A stretch of DNA of 64,000 nt from Rhodopirellula baltica SH 1. Lineage in GTDB: Bacteria; Planctomycetota; Planctomycetia; Pirellulales; Pirellulaceae. Under the pieces are notes generated by a model. The model searched no databases and had not been told where the DNA came from. It saw only the letters and a list, made by a program, of their open reading frames with translations. Positions within the stretch are counted from its first letter, which is position 1, and every line of letters begins with the position of its first letter. Position numbers and translations under genes: made by a program. Positions 1-64,000 of this stretch are shown piece after piece. Location of the stretch: the NCBI RefSeq assembly GCF_000196115.1, contig NC_005027.1, positions 5,948,001 to 6,012,000 of the forward strand, given 5' to 3'.

Positions 1-414
1 AGTGTGAATCTCTTCGATCTCGCTTCGGCTCATCCTTCCAAATGCCGGGTGCGGTGCGTATTCGCCCGAGTGGGCTCGGAATCGATCGACGCTGCGAGCG
101 AAAGTGTCGACCTCTTCCGCATCATCAATGTCCTCAGGCGGGACAAACATCGATGACGTTCGAATTCCGCGAGGTGAGTCGGGACGCCGAAGCTTGGGAA
201 GCAGGAATCGTCTCATCGCCGGACGCAAAAACGCGAACAATGACATCCAGGCGGGGTAGCCATCGACGCTCGGGTTTTGGACCAGCGTGAGATGTCGGCA
301 GATCTGTCCGAGCGACCAGTTGCCCTGGGGATGGTAACCAGTGCGTAGAAGCGATTGAGCTTCAAGAACCGCATCGTCTAAATTCTCGAACTGCAATGAT
401 CTGAGGTCTGACAT
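1..414 (-). CDS. DUF1569 family protein, 3' end missing
   Basis: An open frame of 138 codons runs from an ATG at 414 (MSDLRSLQFENLDDAV) to the left edge with no stop, so the C-terminus lies outside the window. The motifs GNWSLGQICRHL and PSVDGYPAWMSL, followed by a basic LRPAMRRFLLPK stretch and FVPPEDIDD, are characteristic of DUF1569, a DinB-like four-helix family common in planctomycetes. The histidine in QICRHL would be one of the metal-ligand-type positions of that fold. The biochemical role of DUF1569 is unknown to me. The gene is divergent from the efflux operon that starts at 851. Confidence 0.75.
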   Translation of the reverse strand, partial: MSDLRSLQFENLDDAVLEAQSLLRTGYHPQGNWSLGQICRHLTLVQNPSVDGYPAWMSLFAFLRPAMRRFLLPKLRRPDSPRGIRTSSMFVPPEDIDDAEEVDTFARSVDRFRAHSGEYAPHPAFGRMSRSEIEEIHT

Positions 415-850
415 AATCCAATCGTCCTTTTACGAATCTTTGATCGTTCCTCGGTTCATAAGAAGAACGCGCGTTTGGGTTCTATCGTATCCAGACGGGG
501 CGTCTCATCACTCCTCGTTATGGCGGCTAATTGTCACGCTCTGTATCAGTCGGACTCGCAGTTGCCTGATCCAAAGCCGTTTCTGCTGAAACTCGCCGCG
601 GTCGCGGCGGACTGAGATTGGAATTGATCATCGTGGCTGGACGCGTCACGAATCTGAGGTGGTGTTTGTCGATGAGTGGGTGATTGGTTCTCTTGAAGAA
701 ACGTTGCCCCTCCACAACAGTGCACCCCAGGGGCCCGATCGTAGCTATGCCAAATTCTAATACTTGGTACAAACCGCGACGTGCTTCCCACGTGGGTATT
801 TCGATTGGAGTACCACGCGGCGTTTCGCTCTTCTCTGACTGCATGAATCT
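415..850. other. intergenic region between divergent genes
   Basis: This 436-base stretch separates the DUF1569 gene from the efflux adaptor. A minus-strand open frame of 105 codons (527-844) exists, but its composition is rich in Arg, Thr and Pro, it lacks any recognisable motif, and it would end facing the DUF1569 promoter. I do not support it as a gene. No clear promoter, tRNA or repeat is visible apart from a weak AGACG-N3-CGTCT palindrome near 495. Confidence 0.5.
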
Positions 851-2653
851 ATGAATGATCGTCTATCGTCTCAATTGAGGCTGATCCCTCGCTTTGCAAT
901 TCTTGTCGGGCTCGTCATCGCGACCGGTTGTGCTCCCGAGGAAGAAGTCGAATTTGAGAAGGCACCTCGACCCGTCGAAGTGATGACGCTGACCCAGTCT
1001 GTGCCTGTTTCGTCGTACACCGCGTCGGGCAGCGTGCAGTCATGGAAGACGGAGGACATTGGGTTCGAAGTCGGTGGGAAGGTATCGTGGGTTTTGGAAC
1101 CAGGCGAAAACATTGATGGGCGAGTCATCGATGTGGACGGGAAGATGGTCCAACATGGAACTCCGCTCGCCCAAATCGAACCGGAACGCTACGAAATTGC
1201 CGTCGAGTCCGCCGTCGCCGATCTGGAAGTCGCGAAGCTGAACAAGGAAAGCATCGAGATCCGATTGAAGGAGTCTTTGCCAGCGGAAATGGAGTCCGCG
1301 CGTGCGAATTTGTCTCTTGCCGAAATGGAGTTTTCACGCATTGAAAACTTGAAGCAACAAAACGCGGCTTCCAAAAGCGAATACGACCAAGCTCGAAATT
1401 TGGTGCAAACGAGATTGGCTTCGTTGAGCGGTTTGCTTGCCACTGAGAAACAAACGCGAGCAGAGTTGAAGTCGGCGGAGTCGCAAATTCGACGCGCTGA
1501 ACAAACCCTGCGTGATGCGGAGCGTGATTTGGAACACACGACGTTGTACGGTTCCTATCAAGGTCAGATCTCAGGTGTGAATGTTGTTCCGGGCAGTGTC
1601 GTCAACGCGGGTGATCCGGTGTTGACGTTGCAGATGACCAACCCGATCAAGGTGGAAGTGGAATTGTCGGCGAAGCAATCTCGGTCGATGCGACGCCGCC
1701 ATCAGTTACCAACTACCTATGCGTTGCCTGATGGCACCCAGCGGAACACCAACGCTTTTGTCTACAACGTCGATGCGAGTGCGGATCCCGACACTCGGAC
1801 GTTCACAATGACGTTGTTGTTGTTGAATGAACGTCTGCGGGATCCACTGCCAGGAGACCTGCCCGAGGACAAAGTGGCTCGTTCCGAAGACCTGTGGCCA
1901 CTACGACTGAACCGAATGATGGGCACGTCGGACAAAGTTGTGTTGGTGGAGGAAGAGTCGATTCACCATGATGACCAAGGTGCTTACATCTACCTCGTGA
2001 CAAACAGCAAATTACGAGAACGCCTGCCTGACGTTGTGAAGGTGCGACGACAAAGATTGGTTGAAAACGAACTCAAAATTCCATTCTTGGGAAACTGGGT
2101 TTTTCGAAGTGTTCAAATGTTGGACGACAGCGGAGAACCTATCGACATCGATTTGGACTCGCTCTACGTCGGTAGGTTTGTGGGCGATCCAAACGCCGAC
2201 TCACCGAACGCGACTGGCGGCGGGACACCTCCTCAAAATTGGGACGGTGAATCAATCGTTTTGGATCCCGGTTCGGAATGGATGCTGCGTCCCGGAGAAT
2301 TGGTGTCCGTTGATTTGGCTGACCAGAACGAGAAGAAAGGTTTCTTTGTTCCGTTTGATGCCATCGATGAAGAAGCTGGTCAGGCATTCTTGTACGTGGT
2401 GAAAGACAACCAAGCTTCCAAGGTGGCTGTCGATGTGGTTTCGCGAGACAACTTGGACCTCGGATCGATGATCGAGATTCAATCGCCAGAACTGAGCGAA
2501 GGCATGCTGGTGATCGTTCGAGGTGTGCACTTCTTGAGCGATGGTGAGAAAGTTCGGAAGGTGGGTGCGGCCCGACGACTGGATGAACTGGAAGAAGGCC
2601 ATCTGCCCGGTAATCCGATGCCACCAATGGTGGTCGAAGGAGCCGCAGAATGA
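851..2653 (+). CDS. RND efflux periplasmic adaptor (HlyD/MFP family), lipoprotein
   Basis: This is the membrane-fusion subunit of an RND efflux system, expected to bridge the inner-membrane pump and an outer-membrane channel. The N-terminus is a lipoprotein signal with the lipid-acceptor Cys at residue 27 (IATGC). A barrel-sandwich half follows at about 40-110, then a long Glu/Arg/Ala-rich coiled-coil hairpin at about 130-240, then the second lipoyl half (GQISGVNVVPGSVVNAGDPVLTLQ). At 600 residues it is much longer than the usual 350-420. The extra length lies in the beta-barrel and membrane-proximal part, about 320-480, including an Asn/Gly/Pro linker. Its last four bases overlap the start of the pump gene (ATGA), which indicates translational coupling. 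Confidence 0.9.
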   Translation: MNDRLSSQLRLIPRFAILVGLVIATGCAPEEEVEFEKAPRPVEVMTLTQSVPVSSYTASGSVQSWKTEDIGFEVGGKVSWVLEPGENIDGRVIDVDGKMVQHGTPLAQIEPERYEIAVESAVADLEVAKLNKESIEIRLKESLPAEMESARANLSLAEMEFSRIENLKQQNAASKSEYDQARNLVQTRLASLSGLLATEKQTRAELKSAESQIRRAEQTLRDAERDLEHTTLYGSYQGQISGVNVVPGSVVNAGDPVLTLQMTNPIKVEVELSAKQSRSMRRRHQLPTTYALPDGTQRNTNAFVYNVDASADPDTRTFTMTLLLLNERLRDPLPGDLPEDKVARSEDLWPLRLNRMMGTSDKVVLVEEESIHHDDQGAYIYLVTNSKLRERLPDVVKVRRQRLVENELKIPFLGNWVFRSVQMLDDSGEPIDIDLDSLYVGRFVGDPNADSPNATGGGTPPQNWDGESIVLDPGSEWMLRPGELVSVDLADQNEKKGFFVPFDAIDEEAGQAFLYVVKDNQASKVAVDVVSRDNLDLGSMIEIQSPELSEGMLVIVRGVHFLSDGEKVRKVGAARRLDELEEGHLPGNPMPPMVVEGAAE

Positions 2654-5600
2654 ATTTGCCCACTTTGGCGGTGAAGTACCGTCCAATCGTTTTCTCCTTA
2701 GCGATTTTGGCGATGGCATGGGGAGCGATGACCTATGTCACCATTCCTCGACGAGAGGATCCTGAATTCACCATTCGTGTGTGCGTCGTTTCGACGTCTT
2801 GGCCTGGAGCACCCGCCGAGACGGTGGAGGAATTGGTGACGGACAAGATCGAACAAAACTTGACCAGTATCGAGGAAGTCAAGCTAACTCGATCCACCAC
2901 GCTGACCGGTCAATCCACCGTGTTCGTGGAGTTAGAAGACGACATCGCACCGGCCGATATCCAGAACGTGTGGGACAAAGTTCGCGCGCGAGTGGATTTG
3001 GTGACGATGCCTGCCGACCATGTGCGACCGATCGTCAATGACGAGTTCGGTGATACCGCGGTGTTGTTGCTGGGTATTCACCAGACTCCATCAAAGGATC
3101 GAACGGAGATTCGTCCGCAGGATCGCTACACGTTGCGGCAATTGGAGAAGTATGCGGAAGATGTTCAAGACGCATTGAGGTTGTTGCCGGGGATCGCGAA
3201 AGTCGACATGTTTGGCCAGCGATCCGAAGCGATCTTCATCGAAACCGATCTTTCCAATTGGGCTCAGTTGGAACTGACGACCAGCCAGCTGGAGTCTTTG
3301 GCCGATGATCGAAACATCATTCAGGCTGGTGGAGAGTTGGACACCGATTCAGGACACTTTTCAGTCAAGACCGAAGGCGAATTCAATGCTGTCGATGAGA
3401 TCACTCAAATCGCCAGCACGGTGCGAACCAGTCGCGGTGACAACAGCGTTTCGTTGGCCGAACTTGGATTGACGGTCACACGTGATTACGAAGACCCAGC
3501 AAACTACATCTGCCGAGTTGGTGACACAGAGGGCAGCACTCCCGCCGTGATGCTTGGAATCACGATGAAGTCCGGTTCAAACATCATCGATGTTTGCGAA
3601 GCGGCCAAATATCGAGTGCGGGAAATGGCAGAGGTAGAACAGTTGCTGCCTCCAGACATTGGCGTGACCGCGGTGTCAGATCAAAGTGAAAGCGTCGCGA
3701 AGAAGATCCGAGACGTGATCATCAATGTGGTCGAAGCCGTGCTGATCGTCGTTGTGGTTGTCTACTTGGTCGTTGGTTTCCGTACGTCGTTCGTGATGGC
3801 TGCGAACATTCCGATCGTGGTGGTGGTCACAGTCGGTTTGATTTCGTTGTTTGGAGTCCAGCTCGAACAAATCTCGCTCGCCGCAATGATCATTTCTTTG
3901 GGATTGTTGGTCGACAATGCCGTGCAAGTGTGTGACCAGGCAAGGTCGAACCAAATGGCGGGAATGGAGCCGTTCCCTGCCGCGATTGACGGAGCGAACA
4001 CTCTCGCGATCCCGATGTTGGTTGGCACACTGACGACGATGGCCGCATTCGTGCCGATGTTGTTCAGCCTGGAAGGTGGCGGCAAAGAATACGTCTACAG
4101 TTTGCCAGTCACGGTATCGACGACACTCGCGCTCAGTTGGGTTTTGGCGATGTCGTTGTGCGTGATCTTGGCGGGGATGTTCATTCGGGCTCCGAAAGAA
4201 GACCAAACAGGTTCACCCGTCGTTGCAACCTGGAATCGCATTTCGAGTTGGTGGCCCCGAAGAAAACGCCAATCCGCTATGACGCCCGAACGAGCCACTG
4301 CGAAGTCGGCAAAAACCAAACAAGAGAATCTTGCGTTTCGTGTGTATGGATGGCTGGGTGGTTTGGCGGTGCGATTCAAATGGTTGACGGCGGTCGCCAC
4401 GCTCTGCCTGATGATCGGAATCTTAACGCTGCCGGTGAGTTCGGAATTCTTTCCGGATGCGGATGGGACTCAGTTCGCCGTGAAGGTGATGTTGCCCGAA
4501 ACTGCCACGATTGAACAAACTGATCAAGTCACACGTCAGGTGGAAACCATTCTGCAACGTTTGGGGTCAGAGAAGTTGGCGGAGAATGGATTCGCAATGC
4601 CACCGCTTCGCGTGTATCGATCGTTGGTGGGAGGTGGCGGATCACGTTGGCATCTCGGATGGGATCCGGAGCCCAAGTCGAGATCATTTGCGGAGATTTT
4701 GGTCCGTACGACGGACGCATCAGTCACCAAACAATTCGCACAACGGGTTCGTGAAATCGCCGAACGTGGCGATGAAACTCTTGGAATCGAACCAATCGTT
4801 GGTGCTCGCATTGTGCCGGTTCGATTGGCCTTGGGGCCTCCGGCAGACCCGTTGGTCTTTCGGATCTCCGGCAACGGTTTCGCGAATCCCTCGGTGCTGC
4901 GTGAAGCGGCGGACGATTTGAAACAGCTCGTCACGGAACAGTCCGAGACTTGGGATGTATCTGATTCATGGGGAGTCGACGGGTACCAGATCCAGGTCGA
5001 TGTGGAACAAGATCGAGCGGTTCTGGCTGGTGTTACGAATTCGCAAATCGCGAGGACTTTGAATTCTTACTATTCCGGTTTGCAGCTGACAACGTTTCGG
5101 GAAGGCGACCATGAAGTGCCCGTCTATTTCCGGTTGAAGGCGAGTGAACGTGAGTCCGTTCGTGGTTTGCAGGAAGCGTTTGTGGAAGGTGACCGAGGAA
5201 AAGTGCCATTGGCATCGCTGGCCGTTTTGAAGCCCACCTTTGAAATTGCCAAAATCGAACGACGGAAGATGAACCGAACCATTGAAGTCAGTTCGCAAAT
5301 GGAACCGGGCGTCACGGGCAACGACGTTGTGTCTCGGGTTTTGAAATCGGACGAGATGCAGCGGTTGCAAGAAGAACTGCCAACCGGCTACTGGATCGAA
5401 CCCGGCGGTTCGTACGAAGAGAGTGCCGAAGCTGGTGGGCAGATGATGATGTCGTTTGCGATTTCGTTTCTGTTGATCGTCCTATGCTTGATCTTTCAAT
5501 ACAACGGTTGGTCCAAACCGCTGATCATTCTGTCGACGTTGCCTTTGGCATTGGTCGGTGCGTGGCTGGGTTTGTATTTGTCGGACAAGTCACTCGGCTT

Positions 5601-5997
5601 TATGCCGCAATTGGGAATCCTGGCACTGTTCGGCATTGTGCTGAACACAGCGATCATCTTTGTTGAGTTCGCGGATCTTTTGATTGCCGAACGAGCACGT
5701 GCAAAGAAGTCTTCCGGTGAAACGAACGGGCCGATCGTCGGTCTGACCAAAGAAGAGTTTCGGGATTGCTTGATTGAATCTGGTAAACAACGAATGCTGC
5801 CGATCTTTCTCACCACCGCGACAACGGTCGGTGGGTTGGTGCCTTTGGCATTGAGTGGCGGACCACTGTGGGAAGGATTGGCGTGGTGCATGATCGTGGG
5901 TTTGCTACTGACCACCACGCTGACGTTGTTCATTGTGCCCGCGTTCTATGCCATTTTGGTGGAGACGTTCCGCGTCGTCCCGGTTAGCGAATCTTGA
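2650..5997 (+). CDS. RND efflux pump, inner-membrane permease (AcrB/HAE-like)
   Basis: This 1115-residue RND transporter has the family's duplicated layout: one N-terminal helix, a porter domain, a helix bundle (about 360-500), a second porter domain and a C-terminal helix bundle. The helix-4 proton-relay motif reads GLLVDNAVQVC with Asp at about 422 followed by Asn, where AcrB has Asp-Asp. Only one of the paired acidic residues is kept, a pattern I recall from several other RND subfamilies. A cytoplasmic loop at about 520-560 is unusually long and basic. The substrate cannot be read from the sequence. The gene overlaps its adaptor by 4 bp and ends 12 bp from a convergent HD-domain gene. No outer-membrane channel gene is adjacent. 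Confidence 0.92.
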   Translation: MNLPTLAVKYRPIVFSLAILAMAWGAMTYVTIPRREDPEFTIRVCVVSTSWPGAPAETVEELVTDKIEQNLTSIEEVKLTRSTTLTGQSTVFVELEDDIAPADIQNVWDKVRARVDLVTMPADHVRPIVNDEFGDTAVLLLGIHQTPSKDRTEIRPQDRYTLRQLEKYAEDVQDALRLLPGIAKVDMFGQRSEAIFIETDLSNWAQLELTTSQLESLADDRNIIQAGGELDTDSGHFSVKTEGEFNAVDEITQIASTVRTSRGDNSVSLAELGLTVTRDYEDPANYICRVGDTEGSTPAVMLGITMKSGSNIIDVCEAAKYRVREMAEVEQLLPPDIGVTAVSDQSESVAKKIRDVIINVVEAVLIVVVVVYLVVGFRTSFVMAANIPIVVVVTVGLISLFGVQLEQISLAAMIISLGLLVDNAVQVCDQARSNQMAGMEPFPAAIDGANTLAIPMLVGTLTTMAAFVPMLFSLEGGGKEYVYSLPVTVSTTLALSWVLAMSLCVILAGMFIRAPKEDQTGSPVVATWNRISSWWPRRKRQSAMTPERATAKSAKTKQENLAFRVYGWLGGLAVRFKWLTAVATLCLMIGILTLPVSSEFFPDADGTQFAVKVMLPETATIEQTDQVTRQVETILQRLGSEKLAENGFAMPPLRVYRSLVGGGGSRWHLGWDPEPKSRSFAEILVRTTDASVTKQFAQRVREIAERGDETLGIEPIVGARIVPVRLALGPPADPLVFRISGNGFANPSVLREAADDLKQLVTEQSETWDVSDSWGVDGYQIQVDVEQDRAVLAGVTNSQIARTLNSYYSGLQLTTFREGDHEVPVYFRLKASERESVRGLQEAFVEGDRGKVPLASLAVLKPTFEIAKIERRKMNRTIEVSSQMEPGVTGNDVVSRVLKSDEMQRLQEELPTGYWIEPGGSYEESAEAGGQMMMSFAISFLLIVLCLIFQYNGWSKPLIILSTLPLALVGAWLGLYLSDKSLGFMPQLGILALFGIVLNTAIIFVEFADLLIAERARAKKSSGETNGPIVGLTKEEFRDCLIESGKQRMLPIFLTTATTVGGLVPLALSGGPLWEGLAWCMIVGLLLTTTLTLFIVPAFYAILVETFRVVPVSES

Positions 5998-6009
5998 GTC
6001 GTCGGGGTT

Positions 6010-6633
6010 TTAGTTCGCCATTTCGCTCATGAATTGATCCAGGAACGTTTCCATGAAACGTTCTCGATCGGCTGCGATCTGGCGTGCGGGTTCGGTGTGC
6101 AACATTTCCCGGAGTCGGAATAGCTTTTGATGAAAGTGACCGGCACCGGTTTTAGGGCCACTCAGGTTGCTGGGGTCATTTCCAGCGATGTGAAACGGTT
6201 GGCCGACGGTTGCTCCGTTTTCGATTGTTCGAACAATGCCGATCGCACCCAGGGCGTCGAGCCGGTCGGCGTCTTGAACGATCTTGCCTTCGTCCGAGAG
6301 TTCTTCCGCCGTTTCGTGCTTGCGAAACGAAAGGTTGTCAACGATGTGTGCGACGTGATCGATCGTCGATTGCTCCATCCCCTCGTTGGCCAGAATTTCG
6401 CGAGAGAACTCTGCGCTGCGTTCCTTGCCATCATGAAATTTTGCATCGCCGACATCGTGAAGCAGTGCGGCAAGTTCGACGATCAGGCGGTCGCCGCCAA
6501 TCTGCTGCTGAATGTCACACGCGGTTCGATGGACTCGCCGGACATGGTCGATTCCGTGACCGGCCTGTTGGTCAGCCATGCGTTGACTCACAATGTCGGC
6601 AACACGACGAATGATTGTTTTTGAATGATTCAT
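6010..6633 (-). CDS. HD-domain phosphohydrolase (YedJ-like)
   Basis: This 207-residue cytoplasmic protein carries the HD metal-binding signature: His at 26 and 30 (GHGIDHVRRVH), the His-Asp pair at 59-60 (ALLHDVGD) and a distal Asp in VQDADRLDALG (about 121-127). That order and length match the YedJ/YpgQ group of HD hydrolases, which act on nucleotides or related phosphate esters. The exact substrate is not predictable. The ATG at 6633 is the only sensible start. The gene is monocistronic and convergent with the RND pump gene, with no terminator hairpin between them. Confidence 0.88.
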   Translation of the reverse strand: MNHSKTIIRRVADIVSQRMADQQAGHGIDHVRRVHRTACDIQQQIGGDRLIVELAALLHDVGDAKFHDGKERSAEFSREILANEGMEQSTIDHVAHIVDNLSFRKHETAEELSDEGKIVQDADRLDALGAIGIVRTIENGATVGQPFHIAGNDPSNLSGPKTGAGHFHQKLFRLREMLHTEPARQIAADRERFMETFLDQFMSEMAN

Positions 6634-6745
6634 CGTCGAATCGTACTCAAAAATCGAGTCGTCTCGCAGGTGGTGGTGAACCCCGGATGGTTGTGCCGCC
6701 TCATGAAATGAGTTGATTCAGTCTCCGCATCCGAGAACGAGTTTT

Positions 6746-7597
6746 ATGTCGAACGCCGATATTTCGATTTGGCAGGTGGACGCCTTCACCAGCAAGCCGT
6801 TTGGAGGGAACCCGGCCGCAATTTGCATCTTGCCCGAGTTCCCGAGTGACGAATGGATGCAAAATCTTGCTGGAGAAATGAACCTATCGGAAACAGCGTT
6901 TCTCGTTCGGGAATCTGACCGGTCCACCTATCAATTGCGATGGTTCACGCCGAATGTGGAGGTGGATTTGTGCGGCCACGCAACATTGGCTTCTGCTCAT
7001 GTTTTGTGGGAACAGGGGCTGGTCGCGAAAGGCTCTGAGATTCGCTTTCAAACGCGTAGCGGTGAACTCGTTTGTTCGCAAAGCGATCGAGGGATCACAC
7101 TCGATTTTCCTGCTTTGGATTGCTCGCTGGTCGATGATGAGAAGCTGTCTTCGGATCTAAAGTCTGCTTTTGGGATCACCAAAGCGACGGTCTACCAAAC
7201 CGCATTCGATCTGATGATGGTGGTGCAATCAGGTGAATCGGTGATGGAGCTGCGGCCGAACTACCAAGCATTGAAAGATATTCCGACTCGCGGTGTCATC
7301 GTAACTTCACAGGACGATCGGGATGGGATTGATTTTGTATCACGGTTCTTTGCGCCGCGATGCGGGATCGATGAAGATCCAGTGACGGGTTCCGCACATT
7401 GTTGCTTGGCCCCGTACTGGTCGAAGCGGTTGGGAATCAATCCGTTGGTTGGGCATCAAGCTTCTCGACGTGGTGGAATGGTTCGATGTGAAGTCGATGA
7501 CGCCCGAGTGCTATTGACGGGCGATGCAGTCACCGTTTTGGAAGGCCGTCTAATGATCTCGCTGGCGGATTTGCGGGGTGAGAGAGACAAGACATGA
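6746..7597 (+). CDS. PhzF family isomerase-like protein
   Basis: The protein belongs to the PhzF/diaminopimelate-epimerase-fold family. In PhzF itself the fold isomerises a phenazine precursor, but most homologues have no known substrate. Family marks are IWQVDAFT at the N-terminus, the general-base Glu in NLSETAFL (about residue 49), LCGHATLASAH, and DPVTGSAHC near the C-terminus. An in-frame ATG at 6713 would add 11 residues. I prefer 6746 because the family begins right before IWQVDAF. The gene overlaps the following acetyltransferase gene by 4 bp (ATGA). There is no phenazine biosynthesis context, so a housekeeping or detoxification role is more likely. Confidence 0.88.
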   Translation: MSNADISIWQVDAFTSKPFGGNPAAICILPEFPSDEWMQNLAGEMNLSETAFLVRESDRSTYQLRWFTPNVEVDLCGHATLASAHVLWEQGLVAKGSEIRFQTRSGELVCSQSDRGITLDFPALDCSLVDDEKLSSDLKSAFGITKATVYQTAFDLMMVVQSGESVMELRPNYQALKDIPTRGVIVTSQDDRDGIDFVSRFFAPRCGIDEDPVTGSAHCCLAPYWSKRLGINPLVGHQASRRGGMVRCEVDDARVLLTGDAVTVLEGRLMISLADLRGERDKT

Positions 7598-8076
7598 AGC
7601 TACGCCCATTTCATGTTGAAGATGCGATGGATTGTTGGCGGTTGTTCCGTGATACCGTTCATCGGGTGAATTGTCGTGACTACTCCGAGTCTCAATTGAA
7701 CGCATGGGCTCCTGAGACGGTGGACCTGGACTGCTGGACGCAACGATTTGAGGGGCGTTTTGCGGTGGTGGTGGAATCAGGTGCTCAACTGATTGGATTT
7801 GCTGACATGAGCCACGATGGGCACTTGGATCGATTGTTCGTATCCGCGGATCACCAACGCCGAGGTGTTGCCAAACGGATGTGGCAAGAACTGCGCAGTC
7901 AGGTCGAGCGGTTGGGGATTCGAACCGTTTTCACTGAGGCTAGCATCACCGCGAAACCGTTTTTTGAGTCCGTGGGATTCCGGGCGGTCAAATGTCAGCA
8001 GGTGGAATGCCGTGGAGTCATCCTGACGAACTATCGCATGGAATGGCGGCAGAAGACGACATTGAACTCAGGGTGA
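7594..8076 (+). CDS. GNAT family N-acetyltransferase
   Basis: This 160-residue single-domain GNAT protein begins with LRPFHVEDAMDCWRLF. It contains the acetyl-CoA binding region LDRLFVSADHQRRGVAKRMWQEL, where the pattern Q-R-R-G-V-A is the pyrophosphate loop of motif A, and it ends with an FFESVGFRAV motif B. The acceptor substrate is unknown. The start codon lies inside the stop of the PhzF gene (ATGA overlap), so the two are probably translated as a coupled pair. The next 236 bases carry no gene. Confidence 0.88.
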   Translation: MKLRPFHVEDAMDCWRLFRDTVHRVNCRDYSESQLNAWAPETVDLDCWTQRFEGRFAVVVESGAQLIGFADMSHDGHLDRLFVSADHQRRGVAKRMWQELRSQVERLGIRTVFTEASITAKPFFESVGFRAVKCQQVECRGVILTNYRMEWRQKTTLNSG

Positions 8077-8315
8077 CGTGAACCGTTTTTCCGCAATGTC
8101 GTTACCACTGTAACCAGCCCTGGTTGGGGAAAGCGATTCTAACGAGCGAGGGGAGAATCTTTGGCATTTTGAACGCATGTCGCCGATTCATAACCAATGT
8201 TGTTGACGTTGCTTTGATCTCTTGCGAACGAAGCAATTGGGGCACTGAAACAATATCAACTGCGTGAACTGTAGAAGTGCGCGCCGTTATCGACGATTGC
8301 CCCAAGGAATGATTG

Positions 8316-8789
8316 ATGACGCCGTCCTCTTTGCGCGAAGAGCTCAAGAAAAAGGGACCGTTCGAATCGCTTGAGCAGGAGGCCATGCTGGGGATTCTAA
8401 GAACCAGCGATCTGCTTGAGAATCGTTTGGCTCGTCTGCTGCGAACCTTCAGTTTGACTCCTTCGCAATATAACGCGATGCGGATCATGCGGGGCGAGAA
8501 GGTTCCGATGCCGTGTCTGGAAGTTGCTGATCGGATGATCCAGGTTTCACCTGCGATCACTCGCGTGGTCGACCAATTGCTCAATCGAGGATTGATTCAC
8601 AAGCAGCAATCCAATCAAGATCGTCGGGTTTTTTTGGTGGGACTGACTGACGAAGGGCTCACTTTGCTGGACAAATTGGATGAGCCCATCCAATCGCTGC
8701 ATCGCGAGTTGCTGGGGCATGTCCCGGCCGAGGATCTGCACTCGCTCAATCGGATTCTGCAAATTGCCCGCGAGCGGATCCCCGGCTGA
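8316..8789 (+). CDS. MarR family transcriptional regulator
   Basis: This 157-residue winged-helix regulator has the MarR layout: an N-terminal dimerisation helix, a helix-turn-helix (PCLEVADRMIQVSPAITRVVDQLLNRGLI), a wing with the conserved Asp-Arg (NQDRRVFLVGLTDEG), and a C-terminal dimerisation helix. The ATG at 8316 has AAGGAA about 8 bases upstream and is preferred over the TTG three bases earlier. It resembles the MarR gene at 57.2-57.7 kb, particularly around the recognition helix (ADRMIQV versus GEQMIQV). No effector or target operon is adjacent on the same strand, so its regulon is unknown. Confidence 0.88.
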   Translation: MTPSSLREELKKKGPFESLEQEAMLGILRTSDLLENRLARLLRTFSLTPSQYNAMRIMRGEKVPMPCLEVADRMIQVSPAITRVVDQLLNRGLIHKQQSNQDRRVFLVGLTDEGLTLLDKLDEPIQSLHRELLGHVPAEDLHSLNRILQIARERIPG

Positions 8790-9053
8790 GCTCGCTGATG
8801 TGAACCGATCGCCGCCCAGCGAGATCGCTTTGGCAGAGAATGCAGGGTCGGAACGACCGCTTGGCCTGCTTGGCTCTGTTTTGAATGCTTTCCGTGTGGT
8901 CGAGCGATCTGCGGTCACGCCACAGCGTGACGGTCTCTGATAAAGTCACTGGATTGAATGGCGGTTTTCAACAAAGACCGCAACTGGTTCCAAGGTGCGA
9001 CGGTTTTTGTCACAAAATGGCGGCAACTTCTCGTGCCGCTGATTTTGAACATC

Positions 9054-9677
9054 ATGACTGAACGATCTCAACCAGATGAAACGCAGACCCGCATTGTCAA
9101 GCTGATCGCCGACGCACGTTCAGGTGACCAAGAGGCACTCGGCGAGTTGCTCGATAGCTACCGAAAGTTTGTCAAATTCCTGGCTCGCTCCGGTTTGCAT
9201 CATCACTTGCAAGGCAAAGCCGACCCATCGGATTTGGCACAGGAGGTATGCATTGCGGCTCACGGCAACATGGCGGATTTTCGAGGCCAAACCCCGGAGG
9301 AGTTTGCAGGGTGGTTGCGAGGCATTTTGTCGAACGTCTTGGCGATGCACTTGCGGAAATACTTGGGGACTCAGAAACGAGATCCTCGATTGGAGCAAAA
9401 TTTGAATGCCAGTCTGGTCAACGCATCCGGATTCCTGCAATCGAAGATCGCTGCCGACGTGACATCACCGAGTCAGCACTTTGCTCGCAATGAAGCATTC
9501 CTGCAATTGGCGGAGGCACTTGAATCATTACCGGAACATTATCGCGAGGTCATCGTTCTACGTCACGTTGAAGGGATGTCATTCGCGGACGTCGCCAAGT
9601 CGATGGACAAAAGCGTCGACAGTGTTGAAAAACTGTGGGTCCGCGGGCTCGCGAAATTAAGAACGATCATGACCTGA
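9054..9677 (+). CDS. ECF-type RNA polymerase sigma factor
   Basis: This is an extracytoplasmic-function sigma factor. Region 2 lies at about 15-95 (LGELLDSYRKFVKFLARSG, then DPSDLAQEV and a Phe-Arg-Gly -10-recognition segment). Region 4 is at about 150-205 (LPEHYREVIVLRHVEGMSFADVAKSM, then SVEKLWVRGLAKLR), with no extra C-terminal domain. An upstream ATG at 8958 would add 32 residues outside the conserved core. I chose 9054, which gives 207 residues, typical for the family. The Ser/Thr kinase gene starts 63 bases downstream. Planctomycetes often pair ECF sigma factors with such kinases in place of anti-sigma factors, so the kinase is the likely controller. Confidence 0.9.
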   Translation: MTERSQPDETQTRIVKLIADARSGDQEALGELLDSYRKFVKFLARSGLHHHLQGKADPSDLAQEVCIAAHGNMADFRGQTPEEFAGWLRGILSNVLAMHLRKYLGTQKRDPRLEQNLNASLVNASGFLQSKIAADVTSPSQHFARNEAFLQLAEALESLPEHYREVIVLRHVEGMSFADVAKSMDKSVDSVEKLWVRGLAKLRTIMT

Positions 9678-9740
9678 TAGCAATCCATCGGCCGAGTGTT
9701 GACTGGTGTGATTGAAACCGACTGAAGAGCGGACGATCAA

Positions 9741-12086
9741 ATGAACGACGGGGAAAACATGGCCACTTTCGATGAAACCAATGACAATGGCGTGGTCGCT
9801 GCGGTCAAGGACTACATGCGATTGCTGGAAAATGGAAAGGCTCCTTCGATCGAAGATTTTTTGGCTGGCTATGCCTCCATTGAAGAAGAGCTGCGTCCGG
9901 CCCTCGAAGGTTTGGCCATGCTGCATGGTGCGGGATCGCCGTCCGAACCCTCCACCACCGCTGTGGGGCCTGATGCGGAGTTCACGGCCAAACCGATCGG
10001 TGATTTCCAGATCGTTGGTGAGCTCGGCCGCGGAGGAATGGGCGTTGTCTATGAAGCCGTTCAGCTCTCTCTGGGGCGCAAGGTTGCTCTGAAGGTCCTG
10101 CCATTTGCGAGCGGTTTGGACGAAGTGCGTTTGCAACGTTTTCGCAACGAAGCTCACGCCGCGGCGGCTTTGCATCACACCAATATCGTGCCGGTCTACG
10201 CCGTCGGTAGCGATCGCGGTGTGCACTACTATGCAATGCAACTGATCGACGGACGCACGTTGGCCGACGTGATCGATGAGATGCGTCAGGAAGCCAAAAA
10301 CGGTAAATCAAATGACACCCGGCCGATGCGTGATTCGATCAGTGCGGCACCGACGCGATCGAACAACACGACGTCGATGGGCACCTCGATGGGGCGACGA
10401 CGGCACTATGAGTCCGCCGTCCGAATGGCACACGAAGCGGCGATCGCGATTGAGCACGCGCATCAGTACGGGGTCATTCACCGAGACATCAAACCGGGAA
10501 ACTTGCTGATCGATGGCGCCGGCAAGGTGTGGGTCACCGATTTTGGTTTGGCACACATCGAATCCGACACCAACAATCTGACTCGGACCGGCGACCCAAT
10601 GGGGACGTTGCGGTATGCTTCGCCCGAACAAGCGTCCGGGAACCGGATGATCTTGGATCACCGCACCGATGTGTATTCGTTTGGCGTGACGCTTTACGAA
10701 TTGCTGACCCTGCGGCCTGCAATCGAAGGCGAAGGTTTTCGCGAGTTGCTCAACGCGGTGATTGAGGTCGAACCACCATCACCGATGTCCATCGCACCGG
10801 ATCTGCCCACCGAGTTAGACACGATCGTCCGCAAAGCAATCGCGAAGCAGCCGTCTGAACGCTACGCGACAATGAAGGCACTGGCCGATGATTTGCAGTG
10901 TTGGTTGGACGACAAACCGATCCAAGCCAAACCGCCGACAGCACTCGAACGGTTGGCAAAATGGCGTCGCCGCAACAGTGGTTTGGTGGCGGCTGCGTTC
11001 GGGATGTTATTGATTGCCTCGGTCGCTTTGTTGGTGACTGCGTTGCTGGTTTGGCGAGAACAACGGCAAACACAACTGGCTCTTGACCGCGAAACCCAGC
11101 AACGTGAATTGGCGGAGGAAAGCTTTCAGCAAGCTCGTGCCGCGGTCGATGCCTTCAGTGAACTGAGTGAAAGCGAACTGGCTTACCGAGCGGGGCTTCA
11201 AGATGTACGTCGAACTTTCCTCGAGACGTCGTTGTCGTTTTATCGCGACTTCTTAGAGCTTCGTGCCGATGATCCGGCTCTGAAAAGCGAATTGGCAAAG
11301 ACTTCGGCTCGTGTGGAAGCCATGGTCGAGGAATTGCAGTTGCTCGAGAACATTGGACCGTTGTTACAGCTCTTGGAAGAGAGCGTGCAAAAAGAGTTGC
11401 AGATCGATCGCGAAAAGGCGGACGCGATCACCGATGCCGTCAAAATGCTTCAGTCCGAACGGCATTCCTTGGCCAATGAAAACCCAGGCAACCTGTCGAT
11501 TGAAAATGCCGATATGACAGCCCTGTTGGAATCATTTGATTCGTTCTTGAAGCAGAAACTGAGCCCTCAGCAAGTCGAACGTTTGCAACAAATCGCTCGG
11601 CAGCGTCGATTGCCATTCACATTCAAATCCGCCGAAGTTGTCGCGGCTCTTGAAATGACTCGCGAGCAACGAGTGCGGATCGATCAAATCATCGAAGAAA
11701 CGCGTCCTTCACGCCGTGGCGGGTTCGAGGGTGATCGAGGTCCTCGCGATCGTGATAATGGACGACGTGGTCCAGGCCCGGATGGGTTCGAGTTTGGAAT
11801 GCGAGGACGTTTTGATGGTGGACGGTTCGATGATGGGCGATCGCCTGATGGAAATGGTTCGCGGGGCGGACGGCCACCTGAATTCGGCCGGCCTCCTGAG
11901 ATGAATGGCCCACCTGAATTTGGTGGCCCACCGGGGAGGAAAGGGCCTTCGGGATTCAACGGTCCGCCGCATGACATGTGGAACTCCGACGGAACCCGTT
12001 ACACCGTTGAAAAGATCCTGGAGATTCTGACGCCCGAGCAGCGACAGAAATGGAACGAACTGATCGGCGAACCGTTCGTTCAGTGA
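9741..12086 (+). CDS. membrane-anchored Ser/Thr protein kinase with LTxxQ-rich C-terminal domain
   Basis: This 781-residue Hanks-type kinase has a glycine-rich loop at 94-101 (GELGRGGMG), catalytic Lys at about 118, an HRDIKPGN catalytic loop near 247, DFG and GTLRYASPEQ, so it should be active. A Ser/Thr-rich insert (about 190-220) interrupts the lobe before the catalytic loop. A single helix at about 413-437 anchors it in the membrane. The outer part contains three motifs resembling the LTxxQ signature of Spy/CpxP periplasmic sensors (LSPQQVERL near 606, MTREQRVRI near 638, LTPEQRQKW near 763), split by a Gly/Arg/Pro-rich tract. It follows an ECF sigma factor gene and probably modulates it. 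Confidence 0.9.
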   Translation: MNDGENMATFDETNDNGVVAAVKDYMRLLENGKAPSIEDFLAGYASIEEELRPALEGLAMLHGAGSPSEPSTTAVGPDAEFTAKPIGDFQIVGELGRGGMGVVYEAVQLSLGRKVALKVLPFASGLDEVRLQRFRNEAHAAAALHHTNIVPVYAVGSDRGVHYYAMQLIDGRTLADVIDEMRQEAKNGKSNDTRPMRDSISAAPTRSNNTTSMGTSMGRRRHYESAVRMAHEAAIAIEHAHQYGVIHRDIKPGNLLIDGAGKVWVTDFGLAHIESDTNNLTRTGDPMGTLRYASPEQASGNRMILDHRTDVYSFGVTLYELLTLRPAIEGEGFRELLNAVIEVEPPSPMSIAPDLPTELDTIVRKAIAKQPSERYATMKALADDLQCWLDDKPIQAKPPTALERLAKWRRRNSGLVAAAFGMLLIASVALLVTALLVWREQRQTQLALDRETQQRELAEESFQQARAAVDAFSELSESELAYRAGLQDVRRTFLETSLSFYRDFLELRADDPALKSELAKTSARVEAMVEELQLLENIGPLLQLLEESVQKELQIDREKADAITDAVKMLQSERHSLANENPGNLSIENADMTALLESFDSFLKQKLSPQQVERLQQIARQRRLPFTFKSAEVVAALEMTREQRVRIDQIIEETRPSRRGGFEGDRGPRDRDNGRRGPGPDGFEFGMRGRFDGGRFDDGRSPDGNGSRGGRPPEFGRPPEMNGPPEFGGPPGRKGPSGFNGPPHDMWNSDGTRYTVEKILEILTPEQRQKWNELIGEPFVQ

Positions 12087-12122
12087 TCGGGCGAAGGTGA
12101 CCTGAAATTGCCTGTTTTGACT

Positions 12123-12144
12123 AAAAGGTACCTGACACCTTTTT
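12123..12144. repeat. short imperfect inverted repeat AAAAGGT-N7-ACCTTTT
   Basis: The arms AAAAGGT (12123-12129) and ACCTTTT (12137-12143) flank the 7-base spacer ACCTGAC, and a GGTACC palindrome is nested on the left. It sits 37 bases after the kinase stop codon and ends in a T run, so it could act as a weak terminator. The sequence also resembles short dispersed GGTGTCAGGTACC-type repeats that I recall being scattered through many bacterial genomes next to REP-associated transposases. That resemblance is from memory only. Confidence 0.5.
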
Positions 12145-12154
12145 GAGGGTTTGG

Positions 12155-13429
12155 ATGCGGATTCTGGTGCTGACGGTGGGGACGCGAGGCGACGTGCAGC
12201 CGTACGTTGCGTTGGCCGTTGGACTGAAGAAGGCGGGGCACGAAGTGCAAATTTGCACGTGCCAGATCTTCGAAGAGTTCATTCGGTCACATGGGATCGA
12301 CTACGCTCCGTTGAACAACGACATTCGCGATTTCATGGAATCGGAAGATGGTCGAGTGGCGATGGAAACAACCACCAATCTGTTTCAGGCCGTTCGGGTG
12401 GGTGTGCGACTGATGCCAAAACTGACAGGAATGATGCATCGTCAAGTCAGTGAAATGTGGGCGGCTGCGGATGCTTTTCAGCCGGATCTGATTTTGTTCC
12501 ATAAGAAGGCCATCGGCGCCGAAGACTTTGCCGAACGGCTTGGTTGTCGCTGTGCCCTCGCGTTTTACCTGCCACTGTATGTGCCCACGGGGGAGTCGCC
12601 TGCGTTTGGGTTTCCAAGGTTGCCGCTCGGCCGTTGGTACAATCTTGCAACTTATCGTGTCATCGAATTCATCACGCGGCGCAGTGGTGGTCGCTTCGTG
12701 GGCAAGTGGCGGCGATCCCAAGGAATGTCAAAGAAGCGTCCACCGTACTTTCAGCACGCCGATGGCAGTCCCGTCGCCGCGTTGCATGCCTACAGCCCTT
12801 CGGTGATTCCAAGACCTAGCGATTGGCCCGATCATGCGATGGTGACCGGGTATTGGTTCTTGGATGGGGCGACCGAGTTCACCCCTGATCCAAGGCTGCT
12901 GTATTTTCTGCAGCAAGGACCACCACCCATCTACGTTGGATTCGGCAGCATCTTTGGGCGCGATCCACGAGCGACCGCCGAACGTGTCATCGAAGCGGTT
13001 CGCTTGTCTGGGCAACGAGCCATCTTGGCTCCGGGCTGGGGAGGAATGGACCTACGGGAATTCGATTTCCCCGAGACAATGCTTTCCATCGATGCCGTCC
13101 CACACGATTGGTTGTTCCCGCAAGTCTCCGCCGTGGTCCACCATGGCGGCTGTGGAACCACGGCGGCTGGCCTTCGCGCTGGTCGACGCACGATCATTTG
13201 TCCCTTCTTTGGTGATCAACCGTTTTGGGGGCGAGTGGTTCATGAACTGGGCGTGGGGCCGAAACCGATCCCACAAAGAAGACTCACGCCCGAACGGCTC
13301 GCCAAAGCCATTTCTGAAACGATCGATGACTGTGAAATGGAGTCGAGAGCAGAACAACTCGGCAAGCAGATTCGATCGGAATCGGGCGTGCAAAACGCGG
13401 TGCGATTCATTGACGGACGGAATGTTTGA
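12155..13429 (+). CDS. glycosyltransferase, GT-B fold (sterol/macrolide UGT-like)
   Basis: This 424-residue protein resembles GT1/GT28 enzymes that glycosylate lipids or small hydrophobic acceptors with a nucleotide sugar. The N-terminal motif MRILVLTVGTRGDVQPYVALAVGLKKAGHEV is the acceptor-side Rossmann start typical of sterol 3-beta-glucosyltransferase-like proteins. The C-terminal donor site is HDWLFPQVSAVVHHGGCGTT followed by CPFFGDQPFWG, which carries the HGGxGT and D-Q residues. A TTG at 12143 is possible, but the ATG at 12155 directly precedes the conserved strand. The acceptor is unknown; planctomycetal hopanoids, sterols or glycolipids are only guesses. It is probably transcribed separately from the kinase. 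Confidence 0.88.
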   Translation: MRILVLTVGTRGDVQPYVALAVGLKKAGHEVQICTCQIFEEFIRSHGIDYAPLNNDIRDFMESEDGRVAMETTTNLFQAVRVGVRLMPKLTGMMHRQVSEMWAAADAFQPDLILFHKKAIGAEDFAERLGCRCALAFYLPLYVPTGESPAFGFPRLPLGRWYNLATYRVIEFITRRSGGRFVGKWRRSQGMSKKRPPYFQHADGSPVAALHAYSPSVIPRPSDWPDHAMVTGYWFLDGATEFTPDPRLLYFLQQGPPPIYVGFGSIFGRDPRATAERVIEAVRLSGQRAILAPGWGGMDLREFDFPETMLSIDAVPHDWLFPQVSAVVHHGGCGTTAAGLRAGRRTIICPFFGDQPFWGRVVHELGVGPKPIPQRRLTPERLAKAISETIDDCEMESRAEQLGKQIRSESGVQNAVRFIDGRNV

Positions 13430-13576
13430 TCAGATCGAACGCTGGTATGACATGCATCGCTCGACCGCTCCAACGCCTCGGAAACAGTGGCCGGTTTCGG
13501 TTATCGTAAGAGGTTTCGCTTCGCTCAATGCCTTCGCCACTGTTCACTTGCTTCTTACGTCACTGCATCCCCATCG

Positions 13577-15355
13577 ATGATCCGAACCATTTTGTTGAGT
13601 CTCTTTGTCTCGTTTCCCGTCCTGACAATCGCGGCCGAACCAGTTCGGTGGTCGGCGGATTCGACGCAAGCGAGTGTCGTTGCAATGCACGGCAAAGCGG
13701 CGATGTGTGCTGGGATTGAGGGCGAGAGTTGGTTGCTCGACGGGCAGACCGCGCTGGAACCGCATGGGGCACGCGACGTTTTGGAATCGGGGGAGTATTC
13801 GCTCGTTGTTTGGGTGAATCCGTATCGTTTGAATTCTGGCCAACAAATCATCGCGGCCAAGAATCGCTATTCGTTGAATGAACGCGAGTGGTCGCTGATG
13901 CTAGATCGCAATCACCAGTTCAGCCTCTATGTGTATCAAGGTGGATGGCGAACCATTTCTGGGCCTGAGCCTGAACTCGGTCGCTGGTATCAACTCGGCG
14001 TGGTCATGCAGCCCGATTCAGCGGAGTTGTATGTCAACGGCGAACGCGTGGGATCGTTGAAGCTGGATCGGCCTGTGCAATTCACCGACGCTCCACTGAC
14101 TTTGGGTGGCGTGAACGACGATGGAATGGTTCGGCAAACATGGCACGGTGCGATTGATGAGGTTCAGCTTCATCCCCGAGCGTTCTCCTCTGACGAAGTG
14201 GCGGCATCCTATCGTCCTGTCACTTCGGTGCATGACATACCGATGCCTCCTCAACCGTTTCATTTGTGGGACGAGAGTTCACCGCTACCCCGGGCCGAAG
14301 ATCTGCCCGAGGTCGCCAACGTTGACTTTCATGTGATCAAGAAATGGGACAAACCCCGGGACGGATACACGTTCTTGCACGGGGTCGCGCTTACTCGGCA
14401 CCAAGGGAAGTTGTTTGCGTCGATCGGTCACAACAAAGGGGATGAAAACACGGTGACCGAGGAAGCCCAGTTTCGAGTCAGCGAGGACGATGGAAAGACA
14501 TGGGGGCCGTTGCAAGTCATTGACGCCGGCGCTGAAGAAAACCTGGCTGTCAGTCATGGAGTCTTTCTGTCGCACGGAAAAACATTGTGGGCATTCCATG
14601 GTGCCTACTACGGTCGAATGGACAACATCCACACGCGTGCCTATCGGATGAACGAATCCACGGGAGAGTGGGAGCGAATGGGCGTGGTCATCGAAAGCGG
14701 ATTCTGGCCTATGAACCAACCCGTTCGAATGGACGATGGCAATTGGATCATGCCGGGATTTCTCGGGAAACGTTATTCAGGGGACAACGTGTTCCCCGCG
14801 GCAGTTGCCATCAGCCATGGCGATGATTTCACCCGATGGGATTTGGTTCCGATTCCGGTGGACGCATTCATTCATCGAATGTGGGGTGAATCCAGTTTGT
14901 GGGTGGATGGTTCCACCGTCTTCAACGTCGCTCGCTACGGTGGGGACGCCAAAGCATTGGTTGCGAAAAGCGATGACTATGGTCGGACTTGGTCACCTTC
15001 CCAAATCAGCAATCTGCCGATGGCAACGTCCAAACCCGCGGCCGGTGTACTGAGCAACGGTCAACGGTATCTGGTCTGCACAACCGCAGACGGAAACGGA
15101 GGCAAACGATCGCCATTGACCATCGCCGTTTCACGCCCGGGCGAGAATGTTTTCGCGAAAGTGTTCGTCATCCGGCGAGCGATGAACGGGGACGCACCCG
15201 GTGAGTCCGCAACAAGTTTGAGTTTGTCGTATCCGTGTGCGATGGAATACGATGGCAAACTCTATGTTGGGTACTCCAACAATGGCGGTCGTCGTGCGAA
15301 CCAGAACAGCGCCGAGATGGCAGTGCTGCCGTTGGAGTCACTTCAAATCCCGTGA
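13577..15355 (+). CDS. secreted LamG/sialidase-like (BNR repeat) protein
   Basis: This exported protein of 592 residues begins with a clear signal peptide (MIRTILLSLFVSFPVLTIAA, cut before EP). A concanavalin A-like LamG domain covers about 45-220 (YVNGERVGSLKL, GAIDEVQLHPRAFS). The rest is a sialidase-type beta-propeller with Asp-box motifs SEDDGKTWG and SDDYGRTWS. Together this suggests binding and possibly hydrolysis of a marine polysaccharide or sialic-acid-like sugar, but I cannot confirm the catalytic residues. A longer frame starts at 13487, but the added 30 residues would bury the signal peptide. It is convergent with the DUF4956 gene, 24 bp away. Confidence 0.82.
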   Translation: MIRTILLSLFVSFPVLTIAAEPVRWSADSTQASVVAMHGKAAMCAGIEGESWLLDGQTALEPHGARDVLESGEYSLVVWVNPYRLNSGQQIIAAKNRYSLNEREWSLMLDRNHQFSLYVYQGGWRTISGPEPELGRWYQLGVVMQPDSAELYVNGERVGSLKLDRPVQFTDAPLTLGGVNDDGMVRQTWHGAIDEVQLHPRAFSSDEVAASYRPVTSVHDIPMPPQPFHLWDESSPLPRAEDLPEVANVDFHVIKKWDKPRDGYTFLHGVALTRHQGKLFASIGHNKGDENTVTEEAQFRVSEDDGKTWGPLQVIDAGAEENLAVSHGVFLSHGKTLWAFHGAYYGRMDNIHTRAYRMNESTGEWERMGVVIESGFWPMNQPVRMDDGNWIMPGFLGKRYSGDNVFPAAVAISHGDDFTRWDLVPIPVDAFIHRMWGESSLWVDGSTVFNVARYGGDAKALVAKSDDYGRTWSPSQISNLPMATSKPAAGVLSNGQRYLVCTTADGNGGKRSPLTIAVSRPGENVFAKVFVIRRAMNGDAPGESATSLSLSYPCAMEYDGKLYVGYSNNGGRRANQNSAEMAVLPLESLQIP

Positions 15356-15379
15356 TGATGCCGGCCGTCCACTGACGGA

Positions 15380-16054
15380 TCACATTGGTTTGGTGGCGAC
15401 CGACTCAACCGTGGGGATCGCGTTCAGAGCGGCGATCAGTTGGCTGGCGTCGGTGTCGTCTTGTGGTTGATAGCGGTAGACGAGTTCGAGTGAACCGCCC
15501 CGACGAGCGGTTTCTGCTGAAACGATCTCGTAGCTCTTGGTCAGTCGTTGCAGTTCGGATTCCCAACCACCGATCGAATGCAGCCCGACTTTCATGGTCA
15601 AACGCCATGTCTTGTCAGTCAGCGTGGTGGGCTTCTCGAGCTGGGGTGCGGGACGTCCGCCGTTGAACTGGGTTGCCCAAGCCAGCGTAATCAACCCCAG
15701 GAAGGACACCCAGTATTGACCGGCCCCGATCGCCATGCCGACGACCACCGCTGCCAAAACAAAGGCCACGTCACGAGTGGACGACACGGCAGCTCGGAAG
15801 CGAACGATCGATAGTGCGCCCACCAAGCTGAATGCTCGAGCGATGTTGTCGCCGATGATTTGAGTCGCCATCGCGATCAGCACGCTCATCAGAACCAACG
15901 TCAACGTGAGTTGGTCGGCGGTGTTGGCCGGTGATTTGATGCGAGCGATCAGAGCCACGGCCCATCCACACAACCACGCCAATACGAGTCGCGTGGCCAA
16001 TGTCGGCAGGTTGGCATCCACCTCGGTGGAAACTTGATTCAGCCACTCAGGCAT
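15380..16054 (-). CDS. DUF4956 membrane protein
   Basis: This protein of 224 residues has about four transmembrane helices in the N-terminal two thirds. The core NIARAFSLVGALSIVRFRAAVSSTRDVAF is the DUF4956 signature. The soluble C-terminal domain of about 90 residues has a ferredoxin-like alternating pattern. The start at 16054 overlaps the stop of the upstream VTC-domain gene by 8 bp (ATGCCTGA). DUF4956 genes are regularly next to bacterial VTC-domain and CotH genes, and this arrangement repeats it. A channel or membrane partner for polyphosphate is a plausible inference but is not shown here. Confidence 0.85.
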   Translation of the reverse strand: MPEWLNQVSTEVDANLPTLATRLVLAWLCGWAVALIARIKSPANTADQLTLTLVLMSVLIAMATQIIGDNIARAFSLVGALSIVRFRAAVSSTRDVAFVLAAVVVGMAIGAGQYWVSFLGLITLAWATQFNGGRPAPQLEKPTTLTDKTWRLTMKVGLHSIGGWESELQRLTKSYEIVSAETARRGGSLELVYRYQPQDDTDASQLIAALNAIPTVESVATKPM

Positions 16055-16841
16055 AGGACAGGGTCTCCGTGTTCCAATCGCATTCCGGCGACACTTCAAT
16101 CGCCGAATCGAACACAGGAACTGGTTGATCCAGGTTCCAGCAGCGAACAGCGGCTCGATACTTGGAGAACCCGGTCACTGGGATCGGAAATTCACGCAGC
16201 AGTTCTTTGAATCGATGCGGCATGATCCGGTGGAACTTCAGTTCCAAGATTTCCAGTTCGGTCGCTTTCACGCGTTGGGTCCGGTCAGAACCAGCCTCCT
16301 CGGATGCGACGTCCCAACCCGACGCCGGGCTGGCGTGCAGTTGGCTATCGATGGTCAATCGCATGTTCTGGCCCAGTTCCGATCCCATCCGAGCGAAACG
16401 TCGATAGTGAATTTGTGTGGTTGGTTGAAGCTGTTTTTTGATCGCCTGATCGCGGAACCAATCGCCCAGGGAAGCCTTGGGGGCAGGTGCTGATTCCGAA
16501 TCACGGGAGGCTCGTTCGAGTTCCCGCAGCGTGTTCATCACTTCGTCTTCGGATCCGACGCAGCGTGTCTTTTGAACTTCGTTCTTCTTTTTCGATTTGC
16601 TCTCGAGCCAAAGGTGCGATTCGCTGCCATATCGGCGAACACGATACTTTCGGCGACCGATGCTGCCGGTTTGGTGAAACAGATCCAGTTGAGGCGTGTC
16701 CAGGTACAGGCTGTTGACGTCGTACGTGTCACCCGATTTGCAGTGGGGATCCGCTGCCAAATGTTCACGGGCCCATTGCTTGACTTCCAATGCCAGCGAT
16801 GAGTCCAGTTGGTATTTCAGTTCGATTCGTTTGTCGTTCAT
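16047..16841 (-). CDS. VTC-domain polyphosphate polymerase-like protein
   Basis: This 264-residue protein matches the VTC tunnel domain, which in yeast Vtc4 makes polyphosphate from ATP. Visible marks are RIELKYQL at the N-terminus (basic tunnel residue), SLYLDTPQLDLFHQ, the basic strand GRRKYRVRRYG, LWLESKSKK with the metal-binding Glu, and late TRVKATELEILELKF-like strands. The frame extends upstream to 16931, but those extra 30 codons cover an inverted repeat and are not family-like, so I start at MNDKRIELKY. It lies between CotH (upstream) and DUF4956 (downstream, 8 bp overlap). No transmembrane segment is present, so the product is cytosolic or held by DUF4956. Confidence 0.85.
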   Translation of the reverse strand: MNDKRIELKYQLDSSLALEVKQWAREHLAADPHCKSGDTYDVNSLYLDTPQLDLFHQTGSIGRRKYRVRRYGSESHLWLESKSKKKNEVQKTRCVGSEDEVMNTLRELERASRDSESAPAPKASLGDWFRDQAIKKQLQPTTQIHYRRFARMGSELGQNMRLTIDSQLHASPASGWDVASEEAGSDRTQRVKATELEILELKFHRIMPHRFKELLREFPIPVTGFSKYRAAVRCWNLDQPVPVFDSAIEVSPECDWNTETLSYA

Positions 16842-16876
16842 GACGTGATTGAAAACTGGGAAAAGATTTTTGGTCG

Positions 16877-16917
16877 CAACGCCTCGCGGTCGCAACGTTG
16901 GCTTCCGCGAGGCGTTG
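16877..16917 (-). terminator. hairpin between the CotH and VTC genes
   Basis: A perfect 13-bp inverted repeat (CAACGCCTCGCGG at 16877-16889, its complement at 16905-16917) has a 15-base loop. It begins 21 bases after the CotH stop codon in the direction of transcription and ends 36 bases before the VTC start. On the minus strand it is followed by an A/T tract without an uninterrupted U run, so it may attenuate transcription or stabilise mRNA ends more than it terminates. Confidence 0.6.
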
Positions 16918-16937
16918 ATGGCAAGGAACAAGCGGTG

Positions 16938-18887
16938 CTACTTCAGCAGGAATTCGCGACGACCATCGGCGAAGGCCTTCAAGTTCATTGCACCGTGTCC
17001 GCGGCGTGGTTCTTCCGTGTGATCGGACACCTGTGTGTCGCTGGTCATCGCTTGGAAGGATTCAAACGTTCCCAATTTTCGCGTGTCCACTTTCATCAGT
17101 GGTTCGATCAGTTTGGCTTGAGACTGAACGAATGGTCCGAGGGTTTCCCAGTTCAGCGAATGCTCCGCGATGTGACGAACATTGGCGAGGTACGCCTCAC
17201 GGTATTTTGGAACCGCCAACACTTTGCTGCGAAGCGGTTTGGTCGGGTCATCCAATCCGATCAGCGGATCCAATCCAAGTGGAGACGCCGTCGATTCAGG
17301 TCCAGGGCCATTCGCACCGCGAGGGCCGTTTTGATCGGGACCGGCGAATCGACGAGGTCCATCGGAGTCACGTGGGCCGTCGAATCCTCTTGGGCCACCG
17401 AATTCATCCGGCCCACCAAACCCTCCGGGCCCACCAAATCCTTCGGGGCCACCAAAGCCATCGGGGCCACCAAAGCCGCCTGGTCCTCCGCGTCCACGAC
17501 CGCCTCGTCCGCCAGGCCCTCCGCGACCACCAGGACCGCCGGGGCCACCCGCTGCGCGGAAGGCTTCGTTCATATCATGTGGGATGAAGTGAAACACGTC
17601 GTCTTTGTCCAGCACGATGCTGTAGTCACTCGCTCGGATCCAGTAGCCGTCCGAGTTGATCAGGGCGTTGTCGAGTGCCAAGAACCAGAGCAAACCATCG
17701 ACGTTGACAATCGGTTCCAAAGCGGCAGGCAATTCATCCGTTGGGGTTTGTTCCAGCACACGGCAGAGGTCCACCAATCGTTGGAGATCTTTGTCGTTGC
17801 CTGATTTCTGCTCGAAAGGATGGCGATAGTTCTCCAAGTCTTCGCCGCGATATTCCAGTCCACCGCCACCACGAGGTGATCCGCTGACTTTCCAGCGTGC
17901 GCCTTTGCTGCTGCCAAAGTTTCGTTTGACAAAGTCTTTGTTGAATTGTTCGACGTTGGTGTACACACCCCAGTCTTCGCCATTGATGACAACGCGAACG
18001 AAGTTGGCTCGTGGTGCTGGGATGTGTTGATTTGCGATGTGCGAGTACAGCACGGTGCTCATCATCGAGTCGTCACTGGATCCATTGAGCAGGTTCAGTG
18101 TTTTGTAACCGCCGATCCGTTGATCTTCGTTGGCCATGTCGACCGAAATATTGAAAGACCGTTTGTAACCTCGCGGGACCATTCCATACGACGAGGCACC
18201 ACGGAAGCTGATGCCGCAATTGGGATACGATTTGCCATCGATGGTGATGGTGGCGGGAACTTCCACGTCGGTGCTGTGGAAGGTTTCCATTTCCTCTTCC
18301 CAGTCGTCATTGCTGAAGTCCAGAAAAACGGTGCGAACAACTTGAGGGTCGTACAGGTCACCTTTGATTGGAGAGACGGATTCTTTGGTGATGGTTTGTC
18401 CGGGAGTGGGCTCGGGACGATCGCGATTCATTCCAGGAGGGCCACCACCGCGTCGACCGCGGCCGCGTTCCGCTTCATCACCTGGAGGCGGGCCGCCATC
18501 GGCAGGAGGTCCAAATCCAGGGCCGGGGCCGAAGCCGGGCGGAGGACCAAAATCAGCCCCGCGGCCTTCGCCCCGATCTCGACCTTCGCCTGGCCCACGA
18601 CCTTCGCCACGACCGCGAAAGCCACCGGGTCCACCGAAGCCACGCTGCGTCGGGTTGGCGGCAAGAAAATCGCGAGCTTCTTTTCGCTCCGAATCGTTCA
18701 GCCAGCCATTGGCGTCGTCATCGAACTTCTCGACGAGTTCTTGATCAGCTTGGTCCGGACCCCCGGGGCCACCAGGACCAAATCCAGGCGGTTGAGCTTG
18801 GATGTTGGGGGAGCAACCGGGGCCGACGATCAAGGCGGCTCCCGCCATCAACAAGACCTTGGAACGAACGTGTGGAAAACGGAGCAT
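16938..18887 (-). CDS. CotH-kinase family lipoprotein with EF-hand and Gly/Pro repeats
   Basis: This exported 649-residue protein has a lipoprotein signal (IVGPGC, Cys at about 25). An EF-hand-like loop (DDDANGWLNDSERKEA) follows, then a long Gly/Arg/Pro tract. The CotH kinase domain is at about 170-470, with RNFVRVVINGEDWGVYTNVEQ, FNKDFVKRNF, then ALDNALINSDGYWIRASDYSIVL and FHFIPHDMNEAF. A Gly-rich repeat block (about 440-530, units like GFGGPD) splits the domain from a C-terminal helical part (YREAYLANVRHIAEHSL). CotH proteins are atypical kinases phosphorylating secreted proteins. The downstream VTC and DUF4956 genes form a recurring neighbourhood. The promoter faces the divergent gene at 19078. 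Confidence 0.87.
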   Translation of the reverse strand: MLRFPHVRSKVLLMAGAALIVGPGCSPNIQAQPPGFGPGGPGGPDQADQELVEKFDDDANGWLNDSERKEARDFLAANPTQRGFGGPGGFRGRGEGRGPGEGRDRGEGRGADFGPPPGFGPGPGFGPPADGGPPPGDEAERGRGRRGGGPPGMNRDRPEPTPGQTITKESVSPIKGDLYDPQVVRTVFLDFSNDDWEEEMETFHSTDVEVPATITIDGKSYPNCGISFRGASSYGMVPRGYKRSFNISVDMANEDQRIGGYKTLNLLNGSSDDSMMSTVLYSHIANQHIPAPRANFVRVVINGEDWGVYTNVEQFNKDFVKRNFGSSKGARWKVSGSPRGGGGLEYRGEDLENYRHPFEQKSGNDKDLQRLVDLCRVLEQTPTDELPAALEPIVNVDGLLWFLALDNALINSDGYWIRASDYSIVLDKDDVFHFIPHDMNEAFRAAGGPGGPGGRGGPGGRGGRGRGGPGGFGGPDGFGGPEGFGGPGGFGGPDEFGGPRGFDGPRDSDGPRRFAGPDQNGPRGANGPGPESTASPLGLDPLIGLDDPTKPLRSKVLAVPKYREAYLANVRHIAEHSLNWETLGPFVQSQAKLIEPLMKVDTRKLGTFESFQAMTSDTQVSDHTEEPRRGHGAMNLKAFADGRREFLLK

Positions 18888-19001
18888 TCAAATACCTGGC
18901 AAACAAGACGCGAGAATTTGGGCGGAAAGCCTTCTACCGGCCAGTTGCGATCTCCACCTGTATCCGCCGCGAAAAATCGAGAATTGTTTCGGAATGGTCG
19001 C

Positions 19002-19017
19002 TGGCACATGGCTTGCT
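19002..19017 (+). promoter_or_regulatory. sigma-54 promoter (-24/-12), consensus match
   Basis: TGGCACATGGCTTGCT matches the sigma-54 consensus TGGCACR-N4-TTGCW at every fixed position, including the GG and GC dinucleotides at the required spacing. The expected transcription start is near 19029, about 50 bases upstream of the ATG at 19078. It lies in the divergent intergenic region with CotH. A sigma-54 activator gene is present at 36.2-37.6 kb, but no clear activator palindrome is visible upstream of this promoter. Confidence 0.8.
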
Positions 19018-19077
19018 TTGTGAAGCGATGCATGGAGATCGAACGCTTTTCTTTCCCTCCTTCCTTGAGAAACACAA

Positions 19078-20262
19078 ATGCATTGGGAATCCAACCCTTC
19101 CGGACCGACATCCGCTCGCCGAAAATTCCGCCTCGGTCGCCGGATTTTTGTCACAACCTGTGCGGCTGCGATCATCAGTTTGCCTGCTCACGGTCAGGAC
19201 GCGGGAACATCGCCGGAAGCGAAAACGATCAGCAAAACGGAGCAGCTCCGGCAGGAAATTGTCAGCAAGGGGTTGGCTTTTCTGGCCAAAGAGGGGCAAT
19301 CCGAGCAAGGAACGTTTTCGGACCGAGTCGGACCAGGCGTGACGGCGCTGGCGATCACATCGGCTCTGCGCAACGGTCAAACCATCGACGATCCGATGGT
19401 CGCGGAGGGACTCAAAGCACTCGAAGGCTACGTCAAACCTGATGGTGGCATCTACGGCAACGGTCGGCTGAAAAACTATGAAACCTGCGTCGCGATGGTG
19501 TGCTTCGCGGAGGCGAACAAGACCGGCCAGTACAATGAAATCTTGAAACGTGCCAAGGCGTTTGTGACCGGAATTCAGTACGGCGAAGGAACCAAGGATC
19601 CTTCCGATCCGTGGTACGGCGGCGTCGGCTATGGCGGTGCCGGGCGACCTGATCTGTCGAACACCGGGTACATGATCGAAGCCTTGCGAGCGGTGGAAAC
19701 TCCGGCGAGCGACCCAGCGATTCAACGGGCGCTCGTCTTCATTTCGCGATGCCAGAACCTCGACAGCGAGTTCAACGACACCCAGTTCGCTGACAAGGTC
19801 GATGACGGAGGGTTCTACTACGAAATCCCGACGACCAAGATTGATCCCAGCACCTCGGAAGAACGCTTCACTCCCAACGGCGGGCTTCGTAGTTATGGCT
19901 CGATGGGATACACGGGGCTGAAGAGCATGATCTTTGCCGGTTTGACAAAGGAAGACCCTCGTGTCAAAGCCGCTCAACAATGGATTCAGGATCACTACAG
20001 CGTTGAAAAGAATCCTGGCATGGGCACCGCGGGGCTGTATTACTACTACCACACGTTCGCAGCGGCCCTGGATGCGGCGGGCTTGAAAACGGTTGCCGAT
20101 TCCGACGGCAAGGAACACGACTGGAAAGCCGACTTGGTTGCCGAATTGGCTGAACGTCAAAACGAAGATGGATCGTGGAGCAACGACAACCAGCGTTGGT
20201 TTGAGAACGATAAGAATCTCGCCACCAGTTTCGCTTTGATGGCACTGGGGCACTGCCAATGA
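19078..20262 (+). CDS. secreted prenyltransferase/squalene-oxidase-repeat protein
   Basis: This 394-residue protein has the alpha/alpha-barrel repeats of the squalene cyclase/terpenoid synthase fold: GVTALAITSALRNG, GGIYGNGRLKNYETCVAMVCF, GYGGAGRPDLSNTGYMIEAL, YGSMGYTGLKSMI and DGSWSNDNQRWFENDKNLATSFALMAL. A twin-basic stretch and hydrophobic signal (FVTTCAAAIISLPAHGQDA) direct it out of the cytoplasm. The catalytic DxDD motif of true squalene-hopene cyclases is not visible, so an enzymatic cyclase role is unlikely. Planctomycetes have many such secreted barrel proteins of unknown function. Expression is probably sigma-54 dependent, given the promoter at 19002. The ATG at 19078 has no clear ribosome-binding site. 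Confidence 0.82.
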   Translation: MHWESNPSGPTSARRKFRLGRRIFVTTCAAAIISLPAHGQDAGTSPEAKTISKTEQLRQEIVSKGLAFLAKEGQSEQGTFSDRVGPGVTALAITSALRNGQTIDDPMVAEGLKALEGYVKPDGGIYGNGRLKNYETCVAMVCFAEANKTGQYNEILKRAKAFVTGIQYGEGTKDPSDPWYGGVGYGGAGRPDLSNTGYMIEALRAVETPASDPAIQRALVFISRCQNLDSEFNDTQFADKVDDGGFYYEIPTTKIDPSTSEERFTPNGGLRSYGSMGYTGLKSMIFAGLTKEDPRVKAAQQWIQDHYSVEKNPGMGTAGLYYYYHTFAAALDAAGLKTVADSDGKEHDWKADLVAELAERQNEDGSWSNDNQRWFENDKNLATSFALMALGHCQ

Positions 20263-20285
20263 ACGTCGTTTCCTGACGGTTCATT
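20258..20285 (+). terminator. hairpin overlapping the stop codon
   Basis: AATGAACGTC (20258-20267) can pair with GACGGTTCATT (20275-20285), forming a 10-bp stem with one bulged G and a 7-base loop. The stem covers the stop codon of the upstream gene. No T tract follows, so it is at best a factor-dependent terminator or an mRNA 3' stabiliser. Confidence 0.4.
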
Positions 20286-20318
20286 CACGGACAAGCGAGT
20301 CATTCACGGATAAACGAG
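20281..20318 (+). repeat. tandem 19-bp direct repeat upstream of the hypothetical gene
   Basis: Two adjacent 19-base units (20281-20299 and 20300-20318) begin TCATTCACGGA and end CGAG; 17 of 19 positions agree. They end 8 bases before the ATG at 20327. They could be a direct-repeat binding site in the leader or promoter of that gene, or a slippage product. Confidence 0.6.
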
Positions 20319-20326
20319 ACAATTGA

Positions 20327-21034
20327 ATGTCGAGGCCATTTAAATGGTTGTGGGGAAGCCAGATCGCAGCATTTTGCATGCTAGTGATTTGGGCCTCCGT
20401 GGACCCTTTGTTTGGATCTCTGGTTCAAAGCGAATCGTTTTCAATTCAATGGATGCAAGCCAATCCAGTCCGCAGTGTGGGAATCGGTTTGATCGCGATC
20501 TTGGCGGTGGGAAGTCTGCTTGGATGGTTGTTTCAGTTCTTTGCCAGATCATCGCCGACGGTTCAGCATCGATCGTTGGCGCAGTTGCTGGCCGTGGTCA
20601 CGTTGGCGGGGTTTTGGTTTGCTCTCGCGACCCACGTTGACTCGATTGCATGGCAAGGCAAACGTGCACGGTTTGCCTTGCGTGTGGAGGGGCTGGAACA
20701 CATCGTTGCACCGCTTCGCGAAGAGTGGCCGCAGCATGATGGCGAGCTGCCTGCGATTGGCCCCTTCATGGCGTATCCGTTTGGATGCCCAACCACATTG
20801 GTTCTGTTGCAAGCTCCCTCGGTATCGGAGCAAGCGGTTTACGTCAGTGCGATTGAACTGCAAAACGGCGCAATCAAGCTGCAACTGACCGGAACCGATG
20901 GTGGTGATTGGGCGGAATGGCATCCACCCCAAAGTCAACCGAGTTCATTTGTGGGTGGATTGTCCGACCCACATGAATTGGAATACGCCACTTCGATCGG
21001 CCGTGGTTGGTACCTGGTACGCTACCAAAGCTGA
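20327..21034 (+). CDS. hypothetical membrane protein
   Basis: I do not recognise a family. The 235-residue protein has three hydrophobic helices in the first 110 residues (about 10-30, 50-72 and 85-102). A soluble domain of about 130 residues follows, probably on the outer face, ending GRGWYLVRYQS. Codon use and base composition match the neighbours, and the ATG at 20327 is well placed, so it is likely a real gene. It follows the squalene-cyclase-fold gene after 64 bp and is convergent with the flavodoxin gene (1 bp gap). Confidence 0.65.
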   Translation: MSRPFKWLWGSQIAAFCMLVIWASVDPLFGSLVQSESFSIQWMQANPVRSVGIGLIAILAVGSLLGWLFQFFARSSPTVQHRSLAQLLAVVTLAGFWFALATHVDSIAWQGKRARFALRVEGLEHIVAPLREEWPQHDGELPAIGPFMAYPFGCPTTLVLLQAPSVSEQAVYVSAIELQNGAIKLQLTGTDGGDWAEWHPPQSQPSSFVGGLSDPHELEYATSIGRGWYLVRYQS

Positions 21035-21035
21035 G

Positions 21036-21752
21036 TCACAAACTCGGTTGAGCGTTGCCGGCAAACTCTTCGACGAGTGCTTGCCAGGCTGACAATGCCA
21101 AAGGATCGGCGTCATCAACTTCGATTCGCTCGTCGGATGCCTTCGCTCCGCACTGTTGCAACCAAGCGTCGATTTGTCGGCCGAATGCACAGTACTCGTC
21201 GTAACTGCTGTCGCCGAGTGCCAACACCGCGTAAGTCAGCGATGACAAATCATGTTGGGAAGACATCACGTCCTCCGCAAATTCAAATGCGTGAACGGGC
21301 GGTTCCCCATCTCCCGCTGTGCTGGCCAAAAAGAATGCGTGTGGAATCGTTTGCAATCGTTCCACTGACAATTCATCCAGTGGCAGCAGTTCAGCAGCCT
21401 TGCCAGCCGCACGAAGCAGTTCCAAGGTTTGCTGCGCCAGTTCTTCGGCGAATCCTGTTTCACTGGCGTAGACGACCAGTACCGAATCGTCTTTGACAGA
21501 AGTCGTGGGACTGTCTGTGGGCACTTGTTCGGAGACGACCGAAGTGACATTCGCCGTTGAAGCATTTGACACCGCGACCTTTCGAAACGACCAGGCACAC
21601 AGCAAGCTGTAAGCGACGAGAGAACCCGCCGCCATCCACCAACGTGAGGCGCTCGGTGGTGCGACCCACCAAGTGCCTTCAGTCCACTGTGCCAGGAACC
21701 ACGCGGCAATCACAAGCACCGCGAGACAAATGGCGTTGATCTTCAAACTCAT
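21036..21752 (-). CDS. membrane-anchored flavodoxin-domain protein
   Basis: This 238-residue protein has two N-terminal helices (about 5-25 and 33-55) that anchor a flavodoxin domain at about 85-235. The FMN phosphate loop is YASETGFAEELAQQ; the isoalloxazine loops are LASTAGDGEPP and LALGDSSYDEYCAFG. This resembles the FMN domain of sulfite-reductase or cytochrome-P450-reductase-type proteins without the NADPH domain. It is the last gene of a six-gene operon with a PepSY membrane protein and overlaps the DUF4198 gene by 4 bp (ATGA). A role as an electron carrier for membrane reduction of ferric chelates fits the context but is inferred. Confidence 0.85.
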   Translation of the reverse strand: MSLKINAICLAVLVIAAWFLAQWTEGTWWVAPPSASRWWMAAGSLVAYSLLCAWSFRKVAVSNASTANVTSVVSEQVPTDSPTTSVKDDSVLVVYASETGFAEELAQQTLELLRAAGKAAELLPLDELSVERLQTIPHAFFLASTAGDGEPPVHAFEFAEDVMSSQHDLSSLTYAVLALGDSSYDEYCAFGRQIDAWLQQCGAKASDERIEVDDADPLALSAWQALVEEFAGNAQPSL

Positions 21753-22555
21753 TGAGGCAGGACTTCAACGGTGCCCGCGTAGCTCATTCGACGGCCGGCG
21801 GCGTTTTTGATCTTGGTGTCGTTGTCTTGGTGACTGGTTTCGATCCAGTACATGCCAGGTCCCGTCCAAGTGATTTGGAACTCACCTTCTTCGTTGGTCG
21901 TGACGTTGGTTTCTTCTTGCGAGTTGCGATAACGCGTTCCGCCTTGGATCACAACGATCTCCATGTCCTTCTGAGGTTGGCCGTTGACCAAGAATCGGAA
22001 CGTGGCTGTTTCACCCGCGTACAGGTCGTTGGGATGGGTGACGGGGATCAACTCGATGCCCTTTCCGACTGGTTTCAGTGCGTCCAGCGAAGGTGCACCG
22101 TTGGTGACGAACGTTTCGACTCGCCCGAAGCTTTCGGTGATGCGGAGGTTGTCGGCGTCGGCAGGAACTTCGCTTGCGATCGCATCGGCGCTTCCGCGCC
22201 AACGACGTCGTTCGCCATTCTCTTCCCAGCTTGCAAAAGCACCATCGTTGACGACAGCAACGCGATAGGTGCCACGCTGAGTCAGTGGGAGATCGAAGAC
22301 GCTGCGGTATTTTCCCTTGGCTTGGTTCTCGGCTTCGACATGGGTTCCGTCAGGGGCCGTGATGACCAAGTTGTCCAATCCCAGTGGAAAGTGATTGAAG
22401 TAGAACAAGTCGTTCGAAACCGCCGCGTCAACGGTCAACCAGGGTTCGGGACCCGAGAAGACGGTTTGCGAAGGCAACAACCAAACCTTGTGGGCGTAGG
22501 TCGTGCTCGGAATGGCGGTGAGCAAAAAAGCGAGCGAAAGGAGCAAACGATTCAT
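21749..22555 (-). CDS. DUF4198 periplasmic protein
   Basis: This 268-residue exported protein has a signal peptide (MNRLLLSLAFLLTAIPSTTYA) cut right before HKVWLLPS. His at the mature N-terminus is a hallmark of DUF4198/NikM-like proteins and could bind metal. Later motifs are GETATFRFLVNGQPQKDMEIVV and an Ig-like strand set ending WTGPGMYWIETSHQDN. Such proteins occur in metal-uptake loci. I place the start at 22555 because it begins the signal peptide; the frame is open to 22669. The gene is between DUF2271 (26 bp upstream) and flavodoxin (overlapping). Confidence 0.87.
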   Translation of the reverse strand: MNRLLLSLAFLLTAIPSTTYAHKVWLLPSQTVFSGPEPWLTVDAAVSNDLFYFNHFPLGLDNLVITAPDGTHVEAENQAKGKYRSVFDLPLTQRGTYRVAVVNDGAFASWEENGERRRWRGSADAIASEVPADADNLRITESFGRVETFVTNGAPSLDALKPVGKGIELIPVTHPNDLYAGETATFRFLVNGQPQKDMEIVVIQGGTRYRNSQEETNVTTNEEGEFQITWTGPGMYWIETSHQDNDTKIKNAAGRRMSYAGTVEVLPQ

Positions 22556-22581
22556 GGTCAATCTCGTGTTTAAAAGGGAGT

Positions 22582-23127
22582 TCATTTGGAGGGGGGAATG
22601 GCAAACGTGATGTCGCCGAGTTCTTCTTTGCCAGTGGCTTTCAACTTCTGAGTCGTTTTGGACGGCCACTCAAATGGCAGTTCCAACACTTCGCGTCCGC
22701 CAACTTCTCGCGAAGCTTCCACCATCAGGCTGTACTTTCCGGCGGGCAATTTCGAGAAACGTTGGTCGGCATCGTCGAATGCCAACTCATGTTTTCCGGC
22801 AGGTCGTGTCGCACCTGAAACGCCATCGACGGGCATTTGCAAGGAACGTCCGGAACGTCGCCACCACTGACGAAGGTCGGGCAACCACTTGGTGCCTTCC
22901 CCTTCGCCCGATTTGGTCAGTTGGTACCAAACGGCCAGGTTTGCGACGCATTTTCGGTTTTCGTCTTGGATCCAGATTGCCACATAAGGACGGTGGTATT
23001 CCGAGACATTCAACCGTGGGATTTCAACGGTGGCTTTCCAGTCTTCAGCGGTCGTTTGGCAGACGCCAAGCAGAGCGACGCCGAGCATCAACGCAATTCG
23101 ATTCATCATGGAAGGAAGTCGAGTCAT
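22582..23127 (-). CDS. DUF2271 periplasmic protein
   Basis: This 181-residue exported protein has a signal peptide ending [11 protein letters not shown]. The DUF2271 pattern is clear: [52 protein letters not shown] and [27 protein letters not shown]2271 genes are habitually found with PepSY membrane proteins and DUF4198 genes, as here, in loci thought to serve iron or haem acquisition; the biochemical role is unproven. The start could be ATG 23127 or the internal ATGs at 23109/23106, which would tighten the signal peptide. Confidence 0.87.
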
Positions 23128-23145
23128 CAGGAGGAAGGAAAGTGT

Positions 23146-23802
23146 TCAGTGAATGAGCAATACGGCCAGCAAGAACGGCAGAAAGAGTCCGAGTCCGACC
23201 AGCGGCCAAGTCATTTTTCGACGCCGAGCGTGTTCAACCAGCAACAGTAAACCAGTGAAACAGAACACCAGCGTGGCAATTGCGAAAAGATCGAGGAACC
23301 ATTTCCATGCCGCACCTGTGTTGCGTCCTTTGTGCAAATCGTTGAAGTAGGAGATCCAACCGCGCTGGGTGGATTCAAATTCAAATTCACCGGTTTCGCG
23401 ATCAATCGCCAGCCACGCGTCGGATCCGGGGCCGGGCATCGAGAGGTAAACCTCATCCTCCGACCAATCCGCTTTTCGACTGCCAATTGCTTTGCCAGTT
23501 TGTTCGGTCAGCCACTCGGCCAGTTCAGGCGGCAGAGCGGCGGATTCTTCTTCCGTCGAGTTCGCCAGCAAACTCATGAACTTCGGCGGCAAATCATCAA
23601 TGACCGAATCACGTTGCGGTTCGGTTTCGATTTGGGAAGCGTGGTTCAGGGTGATGCCGGTGATCGCAAACCCCAACATCCCGATCAAGCAAACTGCCGA
23701 GCTGGTCCAGTGCCACAGCACCACCGTTCGCAAAGCAGCGGATGAAAATCCGGTCTTTCGAATGGTGGGCGTTGCAGACGTTTCGGCAGTCGGGTTGCTC
23801 AT
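23146..23802 (-). CDS. PepSY-associated membrane protein
   Basis: This 218-residue protein has a first membrane helix at about 28-52 ([29 protein letters not shown]), a periplasmic PepSY-like segment ([28 protein letters not shown], then [24 protein letters not shown]), and two C-terminal helices. The paired WHW and NDLHKG histidines are the family's conserved positions and could ligate haem. PepSY-TM proteins of this type (PiuB-like) are linked with reduction of ferric siderophores at the inner membrane. It is the third gene of the operon, 25 bp after a DUF1559 gene and 18 bp before DUF2271. Confidence 0.87.
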
Positions 23803-23827
23803 CGAGGTGTTGAAGTCCAGCGAGGAA

Positions 23828-24916
23828 TCATTGGGACGAAATGGTCTCGATCTCGCGTCCCATTCGGGTCCAGCTTGCGTGCCAGACTTCTTGTTCGACC
23901 GAATCTGTCACGTTTTGAACGCTGCCATCGGCCATCAGGACTTTCACGAGCCCGGTATGATAGCTACGTGGTCCGGTGATTTTGGCTGAACGGAAACTGA
24001 GATCAGGAATTTGACTGTTCGGTGGCAAGAAGCCATTCATGACGGCTCCATCAGGTACCGACCCACGCAACCAGTAGTGGTTGCGGCTGCCATCCCAACT
24101 GCTCGTGACCGCTTCAACACCGGCGTATTGGTTTTGAGCTGCTGCTTCCAAGACCGTCGTGGCGATGGAACTGACAGACGCACGATTCGATCGGACATCC
24201 ATCTTGGGCGAGACGGTGGCGACATCGAGTCCGGACCCAATGCCCGTCTCAGCGAACAGGATTGTGTGAGAGGTTCCATCGAGAATGTCACGGAATTTCA
24301 GCTTGGCGTTGACCCAGCACATGCCGTCCGATGGTGTGCCGTTGCCGGGGTGAAAGACACCGTCTTGGCCGCTGCCTTGATTCATGCTGTAGCTGGTTCC
24401 CGCGATTTGAATGACATCGCCTGATGGCATCGTCAATCCGTGTAGAACCGCATTGACATCGCTGGGGCATTCGAACGCTGGGACTCGCGTCTGGGCGGCC
24501 TCACGCAATTCGACAGGCAGATCTTCGCGTGCAGGGTGACCCATCGGAATACTGAAGTTGATCAGATCTTGCAGTTGGGATTGCTCCAGAAACGGCAGGA
24601 TTTTCGCGTGCGGCGAAAAGTCGTTTGGATACGTTGGGCCGCTGAAACCATTGTTGGGAAACGCACCAGCGTAAGTTGATGCATAGTTGTGCGTGGCCAG
24701 TCCAATTTGCTTGAGGTTGTTGCTGCACTGCATCGACCGAGCGGCTTCGCGTGCGGATTGAACCGCGGGCAACAGCAAGCCAACCAACACGCCAATGATC
24801 GCAATCACGACCAACAATTCGACCAGTGTAAAACCGCGACGGAGCATCGGAGACACAAATGTTTGCGTCGATGGAACGTTGATTCGCTGTGAACCAGCTT
24901 TGCGGTGGTGAGTCAT
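23828..24916 (-). CDS. DUF1559 pseudopilin-like protein (copy 2 of a tandem pair)
   Basis: This 362-residue protein has a type IV prepilin-like N-terminus: [25 protein letters not shown], with the peptidase cut expected between Gly and Phe and the conserved Glu at +5. The DUF1559 body follows, with [28 protein letters not shown] and the C-terminal [29 protein letters not shown] sits 7 bases upstream of the ATG, supporting this start and a 27-residue leader. It is strongly similar along its whole length to the gene upstream (25102-26211), so the pair is a tandem duplication. DUF1559 proteins are abundant in planctomycetes and probably surface-exposed; their role is unknown. Confidence 0.88.
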
Positions 24917-25101
24917 TCAGGTTCTCCTAAAAGGTGCACATGTTTGTGCGAGGCGAACGTGGCTGGCTGTTGAACCGGAGTTCATGGCTGGCTTCGTAAA
25001 GTAAATTGAAAATTTGCCGAGCGACGACTGTGATGACCGTCGTAAGTCTCAGCGATGTTTGAACGATGAGTGTTTGTTGGTTTCAGGTTTTGCGAAGCAC
25101 A

Positions 25102-26211
25102 TCAACGATTTTGCGAAATCGTTTCCACTTCGCGACCCATTCGGGTCCAGCTCGCGTGCCAGACTTTTAGATCGATTGAGTCGGTCACGGTCTGCACGCT
25201 GCCGTCGGCCAAAGCGACTTTGACCAATCCCGTGTGGTTGCTGCGAGCGGCGGTGATCTTGGATGAGCCACGAACCAGGTCGGGAATGTTGCTGTTGGGT
25301 GACAAGCGGCCGTTGATGATTGGGCCGTTAGGAACGGTGCCTCTCAACCAATAATGATTGCGGTCACCGTTCCAGCTGGTGATGTAAGACTGAACGTCGG
25401 CGATGTCACCTGAGTCCGCGAGGTTGGCAACGGCGGTGCTTGCTTCCGATACACCCGCACGAAAGAATTGCGGATCCATGTTGGGAGTTGGTGTATCAGA
25501 TTCCAGTCCACCACCGATCAATGTTTCTGCAAACACGATGGTGTGACTGGTGCCGTCGAGAATGTCACGGAACTTGACCTTCGCATTGGTCCAGCACAGT
25601 CCGTCGGGTTCGCCGACGCTGGGGTGATAAACACCGTCCAAGCCGCTGCCCTGGTTCATCGAGTAACTGGTGCCCGCAATCGGAATGCTGGCTCCCGATG
25701 GCATCGTCAACAAATGCACGTCCGCATTGATGTCACTGGGGCACTCATAAGTCGGGACACGAGTGCCTGCTGCTTCATGCAAGCCCTCGGGCAAATCCGC
25801 GAGAGCGGGGTGACCCATGTAAATGTTGAAATCAATCAGATCCTGCAATTGAGCTTGCTCGAGGAACGGCAAAATCTTGGCAAGCGGCGAGTAGTCACTT
25901 GGGTACCCACCGGGCCAACTGTAACCGTTGTTGGGGAAGGCACCGTTATAGGTCGACGCGTAGTTGTGCAGGCCAAGCCCAAGTTGCTTGAGGTTGTTGC
26001 TGCACTGCATCGAGCGGGCTGCTTCGCGGGCGGCCTGAACCGCGGGCAAAAGCAAACCGACCAGGACGCCAATGATCGCGATGACCACCAACAACTCCAC
26101 CAATGTGAAACCTTGGTGCCGCTTAGTAGGGCGAGCCGAGTCAGCTTGATTTTTCTCGTTGGAGATCGGGCCAAGCGGCATCGAAGAAGAAACGAGAGAC
26201 GAACGGGACAT
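25102..26211 (-). CDS. DUF1559 pseudopilin-like protein (copy 1, operon leader)
   Basis: This 369-residue protein has a long basic leader, then [27 protein letters not shown], the prepilin signal. DUF1559 motifs follow: [66 protein letters not shown], then [19 protein letters not shown] and a C-terminal RSNHTGLVKVALADGSVQTVTD. GGAG lies 6-7 bases upstream of the ATG. It leads the operon that continues through copy 2, PepSY, DUF2271, DUF4198 and flavodoxin, and the Fur-box-like palindrome is 145 bases upstream. A short motif in its leader (26302-26317) recurs before copy 2. Confidence 0.88.
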   Translation of the reverse strand: MSRSSLVSSSMPLGPISNEKNQADSARPTKRHQGFTLVELLVVIAIIGVLVGLLLPAVQAAREAARSMQCSNNLKQLGLGLHNYASTYNGAFPNNGYSWPGGYPSDYSPLAKILPFLEQAQLQDLIDFNIYMGHPALADLPEGLHEAAGTRVPTYECPSDINADVHLLTMPSGASIPIAGTSYSMNQGSGLDGVYHPSVGEPDGLCWTNAKVKFRDILDGTSHTIVFAETLIGGGLESDTPTPNMDPQFFRAGVSEASTAVANLADSGDIADVQSYITSWNGDRNHYWLRGTVPNGPIINGRLSPNSNIPDLVRGSSKITAARSNHTGLVKVALADGSVQTVTDSIDLKVWHASWTRMGREVETISQNR

Positions 26212-26266
26212 AGGAAACTCCAGCCAAAAGGCACACTGGGGACGGATCTACTTCAGCGGATCGGGG

Positions 26267-26283
26267 CTCACCACGGTGGTGAG
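26267..26283. promoter_or_regulatory. palindrome CTCACCAC-G-GTGGTGAG in the DUF1559 leader
   Basis: A perfect palindrome with 8-base arms around one central base lies 56 bases upstream of the first operon gene. It is either an operator or an RNA hairpin in the 5' untranslated region. A one-base loop makes a stable hairpin less likely than a dimeric-protein site. Confidence 0.5.
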
Positions 26284-26355
26284 ATCGATCAAGAAGCGAA
26301 ACGAACGTGGCTGGCTGGGGGGAGAACCCGTTGCTGGCTGCGTCGACGAATCTGT

Positions 26356-26376
26356 TATTGCGAGTCAGTCGCAATA
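26356..26376. promoter_or_regulatory. Fur-box-like operator TATTGCGA-N5-TCGCAATA
   Basis: Perfect 8-base arms (26356-26363 and 26369-26376) surround GTCAG. The core TTGCGA-GTCAG-TCGCAA resembles the TTGCGAATCATTCGCAA form of Fur boxes found in many proteobacteria. It lies 145 bases upstream of the first gene of the DUF1559-PepSY-DUF2271-DUF4198-flavodoxin operon, whose content suggests iron uptake. Binding by Fur is inferred; Fur-family relatives such as Zur or Mur, or another dimeric regulator, are possible. Confidence 0.6.
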
Positions 26377-26497
26377 TGGTGCTGGTTGATCCAAACGGTT
26401 ACAAGGGGCAAAACGAGACGCGGGGGTGATATTTGAGCTTTTTCAAGGCAAAACGCCTCTTTCTCACGGAAAAGCAGCAGTCCTGCGGCAATTTGAA

Positions 26498-27370
26498 TCA
26501 GGCCGAGTGGAGCATTTCCTGGCCACCGATCGAGACAACCTGCTGATATCGAGCTGCCAGCGACTGGGCATCCGTGCACTCGTTCGTCAGGAATTGGTTC
26601 ACGATTTGGCCGTCTTTGAGCACGACGACGCTGTCCGCCCAAATCGCAACGCTGGGTTCGTGAGTGACCATCACGATGGTTCGTTGTTGTTGATCGCAGA
26701 GGTTTCGCAACAGTTTGCAGATCGAGTCGCCGGTCACGGAATCCAAGCTTCCGGTGGGTTCATCGGCGAACACGATGGCTGGGTTGGTGATCAGCGATCG
26801 TGCGATCGCAACACGTTGTTGTTCGCCTCCGCTGAGAGCGTCCGGGCGATGATCCAAGCGATCAGCGATCCCCAATGGTTGAGCCAGTTCGGTCAGTTCG
26901 GATTCGTCATTCAAGCTTTCTCCAGCGGCATAAAGCGGAAACAGTATGTTGTCTCTCGCTGATAGAGACGGAACCAAGTTGAATGCTTGGAACACCAATC
27001 CAATCCGCTTACGGCGAAAGCAGGTCAGTTCATAGTCAGTCAGGTCGGCGATGTTTTGGCCTTCAATCAGAACGGAACCCGATGTCGGGCGAGTCAGTCC
27101 GCTCATCAGGTGCAACAACGTGCTCTTGCCCGATCCGCTGGCTCCCATGACCGCGACGAAAGATCCTGATTCAATGTTGAGGCTGACTTCACGCAACGCA
27201 TCGACTTGGCGAACGCCTTGCCGATAGGTTTTAGAAACGGACTGAACCGTGGCGGTTGCTGGTTGAGAACATTCAGGCACGGACATGGGTGGCGTGATTG
27301 GCGGCATTGAGTCGGTCACAAGAGTGGTTGAGCGATGGATCATGCTTTGACTAAGCACGGGCCGTGCCAT
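26498..27370 (-). CDS. ABC transporter ATP-binding protein (LolD/MacB type)
   Basis: This is a stand-alone ABC ATPase of the FtsE/LolD/MacB group. It has Walker [11 protein letters not shown]-loop [16 protein letters not shown], signature [16 protein letters not shown], Walker [13 protein letters not shown] and switch His in MVTHEP. The start is uncertain: ATGs occur at 27370, 27343, 27307 and 27286, and a TTG at 27385. The family usually begins just before [11 protein letters not shown], so a start at 27286 (262 residues) is quite possible. Its partner permease is not adjacent on the same strand. It is a paralogue of the ATPase at 32.1-32.8 kb. It diverges from the Fes-like esterase gene. 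Confidence 0.88.
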
Positions 27371-27601
27371 GGGCAACGCATGCAAGGGTTGATCGCAACA
27401 CCGACGGCGTTGAAGCCAATGATTTACGGGGTGCAGTCAATTTCGTTGTTAGATTCGGTCTCATTCGAGCGAACGGCTTCGCAAGAACCACTGGCGAAAT
27501 AGCCGTCGCCCGCGACCGAAATTCCATCGAGCTTGACGGTGTTCGTGGGGAATCCACAATCGATGACATTGATTTGAGGAAGAAGTCTCCCAGAGATCGG
27601 C

Positions 27602-29248
27602 ATGATTCAACAAACAAAAACTGTGGCATTCGCGACAACCGCTTTCCTACTGGCATGGACATCTTGTGTGCCGATGCAGCCTTTGTGTGCTGATGATGCG
27701 CCGATGTTGAGTGTTGGAGCTGTGCATCGCGGGACAGTGAATTCGCCTAAAAACAGCGCAAAGTCTGCACTGTCATTCAAGTTGGATGCGAAGCGGGGTG
27801 ACTTCGTCCGTGGTTCGATTCGAGGGAAAGGCATTCAGCTTTGGTTGGTCAATCAACGCGGCCAACGCATTCGACGTCTGACCGATGGCGAGGGGGCGAT
27901 GGCGACCTTCCTGTTTGTGGTCGACGAACCATCGCCTGCTGGGTTGGTGGTGTCCGGTCCCGAGAATCAATATTTTGAGTTGCGGATCGATTCAATCATT
28001 CTCGCGGCGGAACAGTTCCAAGCCGTCAATCGAATCGAGAGCCCCACCTTGCTGGCTCTACAACGGAAGCTGCAAAACGGAGGCGACACGAAAGAGTTCT
28101 GGCAGAGGGTTGCTCGCGACGGTTCGCCGTTGGTGGAAGACAGCAACGAGGATGAATCGCTTCGCGATGATCAAGCGTTGGTCACGTTCGTGTGGCGGGG
28201 TGCCAACCACAACGTTCGCATCTTTGGCGCACCATCGGGTGATCACGATGAGATGCAACGTCTCGGCGACAGTGATGTTTGGTACCGCAGTTATCAGGTG
28301 TCTCGAAAAGCTCGCATCATCTATCGCTTGGCACCGGACGTGCCCGTGTTTGATGGAAGCTACCGTGACCTTCGTCGAGCCATCCTAGCTACTGCTCAAC
28401 GTGATCCATTCAATCCGATGTCTGAACCAGCCAATCCGGTGGATCGGTTTGACGGAAACTCCGTGGTCGAGTTGTCGGATGCACCGGTCGTCCCTTGGCT
28501 CGATTCGTCTTCTGAATCAATCAAAGGCTCGGTGACGACGCTGGATATTGGAAGTGAGATCTTGGCGAATACACGCGACGTTCATTTGTATCGTCCGGCT
28601 GGATACGATCCCGCTGCTTCTGGCAACGCGTTGTTGGTCGTTTTTGATGGAGATCAGTATCTCGACGAGGTGAAGCTGCCAACAATCTTGGACAACTTGA
28701 TCGCTGCGAAACGAATCTCATCCACTGCCGCGGTCTTGATTAGCAACCCAAGTCCGAAATCACGAGCGGTTGAACTTCCCTGCAGCGACGACTTCGTTCG
28801 CTTCTTAACCGACGAGTTGATGCCACTAATTCGCGAGCAGTCGATGGACGCGAATCGTGAAAACACTGTGTTGGTGGGGGCGAGCTATGGCGGGTTGGCG
28901 TCGTCCTACGCGGCGCTCAAAGCGTCGGACGTGTTTGGTAATGTGTTGAGCCAATCGGGATCGTATTGGTGGTCTCCGGGAGGCGAGTTTGGAAAGGTCG
29001 GATCGGGAGAGCCCAATTGGCTGATTCGCGAATTTGTTGGTGCGGATCGAAGGCCTGTTCAATTTGCCTTGCAGGCGGGAACCTTTGAAACAGCAAGCGA
29101 CATCCTAGCGAGCAACCGTCATTTCCGAGACTGTTTGCGAGCGAAAGGCTACGATGTTCACTACAGCGAATTCGTCGGCGGCCACGGCTACTTTCACTGG
29201 CGATATGCGATCGCTGATGGTTTGATTGAATTGCTCGGGACCAAGTGA
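27602..29248 (+). CDS. exported enterochelin-esterase-like protein (Fes family)
   Basis: This 548-residue protein has a signal peptide (about 1-30, ending PLCA-DD), then an N-terminal beta domain and a region like the enterochelin esterase N-terminal domain (TFVWRGANHNVRIFGAP, then DVWYRSYQVSRKARIIYRLAPD). The C-terminal alpha/beta hydrolase domain has the nucleophile elbow GASYGG, VVFDGDQYLD and a GGHGYFHWR catalytic His, as in Fes and related putative esterases. Fes hydrolyses ferric-enterobactin to release iron in the cytosol. A signal peptide here points to the periplasm or surface, so it may act like IroE or on another ester. The flanking ABC genes suggest a transport link. Confidence 0.85.
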   Translation: MIQQTKTVAFATTAFLLAWTSCVPMQPLCADDAPMLSVGAVHRGTVNSPKNSAKSALSFKLDAKRGDFVRGSIRGKGIQLWLVNQRGQRIRRLTDGEGAMATFLFVVDEPSPAGLVVSGPENQYFELRIDSIILAAEQFQAVNRIESPTLLALQRKLQNGGDTKEFWQRVARDGSPLVEDSNEDESLRDDQALVTFVWRGANHNVRIFGAPSGDHDEMQRLGDSDVWYRSYQVSRKARIIYRLAPDVPVFDGSYRDLRRAILATAQRDPFNPMSEPANPVDRFDGNSVVELSDAPVVPWLDSSSESIKGSVTTLDIGSEILANTRDVHLYRPAGYDPAASGNALLVVFDGDQYLDEVKLPTILDNLIAAKRISSTAAVLISNPSPKSRAVELPCSDDFVRFLTDELMPLIREQSMDANRENTVLVGASYGGLASSYAALKASDVFGNVLSQSGSYWWSPGGEFGKVGSGEPNWLIREFVGADRRPVQFALQAGTFETASDILASNRHFRDCLRAKGYDVHYSEFVGGHGYFHWRYAIADGLIELLGTK

Positions 29249-29269
29249 TTGTTGCTGGCACCCATTCGC

Positions 29270-32077
29270 TCAACTGAATTCGTTTCCGGATTGAAGGAGG
29301 TCCATCGGCCGTGATCTGCCGATGGAGATGGCGGGCCAAGCGGCGATGCCTACGCCGAGCAAAAGCACCAACGAAAAGCCACCCATGATCGGAAGCCAGG
29401 GAATCACGAGCGGCGGATGAAGCCCCCCGAAGAAACTCATGTACTGGGCCATCCCGCTGCCGCACCATCCACTTAGGATTCCGAAGCCGAGGGCGAGCAA
29501 ACCCGCCACCAGTGCGATCATCAATCCTTCGACCAGAATGGCCCGGCTGAGGTCTGAGCTGGTGAAGCCGATCGATCGCAAGATGCCGAATTCCCAACGT
29601 CGAGATCGAACGGATGCAAGCATCACATTCAGTACACCCAAGCAAGCGATTAACAGCGAGATCAATGGGATGTAGCTGATGACCCAGATCCAGCGGCGTG
29701 CGGTGACATCCAGGTGATTTCGAATGTCTTGCACGGATACCACTTTCGCGAGGTTGTCCGTGGAGGATTCGTCCATCGATTGATTCGGAGTTGTTTCCTG
29801 TTGAAATGAATCATCGGCGATGGATCGACGAACCAGATCGCTTGCTAAGGTTTGGATGCTATCGATATCGGGGTTCTCATTGGCATACGAGAACCACACA
29901 TGCGACGCCATCGGAAGGTCAAAGTCGGACGCGACAGAATCGTAATCAGCAAGTACGAGAGCCGCGGCGCGGTGCGTCCGGGTTCGCAGGCCTGTCAGCT
30001 TGGTTTGCCAGTGCCATCCAGGAAGCTTGACCACACCGGCGATCACGTAGCTGACCTTGTTGCCAGCGTTTCGCGGTGGGGAAACGGAAATGGAGTCGCC
30101 CAGTTTCAATCCCGTTTCTTCCATGAAATGATCGGGGACGATGCAAGCACCGCCGTTCTGCATCTGCTTCACCGCGTTTCGAGGATCACCCTCGACCCAC
30201 TCTAGCGTCAGCAGAGGATGATCGCCCAAGAGGGCTCGGTCGGCGTCCAGTCCCACGATCACCACGTTGTCTTGGCGAACGATGGTTGGACGCTCGGCAC
30301 TGTGTGTTAAGTCTTCGACCAATCGAGGCTGTTCCACCACCATCGGCAAACATCGCTGTGAATCCACGTCGGGATGATTTGCTAGTCGCTCTGCTTCTGT
30401 CGGGCTTAAACCAGGACGCAACATCACGATGGCATCGGGTGTCCAGCTACCAGGGATGAATGATTCCAACATGGTGAATCCCCAAACCTGGATGCCCACA
30501 AACAGTCCGAGTCCAAACGCCATCGCGATTGCGGCACCAACCGTTCGCCAAAGATGGCTTGTGATTTGGCTGGTCAAGAGTTTCGGATCGATCCGCAACC
30601 CTCGAGCAATCGCCGGCCCGACATAGCGATCGACCCATACGACGAGTGAAGGTGCGATCACGAAGAAACCAACACTGGAACAGAGAAAGCCGATCGCCAT
30701 TGCCAAACCAACGTTGCTTTCATTGGGCGGAAAAGCAAATGTCAGCAGTGGATTGACTGCGATCAACGAGAGTCCCAGCACCATTCGAAACCATCCAGGA
30801 CTCCGCGAGATTTGTGTTTGGTGAAGCGGCGCGACAGCATCAAGAGGTTTGACGCAGGTGCTTTTGTAAGCGGGGAACAACGACGCCAGGAAAGATCCGC
30901 CCAAGGAAGCGAGCAGCGCAAGAGTCAGGCTGCGCCCGCCAAGTAAGATGCCGTGGTGGAGCAAGCCGCCGAAAAATTGTTCGACAATTTGCAGCAATCC
31001 CCAGCCCACCAGAACGCCCGTGAGCAATCCCATCGCACCGAGCACGACGCCTTCGAGAACGATCAGCCAGGTGATTTGCCACTTGGTCAATGCAATGGCT
31101 CTCAACACCGCATATTGCCGCGTTCGCTCGGTCACGCCCATGCTGAGTGAGCAAAACGTTACCAGCATGGCGACCAACATGGCCACGCCGGTGGCGGCGT
31201 AGGATTGCAGTTTGACGTTCTCGGCCTCGGACGCCTGATCGAGTGCCTCTTCGATTTCATAGGCTTCTTGGAACTGAAGGGGTGTTTCATAACGGTTCAG
31301 TCGCGTCGCCCATCCGAATCGAAACTTCGTGATGTCGGCTTGGTCTTGGACGGAGACTCCTAACAAGCTGATTTGAAACGGTTCGCCGAGAATGTCTTCA
31401 GCCAATGCGACATTGATGAATGCTTCCCCAAAGCTCGGCGTCAACATGGGGATCGATCCCACGCCCAGCTTTGGAGTGGGTGGTGCATTCAGGAAGCCAA
31501 CGATCTCGAGCGCCAGTGTGTCTTGCCCGTCGTCATCAGGACGTGGTCTCTCAACCGTCAGCCAATCACCGAGATGCAACTGACGGCGTTCGGCCACGTC
31601 GGCTCGCAAGACAACCTGTGGCGAGCCGGGGTCGGAAGCGATCCAGTTTCCTTCGGACAGATCGAAGGGAGCTTCAGTCGCATCGGTTGCCATGAACATC
31701 AGGCTAGGAAGCAATCCGGCTGGTCCGTCACCGGGGCCTGGGGAGGTCGATGGAGACGCAGGTATTCGGTTCGAATTTTGAATGGCGATGCGTTTGGCCC
31801 ACATCGGATCCACCGAGGCAACGGCGGGATCCTCTCGCAGCGGTTGCAAGACTTCGGGCGTCACGAAATCGTTTTCATCGGCATTGATCGGTGCGATCTT
31901 CAGTTCGTATCGACCCAACGCAAGATTGCTGAACTCGTCGTAGGTCTTGTGCAACGCCTCGTAGCTGCTGGAAACCCAGATCACCATGCAGACGGCCGCG
32001 GCGATGGCGACGGTGGTCAGTGCCGTGCGAGTTTTCCGTTCGCGAAGAAACGCCAGCGCGAGTCGAAGGACTTTCAA
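29270..32077 (-). CDS. ABC transporter permease, double FtsX domain
   Basis: This 935-residue MacB/FtsX-type permease has an N-terminal helix (about 18-38), a large extracytoplasmic domain (about 40-285), an FtsX helix block (SYAATGVAMLVAMLVTFCSLSMGVTERTRQYAVLRAIAL), more central helices with a second extracytoplasmic domain, and a C-terminal FtsX block (LNVMLASVRSRRWEFGILRSIGFTSSDL). This two-block layout is of the BceB/SalY-like kind, where one chain does the work of two. It starts with TTG that overlaps the TGA stop of the ATPase gene (TTGA), so the two are translationally coupled. The substrate is unknown; FtsX-type systems often move lipoproteins or peptides instead of metals. Confidence 0.87.
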   Translation of the reverse strand: MKVLRLALAFLRERKTRTALTTVAIAAAVCMVIWVSSSYEALHKTYDEFSNLALGRYELKIAPINADENDFVTPEVLQPLREDPAVASVDPMWAKRIAIQNSNRIPASPSTSPGPGDGPAGLLPSLMFMATDATEAPFDLSEGNWIASDPGSPQVVLRADVAERRQLHLGDWLTVERPRPDDDGQDTLALEIVGFLNAPPTPKLGVGSIPMLTPSFGEAFINVALAEDILGEPFQISLLGVSVQDQADITKFRFGWATRLNRYETPLQFQEAYEIEEALDQASEAENVKLQSYAATGVAMLVAMLVTFCSLSMGVTERTRQYAVLRAIALTKWQITWLIVLEGVVLGAMGLLTGVLVGWGLLQIVEQFFGGLLHHGILLGGRSLTLALLASLGGSFLASLFPAYKSTCVKPLDAVAPLHQTQISRSPGWFRMVLGLSLIAVNPLLTFAFPPNESNVGLAMAIGFLCSSVGFFVIAPSLVVWVDRYVGPAIARGLRIDPKLLTSQITSHLWRTVGAAIAMAFGLGLFVGIQVWGFTMLESFIPGSWTPDAIVMLRPGLSPTEAERLANHPDVDSQRCLPMVVEQPRLVEDLTHSAERPTIVRQDNVVIVGLDADRALLGDHPLLTLEWVEGDPRNAVKQMQNGGACIVPDHFMEETGLKLGDSISVSPPRNAGNKVSYVIAGVVKLPGWHWQTKLTGLRTRTHRAAALVLADYDSVASDFDLPMASHVWFSYANENPDIDSIQTLASDLVRRSIADDSFQQETTPNQSMDESSTDNLAKVVSVQDIRNHLDVTARRWIWVISYIPLISLLIACLGVLNVMLASVRSRRWEFGILRSIGFTSSDLSRAILVEGLMIALVAGLLALGFGILSGWCGSGMAQYMSFFGGLHPPLVIPWLPIMGGFSLVLLLGVGIAAWPAISIGRSRPMDLLQSGNEFS

Positions 32078-32829
32078 TGCACCGCCTCCGCACCAAGTGA
32101 TTGCTGGTAACGACTGGCAACGGTTTGAGGATCTCGGATGCCGTCCGTTTTGAACTCGGTCAAGTCGGTGCCATCTTTCATCACCACCACGCGATCAGCC
32201 CACATCGCGACATGAGGTTCATGGGTGACGACCACGATGCTGCGTCGTTCTTCATCGACGAGGTTTCTTAGCAGTCGGCAGATGGACGTTCCGGTGGCGG
32301 AATCCAGACTGCCGGTGGGTTCGTCGGCCAGCAGGATTGCCGGATCGCAAACCAGGGCTCTCGCAATCGCGATGCGTTGTTGCTCGCCACCGGAAAGAGC
32401 CATCGGTCGATGCGATCGTCGCTCGTTCATCTCGAGTCGTTCCAGCAGATGTTCGACACGATCGTCTAAGTCGGCTGTCTCATTCGCGGGGAGTCGAATG
32501 TTCTCTTCCGCCGTCAATGCCGGGATCAAGTTGTAGGCTTGGAAGACGATCCCCAGGTTCTTTCGACGAAACTTGGTGAGAGCGGCGTCATTCAACTTGG
32601 AGAGGTCTTGTCCCGCGATGGACACCTGTCCTGCGTCGACCTGAATCAGCCCTGCCATCGCATGAAGCAGTGTGCTTTTTCCTGATCCGGAGGCACCCAT
32701 GATCGCCACGAATTCGCCGGGTTGGACGGTCAGGTTCACTCCGTCCAACGCGTGCACGGTCGAATTGCCTTGGCGATAAGTCTTGTGAACTTGATCGATT
32801 TGCAGCGGCGGTGTGTTGTTTGAAGGCAC
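32074..32829 (-). CDS. ABC transporter ATP-binding protein (LolD/MacB type)
   Basis: This ABC ATPase of about 251 residues has Walker [26 protein letters not shown], signature [16 protein letters not shown], Walker [13 protein letters not shown] and VVTHEP. The frame is open to 33075 with GTG and ATG starts, but those extra residues are not family-like. I prefer the GTG at 32829, which has GAGGAG about 11 bases upstream and begins just before LQIDQVHKTYRQG; ATG 32892 is the alternative. It is coupled to the downstream permease by a 4-bp overlap and divergent from another permease at 33108. It probably powers the 29.3-32.1 kb permease and perhaps both. Confidence 0.86.
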   Translation of the reverse strand: MPSNNTPPLQIDQVHKTYRQGNSTVHALDGVNLTVQPGEFVAIMGASGSGKSTLLHAMAGLIQVDAGQVSIAGQDLSKLNDAALTKFRRKNLGIVFQAYNLIPALTAEENIRLPANETADLDDRVEHLLERLEMNERRSHRPMALSGGEQQRIAIARALVCDPAILLADEPTGSLDSATGTSICRLLRNLVDEERRSIVVVTHEPHVAMWADRVVVMKDGTDLTEFKTDGIRDPQTVASRYQQSLGAEAVH

Positions 32830-33107
32830 GGGATAAGTGACTCCTCGAAGCGATAGTAGAAGCTTTGTATCCAAAAAACGGGTACAGCGCATTGGGGGCA
32901 ACGTCGGCGAATCGACAAGGCGAATGGACGTCGCGTTTGAACTCAAGGTGGCGATGGAGAATGCGTCGCCGCTGGCGAAATTTTCATCGGCTCGAACGAG
33001 CCCACGACTACGAAACGTCGAGTTTCGCGAGAGAACACGCATTGGTCCGGTGATTGCAATTGCCGGGCCTTCCACATTGATCCGCCAACCTCGTTGCTGC
33101 AGCCTTC

Positions 33108-36020
33108 ATGAATTCACTTCGTTTTTTGATCCCGTTTGTTGGTGCGCAGATGCGTCTGAATCCCGGGCGTGCCTGCATCACGACCTTGGGGATCATTGCT
33201 TCGACTTGTGCTGTGGTTTGGGTGGTCAGCGGTTACGACGCGTTGGTGTCTCAGTTCGATGAGAACAGCGAGAAGTACTTGGGACGCTACGATCTGTTGA
33301 TCATCCCCAAGCCGGGGCCACCCGGATCGGAGCCCCCACCCATTCAATCTTCTTTGGTGGATGATTTGAAACGTGATGCCGGTGTGTTGGAGGTCAATCC
33401 GATCGGCCAATCGCGGGTCACGGTTGTCCCGATCGAAAGTCAGGAGGAAGACGAGAAGTCATCGCTCGACTTTGTGGTGGGAGCACGTCCACCGGTGAAC
33501 GGTGCTCCGCCATTGGACCCGACTTTGGTGAGCACGCCCGCGATCGAGCCTCCTTATGAGTTGCTTCAAGGACGCTGGTTGAGCGAAGACATTGAAGCAA
33601 AAGAAATTGTCGTCGGTGAGTTGGTTGCAAAAGACAAAAAGCTTTCCATCGGCGATGGCTTGAAGCTGATTTCGTTGGCCAACGAAGTGGAATTGACCGT
33701 TGTGGGGATTGTGGAGCAAGCCCCGCAGGCACCCTCGTTGTCGTCTCGAGGTCGTGGTGGGCCTCCATCAGGAAAACGATTGAGCAAACCGCGTAGGCCA
33801 AAACCTGAATCGAGCGAATCGAAGAACGAAACGAATCAAACCGTGCTGGGGATGCCCAAAAATTTCTCAGAAGGCATCGCCGCCAACGCAATCTATGTGC
33901 GTCCTGATTTGGCGGAGTGGATCAACGGCTACGTTTCGAAACCACAGGTGTTGCAAGTTGCGATCCGTGATACGGTCACCATCCCGCAATTTCGCGAGGC
34001 TTGGGGCGAACGCTTGGCCGGCGGTCGGCCTGCGATGCAGTTGATCGACTTCGATACCGTGCGAGAGGGAATGGAAGAGACTCGAACCGTTTCCGGCCAG
34101 CAAGCTCAGTCGTGGGCGGCGACCGGGATGGCAACACTGGCGGCGATCTTCATCATCTTCTCAACACTCAGCATGGGGGTCAGTGAACGCACACGAGAAT
34201 TCGCGATGTTGCGAGCGGTCGCGCTGACTCGAGGGCAAGTCGCCACCATCGTTGCAATCGAAAGCGTCTTGCTTGCCGTGGTCGGTTGGCTCGGTGGATT
34301 GGCGGCCGGTTACTTGATGTTGGTTTTTGGCAGTCACTACGTTCCAGGTTGGTTTGGGACGGATGCGGTGTTGGGTTGGGGATGCATTGTGTTGTCTGGC
34401 GTGACCGTGCTGGTCGGTGCACTGGGGGCGGCGATTGTGCCGGCTTGGCGAGCAACACGGATCGAGCCACTCGAAGCGATGACGTCCAAAGTTTCCACGC
34501 CTGGAATGCAGTCGTGGGTGGTTTTCGGCGTCATTGGTGCCTCGCTCTCCGCTCTGACACCCCTGCTCGTGTTTGCGATCCCGATGTCGGACGAATGGCG
34601 AACGTGGGCGTATGGATTCCTGACATATCCGACTTTGTTGGTGGGAATGATCTGTCTGGCACCCGCCATTGTTGTGTTTTGTGAATCGGCGATCGGCCCC
34701 TGGGTGACGCGTGCATTGGGGCTGGACACTCGAATGATGAAGACTCAGTTGTCGACCAATTTATGGCGGACGGTTGGGGCCACGTTGGCCTTGTCGATCG
34801 GTTTGGGGCTTTATGCCTCGACCCAAAGCTGGGGCTATTCAATGTTGAAGCCATTCACCCCCGGCAATTGGCTTCCCGACGCGTTGGTCGCCTTTCATCC
34901 CGTTGGATTGGATGAGGACGGGATCGACGATGTTCGAAAGGTAGCTGGGGTTCGTTCCGATCGGGTGATGCCGTTGGCGATCGAGCAAGCCCGATTCGAT
35001 TGGGGCGATGCCGAGCAACCTTCGCGAGTGCAGCGTGACAATGCGGTCTTGTTCGGGATCGATCCCGAAATGGCCTTTGCCGGTGAGGATCCGTTTTTGA
35101 CGTTTGAGTTTGTGGAAGGAGACCGAACGTCCGCCATCGAAGCACTGCAAGGCGGCGAGTCGTGTCTGATCTCCGAAGATTTTCAAATGAGCTCGGGGTT
35201 GGGCGTTGGCGATGAGTTGAGCTTCACGCCACCGACCGCGGAAGACGAACGTGTGACCTATCGCATCGCCGGAGTGGTGTCGTTGCCTGGTTGGCACTGG
35301 GTGACGAAGTTTTCAGGTGTGAGACGACATTTCGTCCGGACCGCAACGGTGGTGTTCGCAAATCGCGAACAGGTGCAGCGGGACTTCCATTTGCATCAAA
35401 CAGAATTCGTTTGGATGGACATCGATGACGATGCTGATTTGCAGGCGATGGAAGCGGAGTTGCAATCGATCGCGGAGCGAAAGTCCGGAGAGACGTTTGT
35501 GGCAAGCGGTTTGGGCAGCGTCAAAGCTTACCGACCGTTCGCTCGGATGACCGCATCGGAGAATGTTCGCAAGGCGATCCAACTTCGCGCTGACGACATG
35601 ATTTGGGGAATGAGCTATTTGCCGTTGATCACGCTGGCGATCATGTCGCTGGCGATTGCCAACACGGTCATCGCGTCGGTGCGATCAAGAACGTGGGAGT
35701 TTGGCATCATGCGGTCGATCGGTGTGACTCGCGGGCAACTCGTGCGATTGGTCATTGCGGAAACGATCCTGATCGCGGTCGGCGCCTGTGTGCTGAGTTT
35801 GATCTTTGGATTGATTGCGGGTTGGTGTGGCGTCGGGATGGCTCAGTACGTCGGTTGGTTTGCTGGGCCACCGAACTTCATCATTCCGTGGGCACACCTG
35901 TCCATCGGATTCGCGATGACGATCGGGTTGTGTCTGCTAGCCGGTTTGTGGCCCGTTGTGCGAATCGGCCGAGCTGAACCGCTTGGGTTGCTGCAGGCCG
36001 GGCGCGGTGGTCAGGGGTGA
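33108..36020 (+). CDS. ABC transporter permease, double FtsX domain (second copy)
   Basis: This 970-residue paralogue of the permease at 29.3-32.1 kb has the same order: N-terminal helix (CITTLGIIASTCAVVWVVSGYDAL), a large extracytoplasmic domain with a Pro/Arg/Ser-rich linker (about 205-240), the FtsX block (STLSMGVSERTREFAMLRAVALTRGQ), a middle helix set and a C-terminal FtsX block (NTVIASVRSRTWEFGIMRSIGVTRGQL). It has no ATPase in its own transcription unit and must borrow one, most simply the divergent ATPase next door. The ATG at 33108 is unambiguous. It ends 44 bp before the REPIN-like element. Confidence 0.87.
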   Translation: MNSLRFLIPFVGAQMRLNPGRACITTLGIIASTCAVVWVVSGYDALVSQFDENSEKYLGRYDLLIIPKPGPPGSEPPPIQSSLVDDLKRDAGVLEVNPIGQSRVTVVPIESQEEDEKSSLDFVVGARPPVNGAPPLDPTLVSTPAIEPPYELLQGRWLSEDIEAKEIVVGELVAKDKKLSIGDGLKLISLANEVELTVVGIVEQAPQAPSLSSRGRGGPPSGKRLSKPRRPKPESSESKNETNQTVLGMPKNFSEGIAANAIYVRPDLAEWINGYVSKPQVLQVAIRDTVTIPQFREAWGERLAGGRPAMQLIDFDTVREGMEETRTVSGQQAQSWAATGMATLAAIFIIFSTLSMGVSERTREFAMLRAVALTRGQVATIVAIESVLLAVVGWLGGLAAGYLMLVFGSHYVPGWFGTDAVLGWGCIVLSGVTVLVGALGAAIVPAWRATRIEPLEAMTSKVSTPGMQSWVVFGVIGASLSALTPLLVFAIPMSDEWRTWAYGFLTYPTLLVGMICLAPAIVVFCESAIGPWVTRALGLDTRMMKTQLSTNLWRTVGATLALSIGLGLYASTQSWGYSMLKPFTPGNWLPDALVAFHPVGLDEDGIDDVRKVAGVRSDRVMPLAIEQARFDWGDAEQPSRVQRDNAVLFGIDPEMAFAGEDPFLTFEFVEGDRTSAIEALQGGESCLISEDFQMSSGLGVGDELSFTPPTAEDERVTYRIAGVVSLPGWHWVTKFSGVRRHFVRTATVVFANREQVQRDFHLHQTEFVWMDIDDDADLQAMEAELQSIAERKSGETFVASGLGSVKAYRPFARMTASENVRKAIQLRADDMIWGMSYLPLITLAIMSLAIANTVIASVRSRTWEFGIMRSIGVTRGQLVRLVIAETILIAVGACVLSLIFGLIAGWCGVGMAQYVGWFAGPPNFIIPWAHLSIGFAMTIGLCLLAGLWPVVRIGRAEPLGLLQAGRGGQG

Positions 36021-36063
36021 ACGAGACGCTTTGCTTGGTCGTTGCATTGCGCCGTTGGCGTCC

Positions 36064-36187
36064 CTAGCAGGCTGTTGATTTATTGAGCCGCACCGCGTTA
36101 GCGGCGGTTGATCAGACGCCAACCGGGGCTAACGCCCAACGGCTAATGATTGTCATTCGGTATGCGACTAAATCAACAGCCTGCTAG
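36064..36187. repeat. REPIN/MITE-like element with 19-bp terminal inverted repeats
   Basis: Perfect 19-bp terminal inverted repeats (CTAGCAGGCTGTTGATTTA at 36064-36082 and its complement at 36169-36187) enclose a core of two palindromic units in opposite orientation: GCGTTAGCGGCGGTTG and, on the other strand, GCGTTAGCCCCGGTTG. Each unit folds into a short hairpin (CCGC-GTTA-GCGG and GGGC-TAAC-GCCC). The outer CTAG on both ends may be a 4-bp target duplication, since CTAG is its own complement. No coding capacity is present. It fills the gap between convergent genes and may also terminate transcription. Confidence 0.85.
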
Positions 36188-36196
36188 TCATTGACT

Positions 36197-37609
36197 TCAC
36201 TGATCGTCGATGCCGTAGGCCTTCATGCGATCGCGGAGCGTGCCACGGTGGATGCCCAGCATCTCGGCGGCCTTGGCCCGATTGCCTCCTGTGTGCTTCA
36301 TCACCGTTCGCAGTAACGTTGGTTCCGTAGCAGCCAAATAATCGCTGTGCAGAGTCACCGAGTCAGGGTTGGCTTCGATCGCGTTTTCCGACCAAACTCG
36401 AATGGATTTTTCCATCGCGAGAACGGGAGAGGTGGTTGGAGCGTCGCGTCCAGGTTTGGGTTCGGGGAAATCATCAATCGTGAGTTTGCGACCGCGGCTG
36501 ACGACGGCGGCGTGCCCGACTGCGTTTTTCAGTTCGCGAATGTTGCCATGCCAAGGTCGCGAGTGAAGTTGTTCCAGCAACTCATCATCGACCGCTGATT
36601 CAATGTCCGCGTACTTCATCGCCGCGAGAAAATGACGGCAAAGCGGGCCAATGTCTTCCACACGATCTCGCAGTGGCGGAAGATGAATTTGCACGCCGGT
36701 TAAACGATGAAACAGGTCTTCGCGAAAGGCGTTGGTGGCGACGTCTTCGTGCAAGTCACTGTTTGTGGCGGCGAGGATGCGAACGTTGGCGGTTCGCGGT
36801 TTGACATCGCCCACGCGGCAATACTGCCCTTGTTCGAGGACTCGCAGCAGTTTGACTTGGGTGCCCAGTGGCAGGTCACCGATTTCATCCAATAGCACGG
36901 TTCCGCCTTCGGCGCGTTCGAACAATCCGGCGCGGTCGTCGCTGGCACCCGTGAAGGCTCCTTTGACGTGACCGAACAGTTCGCTTTCAATCAAATCGGG
37001 ATTCAGTGCAACGGGGGCGATCGGGATGTAGGGGCCGTCGGCGCGGCGACTGTGGCGATGGATCGCTGCGGCAACGAGCTCTTTTCCTGTTCCGGTTTCA
37101 CCTGTGATCAGCACGGACAGATCGCTGTCGGCGACCAAGGCGATTTGCCGGAAAACTTGCTGCATCGCCGGTGACGTGCCGACCAAGACCGACGGATCGA
37201 TGTCCATCGGCTGAGTCGCGGCGGGAGCCGTCCGATGTGCTGATTTTTGCAGTGCCGTTCGACAGGTCCGCAGAGCGTCTTCGAGTTTGAACGGTTTGGT
37301 CAGGTAGTCAGTCGCTCCGTTTTTGACCGCGGCGACCGCGGTTTCTAGGTCACCGAAGGCGGTGATGATGATGATGGGAGCGTTGTCAGTTGCCTCCAAG
37401 AATTTGGGCAACGCTGAGATGCCATCTTCTTTGGGAAGACGCACATCGAGGATCACCATCGAAACGTCGTTCTGCGCTGCGAGCCGCAAACCTTCCTCGG
37501 CGCTGGAGCCCGTGATGACCTCATGCCCTTCGCTGGTGAGCATTTTTTCCAGTGCCCAGCAAATGGATGGTTCGTCGTCGACAACGAGGATGGTGTGTGC
37601 TGTGGTCAT
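36197..37609 (-). CDS. sigma-54-dependent response regulator (NtrC family)
   Basis: This 470-residue activator has a receiver domain at 1-125 with phospho-acceptor Asp in VILDVRLP and the conserved Lys in LTKPF. The AAA+ domain (about 145-370) has Walker A GETGTGKE and the sigma-54 contact loop GAFTGA. A Fis-type helix-turn-helix closes it (GNRAKAAEMLGIHRGTLRDRMKAYGI). It should activate sigma-54 promoters after phosphorylation by the histidine kinase encoded 7 bp upstream. Candidate targets are the promoters at 39156 and, less certainly, 19002. Confidence 0.93.
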   Translation of the reverse strand: MTTAHTILVVDDEPSICWALEKMLTSEGHEVITGSSAEEGLRLAAQNDVSMVILDVRLPKEDGISALPKFLEATDNAPIIIITAFGDLETAVAAVKNGATDYLTKPFKLEDALRTCRTALQKSAHRTAPAATQPMDIDPSVLVGTSPAMQQVFRQIALVADSDLSVLITGETGTGKELVAAAIHRHSRRADGPYIPIAPVALNPDLIESELFGHVKGAFTGASDDRAGLFERAEGGTVLLDEIGDLPLGTQVKLLRVLEQGQYCRVGDVKPRTANVRILAATNSDLHEDVATNAFREDLFHRLTGVQIHLPPLRDRVEDIGPLCRHFLAAMKYADIESAVDDELLEQLHSRPWHGNIRELKNAVGHAAVVSRGRKLTIDDFPEPKPGRDAPTTSPVLAMEKSIRVWSENAIEANPDSVTLHSDYLAATEPTLLRTVMKHTGGNRAKAAEMLGIHRGTLRDRMKAYGIDDQ

Positions 37610-37616
37610 TTGAAAA

Positions 37617-39038
37617 CTAGGGTTCGTCCTGTTGGTCTCGCGAGCGAAGCAATTGCGTGTCCAACTCGAAAATGGTTCGTTCGTTCTCTCGACGCCATCG
37701 CACCGAACCGCCCAAATATTCTGCGGAACGTTGAACGACGGGAAGCCCCAACCCCATGCCTTCGGGTTTGGAGGTCACAAACGGTTCAAAGAGGTTCGCC
37801 GCCACGGCTTCGGGAATGCCGGCACCATTGTCGGAGACCGTGACTCGAAGAGTGTTCTCGCTCAACTGTTGCAGGGAAACGTCAACTTCGTCACCCGCCT
37901 GAATCGCGTTGTGGATCAAATTGGTCACGGCGGCGACCCAGGTCGGACCATCTTGGATTCTCCGTTGACGAAGATCATCGTCCAGGTCCCATTGCATCTT
38001 CACTCGCAAATGTTTCGCGATTGGGGAAAGGCTGGTGCGAACATCCTCAAAGCATGTTTGCACGTCGGTTGGGCGGTCTTCGTCTTGGCGTCCGGAGGCG
38101 ACCAGCAGCAGACGACGGACGTAATCTTCGGACAATTCGATTTGATGGATCGCCACCCGAATGCCTTCGTCGTCGGTGGCCTGGCATTCTTGCGCGTGCA
38201 GTTCGACGGCCATGCGAGCACCGGTCAAACTGTTTCGCAATTGATGAGCCATGCCGCCTGCGATCTGGTGCAAAAGCTTTTCGCTTTGTTGGCGGTTGAT
38301 TTGATTCCAGAGTTGTTTGAGCTGTTGAGCCATGGAATCCACCGCTCCACCGAGTCGGCCGATTTCGTCGGGCACTTCTTCATCGGATGCATCGTCCGAA
38401 ACCGCTGAATCGAAGTCCCCATTGGCCACCGCTTCGACGCGTCGTTGCAGTTTGCTGATTCGGCGAATCAACCGGGACGTCAGCCAGAACGTCAGTGAGC
38501 TGAGGGCGACGATCGTCGACAACCCGGTGGCCAGTGGAAGGATCGCGGCTTGCCGACGATTGGCGTTGAACTGTTCGTCTTCAAACAGAACCACCACCGC
38601 GGCGACTCGGTCTTGGCGGAGTTGGCTGCCGACGGTTTGGAAAGCGAACACGCGAAACCGAGTCCCATCGTCGTTGGGAATGATCGACCCAGGCAGAGGT
38701 TGCTGGTTCTGCAGGTGTTCTTTGAAAGACGTTCGTGCGGCTTCATCCAAATTCAGTGTCGACGACGTGACATGACCGCTGGAGCTCAACCCGATCAACT
38801 GCGTCCGGGTCAGATCCGCAAGAGATTCCAAGACCATCGAGTTGAGCGGGAAGTTGGAATCCGACAGCGTCGATTGGATCGCGGAGAACCGTTGCTCCAG
38901 ATCCTTCATCGCCCGCTGCGTGCCCAGCCAATACGAAGCGATCGCCACCAGCACCGCGGCCATCAGCGCCGTGACGATGATGGGGGTGAGGAGGCGAAGT
39001 CGCAGCGATCGGAGGGGAGGAGAGGTCACGGGACTCAT
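37617..39038 (-). CDS. membrane sensor histidine kinase (HAMP, NtrB/PilS-like)
   Basis: This 473-residue sensor kinase has a first transmembrane helix at about 13-37 (LTPIIVTALMAAVLVAIASYW) and a short periplasmic domain of about 120 residues. A second helix and HAMP linker (LTFWLTSRLIRRISKLQRRVEAVANGDFDSAV) follow. The dimerisation helix has the H-box GGMAHQLRNSLTGARMAVELH, and the ATPase domain has NLIHNAIQAG and DNGAGIPEAVAANLFEPFVTSK. The frame is open to 39110, but the ATG at 39038 begins right before the first helix. It is in one unit with the sigma-54 activator downstream (7 bp gap) and diverges from the DUF1559 gene at 39264. Confidence 0.9.
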   Translation of the reverse strand: MSPVTSPPLRSLRLRLLTPIIVTALMAAVLVAIASYWLGTQRAMKDLEQRFSAIQSTLSDSNFPLNSMVLESLADLTRTQLIGLSSSGHVTSSTLNLDEAARTSFKEHLQNQQPLPGSIIPNDDGTRFRVFAFQTVGSQLRQDRVAAVVVLFEDEQFNANRRQAAILPLATGLSTIVALSSLTFWLTSRLIRRISKLQRRVEAVANGDFDSAVSDDASDEEVPDEIGRLGGAVDSMAQQLKQLWNQINRQQSEKLLHQIAGGMAHQLRNSLTGARMAVELHAQECQATDDEGIRVAIHQIELSEDYVRRLLLVASGRQDEDRPTDVQTCFEDVRTSLSPIAKHLRVKMQWDLDDDLRQRRIQDGPTWVAAVTNLIHNAIQAGDEVDVSLQQLSENTLRVTVSDNGAGIPEAVAANLFEPFVTSKPEGMGLGLPVVQRSAEYLGGSVRWRRENERTIFELDTQLLRSRDQQDEP

Positions 39039-39066
39039 TGTATTTGGATGTCCGAGACGAAAAATC

Positions 39067-39080
39067 CGCCACCGGTGGCG
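39067..39080. promoter_or_regulatory. 14-bp perfect palindrome, candidate activator (UAS) site
   Basis: CGCCACCGGTGGCG is its own reverse complement. Its centre is about 108 bases upstream of the transcription start predicted from the sigma-54 promoter at 39156-39171, which is the usual distance for an NtrC-type enhancer. It is also 29 bases upstream of the histidine kinase start on the other strand, so it could autoregulate the two-component operon. Confidence 0.55.
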
Positions 39081-39155
39081 AAAGACCCGCCGCAGCATTG
39101 GCTGAAACAAAGCATTCGGATCATCATGGTGGTGTTTTCACGTACTTTGCGTGAG

Positions 39156-39171
39156 TGGCACGGCGAGTGCT
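39156..39171 (+). promoter_or_regulatory. sigma-54-type promoter upstream of the DUF1559 gene
   Basis: TGGCACGGCGAGTGCT matches the -24/-12 consensus TGGCACR-N4-TTGCW with a single mismatch (G for the first T of TTGC). The GG and GC dinucleotides are correctly spaced. The start of transcription would be near 39182, about 80 bases before the ATG at 39264. An inverted repeat TCACG-N7-CGTGA (39138-39154) touches its upstream edge. Confidence 0.72.
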
Positions 39172-39263
39172 TTTGAGATTGTCGTTCTGAACCTGATTGA
39201 CCCGCACGTATTGACCATTCGGGGGCCTCTGGGATGAGGCTCTCCCCACGAAGGAATCGCTTG

Positions 39264-40283
39264 ATGAAGAATCGTTCCGCAACTCGCTCCGCTTTCACGC
39301 TGGTTGAATTGTTGGTGGTCATTGCGATCATCGGGGTGTTGGTCGGACTACTGCTGCCAGCCGTGCAGTCGGCTCGAGAAGCGGCTCGTCGGATGCAGTG
39401 CAGCAACAATCTGAAGCAGATCGCGTTGTCCGTCCACAACTACCAAAGTGCTTACAAACGATTTCCTCCTTCGGCTTTGGTCGACCTGAGCGTGACTTCA
39501 ACCGGCAACAACGGGTCTTGGGGAGTCCACGGACGGATCCTGCCGTTTTTGGAACAAGGCAATGTTTATGAAAACGTGGATCTCTCGTTAGCCTGGGACA
39601 ACCAGGATGCCATCGATGGTTTGAAGATTCCAACCTATGCCTGCCCGAGTGATCCGGGAACCGATCAAGAGCGAACGTTCAGCGATGGCCGTCCCACGCT
39701 GTATCCGACGACTTACGGTTTTAACTTTGGCCGTTGGTTTGTATTCGACCCCACGACGCAGAAAACTGGTGACGGGATGTTTGCTCCCAACCAGTTCTAC
39801 AGTTTTCGGGACTGTTTGGATGGCAGCAGCCACACGTTGCTGACTGGCGAGGTGAAAGCTTGGACACCCTACCAACGCAACGGCGGTCCATCCGACACAG
39901 CCATCCCCGCCAATCAAGCGGAAGCTGAATTGGTTGTCGCCAGCGGCGCCCAGTTCAAAAACACCGGGCACACCGAATGGCCGGATGGTCGTTGCCACCA
40001 CACGGGATTCACCGTGACGTTGCCTCCCAACAGTGACGTGGAATTCGAGACGGGTGGGCAATTGTACGAACAGATGGACTTCAGTTCCTGGCAAGAAGGG
40101 AAAGACGGCCGAAGCGGTAACCCAACCTACGCGATGATCACGTCTCGCAGCTATCACGTTGGATTGGTGCAAGTCGCCAAAGTGGACGGGAGCGTCTCGT
40201 CCGTGACCGAGTCGGTCAACCTTTCGATTTGGCACGCCTTGGGAACGCGAGCAGGCCGGGAAGTTATCTCTGGTGAGTATTGA
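39264..40283 (+). CDS. DUF1559 pseudopilin-like protein (third copy)
   Basis: This 339-residue protein has a short basic leader (MKNRSATRSA) and then [22 protein letters not shown] with the prepilin Glu at +5. DUF1559 motifs are [50 protein letters not shown] and SYHVGLVQVAKVDGSVSSVTESV. The ATG at 39264 has GAAGGA about 9 bases upstream and gives the usual short prepilin leader; an upstream start at 39234 is less likely. It is more distant from the 24-26 kb pair than those are from each other. It stands alone after a sigma-54-type promoter and divergent from a two-component operon, an arrangement like PilSR-pilA. Confidence 0.88.
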   Translation: MKNRSATRSAFTLVELLVVIAIIGVLVGLLLPAVQSAREAARRMQCSNNLKQIALSVHNYQSAYKRFPPSALVDLSVTSTGNNGSWGVHGRILPFLEQGNVYENVDLSLAWDNQDAIDGLKIPTYACPSDPGTDQERTFSDGRPTLYPTTYGFNFGRWFVFDPTTQKTGDGMFAPNQFYSFRDCLDGSSHTLLTGEVKAWTPYQRNGGPSDTAIPANQAEAELVVASGAQFKNTGHTEWPDGRCHHTGFTVTLPPNSDVEFETGGQLYEQMDFSSWQEGKDGRSGNPTYAMITSRSYHVGLVQVAKVDGSVSSVTESVNLSIWHALGTRAGREVISGEY

Positions 40284-40484
40284 GGTGGTTCTGGGACCCA
40301 TTCCAGGAATCCTCCGGTTGCACCGCGTTCCGCCCAAATCGTGGGCGGGCATGGGAGGCCGATCAAAAAAGGGGATTTTGTTTGACGGTTGTTGGGACGA
40401 GTCGCAACTGACTCATTAGCAGCATGTGATCAGAGGTTTGATCGCGGGCTTGCTACCATTCCCACACCACTGGAGGCCTCCGCG

Positions 40485-41402
40485 ATGAAGGCATTGACTC
40501 AATTTTCGTTCGTTGTACTGACGGTTGCTGGCATGTGTTCCGCGGTGGCTCAGCCGCCGGAGCGTTCCGGAGATCGCGAAGGACGAGGCGGTCGTCCCGG
40601 AGCCGATCGTGGGCAACGTTCGCCCGTCGAACGTTTGATGCGATTGGACAAAGACGAAGACGGCAAGCTGACCGAAGAAGAAGTGGGCGATTCTCGGCTC
40701 AAATCTTTGATTACCCGAGCGGATCAAGACAAAGATGGCATCGTGACTCGTGAAGAGCTCGAAGCCATGGTTGGAAGCCGCGAGCGTGGCGATCGTGAAC
40801 GTGGAGATCGTGAACGTGGTCGCCGTGGCGACGGTGAACGCGGCCCGCGAGGCGAAGGCGATCGCGGCCCGCGAGGAGACGGAGAGCGAGGAGCTCGTGG
40901 TGAAGGTCGTGGGCCTGAAGATGGCGCGCGACGTGGCCCAAGAGATGGCGATGGCGAACGTGGCCCACGTGGTGACGGTGACCGTGGCCCACGCGGCGAA
41001 GATGGTCGCGGACCTCGTGGCGAAGGTGACCGCGGGCGCGGCCCCGGGCCAGGTTTCGGCGGACCATCACGTGATGGTGACGTGCAAGGTCGTCGCGGTC
41101 CCGGCGGTCCTCCACAAATGGGGCAGGTATTGCCATCGTTCGTCCAAGAACACATGAGCCTGAACGACGAACAACGCGAAGCGATTGCAAAGCTGCAATC
41201 CAAAGTGGATGCGGAGCTCAAAGAAATTTTGAGCGAAGAGCAATTGCAAGCCATGCGTCGTGGTCCTGGTCAGGGACCCCACTCGGCCGAAGGGCACGAG
41301 CATCATCACGGCGATCGTCCGGATGGTGCCGAGCGACCTTCGCGTCCAGACCGTCCTGAACGAGGTGACCGTCATGAACGTGGTGACCGGCCCGAACGCT
41401 AG
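40485..41402 (+). CDS. secreted EF-hand protein with charged Gly/Arg repeats
   Basis: This 305-residue exported protein has a signal peptide (ending AGMCSAVAQ) and GGAGG 10 bases before the ATG. Two EF-hand loops follow, DKDEDGKLTEEE and DQDKDGIVTREE, consistent with calcium binding. Residues of about 100-215 form a low-complexity tract of GDRERGD/GERGPRG-like units. The C-terminal part has LNDEQREAIAKLQSKVDAELKEILSEEQLQAM, resembling the LTxxQ motif of Spy/CpxP-type proteins, and ends with a His/Arg-rich tail. The frame extends upstream to 40389, but the signal peptide fixes the start. A terminator hairpin follows at 41469. Its function is unknown; an envelope or matrix role is plausible. 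Confidence 0.82.
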   Translation: MKALTQFSFVVLTVAGMCSAVAQPPERSGDREGRGGRPGADRGQRSPVERLMRLDKDEDGKLTEEEVGDSRLKSLITRADQDKDGIVTREELEAMVGSRERGDRERGDRERGRRGDGERGPRGEGDRGPRGDGERGARGEGRGPEDGARRGPRDGDGERGPRGDGDRGPRGEDGRGPRGEGDRGRGPGPGFGGPSRDGDVQGRRGPGGPPQMGQVLPSFVQEHMSLNDEQREAIAKLQSKVDAELKEILSEEQLQAMRRGPGQGPHSAEGHEHHHGDRPDGAERPSRPDRPERGDRHERGDRPER

Positions 41403-41468
41403 TCGTCTTGGGATTCACAAACAGTCGGTCTCATAACTAACAGACCGCACAACGAATGAGCTCGCATC

Positions 41469-41507
41469 GCTCGGGTCGATTTCCTCGGAAGTCGATCCGA
41501 GCTTTTT
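41469..41507 (+). terminator. intrinsic terminator of the EF-hand gene
   Basis: A long stem pairs GCTCGGGTCGA (41469-41479) with TCGATCCGAGC (41492-41502), including one G-U wobble. The inner TTCC/GGAA can extend it. TTTTT follows at once. It lies 66 bases after the EF-hand stop codon and before the convergent PPK2 gene. Confidence 0.8.
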
Positions 41508-41572
41508 GTTCATCCAACCGATTGCAAACGATTCAGCGACGCCAGTAAGTCAACGACTGCGTCGAACCTGAT

Positions 41573-42484
41573 TCAATAAACCATCGGGACGATGACTTCT
41601 CGAGGGATCTCATTGCGTTTGTACTCATCGCTGTGCAGGCGGTCCGGCAACTCCACGGTGTCCTGCGGGACTTCGCCGTATGGGATCTGCGAAAGCAAGT
41701 GATGAATGCAATTCAGCCGTGCTCTTTTTTTGTCGTTGCCTTCGACAACCCACCAGGGTGCCTCGGGGATGTGCGAACGTTCCAACATGATTTCTTTGGC
41801 TTTGGTGTATTGCTCCCATCGTCGACGTGATTCCAAATCCATGGGGCTGAGCTTCCATTGCTTCAACGGATCATTGATTCGGCATTGAAAACGAAACTCT
41901 TGTTCTTCATCCGTGATTGAGAACCAATACTTCAGCAGGATGGTTCCCGAGTCAACGATCATCCGTTCAAAGTCAGGAACGGTCCGAAAGAATTGTTCGT
42001 ATTCTTGGTCGGTGCAGAAACCCATCACACGCTCGACCCCGGCGCGGTTGTACCAACTGCGATCAAACAGCACGATCTCGCCGCCAGCAGGAAGGTGCGG
42101 CGTGTAGCGTTGAAAGTACCACTGCGTCTTTTCTCGTTCGTTGGGCGCAGGCAATGCGACAACGCGGCACACGCGTGGATTCAATCGCTGGGTAATGCGT
42201 TTGATTGCACCGCCTTTGCCCGCGGCGTCGCGACCTTCAAACAGCACCGCGATTTTGACCTGATTCGCGACCACCCATTCTTGAAGCTTCACCAGTTCCA
42301 ACTGCAGTTTCAGCAAACTGGAAAAGTACTCTTTGCGACCGATCTTCCCGCCATCATCGGAGGGTGGATTCGCGGAACGCTCCATCAACGCGTCGCCGAT
42401 CTCGGCCTCGATCTCTTCGTCGATGGAATCCAGGATGTCGTCGCGTATTCGGTCGTAGTCAGTGGCAAGTTCGCTTTCGGACAC
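41573..42484 (-). CDS. ppk2: polyphosphate kinase 2 (PPK2 family)
   Basis: This PPK2 enzyme of 303 residues transfers phosphate between polyphosphate and nucleotides. The Walker A is GRDAAGKGGAIKRI, Walker B LFDRSWYNRAGVERVMGF, and the lid RWEQYTKAKEIMLERS. Length and motifs fit a single-domain class I-like PPK2. The frame is open to 42562, but that start would overlap the small upstream gene. The GTG at 42484 has GAGGGA about 10 bases upstream and lies 4 bases after the small gene's stop, so I prefer it. Being downstream of a Na/Pi cotransporter, it links phosphate import to polyphosphate-driven nucleotide recycling. Confidence 0.9.
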   Translation of the reverse strand: MSESELATDYDRIRDDILDSIDEEIEAEIGDALMERSANPPSDDGGKIGRKEYFSSLLKLQLELVKLQEWVVANQVKIAVLFEGRDAAGKGGAIKRITQRLNPRVCRVVALPAPNEREKTQWYFQRYTPHLPAGGEIVLFDRSWYNRAGVERVMGFCTDQEYEQFFRTVPDFERMIVDSGTILLKYWFSITDEEQEFRFQCRINDPLKQWKLSPMDLESRRRWEQYTKAKEIMLERSHIPEAPWWVVEGNDKKRARLNCIHHLLSQIPYGEVPQDTVELPDRLHSDEYKRNEIPREVIVPMVY

Positions 42485-42488
42485 AGCT

Positions 42489-42713
42489 TCATTTCCCTCT
42501 GCGGTATTCTTCGACGAGGAATGCCAAGAATTCTCGGATCGATCGCAATGAGAATTCTGCACTCTTCATGTGGTTTTCAAGACCCTCGATTTGGATCTCT
42601 TGTTCGGCCTCTTCGCGGCGCTGCATTTCCGCTTTCAACTGTTCGAGCGTCGATTCGGTGTCCTCGATCAAATTCCGAATCGTTTGGGTCGAATAGTGTT
42701 TGAACTCGCTCAT
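42489..42713 (-). CDS. small coiled-coil protein between Na/Pi and PPK2 genes
   Basis: This 74-residue protein (MSEFKHYSTQTIRNLIEDTE...) is predicted fully helical, with heptad-like Leu/Ile and many Glu/Arg residues, ending FLAFLVEEYRRGK. I recognise no family. Its reality is supported by tight spacing: 12 bases after the Na/Pi gene stop and 4 bases before the PPK2 GTG. It could be a regulator, adaptor or assembly factor for either neighbour; nothing in the sequence decides. Confidence 0.68.
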   Translation of the reverse strand: MSEFKHYSTQTIRNLIEDTESTLEQLKAEMQRREEAEQEIQIEGLENHMKSAEFSLRSIREFLAFLVEEYRRGK

Positions 42714-42725
42714 TGGTGGTGCCTT

Positions 42726-43910
42726 TTAAAGAACGCTGGAGATGCCCAGGCACAGCCCAGGGATGAGGAAGAACACACCAACGATGTACGCCAACGCGAT
42801 CAGTTTGTTTTCGGACGCGGTTGCACCCAACCATTCAGCCGCGCGAACCGGAACGAAGCGAAGGAACGGGACGCCATAGATCACCAGGACTCCCAACACG
42901 TTGTAAGTCAAGTGTATGAATGCAATCTGAAGAGCGGCGGATTGGTTCCCGTCAACCGCGGTGGCGGCAAGAAGTGCGGTGATGCAAGTGCCAATGTTTG
43001 CCCCCAGTGTGAACGGGTAGATCTGTTTCAAGCCGAATGCACCGGATCCCGCCAGCGGAACCATCAGTGACGTCGTCGTGGATGAGGACTGAACCAAAAC
43101 GGTGACCAATGTTCCCGATGCAATTCCAGACATTGGGCCCTTGCCAATCGCAGCGTGCATGATGCTCTTGGCTCGACCGACCATCAACTGTTTCAGGAGT
43201 TTACCGACATAGTGAATCGTCAAAAAAATCATCACAATGCCAATCAAGATCAGAATCATCCCGCCGATTCCATCGGATAGATTTTCGACCATGTGTTTGG
43301 CGTTGTTCACCACCGGTGCGGTGGCTGCTTTGACGAAGTTCATTCCTTTCATCGAAGCGTTCTCAACGACGAAGAGACTTGCCAGCAAGCTGCCCAATTT
43401 CTCCAGCAATCCAAACATCATTTCGAGTGGCAAGAAGATCACGACCGACAACAAGTTGAAAAAGTCGTGCACCGTCGCCGCGGCAAAGGCACGTGCAAAC
43501 TCCTTTTTTTCGCGAACGTGACCGAGCGATACGATCGTGTTGGTGATCGATGTGCCAATGTTGGCTCCCATGACCATTGGAACGGCGACGGAGACTGGCA
43601 ATCCGCCAGCAACCAATCCGACGATGATGGATGTCACCGTGGACGAGGATTGAATCAAAGCGGTCGCGACCGTTCCGACAACCAATCCTGCAAATGGATT
43701 GGTTGCAAACGCGAACATCTCTTTGGCTTCGTCGCCGGTCGCCGTTTTGAAACCAGTGCCAATCAACCCCACAGCGCAGATCAGCAGGTAGACCAACGCC
43801 GCAACCGAGATCCATTGCAGAATTGGATTGCCGCTTTGAGAGGTGGTCATCTCGTCAGACAACGCATCGTCCAAAGCGTTTTCCACAACGCTCTCGCTGG
43901 CTACATTCAT
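42726..43910 (-). CDS. Na+/phosphate cotransporter (NptA/PF02690 family)
   Basis: This 394-residue membrane protein has two inverted Na/Pi repeats, each with the QSSST hallmark (ALIQSSSTVTSIIVGL and VLVQSSSTTTSLMVPL) and the GANIGTS/GANIGTC motif. About nine helices are predicted, with a central soluble loop (about 175-215). The family imports phosphate with sodium, as expected in a marine organism. There is no C-terminal PhoU-like domain. It is the first gene of a three-gene unit with the small coiled-coil protein and PPK2. The region upstream holds a direct repeat with the spacing of a Pho box. Confidence 0.9.
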   Translation of the reverse strand: MNVASESVVENALDDALSDEMTTSQSGNPILQWISVAALVYLLICAVGLIGTGFKTATGDEAKEMFAFATNPFAGLVVGTVATALIQSSSTVTSIIVGLVAGGLPVSVAVPMVMGANIGTSITNTIVSLGHVREKKEFARAFAAATVHDFFNLLSVVIFLPLEMMFGLLEKLGSLLASLFVVENASMKGMNFVKAATAPVVNNAKHMVENLSDGIGGMILILIGIVMIFLTIHYVGKLLKQLMVGRAKSIMHAAIGKGPMSGIASGTLVTVLVQSSSTTTSLMVPLAGSGAFGLKQIYPFTLGANIGTCITALLAATAVDGNQSAALQIAFIHLTYNVLGVLVIYGVPFLRFVPVRAAEWLGATASENKLIALAYIVGVFFLIPGLCLGISSVL

Positions 43911-44247
43911 GGGGAAACCGTGGGGGTGAGAGCGATGGCTCTTTAGATGAGGAGGCCCGTTTGACTCGGATCCGATTCATTCGCAATGGCGTCGTCCGAA
44001 GGCTGAATAGGTTATGAGAAGCCGACTCGATTCGATCAAGCGTCTCATTCTGGTGGGTCAGATAGGACACTCCTCGCCTTCTCAAGCGAACCAGCGGCTT
44101 TTGCGGACGAATGGTGAGTCCGTCCGCCACCAGCATTCCGATCGCGAATCAGAAGTTCATGAAAACTTCATGAGCACGCCACGCCCGGAATCTTGTTCCC
44201 CGTTTCCAGACGATCGGTTTGAATGGCCGAATCGTCACGGATCCGTT
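43911..44247. other. intergenic promoter region of the Na/Pi-PPK2 operon
   Basis: This 337-base gap between the nucleoside hydrolase gene (same strand, upstream) and the Na/Pi gene holds no supported coding sequence. It should contain the operon promoter. The most notable feature is the 11-base direct repeat at 44155-44176. Confidence 0.6.
44155..44176. promoter_or_regulatory. Pho-box-like 11-bp direct repeat
   Basis: GTTCATGAAAA (44155-44165) is followed directly by CTTCATGAGCA (44166-44176). The shared 7-mer TTCATGA recurs with an 11-base period, the spacing of PhoB and PhoP boxes. The GTTCA core also resembles actinobacterial PhoP units. It is about 245 bases upstream of the Na/Pi gene. 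TTCATGAA is also self-complementary, so another type of dimeric regulator is possible. Confidence 0.45.
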
Positions 44248-46449
44248 TCAGCGGTCGGCGGACGGTTGGGTTGCCAATGGGCGGCTGATCAGGCTCCGTA
44301 GTTTGGATTCGGGCGAAACCAATTTCCTCGCCTCGATGTCGGCTTCGGTGAACCGAGCCATCAGCACCTCTCCGTCGGTGGCACGGTTGCGATCGTAGGA
44401 GATGTAGATCGAACCGTTGGATGACTGAAAGCCGTCCGGGTAACTGATCCCTTTGCGTTCATCCAACATCAAACCGCCAAGCCATGTTTGCCCTTCGTCT
44501 TCGGACAACCAAGCACTCAGCCCCACTCGCCCATGATGTGCGTCAATGGCATCGCCGTGTTTGATCAGCAGCAAACGACCCGATTGCAATCGTCGGACAT
44601 GGAACCTCGCGTTGGGATGCTTGATCTTCGATGTGACAGCCGCGGACCACGTTTTACCGCTATCGACCGAAGTGCTTTCCATGATCCCATTTCGAGTGCG
44701 AGCGAGCATCCAAAGTGAGTCGTCATTCCGCTGGACGATCATGTGTTCGTGCCAGTCGGGATTTGGGAAAGTTGCCCGACCTCGGCGATGCCAAGTCTCG
44801 CCCTGGTCTTTGGAGACGAAGACGTTCGCACCTCGCAGCGGATCAAGGTTTTGGAAGCAGTCGCGAAACACCCCCAGTCCACCACGCTCATCCAGCGAAA
44901 CCGGAAGCATCCAGTCTCCACTGGAAAGAACCGTTGGTTTGTTCAACGTCACTCCGTGCCAGATTCGACGTGGTGCGGACCATTTCGGATCATCAGCATC
45001 AGGGTTCTCGCAGACAATCGTCCATACGCCACCACGCCCGTCAAACATATCCATCGATTGATCGAAGAACAGCCAAAGTTTACCGTTGGGATCGGTCCAC
45101 AAATTACCGACCAAGATGCTGCGAGGACGCGGTAGTTCATTGGAGTGAGAATCCAAGACGAGACGCGGCTGAGTCCAGTTCTCTCCGTCGTCGTCACTGG
45201 TCGCGACCACGAAGAAGGCTTTGGGACTGTCGCCGCCCGCAACCCAGCATGCCCACAATCGGCCGCCGGGGGTCTGTGAGATTCCAATCGTCATTCCATA
45301 GTCCAAGTTCTCATAGCTGTACTCGGGCAGTGGCGACAGATTGGGCGTTGGTGGTACCAGAGCAAGGTCTGCCATTGATTCGAGTTCACGAATCTTGCGT
45401 TGCTCGTCGGACGCCTCTTCGTCGGACACTTTTTGCGGTGGAGCGACCATCAATTCCTCGATCACATCGGCCAACTGTTGAGGCGAGGATGCAATTTTGA
45501 CGTAGGAATGCTCGGCCAACTTGTCGCTTGGTGACTCCTGCAACCAGGAGGTGATGCCAGGTTCTTTGACCTCAACCCGTCCGTTTCGGATCACCTGCCA
45601 GAAATTTTGTTCTCCGCCGCGCACGGCATACAGCGCGGCGGCTTGGTCGTAGCTTGGTTTGCCATTGTCGATGGACATTTTGTTGCCCGGCATCGGACGC
45701 AACTCATATGAGCGGCGGACCGGATTGTTTTTGGGTGTCGCTTTGAGTCCCGCTCCGGTCACCAATTGTTCGCCGACTTCAAATCCGTGCCAAACGATTT
45801 CGCCGGGCCAGTGATCCGCCACATACTGCGCGGCTTTGACATGGGCGGCGATGTTGGTTTCACGTCGGTTCGATTTTGGGAAATGACCGCCCATCACAAC
45901 CAATCGCTGGACCTTGGTGCGAACCAACTCGGGAGCAACTCGGACGAGTTCCGACAAATTCGAAAATGCACCGATGCTGCAAATCGTGACACTTTGGTCG
46001 GCTTCCGCGATCAGGGCTCTTCGATACACGTCGATTGCATCTTTCACGTCCGCATCCGCCGGCACATCGTGCTCGAATTCGTCTCTCAATGCGATTGTGT
46101 ACGGGCTGGCTCGTTGCAAAGCGGTTGGCCCGATCTTGTCGGTGCCGATGGGAATGTCACCGCGACCGTAATAAGTGTTGATCGCGTCCACCGCGGCCGC
46201 CGACGCATCCGTGAGGTCACGTCGATTCGTGACAACCGCCAGGATTTCGCATTCGCCTCGATCGGCCAAGGAATGTAACAGGGCGAGTGCACCCGCGTCA
46301 TCGCAATCACCCGACATATCTGTGTCGAGGATCAATTTCACGGGCTCACGAATGGCTGAATGTTCATTGATCTGCGCCACGCAAACGGCGGGAGCAGCTG
46401 CGATGATCACAAGGCAAGCAAGCAGCAAACGAGGCATCAATGACAGCAT
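44248..46449 (-). CDS. exported nucleoside hydrolase - sialidase-like fusion
   Basis: This 733-residue protein has a signal peptide (ending CVAQ). An N-terminal inosine-uridine nucleoside hydrolase-like domain (about 35-330) has the calcium-binding signature LILDTDMSGDCDDAGALALLHSLA, where the DTDxxxDxDD aspartates are all present. A short Glu/Arg helix links it to a C-terminal BNR/sialidase propeller (about 370-720) with Asp boxes SDDDGENWTQP, SKDQGETWHR, SVDSGKTWSA and SEDEGQTWLG. The combination suggests cleavage of N-glycosidic or related sugar bonds coupled to recognition of a glycan. Whether the second domain is catalytic cannot be read here. Stand-alone versions of both are common; the fusion is unusual to me. 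Confidence 0.85.
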   Translation of the reverse strand: MLSLMPRLLLACLVIIAAAPAVCVAQINEHSAIREPVKLILDTDMSGDCDDAGALALLHSLADRGECEILAVVTNRRDLTDASAAAVDAINTYYGRGDIPIGTDKIGPTALQRASPYTIALRDEFEHDVPADADVKDAIDVYRRALIAEADQSVTICSIGAFSNLSELVRVAPELVRTKVQRLVVMGGHFPKSNRRETNIAAHVKAAQYVADHWPGEIVWHGFEVGEQLVTGAGLKATPKNNPVRRSYELRPMPGNKMSIDNGKPSYDQAAALYAVRGGEQNFWQVIRNGRVEVKEPGITSWLQESPSDKLAEHSYVKIASSPQQLADVIEELMVAPPQKVSDEEASDEQRKIRELESMADLALVPPTPNLSPLPEYSYENLDYGMTIGISQTPGGRLWACWVAGGDSPKAFFVVATSDDDGENWTQPRLVLDSHSNELPRPRSILVGNLWTDPNGKLWLFFDQSMDMFDGRGGVWTIVCENPDADDPKWSAPRRIWHGVTLNKPTVLSSGDWMLPVSLDERGGLGVFRDCFQNLDPLRGANVFVSKDQGETWHRRGRATFPNPDWHEHMIVQRNDDSLWMLARTRNGIMESTSVDSGKTWSAAVTSKIKHPNARFHVRRLQSGRLLLIKHGDAIDAHHGRVGLSAWLSEDEGQTWLGGLMLDERKGISYPDGFQSSNGSIYISYDRNRATDGEVLMARFTEADIEARKLVSPESKLRSLISRPLATQPSADR

Positions 46450-46713
46450 GGAAAACTCTCGGTGGGATCCGTCACGTCAATCAACGCAGTTGACGGATGG
46501 ATGGGATGGTGGGAAGGCGAAACACGATCGAATTCGAACCAGCCACATCGATGGTGCGGCGGTCCCGTCAATCGTTTCGGTGGGAGGTGGGAAGCGGCGT
46601 CATTTTAATCCAATCCGCCGCGACCTGAGAGCGTGGAAGCCAGCGTGAGAATTGCCGGGCGAATTAACCGTTGAGATACACGGTTGTCGCGGCAATGGAT
46701 CCAGCGAGGTTGG

Positions 46714-47358
46714 TCAGTCGCCAGCGGGAGCAACGTTTTCGGGAATGATCGAAGAGTCGCCATCCGAAACGGTTTCGCGAATCGGGACGGCCGAGGCGGT
46801 GAACGAGATGCCTTGTGTATTGCTCGTGTCGACCATCACCGTTTCGACGATCGGTTGATTGACTTCGGTACCGGCCTTCCACTCAACGATGAAGCTGGCT
46901 CCGCTGCCACCAAATTTGTCATCCCGTTCGATCACGAACTCGGTGGCGGCGAGAGGAGCGAGTTGCAGTGGCTTTTGAAGCAACGAACGCAACTCTTTGC
47001 CACTCGTGTCGAAGTACCGAACGGATGTGACGACGATCTCGTTGTCCACATCCGTGTTGCGAACGTTCAGCGTGACCGTCAGCAAATACGGTTCACCTTT
47101 TTGATGGTAAACGTGCGAATAGGCAGGGACGTACAAGCGTTGTCCGGTGACGGGATGCCATGGCATCGTGTCCAGTTCCCGCCGAGCTTCGTCGCGAACG
47201 CTGGGCGTATGATTGGGCAGGTTTTCTTCAATCGATCGAAATCGAAATTCGATGAAAACCACCAACAACACAATGGGCACGATCACAAACAGAAACGTCA
47301 GCAGTTTGAGATGCCGCGAAATCTGTTCCGCACGTTCTTCGCTGAAGGGGGTCGGCAT
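46714..47358 (-). CDS. DUF3124 membrane-anchored protein
   Basis: This 214-residue protein has one N-terminal helix (about 18-42, LLTFLFVIVPIVLLVVFIEF) and a periplasmic domain with the DUF3124 pattern: RLYVPAYSHVYHQKGEPYLLTVTLNVRNTDVDNEIVVTSVRYFDTSGK, then PLAATEFVIERDD and GGSGASFIVEWKAG. The fold is probably an immunoglobulin-like sandwich; the function is unknown. It is downstream of the SulP-carbonic anhydrase gene on the same strand, separated by two strong hairpins, so it may be expressed separately. The C-terminal 30 residues are less conserved and acidic. Confidence 0.85.
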   Translation of the reverse strand: MPTPFSEERAEQISRHLKLLTFLFVIVPIVLLVVFIEFRFRSIEENLPNHTPSVRDEARRELDTMPWHPVTGQRLYVPAYSHVYHQKGEPYLLTVTLNVRNTDVDNEIVVTSVRYFDTSGKELRSLLQKPLQLAPLAATEFVIERDDKFGGSGASFIVEWKAGTEVNQPIVETVMVDTSNTQGISFTASAVPIRETVSDGDSSIIPENVAPAGD

Positions 47359-47382
47359 GAATGGGCAAGTGGGTTGGATGAA

Positions 47383-47450
47383 TGGGCGTGAACATGATGT
47401 TCACGCCCAGGATCTTCGGGCGAATTGGTCATCTGACGATGTTCGCCCGA
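47383..47450 (-). terminator. double hairpin after the SulP-carbonic anhydrase gene
   Basis: The first hairpin (TCGGGCGAA at 47416-47424 pairing with TTCGCCCGA at 47442-47450) begins 5 bases after the stop codon of the SulP gene. The second is a 27-base palindrome (47383-47409, arms TGGGCGTGAACAT around one central base), 25 bases before the DUF3124 start. Neither has a U tract, so factor-dependent termination, mRNA stabilisation or protein binding are alternatives. Confidence 0.55.
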
Positions 47451-47454
47451 GAGG

Positions 47455-49761
47455 TTATCCAGCCACTTCTGCCGTTTGACCCGATGACGAGTCGGGAATG
47501 ACACCCGAAACGCTGTCCCCGAGGAACTTCGTGTGGCCAGACTTCACATCATACAACGCGCCGATCACCTTCACACGACCCGCTTCCACCGCTTCGCGGA
47601 TGATTCGGCTGCGTTTAACGATCTCATCGACCGTGTGCATCACGTTGTCTTCAGCCACCTTGTCGACGTACTGTTCCATAGCCTCTTCACTCAAGTTTTC
47701 AATTGCTCGAGTGACATCGCTTGGGATGCAGGGTGCAATTTCGTCAACGATTGGTTGCAGGTGTTGGCAACCGGTCGCCGCTTCCGCTCCTTGATTCGCG
47801 GCAACCAAATTGACCGATGAAGTCACTGCTCCACATCGAGTGTGACCCAAGACGGCGACCAACTTCACTCCAGCAACGCCGACCGCGTATTCCAGGCTGC
47901 CCAGCGACTTGGTTCCGACGATGTTGCCCGCCACACGGACACTGAAAATGTCGCCAACGCCGAGGTCAAACACCAACTCGGTTGGTACCCGCGAATCGAT
48001 GCAGCTCAGAATCGCCGCCAACGGATTTTGTCCGGCCGCTGTCGCGTTGACCTGTTGCCCTAAGTCACGGTTCAGACGCGTTCCACTGGTGAAACGTTGG
48101 TTTCCGTCGTGCAGGATCTTGATGACCTGATCCGACGTGACCTTCTCTTGCAATTCGCGGGACGTGAAATCCGCAAATTGCTTGGAATCACTGAGTTGGT
48201 ACTTTCGCCGAAATCCTTTGAGATTGACTGAAATGTTGCGAGCGGGAGCAACGTTTTGCTTGAAATCACGAATCAAACTCAAAACATCGGGGTCGATGTA
48301 GTCCGAACCGGATGCGTCGATTACCAACTTGCCGCCCGGTTGTGATTCGTTGAGGACGCGGTCCAAAGCGGCACGGTTAAGGAAGCTGACTTGGTTGGAA
48401 AGTTCGATGTGGGTGACATCACCGTCAACCTGAGTTTCCACGATCCGGCGAATTGGCCGACGCAGATTGCTGTTGAGAATGAACAGAACGCTGATTGCCA
48501 AACCGATCAAAATACCGATCAACAAATCCGTTACGACGATCGCGATGACCGTGATAATGAACGGTGTGAATTGATAGCGACCTTCCTTCCACATCTGTTT
48601 GAAGATGGCCGGGCTGGCCAATTTAAACCCGGTCACCAACAGAATCGCCGCCAACGCCGACAGTGGGATCTTGTTCATCAAAGTCGGCAGGAAGGCAACG
48701 CTGACCAGCAACAATCCCCCGTGGAAGATGGCCGACATCTTCGTTTTCGAACCGGAGGCGACGTTGACCGAACCACGAACCACGACCGATGTGACGGGAA
48801 GTCCACCAATCAAACCGCACACCATGTTGCCGCAGCCCTGTGCGATCAATTCGCGACTGGGAGGTGAGTTCCGTTTGGCTTTGTCGAGCTTGTCGACCGC
48901 TTCCAGGTTCAGCAACGTTTCCAAGGACGCAACCACGGCGATCGTGACAGCGGCAATGTAAATCGCCGGATCAAACGTTCGACTGAAATCGGGCAGTCGC
49001 AGGAATCCGAAGAATTCAGAGAAGCTTTGTGCGATCGGGATCTGAACCAAGTGCGACTCGCTGACCAACCAATCTTGGCCCATGTTGGTGAAACCCAGGT
49101 TGAGCAACACTCCCACGACAACCACGATCAGCGGTGCTGGAACCAGGGACTTCTTCAAGGCGGGAATGCGTTCCCAAACAAGGAGAATGGCAATCGACAG
49201 AAAACCGATCACCATGGCGCCGATATGGATTTCCCCGGCGAAGATCGTCAGCAATTCAGAGAATGTGTTTTCTTGGTCGGGCTGGATAAACGACATCTCA
49301 CCTTCCGGGTCGGTGTCGTGTCCAAAGATGTGAGGGATTTGTTTCAAAATCAGGATCACCCCGATCGCGACCAACAACCCTTTGATCACGCTGGATGGGA
49401 AGAAGGCGGACAGAGCACCGCCTCGTGCGATCCCAAAGATGATTTGGATGACGCCCGCGATCAGCACAGCCAACAAGAATGCTTCGAAGGAACCAAGGGA
49501 AGCAATTTGTGCTGCAACGATCGCGGTCAAACCTGCCGCGGGTCCGCTGACGCTGGTGTGCGATCCACTGATCGCCGCGACCACCAAGCCGCCGACGATA
49601 CCAGCGAGCAATCCGGAGAAGAGGTCGGCACCCGATGCCAAGGCGATGCCCAAGCAAAGTGGCAACGCGACGAGGAAAACAACCAAACCCGAGATGAGAT
49701 CTTGCAGGATGGTACTGGGAGAGAAAATACTGGTCGGAGTCTGAGCTTCGGAAGTCGACAT
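47455..49761 (-). CDS. SulP anion transporter - beta-carbonic anhydrase fusion
   Basis: This 768-residue bifunctional protein has an N-terminal SulP transporter (about 1-425) with the sulfate-transporter pattern GLTAIVAAQIASLGSFEAFLL and QGCGNMVCGLIGGLPVTSVVVRGSVN. A STAS domain follows (about 430-540, KLVIDASGSDYIDPDVLSLI). The beta-carbonic anhydrase domain (about 555-740) has zinc-binding Cys and Asp in LSCIDSRVP and the His/Cys pair in GHTRCGA. This architecture is known for bicarbonate uptake coupled to CO2 hydration. AAGGA precedes the ATG at 49761. No carbon-fixation genes are visible nearby, so a pH or bicarbonate-supply role for biosynthesis is likely. Confidence 0.92.
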   Translation of the reverse strand: MSTSEAQTPTSIFSPSTILQDLISGLVVFLVALPLCLGIALASGADLFSGLLAGIVGGLVVAAISGSHTSVSGPAAGLTAIVAAQIASLGSFEAFLLAVLIAGVIQIIFGIARGGALSAFFPSSVIKGLLVAIGVILILKQIPHIFGHDTDPEGEMSFIQPDQENTFSELLTIFAGEIHIGAMVIGFLSIAILLVWERIPALKKSLVPAPLIVVVVGVLLNLGFTNMGQDWLVSESHLVQIPIAQSFSEFFGFLRLPDFSRTFDPAIYIAAVTIAVVASLETLLNLEAVDKLDKAKRNSPPSRELIAQGCGNMVCGLIGGLPVTSVVVRGSVNVASGSKTKMSAIFHGGLLLVSVAFLPTLMNKIPLSALAAILLVTGFKLASPAIFKQMWKEGRYQFTPFIITVIAIVVTDLLIGILIGLAISVLFILNSNLRRPIRRIVETQVDGDVTHIELSNQVSFLNRAALDRVLNESQPGGKLVIDASGSDYIDPDVLSLIRDFKQNVAPARNISVNLKGFRRKYQLSDSKQFADFTSRELQEKVTSDQVIKILHDGNQRFTSGTRLNRDLGQQVNATAAGQNPLAAILSCIDSRVPTELVFDLGVGDIFSVRVAGNIVGTKSLGSLEYAVGVAGVKLVAVLGHTRCGAVTSSVNLVAANQGAEAATGCQHLQPIVDEIAPCIPSDVTRAIENLSEEAMEQYVDKVAEDNVMHTVDEIVKRSRIIREAVEAGRVKVIGALYDVKSGHTKFLGDSVSGVIPDSSSGQTAEVAG

Positions 49762-50516
49762 AGAGGAATCCTTGGCAGAACGAAGACGTCGTTGTGCAAG
49801 CGAAAAAGGCGAATCAAGATGAGCGAACTCTCACACAGCAATCTGCGCAGGAACTGAGCTTTTCAGTTTGTGCGAGGCGCAATTCTGAAGATCAGAACCA
49901 CGTTCACGATGCGGTCAGTCACGAAAATGATTTTCCGATGACATGTGCTTTCGCCTGCCAGTGGCAGATGCGTCGCGGGAGTTCAGAGACAAAACGGATG
50001 GATAGACCGGTGGCCTAGCATCGCATCGGTGCGAGCAATCCGTTGGCGATTCGATGACCTTTTGTAGCGGCAGGAATCTGGCGAGTTCGCAGGACCAAAG
50101 TTCGGTCCTGTTCCGTTTCGCGATGAAGTACAAATCCGCCCTGAGTCGAGCGAGTTTGCTGGACACGTCGATGCGCAGAGCAAGGAACGCGTTCTTCGAT
50201 TTCTTCCGTTTCAGTTTGTCGACTGTTTCCCAGCAGCGAGCGGGAAACGGTGGTTGAGATTCCCAGCGTTGGAAACGCAACCAAAAACAGCATGATGAAT
50301 GACATCATGCGGCTGCCGCGACCAACATCAAATAAGCTGGGGGATGTGTTCAAAACAACGGTTTTGAGAAGATGAGAATGGAAATCGTGGCAATGAGTGG
50401 AATCGAGAGTCAGGTCACTTCTATGCGAAGCACCGAGGCACTGTTCTACCAAAAGGTGACTGAAACTTGATTTCCGACCAATCCCTAGGCGAGCCAGAAG
50501 GCTATCACTCGGGCAC
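49762..50516. other. long intergenic region upstream of the SulP gene
   Basis: These 755 bases hold no gene I can support. Several short frames exist (for example minus strand 49915-50280 and 50015-50452), but they are basic, overlapping and without motifs. One of them contains a signal-like stretch (MMSFIMLFLVAFPTLGI) starting at 50308. A 21-base palindrome is at 50290. The region probably holds the SulP promoter and the end of the antiporter transcript. Confidence 0.5.
50290..50310. promoter_or_regulatory. palindrome GCATGATG-N5-CATCATGC
   Basis: Perfect 8-base arms (50290-50297, 50303-50310) flank AATGA, the same 8-5-8 layout as the Fur-like site at 26356 but a different sequence. It is about 530 bases upstream of the SulP-carbonic anhydrase start. 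It may be an operator or a small hairpin; the gene it serves is not evident. Confidence 0.45.
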
Positions 50517-52286
50517 TCATTCTAGTGGCAAGCTCGTTGCCGACAAGGATGAATCGGTCGCCTCTGCCGGTTCCGCAAGGATCGACATTCCGACGTACAG
50601 AACAGTTCCATCGGACGATAATTCCCGTAAATGAAGCGCAATTTGATCGATTTGGACCACCGCACCGATCTTCACATTGTTTTCACCCAAATGTTGCCGA
50701 ACCAATTCGTCGAGAGTCAGATCCCCATCGTCGGCCAGCTTCAACTCGTAAAATTGCTCCAAATCGCAAACCTTGATTGAACCTCGCAGAGGAAACTCAA
50801 GTTCCTGAGGCAATTCTTTCACGTGAGTTCGAGTGGGAGCAAAAACGCGGTCCACCATCGCCCGGATGCTTGGCCGGAGGACCACCACCACGTGATCACC
50901 CTGAAGCAATTGCGAGCGGCCCTGCGGCAATACCGTTTGCTCATCGCGAACGATCAGTGCGATGACGACGCCATCGGGCAGCGCCAAGTCTTTGATCATG
51001 CACCCGGACGCTCGGGAATCTTGGTCGATGTAGTAATCGACGATGTCTCCATCGACGTTTTGCAGCGAGCTGATCTCCAGCGTCACCGGCGTTTTTTGGT
51101 TCTTCGGCACTTCTAACTTCAGGAATCTCGCAACCGCTGGAAGCGTCCAACCCTGCACAAGCGCAGAAACCAGAACAACAAAGAAGACCGTGTCGAAGAT
51201 GACCGAAGCGGCCGGAAGTCCCGCCATCATCGGGAACGTTGCCAAAGTAATTGGCACCGCGCCCTTCAGTCCCACCCAAGACAAAAACGACAATTCCCGG
51301 ACCGTGAATCGAAAAGGCATCCCGCATAGAAAAACCGCGATTGGCCGGGCAACGAAGATCAGCACCGATGCGATTAGGAGCGCAGGAACAGTGACGTCCC
51401 ACAGACGACTGGGGAACGACAGAATGCCGAGCGCCGTGAACATCAAAATCTGACACATCCACGCGAGCGCATCGTGGAAGAGCACGATGCCTCGATGAAA
51501 AACTGGGCGTCGATTACCAATCACGACACCGGTCAGATAGACGGCCAAGAACCCGCTGCCGCCCAACTCCGATGCCATTCCAAACGAAAACAATCCCAAC
51601 GCGGTTGCCATCACGGGGTACAAGCCCGCCGCTTCCAATCGAATGTGTTGCAAGACCCATGCACCCGCCCAACCGACCGCCATGCCCATGGCCGTGCCCA
51701 CGACGGCTTGGTTGAGAAACAGGGTGACCAAACCAAAGCCAAACGGCGTTTGACCGGTCAACACTTCGATCAACCCGACGGTCAGGAAAATCGCCATCGG
51801 GTCGTTCGAGCCGCTCTCGACTTCCAAGGTATTGGCCAGTCGAGGCCGAATGTGAACGCCACCGCCCCGCAAAACAGAGAACACAACCGATGCGTCGGTG
51901 GATCCGACAATGCTGCCCAAAAGCAAGCCTTGAAGCCACGAGAGCCCCAAAATCCAAGACGCTGCCAAACCGGTGATTACGGCGGTCACGATGACGCCCA
52001 CCGTCGCCAGCAACGAGGCGGGTTTCCATGCTGATTGGAATGCGGCGTATGGCGTTCCGATCCCGCCGTTGAAAAGAATCAAACACAACGCCGTCGTCGC
52101 GAAACCGTGTGCAAGCGTGTAGTTTTCGAATTCGATCCCGCCGATGCCCTCAGACCCTGCCAGCATCCCGATGGCCAAGAAAACCACCAAAACGGGAACG
52201 CCCATTCGAGCCGAAAACTTATTCGACGCGATTCCTAGTAACAGCAAACTCCCGGCGATCAGGATGAGAGTTTCGATGCTGAACAT
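50517..52286 (-). CDS. K+/H+ antiporter (NhaP2/CvrA type) with TrkA-C domain
   Basis: This 589-residue protein has a CPA1 cation-proton antiporter domain of about 12-13 helices (1-390). Signature stretches are ALCLILFNGGIGT, GSIVGSTDASVVFSVLRGGGVHIRPRLANTLEVESGSNDPMAIFL (with the paired acidic/Asn ion-binding residues) and LSWVGLKGAVPITLATFP. A cytoplasmic TrkA-C domain (about 395-475, SRASGCMIKDLALPDGVVIALIVRDEQTVLPQG) and a second small domain (about 500-575) follow. This layout is that of NhaP2/CvrA K+/H+ antiporters, which protect against high K+ or alkaline stress. It is transcribed on its own. Confidence 0.9.
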   Translation of the reverse strand: MFSIETLILIAGSLLLLGIASNKFSARMGVPVLVVFLAIGMLAGSEGIGGIEFENYTLAHGFATTALCLILFNGGIGTPYAAFQSAWKPASLLATVGVIVTAVITGLAASWILGLSWLQGLLLGSIVGSTDASVVFSVLRGGGVHIRPRLANTLEVESGSNDPMAIFLTVGLIEVLTGQTPFGFGLVTLFLNQAVVGTAMGMAVGWAGAWVLQHIRLEAAGLYPVMATALGLFSFGMASELGGSGFLAVYLTGVVIGNRRPVFHRGIVLFHDALAWMCQILMFTALGILSFPSRLWDVTVPALLIASVLIFVARPIAVFLCGMPFRFTVRELSFLSWVGLKGAVPITLATFPMMAGLPAASVIFDTVFFVVLVSALVQGWTLPAVARFLKLEVPKNQKTPVTLEISSLQNVDGDIVDYYIDQDSRASGCMIKDLALPDGVVIALIVRDEQTVLPQGRSQLLQGDHVVVVLRPSIRAMVDRVFAPTRTHVKELPQELEFPLRGSIKVCDLEQFYELKLADDGDLTLDELVRQHLGENNVKIGAVVQIDQIALHLRELSSDGTVLYVGMSILAEPAEATDSSLSATSLPLE

Positions 52287-52380
52287 GATTGGATTTTAAA
52301 AAGTGTGAATGAGGTGATCGGTGATGGGCAAGCCGAGTTGCTTCGGAACGGTTGCTACTCAGTCTAGGAAACCAAACGAA

Positions 52381-52450
52381 AAACCGGAAAGCCCTCGCGG
52401 CACCGCCAAGGAACTTAGCGGTGTCGACGTGAGCATTCCGGTTTCTTTTT
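52381..52450. terminator. bidirectional terminator with nested stem
   Basis: AAACCGGAA (52381-52389) pairs with TTCCGGTTT (52436-52444), and CACCGC (52401-52406) pairs with GCGGTG (52418-52423) inside. A T run follows on the plus strand (CTTTTTTG) and also on the minus strand (TTTTTCG), so it can work both ways. It should terminate the RND operon reading leftward, before the antiporter promoter. Confidence 0.75.
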
Positions 52451-52549
52451 TGACTTTCGATAAAAGTCTTCGAACTTAGAGCATGTTCATGTTTGCCATC
52501 GCTACCGTCGCTGGACGGTGGATCACGTTCTCGCGGACATAGTTGCCAA

Positions 52550-55500
52550 TCAAACAGCGTCCACTGTTGTTTCCGGTTCCTTCTTTTTCGCGAACCGTCG
52601 CAGCATCACGTAGAACACTGGCGTCAGGAACAAGCCGAACACGGTCACTCCCAGCATTCCGGCGAACACTGCGGTTCCCAATACACGTCGCATTTCGAAA
52701 CCGGCACCCGTGGCGACCAACAATGGCACCACGCCGAGGATGAATGAGAACGCGGTCATCAAAATCGGACGCAAACGCAAACGGCATGCTGCGATGGCGG
52801 CGTCGAAGCGGTTTTTGCCCGCGTCTTCTTCTGCCTTCGCAAATTCGACAATCAAGATCGCGTTTTTGCATGCCAGTCCAATCAAGACAATGAACCCGAT
52901 CTGCGTCAAAACATTGTTGTCCATCCCGCGGAACCATACGCCCGAGAGCGCGAACAGCAAGCACAGCGGCACAATCAAGATGATTGCCAACGGCAGCAAC
53001 CAGCTCTCGTACTGAGCGGAAAGTGCCAAGAACACAAACAGAACCGCGAGTGGGAATAGGAACACAATCGTGTTCCCGGCTTGGCGTTCTTGGAACGCGA
53101 TTTCGGTCCATTCGTAACCAAAACCGGGCGGCAAGTTTTGGTCGGCCAGTTGCTCCATCGTCGCAAGGGACTGGCCGGTGCTGAATCCAGGAACGGTTGT
53201 TCCATTCAAATCAGCCGCGGGGAACAGGTTGAATCGCACCAAACGGTCCGGACCGGCGGTTTGTGTGATGTTGACGACCGATCCCAATGCGATCGAGGCA
53301 CCTCGGTCACTGCGGGTTCGGATCTTTGTGATATCGGTCGCCTCGTCGCGGAATTTTGGTTCGGCTTGAGCCGTCACACGATAAGTGCGTCCGAGGAAGT
53401 TGAAGTCGTTGATGTACACCGATCCCAGATAGACCTGCAAAGCCTCGAAGACTCGATTGACCGGAACGTCCAGCATCTGAGCTTTGGTTCGATCCACGTC
53501 CGCATAGACCTGAGGCACATCCATCCGCAGGTTGGAAAACACTTGCGTGACGCCGGGTTGCTGATTGGCTTTCGCGAGCATCGTCTGAGTGACTTCGTTC
53601 ATCGCGTCCAAACCCGCACCGCTGCGGTCCTGGACATACATCTTGAAACCACCCCCACGCCCGATCCCGCGAATTGGCGGCGGTGGAATGATCAAAATTT
53701 GGGCTTCGTTGATCGCGGCAACCTCCCGACGCATGTCCGCGACGATCGCATCAACACCGCGACCTCGTTTGGCTCGTTCCTTGGCATCTTCCAGCGGCAA
53801 AAACGTCACCGCGGCGTTGGGTTTGATTGAGAACGTTGCTCCCGAAAGTCCCGCGATTCCAACCGCGTGGGCGACACCGTCGATTTCTTTTCCGATCTCC
53901 GCGACGCGCCGAGTCACGCGGTCGGTCCGTGCCAGGGACGCACCGTCGGGCAAGTTGATTGCGACAATGACGTAACCTTGGTCTTGATCGGGGATGAACC
54001 CGGTGGGCACCATGCTGAAGCTGAACCCGGTGAGAATCAGCAAGCCGACATACAGCACCATCGCGAATCCAGTCTTCTTGATCAGACGTCCAATGATCGA
54101 AGCATAAATGTTGCTGGTGGCATCGAACGTTCGATTGAACAGTCGAAAGAACCAGCCGAACAGGAAGTCGATCGCTTTGCCAGTGCGGTTCTTCGGAGCG
54201 TTCTTAGGACGCAGCAACAACGCACACAACGCCGGGCTGAGGGTCAGCGAGACGAAGGTCGAAATCGCGGTGGAGATCGAAATGGTCAACGCAAATTGTT
54301 GATAAAACTGACCGCTGATTCCGGGGACAAACACGGTCGGCACGAACACGGCAATCAGAACGAGTGTTGTCGCTATCAAAGCGGATCCCACCTCGTCCAT
54401 CGCTTTGTGTGTGGCTTCCCGAGCGGTCATGCCTTCGGCGATCAAACGTTCGACGTTCTCAACCACCACAATCGCGTCATCAACCACGATTCCGATCGCC
54501 AACACCAATCCAAACAGTGAAAGCGTATTCAGCGTCACTCCGAGGAACTGCATCACCGCGAATGTGCCGATCAATGAAATCGGAATGGCGATCACGGGAA
54601 TGATCGTCGGACGCCAACCGTGCAAGAAGAGGAACACGGTCAGCACCACGAAGATGGTCGTGATGAAGAGTGTCTCGAACACTTCCGCGATCGAGTCTTC
54701 GACATAATCAGTTGGGTTGTAAGCGATCTCGTAGCCAATTCCTTGGGGGAATTCTTCGCTCATCTCGCTCATGACACGTTTGACTTCGGCCGCGGTGTCA
54801 ACCGCGTTTGTGCCGGGGCGTTGGTAAACCAACACCGCGATTGCGGACTTGCCATCGAGGTAACTCAAACGGGAGTAATCCTGTGCACCCAGTTCAATCC
54901 GGGCCACGTCGCGGAGTCGCGTGATTCGTCCGTCTTCACCACGTTTGACGATGATGTCGCCAAATTCGTCTTCGCGAATCAAACGACCTTGGGTGGTGAC
55001 GTTCAACTGAAAGTCACCCGTCTCATCCGTCGGTGGTTGCCCGATCACACCCGCGGCGACTTGAATGTTTTGAGCTTGAATCGCATCCACGACTTCGCCC
55101 GCGGTCAAATCGACGTGTGTCATCTTTTCGATGTCCAACCAAATCCGCATGGCGTATTCGTTGCCGCCAGCGATGCGGATTTCACCCACGCCATCCAAAC
55201 GCATCAGTGCATCGCGAACACGAAGGAACGCGTAGTTGCTGATGTAGAGTTGATCGCGGCTGTCGTCGGGCGAGTTCAGGTGAACCACCATCAACATGTC
55301 GGGGATTTGCTTGGTCGTCGTCACACCGATTTGGCGGACTTGTTCTGGCAAACGCGATTCAGCGATCGCAACACGGTTTTGGACCAACACCTGAGCGTCG
55401 TCCAAGTCAGTGCCCAGCTTGAACGTCACGGTCAGTTGCATGGTGCCGTCCGAGCTGGACGACGATTCCATGTACAACATGTCATCGACACCGTTCATCT

Positions 55501-55708
55501 CTTGTTCGATGGGTGTCGCCACGGTGTCAGCAATGACTTCCGGCGTTGCACCGGGATAGCTGGCCCGAACCAAAACGGTCGGCGGTGCCACGCTGGGGTA
55601 TTGGGAAACCGGCAGCGTGAAATACACGATGCCGCCCACTAGCACGATCACAAATGACAGCACCGATGCGAAGATCGGGCGTTCAATGAAGAAGTGAGGA
55701 AACTTCAT
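52550..55708 (-). CDS. RND multidrug efflux pump (HAE1/AcrB family)
   Basis: This 1052-residue pump has the full AcrB layout: MKFPHFFIERPIFASVLSF at the N-terminus, SYPGATPEVIADTVATPIEQEMNGV, a helix-4 motif LVLAIGIVVDDAIVVVENVERL with both proton-relay aspartates, and VPTGFIPDQDQGYV in the second half. It ends LGVVPLLVATGAGFEMRRVLGTAVFAGMLGVTVFGLFLTPVFYV. The frame is open to 55768, but the ATG at 55708 overlaps the adaptor stop (ATGA) and matches the family start. The MarR gene upstream suggests drug- or phenolic-inducible control. No outer-membrane factor gene is in the operon. It is quite unlike the pump at 2.6-6.0 kb. Confidence 0.94.
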   Translation of the reverse strand: MKFPHFFIERPIFASVLSFVIVLVGGIVYFTLPVSQYPSVAPPTVLVRASYPGATPEVIADTVATPIEQEMNGVDDMLYMESSSSSDGTMQLTVTFKLGTDLDDAQVLVQNRVAIAESRLPEQVRQIGVTTTKQIPDMLMVVHLNSPDDSRDQLYISNYAFLRVRDALMRLDGVGEIRIAGGNEYAMRIWLDIEKMTHVDLTAGEVVDAIQAQNIQVAAGVIGQPPTDETGDFQLNVTTQGRLIREDEFGDIIVKRGEDGRITRLRDVARIELGAQDYSRLSYLDGKSAIAVLVYQRPGTNAVDTAAEVKRVMSEMSEEFPQGIGYEIAYNPTDYVEDSIAEVFETLFITTIFVVLTVFLFLHGWRPTIIPVIAIPISLIGTFAVMQFLGVTLNTLSLFGLVLAIGIVVDDAIVVVENVERLIAEGMTAREATHKAMDEVGSALIATTLVLIAVFVPTVFVPGISGQFYQQFALTISISTAISTFVSLTLSPALCALLLRPKNAPKNRTGKAIDFLFGWFFRLFNRTFDATSNIYASIIGRLIKKTGFAMVLYVGLLILTGFSFSMVPTGFIPDQDQGYVIVAINLPDGASLARTDRVTRRVAEIGKEIDGVAHAVGIAGLSGATFSIKPNAAVTFLPLEDAKERAKRGRGVDAIVADMRREVAAINEAQILIIPPPPIRGIGRGGGFKMYVQDRSGAGLDAMNEVTQTMLAKANQQPGVTQVFSNLRMDVPQVYADVDRTKAQMLDVPVNRVFEALQVYLGSVYINDFNFLGRTYRVTAQAEPKFRDEATDITKIRTRSDRGASIALGSVVNITQTAGPDRLVRFNLFPAADLNGTTVPGFSTGQSLATMEQLADQNLPPGFGYEWTEIAFQERQAGNTIVFLFPLAVLFVFLALSAQYESWLLPLAIILIVPLCLLFALSGVWFRGMDNNVLTQIGFIVLIGLACKNAILIVEFAKAEEDAGKNRFDAAIAACRLRLRPILMTAFSFILGVVPLLVATGAGFEMRRVLGTAVFAGMLGVTVFGLFLTPVFYVMLRRFAKKKEPETTVDAV

Positions 55709-57108
55709 CGTTTCACCTCCGTCATGCGATCCGCAACTGGAACGGCGGTCGGTGGGGGTGAGATCCATTTCTCTTTCGGAACCGGTTGATACTCGTCCGG
55801 CAATCCGTCTTCGACGACTTCAATCTTTCCGTCAATCGTATTCACCTCGGCATCGGGACGAGCCTGCATCAGACCTTCCGTCACCAACAATTCGGTTCCG
55901 TCGAGCCCTTTGCGAATGACTCGCAGGCCGTCGATGATCGGACCACTGGTGATGGGACGACGCTGGATCACACCATCGACGACGATGTAGACGTACTGGG
56001 TCGATTGGTCGGTGCCGATCGCCGAGTCAGGAATCAAAACCGCTTTGTGTGATGCACTGCCTGGAATTCGAATGCGAGCGAACATGCCGGGAAGCAACAG
56101 TTCGTCTTCGTTGGCAAAGACACTTCGGGCACGCAGGCTGGCCGTATTGATGTCAAAGCGGTTGTCGACGAAATCCATGTGTCCCTGGTGAGGGAAACCG
56201 TCTTCATCGACCAATCCAAGGAACACCGGGTTCTTTGCAACTCGCGAACTTTCGCGTTCACCGGATTTGGCCAAACGGGAATATTTCAGTACGTCTTGTT
56301 CGGTCGCGTCAAACACACAGTAAATCGGCTGCACCGATGCGATCGTGGTCAACAAAGAAGAGGTCACGCTGCCGCCGGCAATCAGGTTGCCTTCGGTGAC
56401 GTACTTGCGACTGATGCGACCAGTGATGGGCGCACGGATGCGAGTGTATTGCAAATTAAGCTCAGCGGTCTCGACGCCCGCCTTTGCGAGTTCAATTTCA
56501 GCTTGCGCGGTTGCGATTGCGGCTTCGGATGAATTCAGGCTCGCACGAACACCTTCGATGTCGGCCTTTGCTTTCAAGAACTCCGCCTCACGGTCATCCA
56601 GTTCGTCTTGGGACGAAGCGTTGCGCTCGACCAAGTTCTGCGTTCGCTTGTAACGAACATCGGCGAGGTTCAATTGAGCTTCCGATTGCAACAGGTTTGC
56701 GCGAGCAACCTCCGTCATCGCCTTGGCTTGTTTGAATTGCGATTCGGATTGCTGCAGTCTTGCCTGCGCCGCTGCCAACTCGGCTTCGAACGGACGCGGG
56801 TCGATGATGAATAACAAATCGTTCTTTTCGACAATTTGGCCTTCATCGAAATGGACCGACTGCAGATAGCCACCCACACGAGCTCGCACTTCCACCAAGT
56901 CGACCGCCTCCAATCGTCCGGTGAAGGCATCCCATTCGACAATTTGCTTCACAACCGGTTGCGCGACGGTCACGGTGGGGTTGGGCATCGCCGGCGGTCC
57001 GCTTTGGCCCTGGCTGCATCCAGCGACGACGAGCAACAGCATCCCGCTGATGCAGGACCCGAGTGCGAGCTTCCCAAAGAAGGCTTGGTTTTGATGAGGA
57101 GGATTCAT
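55705..57108 (-). CDS. RND efflux adaptor (AcrA/MexA-like), lipoprotein
   Basis: This 467-residue membrane-fusion protein has a lipoprotein signal with lipobox VAGC (LLLVVAGCSQ). The lipoyl half (VEVRARVGGYLQSVHFDEGQIVEKNDLLFIIDPRPFEAEL) leads into a long Ala/Gln/Glu coiled-coil hairpin (about 100-215), the second half (YTRIRAPITGRISRKYVTEGNL) and a beta barrel. The C-terminal tail is Pro-rich. The frame is open to 57252, but the ATG at 57108 begins the signal peptide. It overlaps the pump gene by 4 bp and follows the MarR gene by 115 bp. Confidence 0.92.
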   Translation of the reverse strand: MNPPHQNQAFFGKLALGSCISGMLLLVVAGCSQGQSGPPAMPNPTVTVAQPVVKQIVEWDAFTGRLEAVDLVEVRARVGGYLQSVHFDEGQIVEKNDLLFIIDPRPFEAELAAAQARLQQSESQFKQAKAMTEVARANLLQSEAQLNLADVRYKRTQNLVERNASSQDELDDREAEFLKAKADIEGVRASLNSSEAAIATAQAEIELAKAGVETAELNLQYTRIRAPITGRISRKYVTEGNLIAGGSVTSSLLTTIASVQPIYCVFDATEQDVLKYSRLAKSGERESSRVAKNPVFLGLVDEDGFPHQGHMDFVDNRFDINTASLRARSVFANEDELLLPGMFARIRIPGSASHKAVLIPDSAIGTDQSTQYVYIVVDGVIQRRPITSGPIIDGLRVIRKGLDGTELLVTEGLMQARPDAEVNTIDGKIEVVEDGLPDEYQPVPKEKWISPPPTAVPVADRMTEVKR

Positions 57109-57223
57109 GATCGGTTTCGATCCAAAGACGAAAGAGTTCGGGTGGGACCCAAGCGGTGTCTGCTCGTGATGGCGGACAGGAGTCGGGTGAATGGGGTTCG
57201 GAGTTGAAAGTGTTTGAGTGAAG

Positions 57224-57697
57224 TCAGTCGTCGCAGCGAGAAATCGATTCACGAGTTCGATTGAGCAATTGCAAAAGACTCTGCTTGTCCGCCTCGTTGA
57301 GCTGTTTCAGCATCCGGTCTTCCAGCTCTCGAAGTGGTTGCATGGTGTCTTCGACGAGTTGTTTGCCCTTTGCGGTGATTGCCACATGCACGACTCGACG
57401 GTCCTCGGTGCACCGATTGCGCTCAACCAGTTCTTGCGAGCAAAGATGGTCAACCAGCGACGTGACCGCGGGGACGACCTGAATCATTTGCTCTCCAATC
57501 TCGCCGCAAGTAAGCGGCCGCTCAGCGAGAGCCAAGCTGCGCAGAATGTTGAATCGAGACAGCGTCAAACCGTGTTCGCGAAAAAGACGCGAGAAGCGGT
57601 TGTCGAGTTGGTCGCCAATGCGAAGGAAGTTCAGCAACACTTCTTGGTCCAAGCATCGAAATGGTTGGGGGCGGTTCAGTTCCTGTTGCAGATTCAT
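57224..57697 (-). CDS. MarR family regulator of the RND operon
   Basis: This 157-residue MarR protein has a helix-turn-helix (LTCGEIGEQMIQVVPAVTSLVDHLCSQELV) and the wing Asp-Arg (NRCTEDRRVVHVAITAKG). The ATG at 57697 has GAGGAA 7 bases upstream; the GTG at 57727 is less likely. It is the first gene before an AcrAB-like pair on the same strand, the classic arrangement of a repressor with its efflux operon. The 176 bases upstream are AT-rich (for example GGTTATTAGTGAGATATC near 57740), where its own operator probably lies. Confidence 0.9.
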   Translation of the reverse strand: MNLQQELNRPQPFRCLDQEVLLNFLRIGDQLDNRFSRLFREHGLTLSRFNILRSLALAERPLTCGEIGEQMIQVVPAVTSLVDHLCSQELVERNRCTEDRRVVHVAITAKGKQLVEDTMQPLRELEDRMLKQLNEADKQSLLQLLNRTRESISRCDD

Positions 57698-57903
57698 TGC
57701 GAATTCCTCGGGCGGACGTCGTTTCACTGCTGAATAGGTTATTAGTGAGATATCTTTTGTCGAATCGTTTCCGCCGATAAAATATTAGGTAGCGCAGGGC
57801 CACGGAAACCTCCAGGTAGCGGTCGCATGGTCGCCGTAAATGCTCAGAAGGAGCGTGCTCTTCTGTTCAGTGTTTGCGGTGGTCGCTGCTTGGAAGCTTC
57901 AGC

Positions 57904-58329
57904 TCAGCTGGCTTCGGTGCGATCGAGTTGCTTCCGCGTGGGAATCACTTCCGCGAGAGTGACGCTGTTCAGATAATCCATCTGGATGCGTTCGGCATTG
58001 GCGAGCACGCCGGTGAGTTTGCAGAAAGAGTGGATCACACATCCGTGATCGCCCGCGACACACGGCAACAGATGCATGTCACTTTCCACCGTGGCGATGA
58101 TTTGTCCAACGGTGACGTCTTCGGGGCGAACCGCCAATTCAATCCCGCCGCCAACCCCGCGGATGCTTCGCACGTATCCTTCACGCGCGAGAACGTTGAC
58201 GACTTTGGCGACATGATTGACGGAAATATTGAACAGAGAGGCAACCCCAGCGACGTTGGCCCGAGATTCTCTCGTGGCCAAATACATCAACGTTCGCAGT
58301 GCATAGTCGGTTTGGGTTGTCAGTCTCAT
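57904..58329 (-). CDS. Rrf2 family regulator, NsrR-like with three cysteines
   Basis: This 141-residue Rrf2 winged-helix protein (MRLTTQTDYALRTLMYLA, then ASLFNISVNHVAKVVNVLAREGYVRSIRGVGGGIELAVRP) has three cysteines in PCVAGDHGCVIHSFCKL, spaced C-x6-C-x5-C. That is close to the iron-sulfur cluster ligands of NsrR, the nitric-oxide sensor, and unlike the IscR spacing. The frame is open to 58371, but the ATG at 58329 is the family start. It diverges from the small secreted protein and cytochrome genes. A GATACGATAC stretch near 58360 upstream may be its own operator. Confidence 0.88.
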   Translation of the reverse strand: MRLTTQTDYALRTLMYLATRESRANVAGVASLFNISVNHVAKVVNVLAREGYVRSIRGVGGGIELAVRPEDVTVGQIIATVESDMHLLPCVAGDHGCVIHSFCKLTGVLANAERIQMDYLNSVTLAEVIPTRKQLDRTEAS

Positions 58330-58604
58330 ATCGATCCAGAGTAAACCTCGCGGGCTCGCGTATCGTATCAAACATCGCTTTTCTCGCTTGCTTCTGTTGA
58401 AAAATCAATGTTTTGTGGTGGTGCAAACTGAGCGGTGTTGTCCACGATTCTGGGCGTCGGTCCCTATCGGTGGAACGAGCGAAGTTCAGCTTTGGCGTGG
58501 GAACTCCCCTTGTTCAATTGACTTGGGTGTTCAGTCTGCCTAGGCTCGTAGGAGTGCCGCCTTTGCTCCTTGTCGAGCATGGCTTTTCTTGAGGCGGCAA
58601 AAAC

Positions 58605-58621
58605 TCAGTTTGATCAACTGA
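58605..58621. promoter_or_regulatory. palindrome TCAGTT-N5-AACTGA before the secreted protein gene
   Basis: The 6-base arms (58605-58610 and 58616-58621) flank TGATC and end about 7 bases before the start codon at 58629. It could be an operator for the adjacent Rrf2 regulator or another protein, or a hairpin that affects translation start. Confidence 0.35.
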
Positions 58622-58628
58622 AAAAAAC

Positions 58629-59093
58629 ATGTTGCGTGCTCTTCTCCTTACCGTGGTCGCTGTTTTGCTGGCGGGCGTTTCGACGCCGCGTTCAGTCGAG
58701 GCGAGTTGCGGGGATTGGTTGCAGCATTCTGGTAGCGCATCGATGAGCGTGGTTGAACCGCCCGCGATGCGAAGCAGCGACCTGAAACCGATCCAACCGG
58801 GGACTCCGCTGAATGGCACGGTGAGTCACGGTGGACAGGAATCAGCCGGTCAATCCATTCCCGTCAAACCGTGCGACGGACCATTGTGTGGCCAGTTGCC
58901 AACGCTTCCGGTTCAGTTGCCGACGGTTCCTCCTGCTGAACGTCCGCATCACGATGCCATCTGGAAACAGGCATCGCCGGGTATGTGTTCGGGACAGTTC
59001 CTTTGCCGTTTGCAGGATGGTTCGGCGGATGTTCAACCAGGATTCTCGCTGGGGATCGATCGTCCGCCGCAGATGACCTTGTCTCTGGCTTGA
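58629..59093 (+). CDS. small secreted Cys-containing hypothetical protein
   Basis: This 154-residue protein has a clean signal peptide (MLRALLLTVVAVLLAGVSTPRSVEA) cut before SCGDW. The mature part has five cysteines (CGDW, PCDGPLCGQ, MCSGQFLC), Pro-rich spacers and no known domain. I do not recognise a family. Its position divergent from the NsrR-like gene and before the multihaem cytochrome suggests a shared function, perhaps as a periplasmic accessory. The codon pattern fits neighbours. Confidence 0.6.
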   Translation: MLRALLLTVVAVLLAGVSTPRSVEASCGDWLQHSGSASMSVVEPPAMRSSDLKPIQPGTPLNGTVSHGGQESAGQSIPVKPCDGPLCGQLPTLPVQLPTVPPAERPHHDAIWKQASPGMCSGQFLCRLQDGSADVQPGFSLGIDRPPQMTLSLA

Positions 59094-59383
59094 GCAAGTC
59101 GTTTCCGCATGTTGGTTGGCAATCGCTGACCATTACTCGTTGTCTGCATGGATGACGAGCATGTGGATGCAGCATCGAGTCCGCCGACGCATGTTTGTGT
59201 TTGGCGAGCGTTGCGAAAAATGTCCTGCTCGATGTCAGTTCCGGTGCCATCTCTGGTGCGCCGGCAACCAAAGGATCTCGGTTGGCAGCGGTCCGCTTCC
59301 AACCGATCGATGCACTTCCACCGATTCCGTCGGTCGCGGGTGCACCTTAAGTCTGCAAACTGACCGTTCACTGGAATCGTTTC

Positions 59384-62278
59384 ATGTCATCCGTTGCACA
59401 ACCCGGTGCGGCCGTGCCGAAGCCGCGAAAAAAGTATGTTCGCGCGGTCGGACCGCGGCTGAAGAAATTGCTTTACGCCATTTTCGTTCTTTTCGCTTTG
59501 TTGCTGGCAAATTCTGGCTATCTGGCCACCTTCACTTTTCTGGAGTGGTTTCGTGACCAGACATACCAGGACTACTTCTACCAGTACATGTTCCTCGCCC
59601 ATTTGGTGATGGGACTGTTGTTGATTTTGCCGGTCGTCATCTTTGGTTTCATTCATATGTGGAACACCAAAGATCGTCGCAACCGGCGAGCGGTCCGAAT
59701 TGGTTACGCCCTTTTCGCGGTCAGTTTGGGCATTCTCACGACGGGGATTTTGTTGGTTCGGATCGGAGGCTTTGACTTGAAGCAACCGTTGGCACGCAAC
59801 ACGGTTTACTGGCTGCATGTTGCGTTTCCACTGGCTTCGATTTGGCTGTATTGGCTGCACCGTTTGGCCGGTCCACGGATCAAGTGGCGGATTGGCATGA
59901 GCTTTGGCGGAGTCGCGATCGCGTCCATTGCTGCCATGGTGATCTTGCAAATGCAGGACCCTCGCCAGTGGAACGCGATTGGTCCCGATTCAGGAACGCA
60001 GTACTTCGAACCGTCGCTGGCTCGAACATCAAGCGGCAACTTCATTCCATCCGACGCTTTGATGAACGATGAATACTGTTTGAAGTGTCACGCTGACATC
60101 CACAAGGATTGGCAGGACAGCGTGCACCGATTCAGTTCTTTCAACAACGCACCGTACTTTGCCAGTGTCAGCGAAACGAGGGCGAAGTCGCTCGAGCGGG
60201 ATGGGTCGGTTCAAGCTTCACGCTGGTGCGCGGGGTGCCACGACCCCGTGCCATTTTTCTCCGGCGCGTTTGATGATCCAAACTTCGACATGCTGGATCA
60301 CCCGACCGCGAATGCGGGGATCACTTGCACGGTCTGTCACGCAATCACCAACGTCAACAGCGTTCGGGGAAATGCGGACTACACGATTGAAGAACCGTTG
60401 CACTACCCATTTGCCAATAGCGAAAACGCAGCGTTGCAATGGGTCAACAATCAACTGGTCAAAGCAAAACCGTCATTTCACAAGAAGACTTTTTTAAAGC
60501 CGTTTCATAAAACGGCGGAGTTTTGTTCGACCTGTCACAAAGTGCACCTGCCCGCCGCGTTGACCGGGTACAAGGAATTCTTGCGAGGACAGAACCACTA
60601 CGACCCGTATCTGTTCAGCGGTGTGTCCGGACACGGGGCGAGAAGTTTCTATTACCCGCCCAAGGCCGTCGACAACTGCAGCAAGTGTCATATGCCGCTG
60701 GTGGCGTCGAATGACTTTGGTGCGAAGATGTTCGATGACGCGGAAGAACTCAGTGTTCACGATCACATGTTCCCGTCAGCGAACACTGGGATCGCATGGC
60801 TTCGTGATCGCGACGATGTGATTGCGGCTCATCAAGAGTATCTGAAGGATGTGATGCGAGTTGATCTGTTTGGCGTTCGCGAAGGTGGCGAAATCGATGG
60901 TAATTTGATCGCGCCGTTGCGTCCCGAAGTGCCGGCATTGAAACGCGGCGAGAAGTATCTGATAGAGACCGTGATTCGCACAATGAAGATGGGGCACCTG
61001 TTTTCGCAGGGGACCGTCGATAGCAATGAGATTTGGTTGGAAGTCAAAGTCACCAGTGGCGATCGATTGATCGGGCACAGCGGATTGATCGACAAAGGCA
61101 AGCACAATGAAGTCGATCCATGGTCGCACTTCATCAACGTGTTCATGCTGGACAAGGATGGCAATCGAATCAATCGAAGAAATGCGGAAGATATCTTCAC
61201 GCCTCTGTATAACCACCAGATTCCACCTGGGGCCGGACAGACGGTCCACTACGAACTGAACGTGCCCGATGATGTGTCGGAACCGATTCACGTCGAGCTG
61301 AAGTTGCAGTATCGGAAATTCGATACCGAGTACATGGACTTCGTTGCCAAGCAAAATGAAAAGCACGGCAATCTGATCCGAGGTCATGTGCCGGGGACGG
61401 ATTACACCAACGATTTGCCAATCACCACGATGGCGGTCGATACGATTGTGTTCCCGGTGGAGGGACTGAATCATTCGGTCGAAAATCCACCTCGAGACAT
61501 TCCCGCATGGCAACGGTGGAACGACTACGGGATTGGGTTACTGCTGAAAGGCAAAGCGGAAATGCGCCAGGCAGAAAACGCTTTCCGCGAAGTCGAAAAA
61601 CTTGACCGCTACGATGGACCGATGAACTTGGCTCGAGTCTTGAACACGGAAGGTCGTTTAGATGAAGCGGTGGAGGCTCTTCAGCGTGCGGACGAGTTCC
61701 GGGACGTCGAGGGTTTCCCACGATGGACATGGGCTTGGTTGTCAGGCGTTATCAACGCCCAGCAGGGATATCTGGAAGAAGCCGAGCAGAATCTTCGTAG
61801 TGTGTTGGAAGACAGCACGGAAGACATGCAGAGTCGAGGTTTTGATTTCAGTTTGGATATTGAAGTCATCAACCAACTCGGACGCACGCTGTTTGATCTT
61901 GGTATCGCTCGTGAGCGGCAACTTGGAACCGAAGAAGTCCGGGAATACTTCGAAGAAGCGGTGATGCAATATCAGAAGACATTGATGATCGATCCGGAGA
62001 ACGTTTCCGCTCACCACAATTTGCAGCTGCTCTACGATCGACTTGAAGAGCCTGAATTGGCAGATAAGCATCGCAAGTTGCACGAAATTTACAAACCCGA
62101 TGACAACGCTCAAGGACGTGCGGTTCGATTGGCACGAGAGAAGTATCCCGCGGCGGATCATGCCGCGGAGGACGTCGTGAAGTACTCGTTGCATCGCGAA
62201 TTACCAACCCAAAGCTCGGCGAACGAGACCGCACAGGTCTCTGCTGGCAACTTGCAGGAGAATTCCAATGACCAGTGA
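59384..62278 (+). CDS. membrane multihaem cytochrome c with TPR domain
   Basis: This 964-residue protein has three parts. Residues of about 25-210 form four or five membrane helices with histidine pairs on two helices (HLVMG...GFIHMW and HVAFP...WLHRL), as in membrane cytochrome b subunits that oxidise quinol. Residues of about 230-440 carry five CxxCH haem sites (232, 282, 315, 381, 432), like cytochrome c554-type proteins. After a beta domain, about 700-920 hold TPR-like helical repeats (AEMRQAENAFREVEKLDRY, LDEAVEALQRADEF). It could move electrons from quinol to periplasmic haems. The partner downstream is a CRTAC1 protein whose start overlaps by 11 bp. Confidence 0.85.
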   Translation: MSSVAQPGAAVPKPRKKYVRAVGPRLKKLLYAIFVLFALLLANSGYLATFTFLEWFRDQTYQDYFYQYMFLAHLVMGLLLILPVVIFGFIHMWNTKDRRNRRAVRIGYALFAVSLGILTTGILLVRIGGFDLKQPLARNTVYWLHVAFPLASIWLYWLHRLAGPRIKWRIGMSFGGVAIASIAAMVILQMQDPRQWNAIGPDSGTQYFEPSLARTSSGNFIPSDALMNDEYCLKCHADIHKDWQDSVHRFSSFNNAPYFASVSETRAKSLERDGSVQASRWCAGCHDPVPFFSGAFDDPNFDMLDHPTANAGITCTVCHAITNVNSVRGNADYTIEEPLHYPFANSENAALQWVNNQLVKAKPSFHKKTFLKPFHKTAEFCSTCHKVHLPAALTGYKEFLRGQNHYDPYLFSGVSGHGARSFYYPPKAVDNCSKCHMPLVASNDFGAKMFDDAEELSVHDHMFPSANTGIAWLRDRDDVIAAHQEYLKDVMRVDLFGVREGGEIDGNLIAPLRPEVPALKRGEKYLIETVIRTMKMGHLFSQGTVDSNEIWLEVKVTSGDRLIGHSGLIDKGKHNEVDPWSHFINVFMLDKDGNRINRRNAEDIFTPLYNHQIPPGAGQTVHYELNVPDDVSEPIHVELKLQYRKFDTEYMDFVAKQNEKHGNLIRGHVPGTDYTNDLPITTMAVDTIVFPVEGLNHSVENPPRDIPAWQRWNDYGIGLLLKGKAEMRQAENAFREVEKLDRYDGPMNLARVLNTEGRLDEAVEALQRADEFRDVEGFPRWTWAWLSGVINAQQGYLEEAEQNLRSVLEDSTEDMQSRGFDFSLDIEVINQLGRTLFDLGIARERQLGTEEVREYFEEAVMQYQKTLMIDPENVSAHHNLQLLYDRLEEPELADKHRKLHEIYKPDDNAQGRAVRLAREKYPAADHAAEDVVKYSLHRELPTQSSANETAQVSAGNLQENSNDQ

Positions 62279-64000
62279 TCCGCAATCAAACGAAGTGGAC
62301 GAAAGCGAACTGCGAGACGAAGCCGATATCGGCCGCGCGATGCGAGGGTCGTTGATCGTGTTGGTGGTTCTGGCTTTGATCGGTGGCGTTGCAGCCTATG
62401 TCTTGACGCGTCCCAAAGCGGCACCGCCCGTTCGCGAATCCAAGTTGGCCGCGGTCGCGGTGCGTGAGCGGCCCATGGTGCAGGTTCCAACCACCCCGTT
62501 TACGGACATCACCGAAGAAGCGGGGATCTCTTTTGTTCACAACAACGGTGCGACAGGAGACAAGTTGCTGCCGGAAACGATGGGTGGTGGAAGTGCCTTT
62601 CTTGATTTCGACAACGACGGGGATCAGGACCTGTTGTTGATCAATTCGATGGATTGGTCTTGGGACGAACCAAGTGATCGAGGGAACACATCGGCTCTGT
62701 ATCGAAACGAAGGTGGCAAGTTCGTCGATGTGACCAAGGGTTCGGGTTTGGACGTTGAGTTGTACGGAATGGGAGTCGCGGTCGGCGATTATGACCAAGA
62801 CGGTTTGGTGGACGTCTTTATCTCCGCGGTTGGGACAAATCGATTGTTTCGCAATGTCGGTGAAGGCAAATTCGAGGACACTACTGAAACGGCCGGCGTT
62901 GGTGGCGAAGAAGATCGATGGAGTACGAGTTCCGGTTGGTTTGACTACGACAACGATGGTGATTTGGACCTGTTTGTTTGCAACTACGTTGGATGGAGTC
63001 GCGAGTACGATCAGTCCCAGGGGTTTCAGCTTGTCGGCGGCGGACGAGCGTACGGTCGTCCTCAGAATTTTGAAGGAACGTTCCCGTATCTGTACCGCAA
63101 CGATGGTGATGGCGAATTCACAGACGTGTCGGAGGAAGCCGGCATTCAGATTCGCAATGTGTCCACCAATGTTCCGCAGTCGAAATCGCTTGGGTTGGCT
63201 TTGTGCGACTTTGATCGCAATGGGTTCATGGATGTTGTGGTAGCCAACGACACGGTGCAAAACTGTTTGCTGCGGAATGGCGGCGACGGGAAATTCACGG
63301 AGATGGGAGCGATTTGCGGGATCGCATTTGACTCCTCCGGCAACGCCCGCGGGGCCATGGGCATCGATGTGACATCGTTTCGTGAACAATCCAGCGTGGC
63401 GGTTGCAATCGGAAACTTTTCCAACGAGATGACCGCGTTGTACGTGACAAAGGCTGGGCGAATGCAGTTTTATGACGAAGCGATTTCGACGGGGCTCGGT
63501 CCAAGCACGCGTCTGTTACTGACATTTGGATTGGCTTATGTCGACTACGATTTAGATGGTCGCTTGGACTTGTTCTGTGCAAACGGGCACTTAGAAGAGG
63601 ATATCAATCGGGTGCAGCCAAGTCAGCACTATGAGCAACCGCCTCAGATGTTTTGGAATGCGGGCCCCGAGTTCGAAACCGAGTTTCTGCCGGTTGGCAA
63701 GGAGCAGTTAGGTGAGGATTTCGTGGAACCGATGGTTGGACGCGGTGCATCCTACGCGGACGTCGATTTGGACGGTGATTTGGATCTGCTGATCACATCC
63801 GCCGGACGTGCGCCACGATTGTTACGCAACGATCAAGAAACGGGGCACCACTGGTTGCGATTGAAATTGGTGGGCGATGGTGAGAAGTGCAATCGAGACG
63901 CCATTGGGGCGTGGGTGAGCGTCACTGTTGGTGACGAAGTGATTGCAAAACAAGTGATGCCGACCCGAAGCTATTTGACACAGGTGGAGTTGCCATTGAC
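62268..64000 (+). CDS. CRTAC1 family protein (FG-GAP/VCBS repeats, UnbV/ASPIC), 3' end missing
   Basis: The frame starts at ATG 62268, overlapping the cytochrome stop by 11 bp with GGAG about 9 bases upstream, and stays open to the window end (577 codons). One membrane helix at about 27-46 anchors a periplasmic beta-propeller. Six calcium-binding loops of the FG-GAP/VCBS type are seen: DFDNDGDQD, DYDQDGLVD, DYDNDGDLD, DFDRNGFMD, DYDLDGRLD and DVDLDGDLD. At the end NRDAIGAWVSVTVGD begins the UnbV/ASPIC domain, which is cut off. Such proteins are abundant in planctomycetes next to TPR and cytochrome genes; their function is unknown. It probably forms a complex with the upstream cytochrome. Confidence 0.87.
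   Translation, partial: MTSDPQSNEVDESELRDEADIGRAMRGSLIVLVVLALIGGVAAYVLTRPKAAPPVRESKLAAVAVRERPMVQVPTTPFTDITEEAGISFVHNNGATGDKLLPETMGGGSAFLDFDNDGDQDLLLINSMDWSWDEPSDRGNTSALYRNEGGKFVDVTKGSGLDVELYGMGVAVGDYDQDGLVDVFISAVGTNRLFRNVGEGKFEDTTETAGVGGEEDRWSTSSGWFDYDNDGDLDLFVCNYVGWSREYDQSQGFQLVGGGRAYGRPQNFEGTFPYLYRNDGDGEFTDVSEEAGIQIRNVSTNVPQSKSLGLALCDFDRNGFMDVVVANDTVQNCLLRNGGDGKFTEMGAICGIAFDSSGNARGAMGIDVTSFREQSSVAVAIGNFSNEMTALYVTKAGRMQFYDEAISTGLGPSTRLLLTFGLAYVDYDLDGRLDLFCANGHLEEDINRVQPSQHYEQPPQMFWNAGPEFETEFLPVGKEQLGEDFVEPMVGRGASYADVDLDGDLDLLITSAGRAPRLLRNDQETGHHWLRLKLVGDGEKCNRDAIGAWVSVTVGDEVIAKQVMPTRSYLTQVELPL

Follow-up and report, generated by a model that had tools for sequence, protein, structure and literature searches.

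A conserved cytochrome–CRTAC1 gene pair of planctomycetes and a small exported protein that may act as its cis-acting leader

The locus in Rhodopirellula baltica and its neighbouring regulator

Four genes lie at the end of the window, by which is meant the whole stretch of 64,000 nucleotides that was analysed, and which falls within the single 7,145,576-base contig of the R. baltica genome (Table 1). Reading of the open frames bears out the inventory given in the original prediction, which listed an Rrf2-type regulator with a C-x6-C-x5-C motif (Cys 91, 98 and 104), a small exported protein, a cytochrome that unites membrane helices, five CXXCH sites and a TPR-like C-terminus in one polypeptide, and a CRTAC1 protein whose frame starts at 62268, 11 bp ahead of the end of the cytochrome frame at 62278. 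The CRTAC1 protein carries six D-x-D-x-[DN]-G motifs, and its FG-GAP repeats and ASPIC domain both exceed the Pfam cut-offs, the latter on the genome-length sequence (71 bits, well above the cut-off); within the window the ASPIC domain falls below it because the window edge truncates the gene.

Table 1. Features of the locus, in positions of the window
Feature	Position	Strand	Remarks
Rrf2-family regulator, C-x6-C-x5-C	57904..58329	-	Pfam Rrf2 E 3.1e-33; divergent neighbour outside the conserved system
Sigma-70-like promoter sequence, TTGACT-N17-TAGGCT	58518..58546	+	Upstream of leader; six aligned species conserve the -35 and -10 blocks
Small exported leader-type protein	58629..59093	+	Putative signal peptide, SCGDW, CDGPLC, C-terminal DRPPQ
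Leader–cytochrome gap, 290 nt	59094..59383	+	3' part more stable than shuffled sequences in R. baltica
Cytochrome, 964 aa	59384..62278	+	Five predicted membrane helices with H73/H145 and H91/H159; pentahaem c, beta-rich and TPR-like domains
CRTAC1/ASPIC FG-GAP propeller, 615 aa	62268..64000, to ~64115 beyond the window	+	N-terminal hydrophobic anchor (by eye)

Judged by its sequence, the divergent regulator is a sound member of the Rrf2 superfamily (115 bits against a cut-off of 30 for the Pfam model and 107 against 73.3 for the TIGR model), and the NCBIfam equivalog model for NsrR gives it 91 bits, half of the cut-off of 182. The original prediction had read the locus as a quinol-driven complex under NO or redox control by an NsrR-like regulator, engaged in the reduction of a nitrogen oxide or of an extracellular acceptor, and in keeping with this the divergent Rrf2 gene adjoins the gene of the small exported protein, and with it the operon, in six of the 13 Rhodopirellula genomes, that of the window included. 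It is adjacent in no other genus read, however: R. baltica alone has it among one set of 81 loci and R. europaea alone among another of 80, and beside the Rrf2 orthologues of two genomes (G115 and G141) the flank examined lacks a cytochrome. Since the adjacency is confined to one genus, NO control does not belong to the conserved system. An alignment of the region between regulator and small protein in six species held no palindrome that was clearly shared by eye, while a repeat search in the window alone returned two weak inverted repeats. With adjacency within the genus only and the NsrR cut-off missed, NsrR or NO control as a general feature was rejected, and the reading as a whole now looks improbable; in those Rhodopirellula species the Rrf2 protein may regulate the operon. 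No sign of nitrogen-oxide reduction came up among the loci read.

The cytochrome and its CRTAC1 partner

The five CXXCH sites of the R. baltica cytochrome (residues 232, 282, 315, 381 and 432) are all present in the 81 loci of the family set and in 199 of 201 distinct homologues, the other two having four. The predicted structure (mean pLDDT 84) opens with five long helices (24-57, 64-95, 101-123, 135-162 and 168-189), and continues with the haem region, a domain rich in beta structure and a helical domain at the C-terminus. His 73 and His 145 are invariant in all 201 homologues, and His 91 and His 159 are kept in 199, both being absent from the same two proteins (L109 and L110), which are alike in sequence and may record a single loss event. 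In the model these residues sit on two helices, 64-95 and 135-162, and their positions, taken with the order of the helices, would place one His pair near each face of the membrane. Two conserved pairs of this kind are what two b haems would need, and the membrane domain would, as expected, fit two b haems. Charged residues, judged by eye, suggest that the N-terminus is inside and that the haem domain is periplasmic. The two His pairs speak for the predicted haem-b site; residues 1-200 have no Pfam match over cut-off, giving weak sub-threshold matches to other families. At the C-terminus TPR models stay just under the Pfam cut-offs, and in a fold search with the full model TPR-type proteins alone make up the best 50 of 1348 matches.

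The nearest solved structures by profile, each over part of the haem region, are pentahaem cytochrome c552 (5ze8, E 4.7e-4) and MccSep (9wt8, E 0.005). In the profile alignments these two proteins have in common with the R. baltica cytochrome CxxCH-x6-W-x4-H at the first haem and a site of the CxxCHM[PK] type as the last one, whereas in R. baltica the haem part is fused to the five-helix domain, which resembles a di-haem b domain, and to the TPR-like domain. The cytochrome c554 family (PF13435) matches at 24.3 bits against a cut-off of 20.8, only over the stretch with the first three haems; unlike c554, the R. baltica protein has five haems and a membrane domain, and c554 itself (1bvb) scores at chance level in the profile search (E 3.9).

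Among ten His residues outside the CXXCH sites that were tested in the c-haem and beta-rich parts, four are invariant in all 201 homologues (248, 366, 461 and 538) and six are not (375, 405, 417, 459, 582 and 622). Four invariant His for five c haems would leave room for one open or variable distal side. One c haem may be an open active site that CRTAC1 shapes or gates, which would make the cytochrome and CRTAC1 a catalytic pair, an arrangement compatible with the reading of the small protein that is preferred below. The matches to c552 and MccSep are consistent with such a role, as is the presence of a CRTAC1-type gene in clusters of putative hydrazine synthase homologues, reported in the accessible part of PMC12758564. 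His 375 (177 of 201), His 405 (178 of 201) and His 582 (188 of 201) are nevertheless common and could act as ligands, and the catalytic pair is offered here as a tentative idea.

Claims about the spread of the cytochrome are restricted to the phylum, because the titles of some metagenome bins (such as 'Kuenenia' or 'Akkermansia' on sequences that resemble planctomycete ones) look unreliable. A match at E 0.001 or better occurs in 128 of 149 family genomes, the best E-value being printed as 0 in 89 of the 149 and many of the remaining matches being short c554-like stretches. Some match is found in 241 of 392 phylum genomes, and in the species collection at least 568 of 589 candidate stretches encode a cytochrome relative. 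Among viral sequences four stretches fitted a pattern and none encodes a relative of the cytochrome, in a search with a single protein as query that reaches close relatives only.

Downstream of the cytochrome and on the same strand, CRTAC1 is found in 77 of the 81 family loci; one of the other four has CRTAC1 upstream with an overlap, and one of the remaining three is a contig end. The corresponding figure for the species collection is 63 of 80, one of them with CRTAC1 2.2 kb away, and two of the 17 loci that lack it downstream are contig ends. In 42 of 55 further loci from the class and the phylum CRTAC1 is adjacent downstream, and the other 13 include one in which it is probably present and masked by one long open frame (L304), one with a weaker match 3.3 kb away (L314) and one cut by the end of the stretch (L330). 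These three sets share organisms (e.g. L032 and L114), and the counts are therefore not summed. Cytochrome and CRTAC1 are separate frames in the loci listed, with recurrent overlaps of 1, 4 or 11 bases.

The conserved core of the system is thus the co-oriented cytochrome–CRTAC1 pair, found across the phylum, and on this point the co-conservation foreseen for the cytochrome and CRTAC1 is borne out. Together with the two His pairs, the co-conservation makes a quinol-linked electron-transfer complex reasonable, so that this half of the original prediction is supported while NsrR control as part of the system is not. The pair is real and widespread, and it is apparently uncharacterised in the searchable literature, no paper on it having been found among open papers. 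The R. baltica protein resembles other CRTAC1/ASPIC-UnbV FG-GAP proteins in its FG-GAP repeats and ASPIC domain, and it differs from them in that it appears to be membrane-anchored and adjoins a multihaem cytochrome in most loci read.

The small exported protein family

The small protein upstream of the cytochrome belongs to a family, here termed leaders, with a signal-like N-terminus, an [AGS]-[ST]-CGD[YW] motif, a Pro/Ala-rich linker, CxGPxC, a variable linker and [DE]RPP[RQ]. Neither Pfam nor NCBIfam offered a convincing family for 33 members, and no paper on it was found among open papers. A profile built from members found by direct reading of upstream regions recovers members at 97 of 161 loci. 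Directly upstream of the cytochrome and on the same strand, a leader is present in 89 of 150 loci and missing in 61. Among further loci it occurs in ten of 15 from the class (2 kb away in one of them) and in none of 40 from the rest of the phylum, outside the class. The gap to the cytochrome is 57-541 nt in 82 of 87 distinct members.

In the alignment of 33 members the start, Cys 27, Gly 28, Cys 82, Cys 87, Pro 146 and Pro 147 are invariant and the middle region is very variable, and on inspection a small-residue site lies between a hydrophobic N-terminus and the first Cys. Of 98 family matches 92 contain CX4C and 69 contain CxGPxC. A composite test for hydrophobicity, Cys and PP was positive at 65 of 92 leader loci and at none in the antisense direction. 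Of 87 distinct members, 82 have their last PP at a distance of one to eight residues from the stop, the R. baltica protein ending in DRPPQMTLSLA. Within the last 12 residues PP occurs in 83 of 88 distinct leaders and [RK]PP in 72, as against 45 and 6 of 1043 open frames of at least 300 aa, a mechanical background that holds some unreal frames and many cytochrome and CRTAC1 homologues and is not independent. Over 15 hand-picked pairs, some with saturated dS, dN/dS was 0.14-0.54 for the leader (14 computable) and 0.03-0.09 for the cytochrome (13 computable), and the leader values imply purifying selection on it as a protein, if a loose one.

The sigma-70-like sequence upstream of the leader falls in the best conserved intergenic block of the six aligned species. 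Under a strict definition (TTGAC-N16-18-TAnnnT), a promoter-like site lies within 150 nt before the leader at 28 of 78 loci, where about 0.5 would be expected from mononucleotide shuffles, and such a site is missing for the other 50. Cytochromes preceded by a leader have no such site (0 of 81, in the 150 as in the 300 nt upstream), and none lies in the 150 nt before CRTAC1 (0 of 78). Cytochromes with no leader nearby have a strict site within 300 nt in seven of 64 cases (0.6 expected) and none in the other 57. Strict sites ahead of the leader, and none between leader and cytochrome, make the leader most likely the first open frame of the transcript.

The gap itself folds more stably than shuffled sequences in the window (z -2.9), with a mean of -0.7 over 82 loci, at which there is also no extra pairing at the cytochrome start (0.55 versus 0.60). 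It has no Rfam match and its alignment is poorly conserved, no conserved RNA element being found in it.

Leaders at the head of other operons and a possible mode of action

The leader profile matches at E 0.01 or better in 68 of 149 family genomes, and 19 hand-picked loci in which a leader stands away from the cytochrome were read. Behind seven of these paralogues come genes for a small membrane protein, a polyferredoxin-like membrane protein and a TPR-FG-GAP-ASPIC protein, six of the seven operons also having a FixH-like protein; an eighth locus (L268) has the TPR-ASPIC relative alone. In ten cases the downstream proteins are DUF1559-like and/or carboxymuconolactone-decarboxylase-like, some of the matches being weak or short, and the genes behind the last (L261) look like transporters. 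The names FixH-like, DUF1559 and carboxymuconolactone-decarboxylase-like are our assumption from the look of the sequences. For the polyferredoxin/TPR-ASPIC operon type Pfam gave FG-GAP, ASPIC and TPR over cut-off, weak Fe-S models and no match for the FixH-like and small membrane proteins. The strict promoter type occurs upstream of seven of the 19 paralogues. At least three kinds of operon are met behind the leaders, including cytochrome–CRTAC1, Fe-S membrane/FixH-like/TPR-ASPIC and DUF1559–carboxymuconolactone-decarboxylase-like. That one family of small open frames heads several kinds of operon is behaviour like that of a cis regulator.

A small exported protein with invariant Cys, under purifying selection and encoded beside a haem protein, might be expected to function in the periplasm itself, for example as a metallochaperone, a maturation factor or a loosely held cytochrome subunit. 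However, the cytochrome lacks it directly upstream at the 61 loci noted above, and none of 68 leaderless loci (a set that includes a few with a leader farther off) has a substitute with the same composite features, which implies that the complex can seemingly do without it. The very variable middle region argues against this role as well, and none of the same-strand frames listed behind the 19 paralogues contains CXXCH. In our judgement a conserved RPP at the very C-terminus would also be odd for a folded subunit, and such a component seems the less likely reading. For the small Cys-containing secreted protein of the original prediction, the role of an exported, cis-acting leader is a more fitting reading than that of a redox subunit.

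There is reason to think that the leaders work in the manner of CutF and CruR. Both are described, in the accessible parts of the two reports, as exported small open frames with a Cys motif and a C-terminal Pro motif that confer copper-responsive control on the genes behind them, CutF by slowed translation and export (PMC9973294) and CruR by arrest relief and Rho termination (PMC9426467). Like CutF of Rhodobacter capsulatus, as far as the accessible account of it goes, the planctomycete leader is a small open frame at the head of an operon, apparently Sec-exported (its signal was recognised by inspection), with a Cys motif and a C-terminal Pro motif. The same account of CutF-like proteins has PP within the last 15 residues, which the count for the last 12 residues given above (83 of 88) bears out here, and a same-strand downstream gene within 1000 nt, which in the window follows after 290 nt; its length limit is 150 aa, the R. 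baltica leader having 154 and 52 to 58 of 76 distinct members, depending on the start codon, having fewer than 150. Unlike CutF as described there, the leaders form another sequence family, have CX4C and an N-terminal CGD motif in place of CxxxC, show no conserved stem-loop that could be found, and precede no recognised copper gene (among the paralogue operons, Pfam covered a single type).

With CruR, a DUF2946 protein of Bordetella pertussis, the leaders share export of an upstream open frame, a Cys motif, a C-terminal Pro motif and a long intergenic gap, again as far as the accessible part of that report describes it (PMC9426467). They differ in having CX4C where CruR has CxxC, and an RPP mostly preceded by D or E where CruR has RAPP; none of 33 members matches DUF2946 (PF11162) or CopL in Pfam or NCBIfam. 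Proven arrest peptides of the RAPP type have R-x-P-P, in the accessible accounts of them, and the difference between xRPP and RxPP matters because the Arg of those peptides is irreplaceable. Given its other sequence, Cys spacing and Pro motif, the leader family is not filed as a member of DUF2946.

We therefore favor, at a probability of roughly 0.55, a leader–cytochrome–CRTAC1 operon with an electron-transfer core and with the leader as a cis-acting nascent-chain sensor of the CutF/CruR type. Leader, cytochrome and CRTAC1 would be transcribed from the promoter upstream of the leader. In the membrane-anchored core, two b haems in the five-helix domain would hand electrons, probably from quinol, to the five c haems that face the periplasm, and the anchored CRTAC1 propeller and the TPR domain may be partner or docking modules. 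The small exported protein, on the strength of its architecture, would be no subunit: during export its Cys residues would undergo a reaction or take up a ligand, the ribosome would be slowed at the C-terminal RPP stretch shortly ahead of the stop codon, and this slowing would set the expression of cytochrome and CRTAC1. By analogy with CutF and CruR the signal is most likely copper, with the periplasmic thiol redox state in second place.

A broader proposal, plausible at somewhat short of even odds, is that a class of exported nascent-chain sensors (CGD[YW]...CxGPxC...RPP-stop), absent from the papers searched and distributed across the planctomycete class, tunes at least three kinds of operon to copper or the periplasmic redox state, and that membrane electron-transfer modules of these bacteria would then have CRTAC1/ASPIC proteins as their standard partners. 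The leader family is the most interesting part of the locus, although the original prediction named the secreted protein in passing only. Two traps are corrected here, in that a regulator encoded nearby need not control the operon and a small secreted protein with Cys residues need not be a subunit. The CRTAC1 link offers a functional context for bacterial ASPIC proteins. If the reading is true, planctomycetes would possess a large family of unrecognised sensors, active during their own synthesis and export, and it would supply the probable operon logic behind a respiratory-type complex that is very widely conserved in the phylum and apparently uncharacterised.

Variation in the cytochrome and in its gene order

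The paired histidines that mark the cytochrome's membrane domain are not retained in every homologue. In those of loci L109 and L110 exactly one pair, 91/159, is gone and the remaining pair is kept, and these proteins are natural variants with a single predicted b haem. The haem-binding motifs vary as well, with four CXXCH rather than five in the homologues of L309 and L312. At L111, the locus of a distant homologue, the gene order is reversed, such that CRTAC1 lies upstream of the cytochrome and overlaps it. In the alignment of the gap between leader and cytochrome genes, a long near-perfect hairpin was found by eye in two related species (L113 and L116), and none was seen by eye in the other seven aligned gaps.

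Genes adjoining Rrf2

The MarR-type regulator and its neighbour gene adjoin Rrf2 in the same six Rhodopirellula genomes in which Rrf2 adjoins the cytochrome operon. The nearby genes in the window are presumably of the RND efflux type.

Leader copies and leader-headed arrangements

Tandem pairs of leader genes, with copies ∼0.7 kb apart, occur in L272 and in contigs C15 and C301 of one family genome (G108). At locus L275 a true member of DUF2946, the Pfam family of CruR-type copper leaders, and a second, weak match lie in the same genome, near each other and near apparent pilus genes.

Leader paralogues away from the cytochrome head further gene arrangements in hand-picked loci of the family. 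The names of the third arrangement's proteins, and FixH-like in the second, are given from the look of the sequences; the FixH-like protein is unmatched in L257, unlike the other six loci. The second arrangement again has a CRTAC1-like protein coupled to a membrane redox module, as in the cytochrome–CRTAC1 loci.

Features and leader-headed arrangements by location
Feature	Location	Strand	Description
Apparent RND-type efflux genes and MarR-type regulator	window 52550-57727	-	MarR-type regulator adjoins Rrf2
True DUF2946 protein	L275:5555-6022	+	41 bits; CxxC and RGPP near C-terminus
Second match nearby	L275:3300-3854	-	weak; His/Cys-rich
Second leader-headed arrangement	L257, L258, L259, L260, L263, L269, L271		one small and one polyferredoxin-like membrane protein, a FixH-like protein and a TPR–FG-GAP–ASPIC protein
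Third leader-headed arrangement	L262, L264-L267, L270, L272-L274, L276		DUF1559 pilin-like and/or carboxymuconolactone-decarboxylase-like protein (presumed names)
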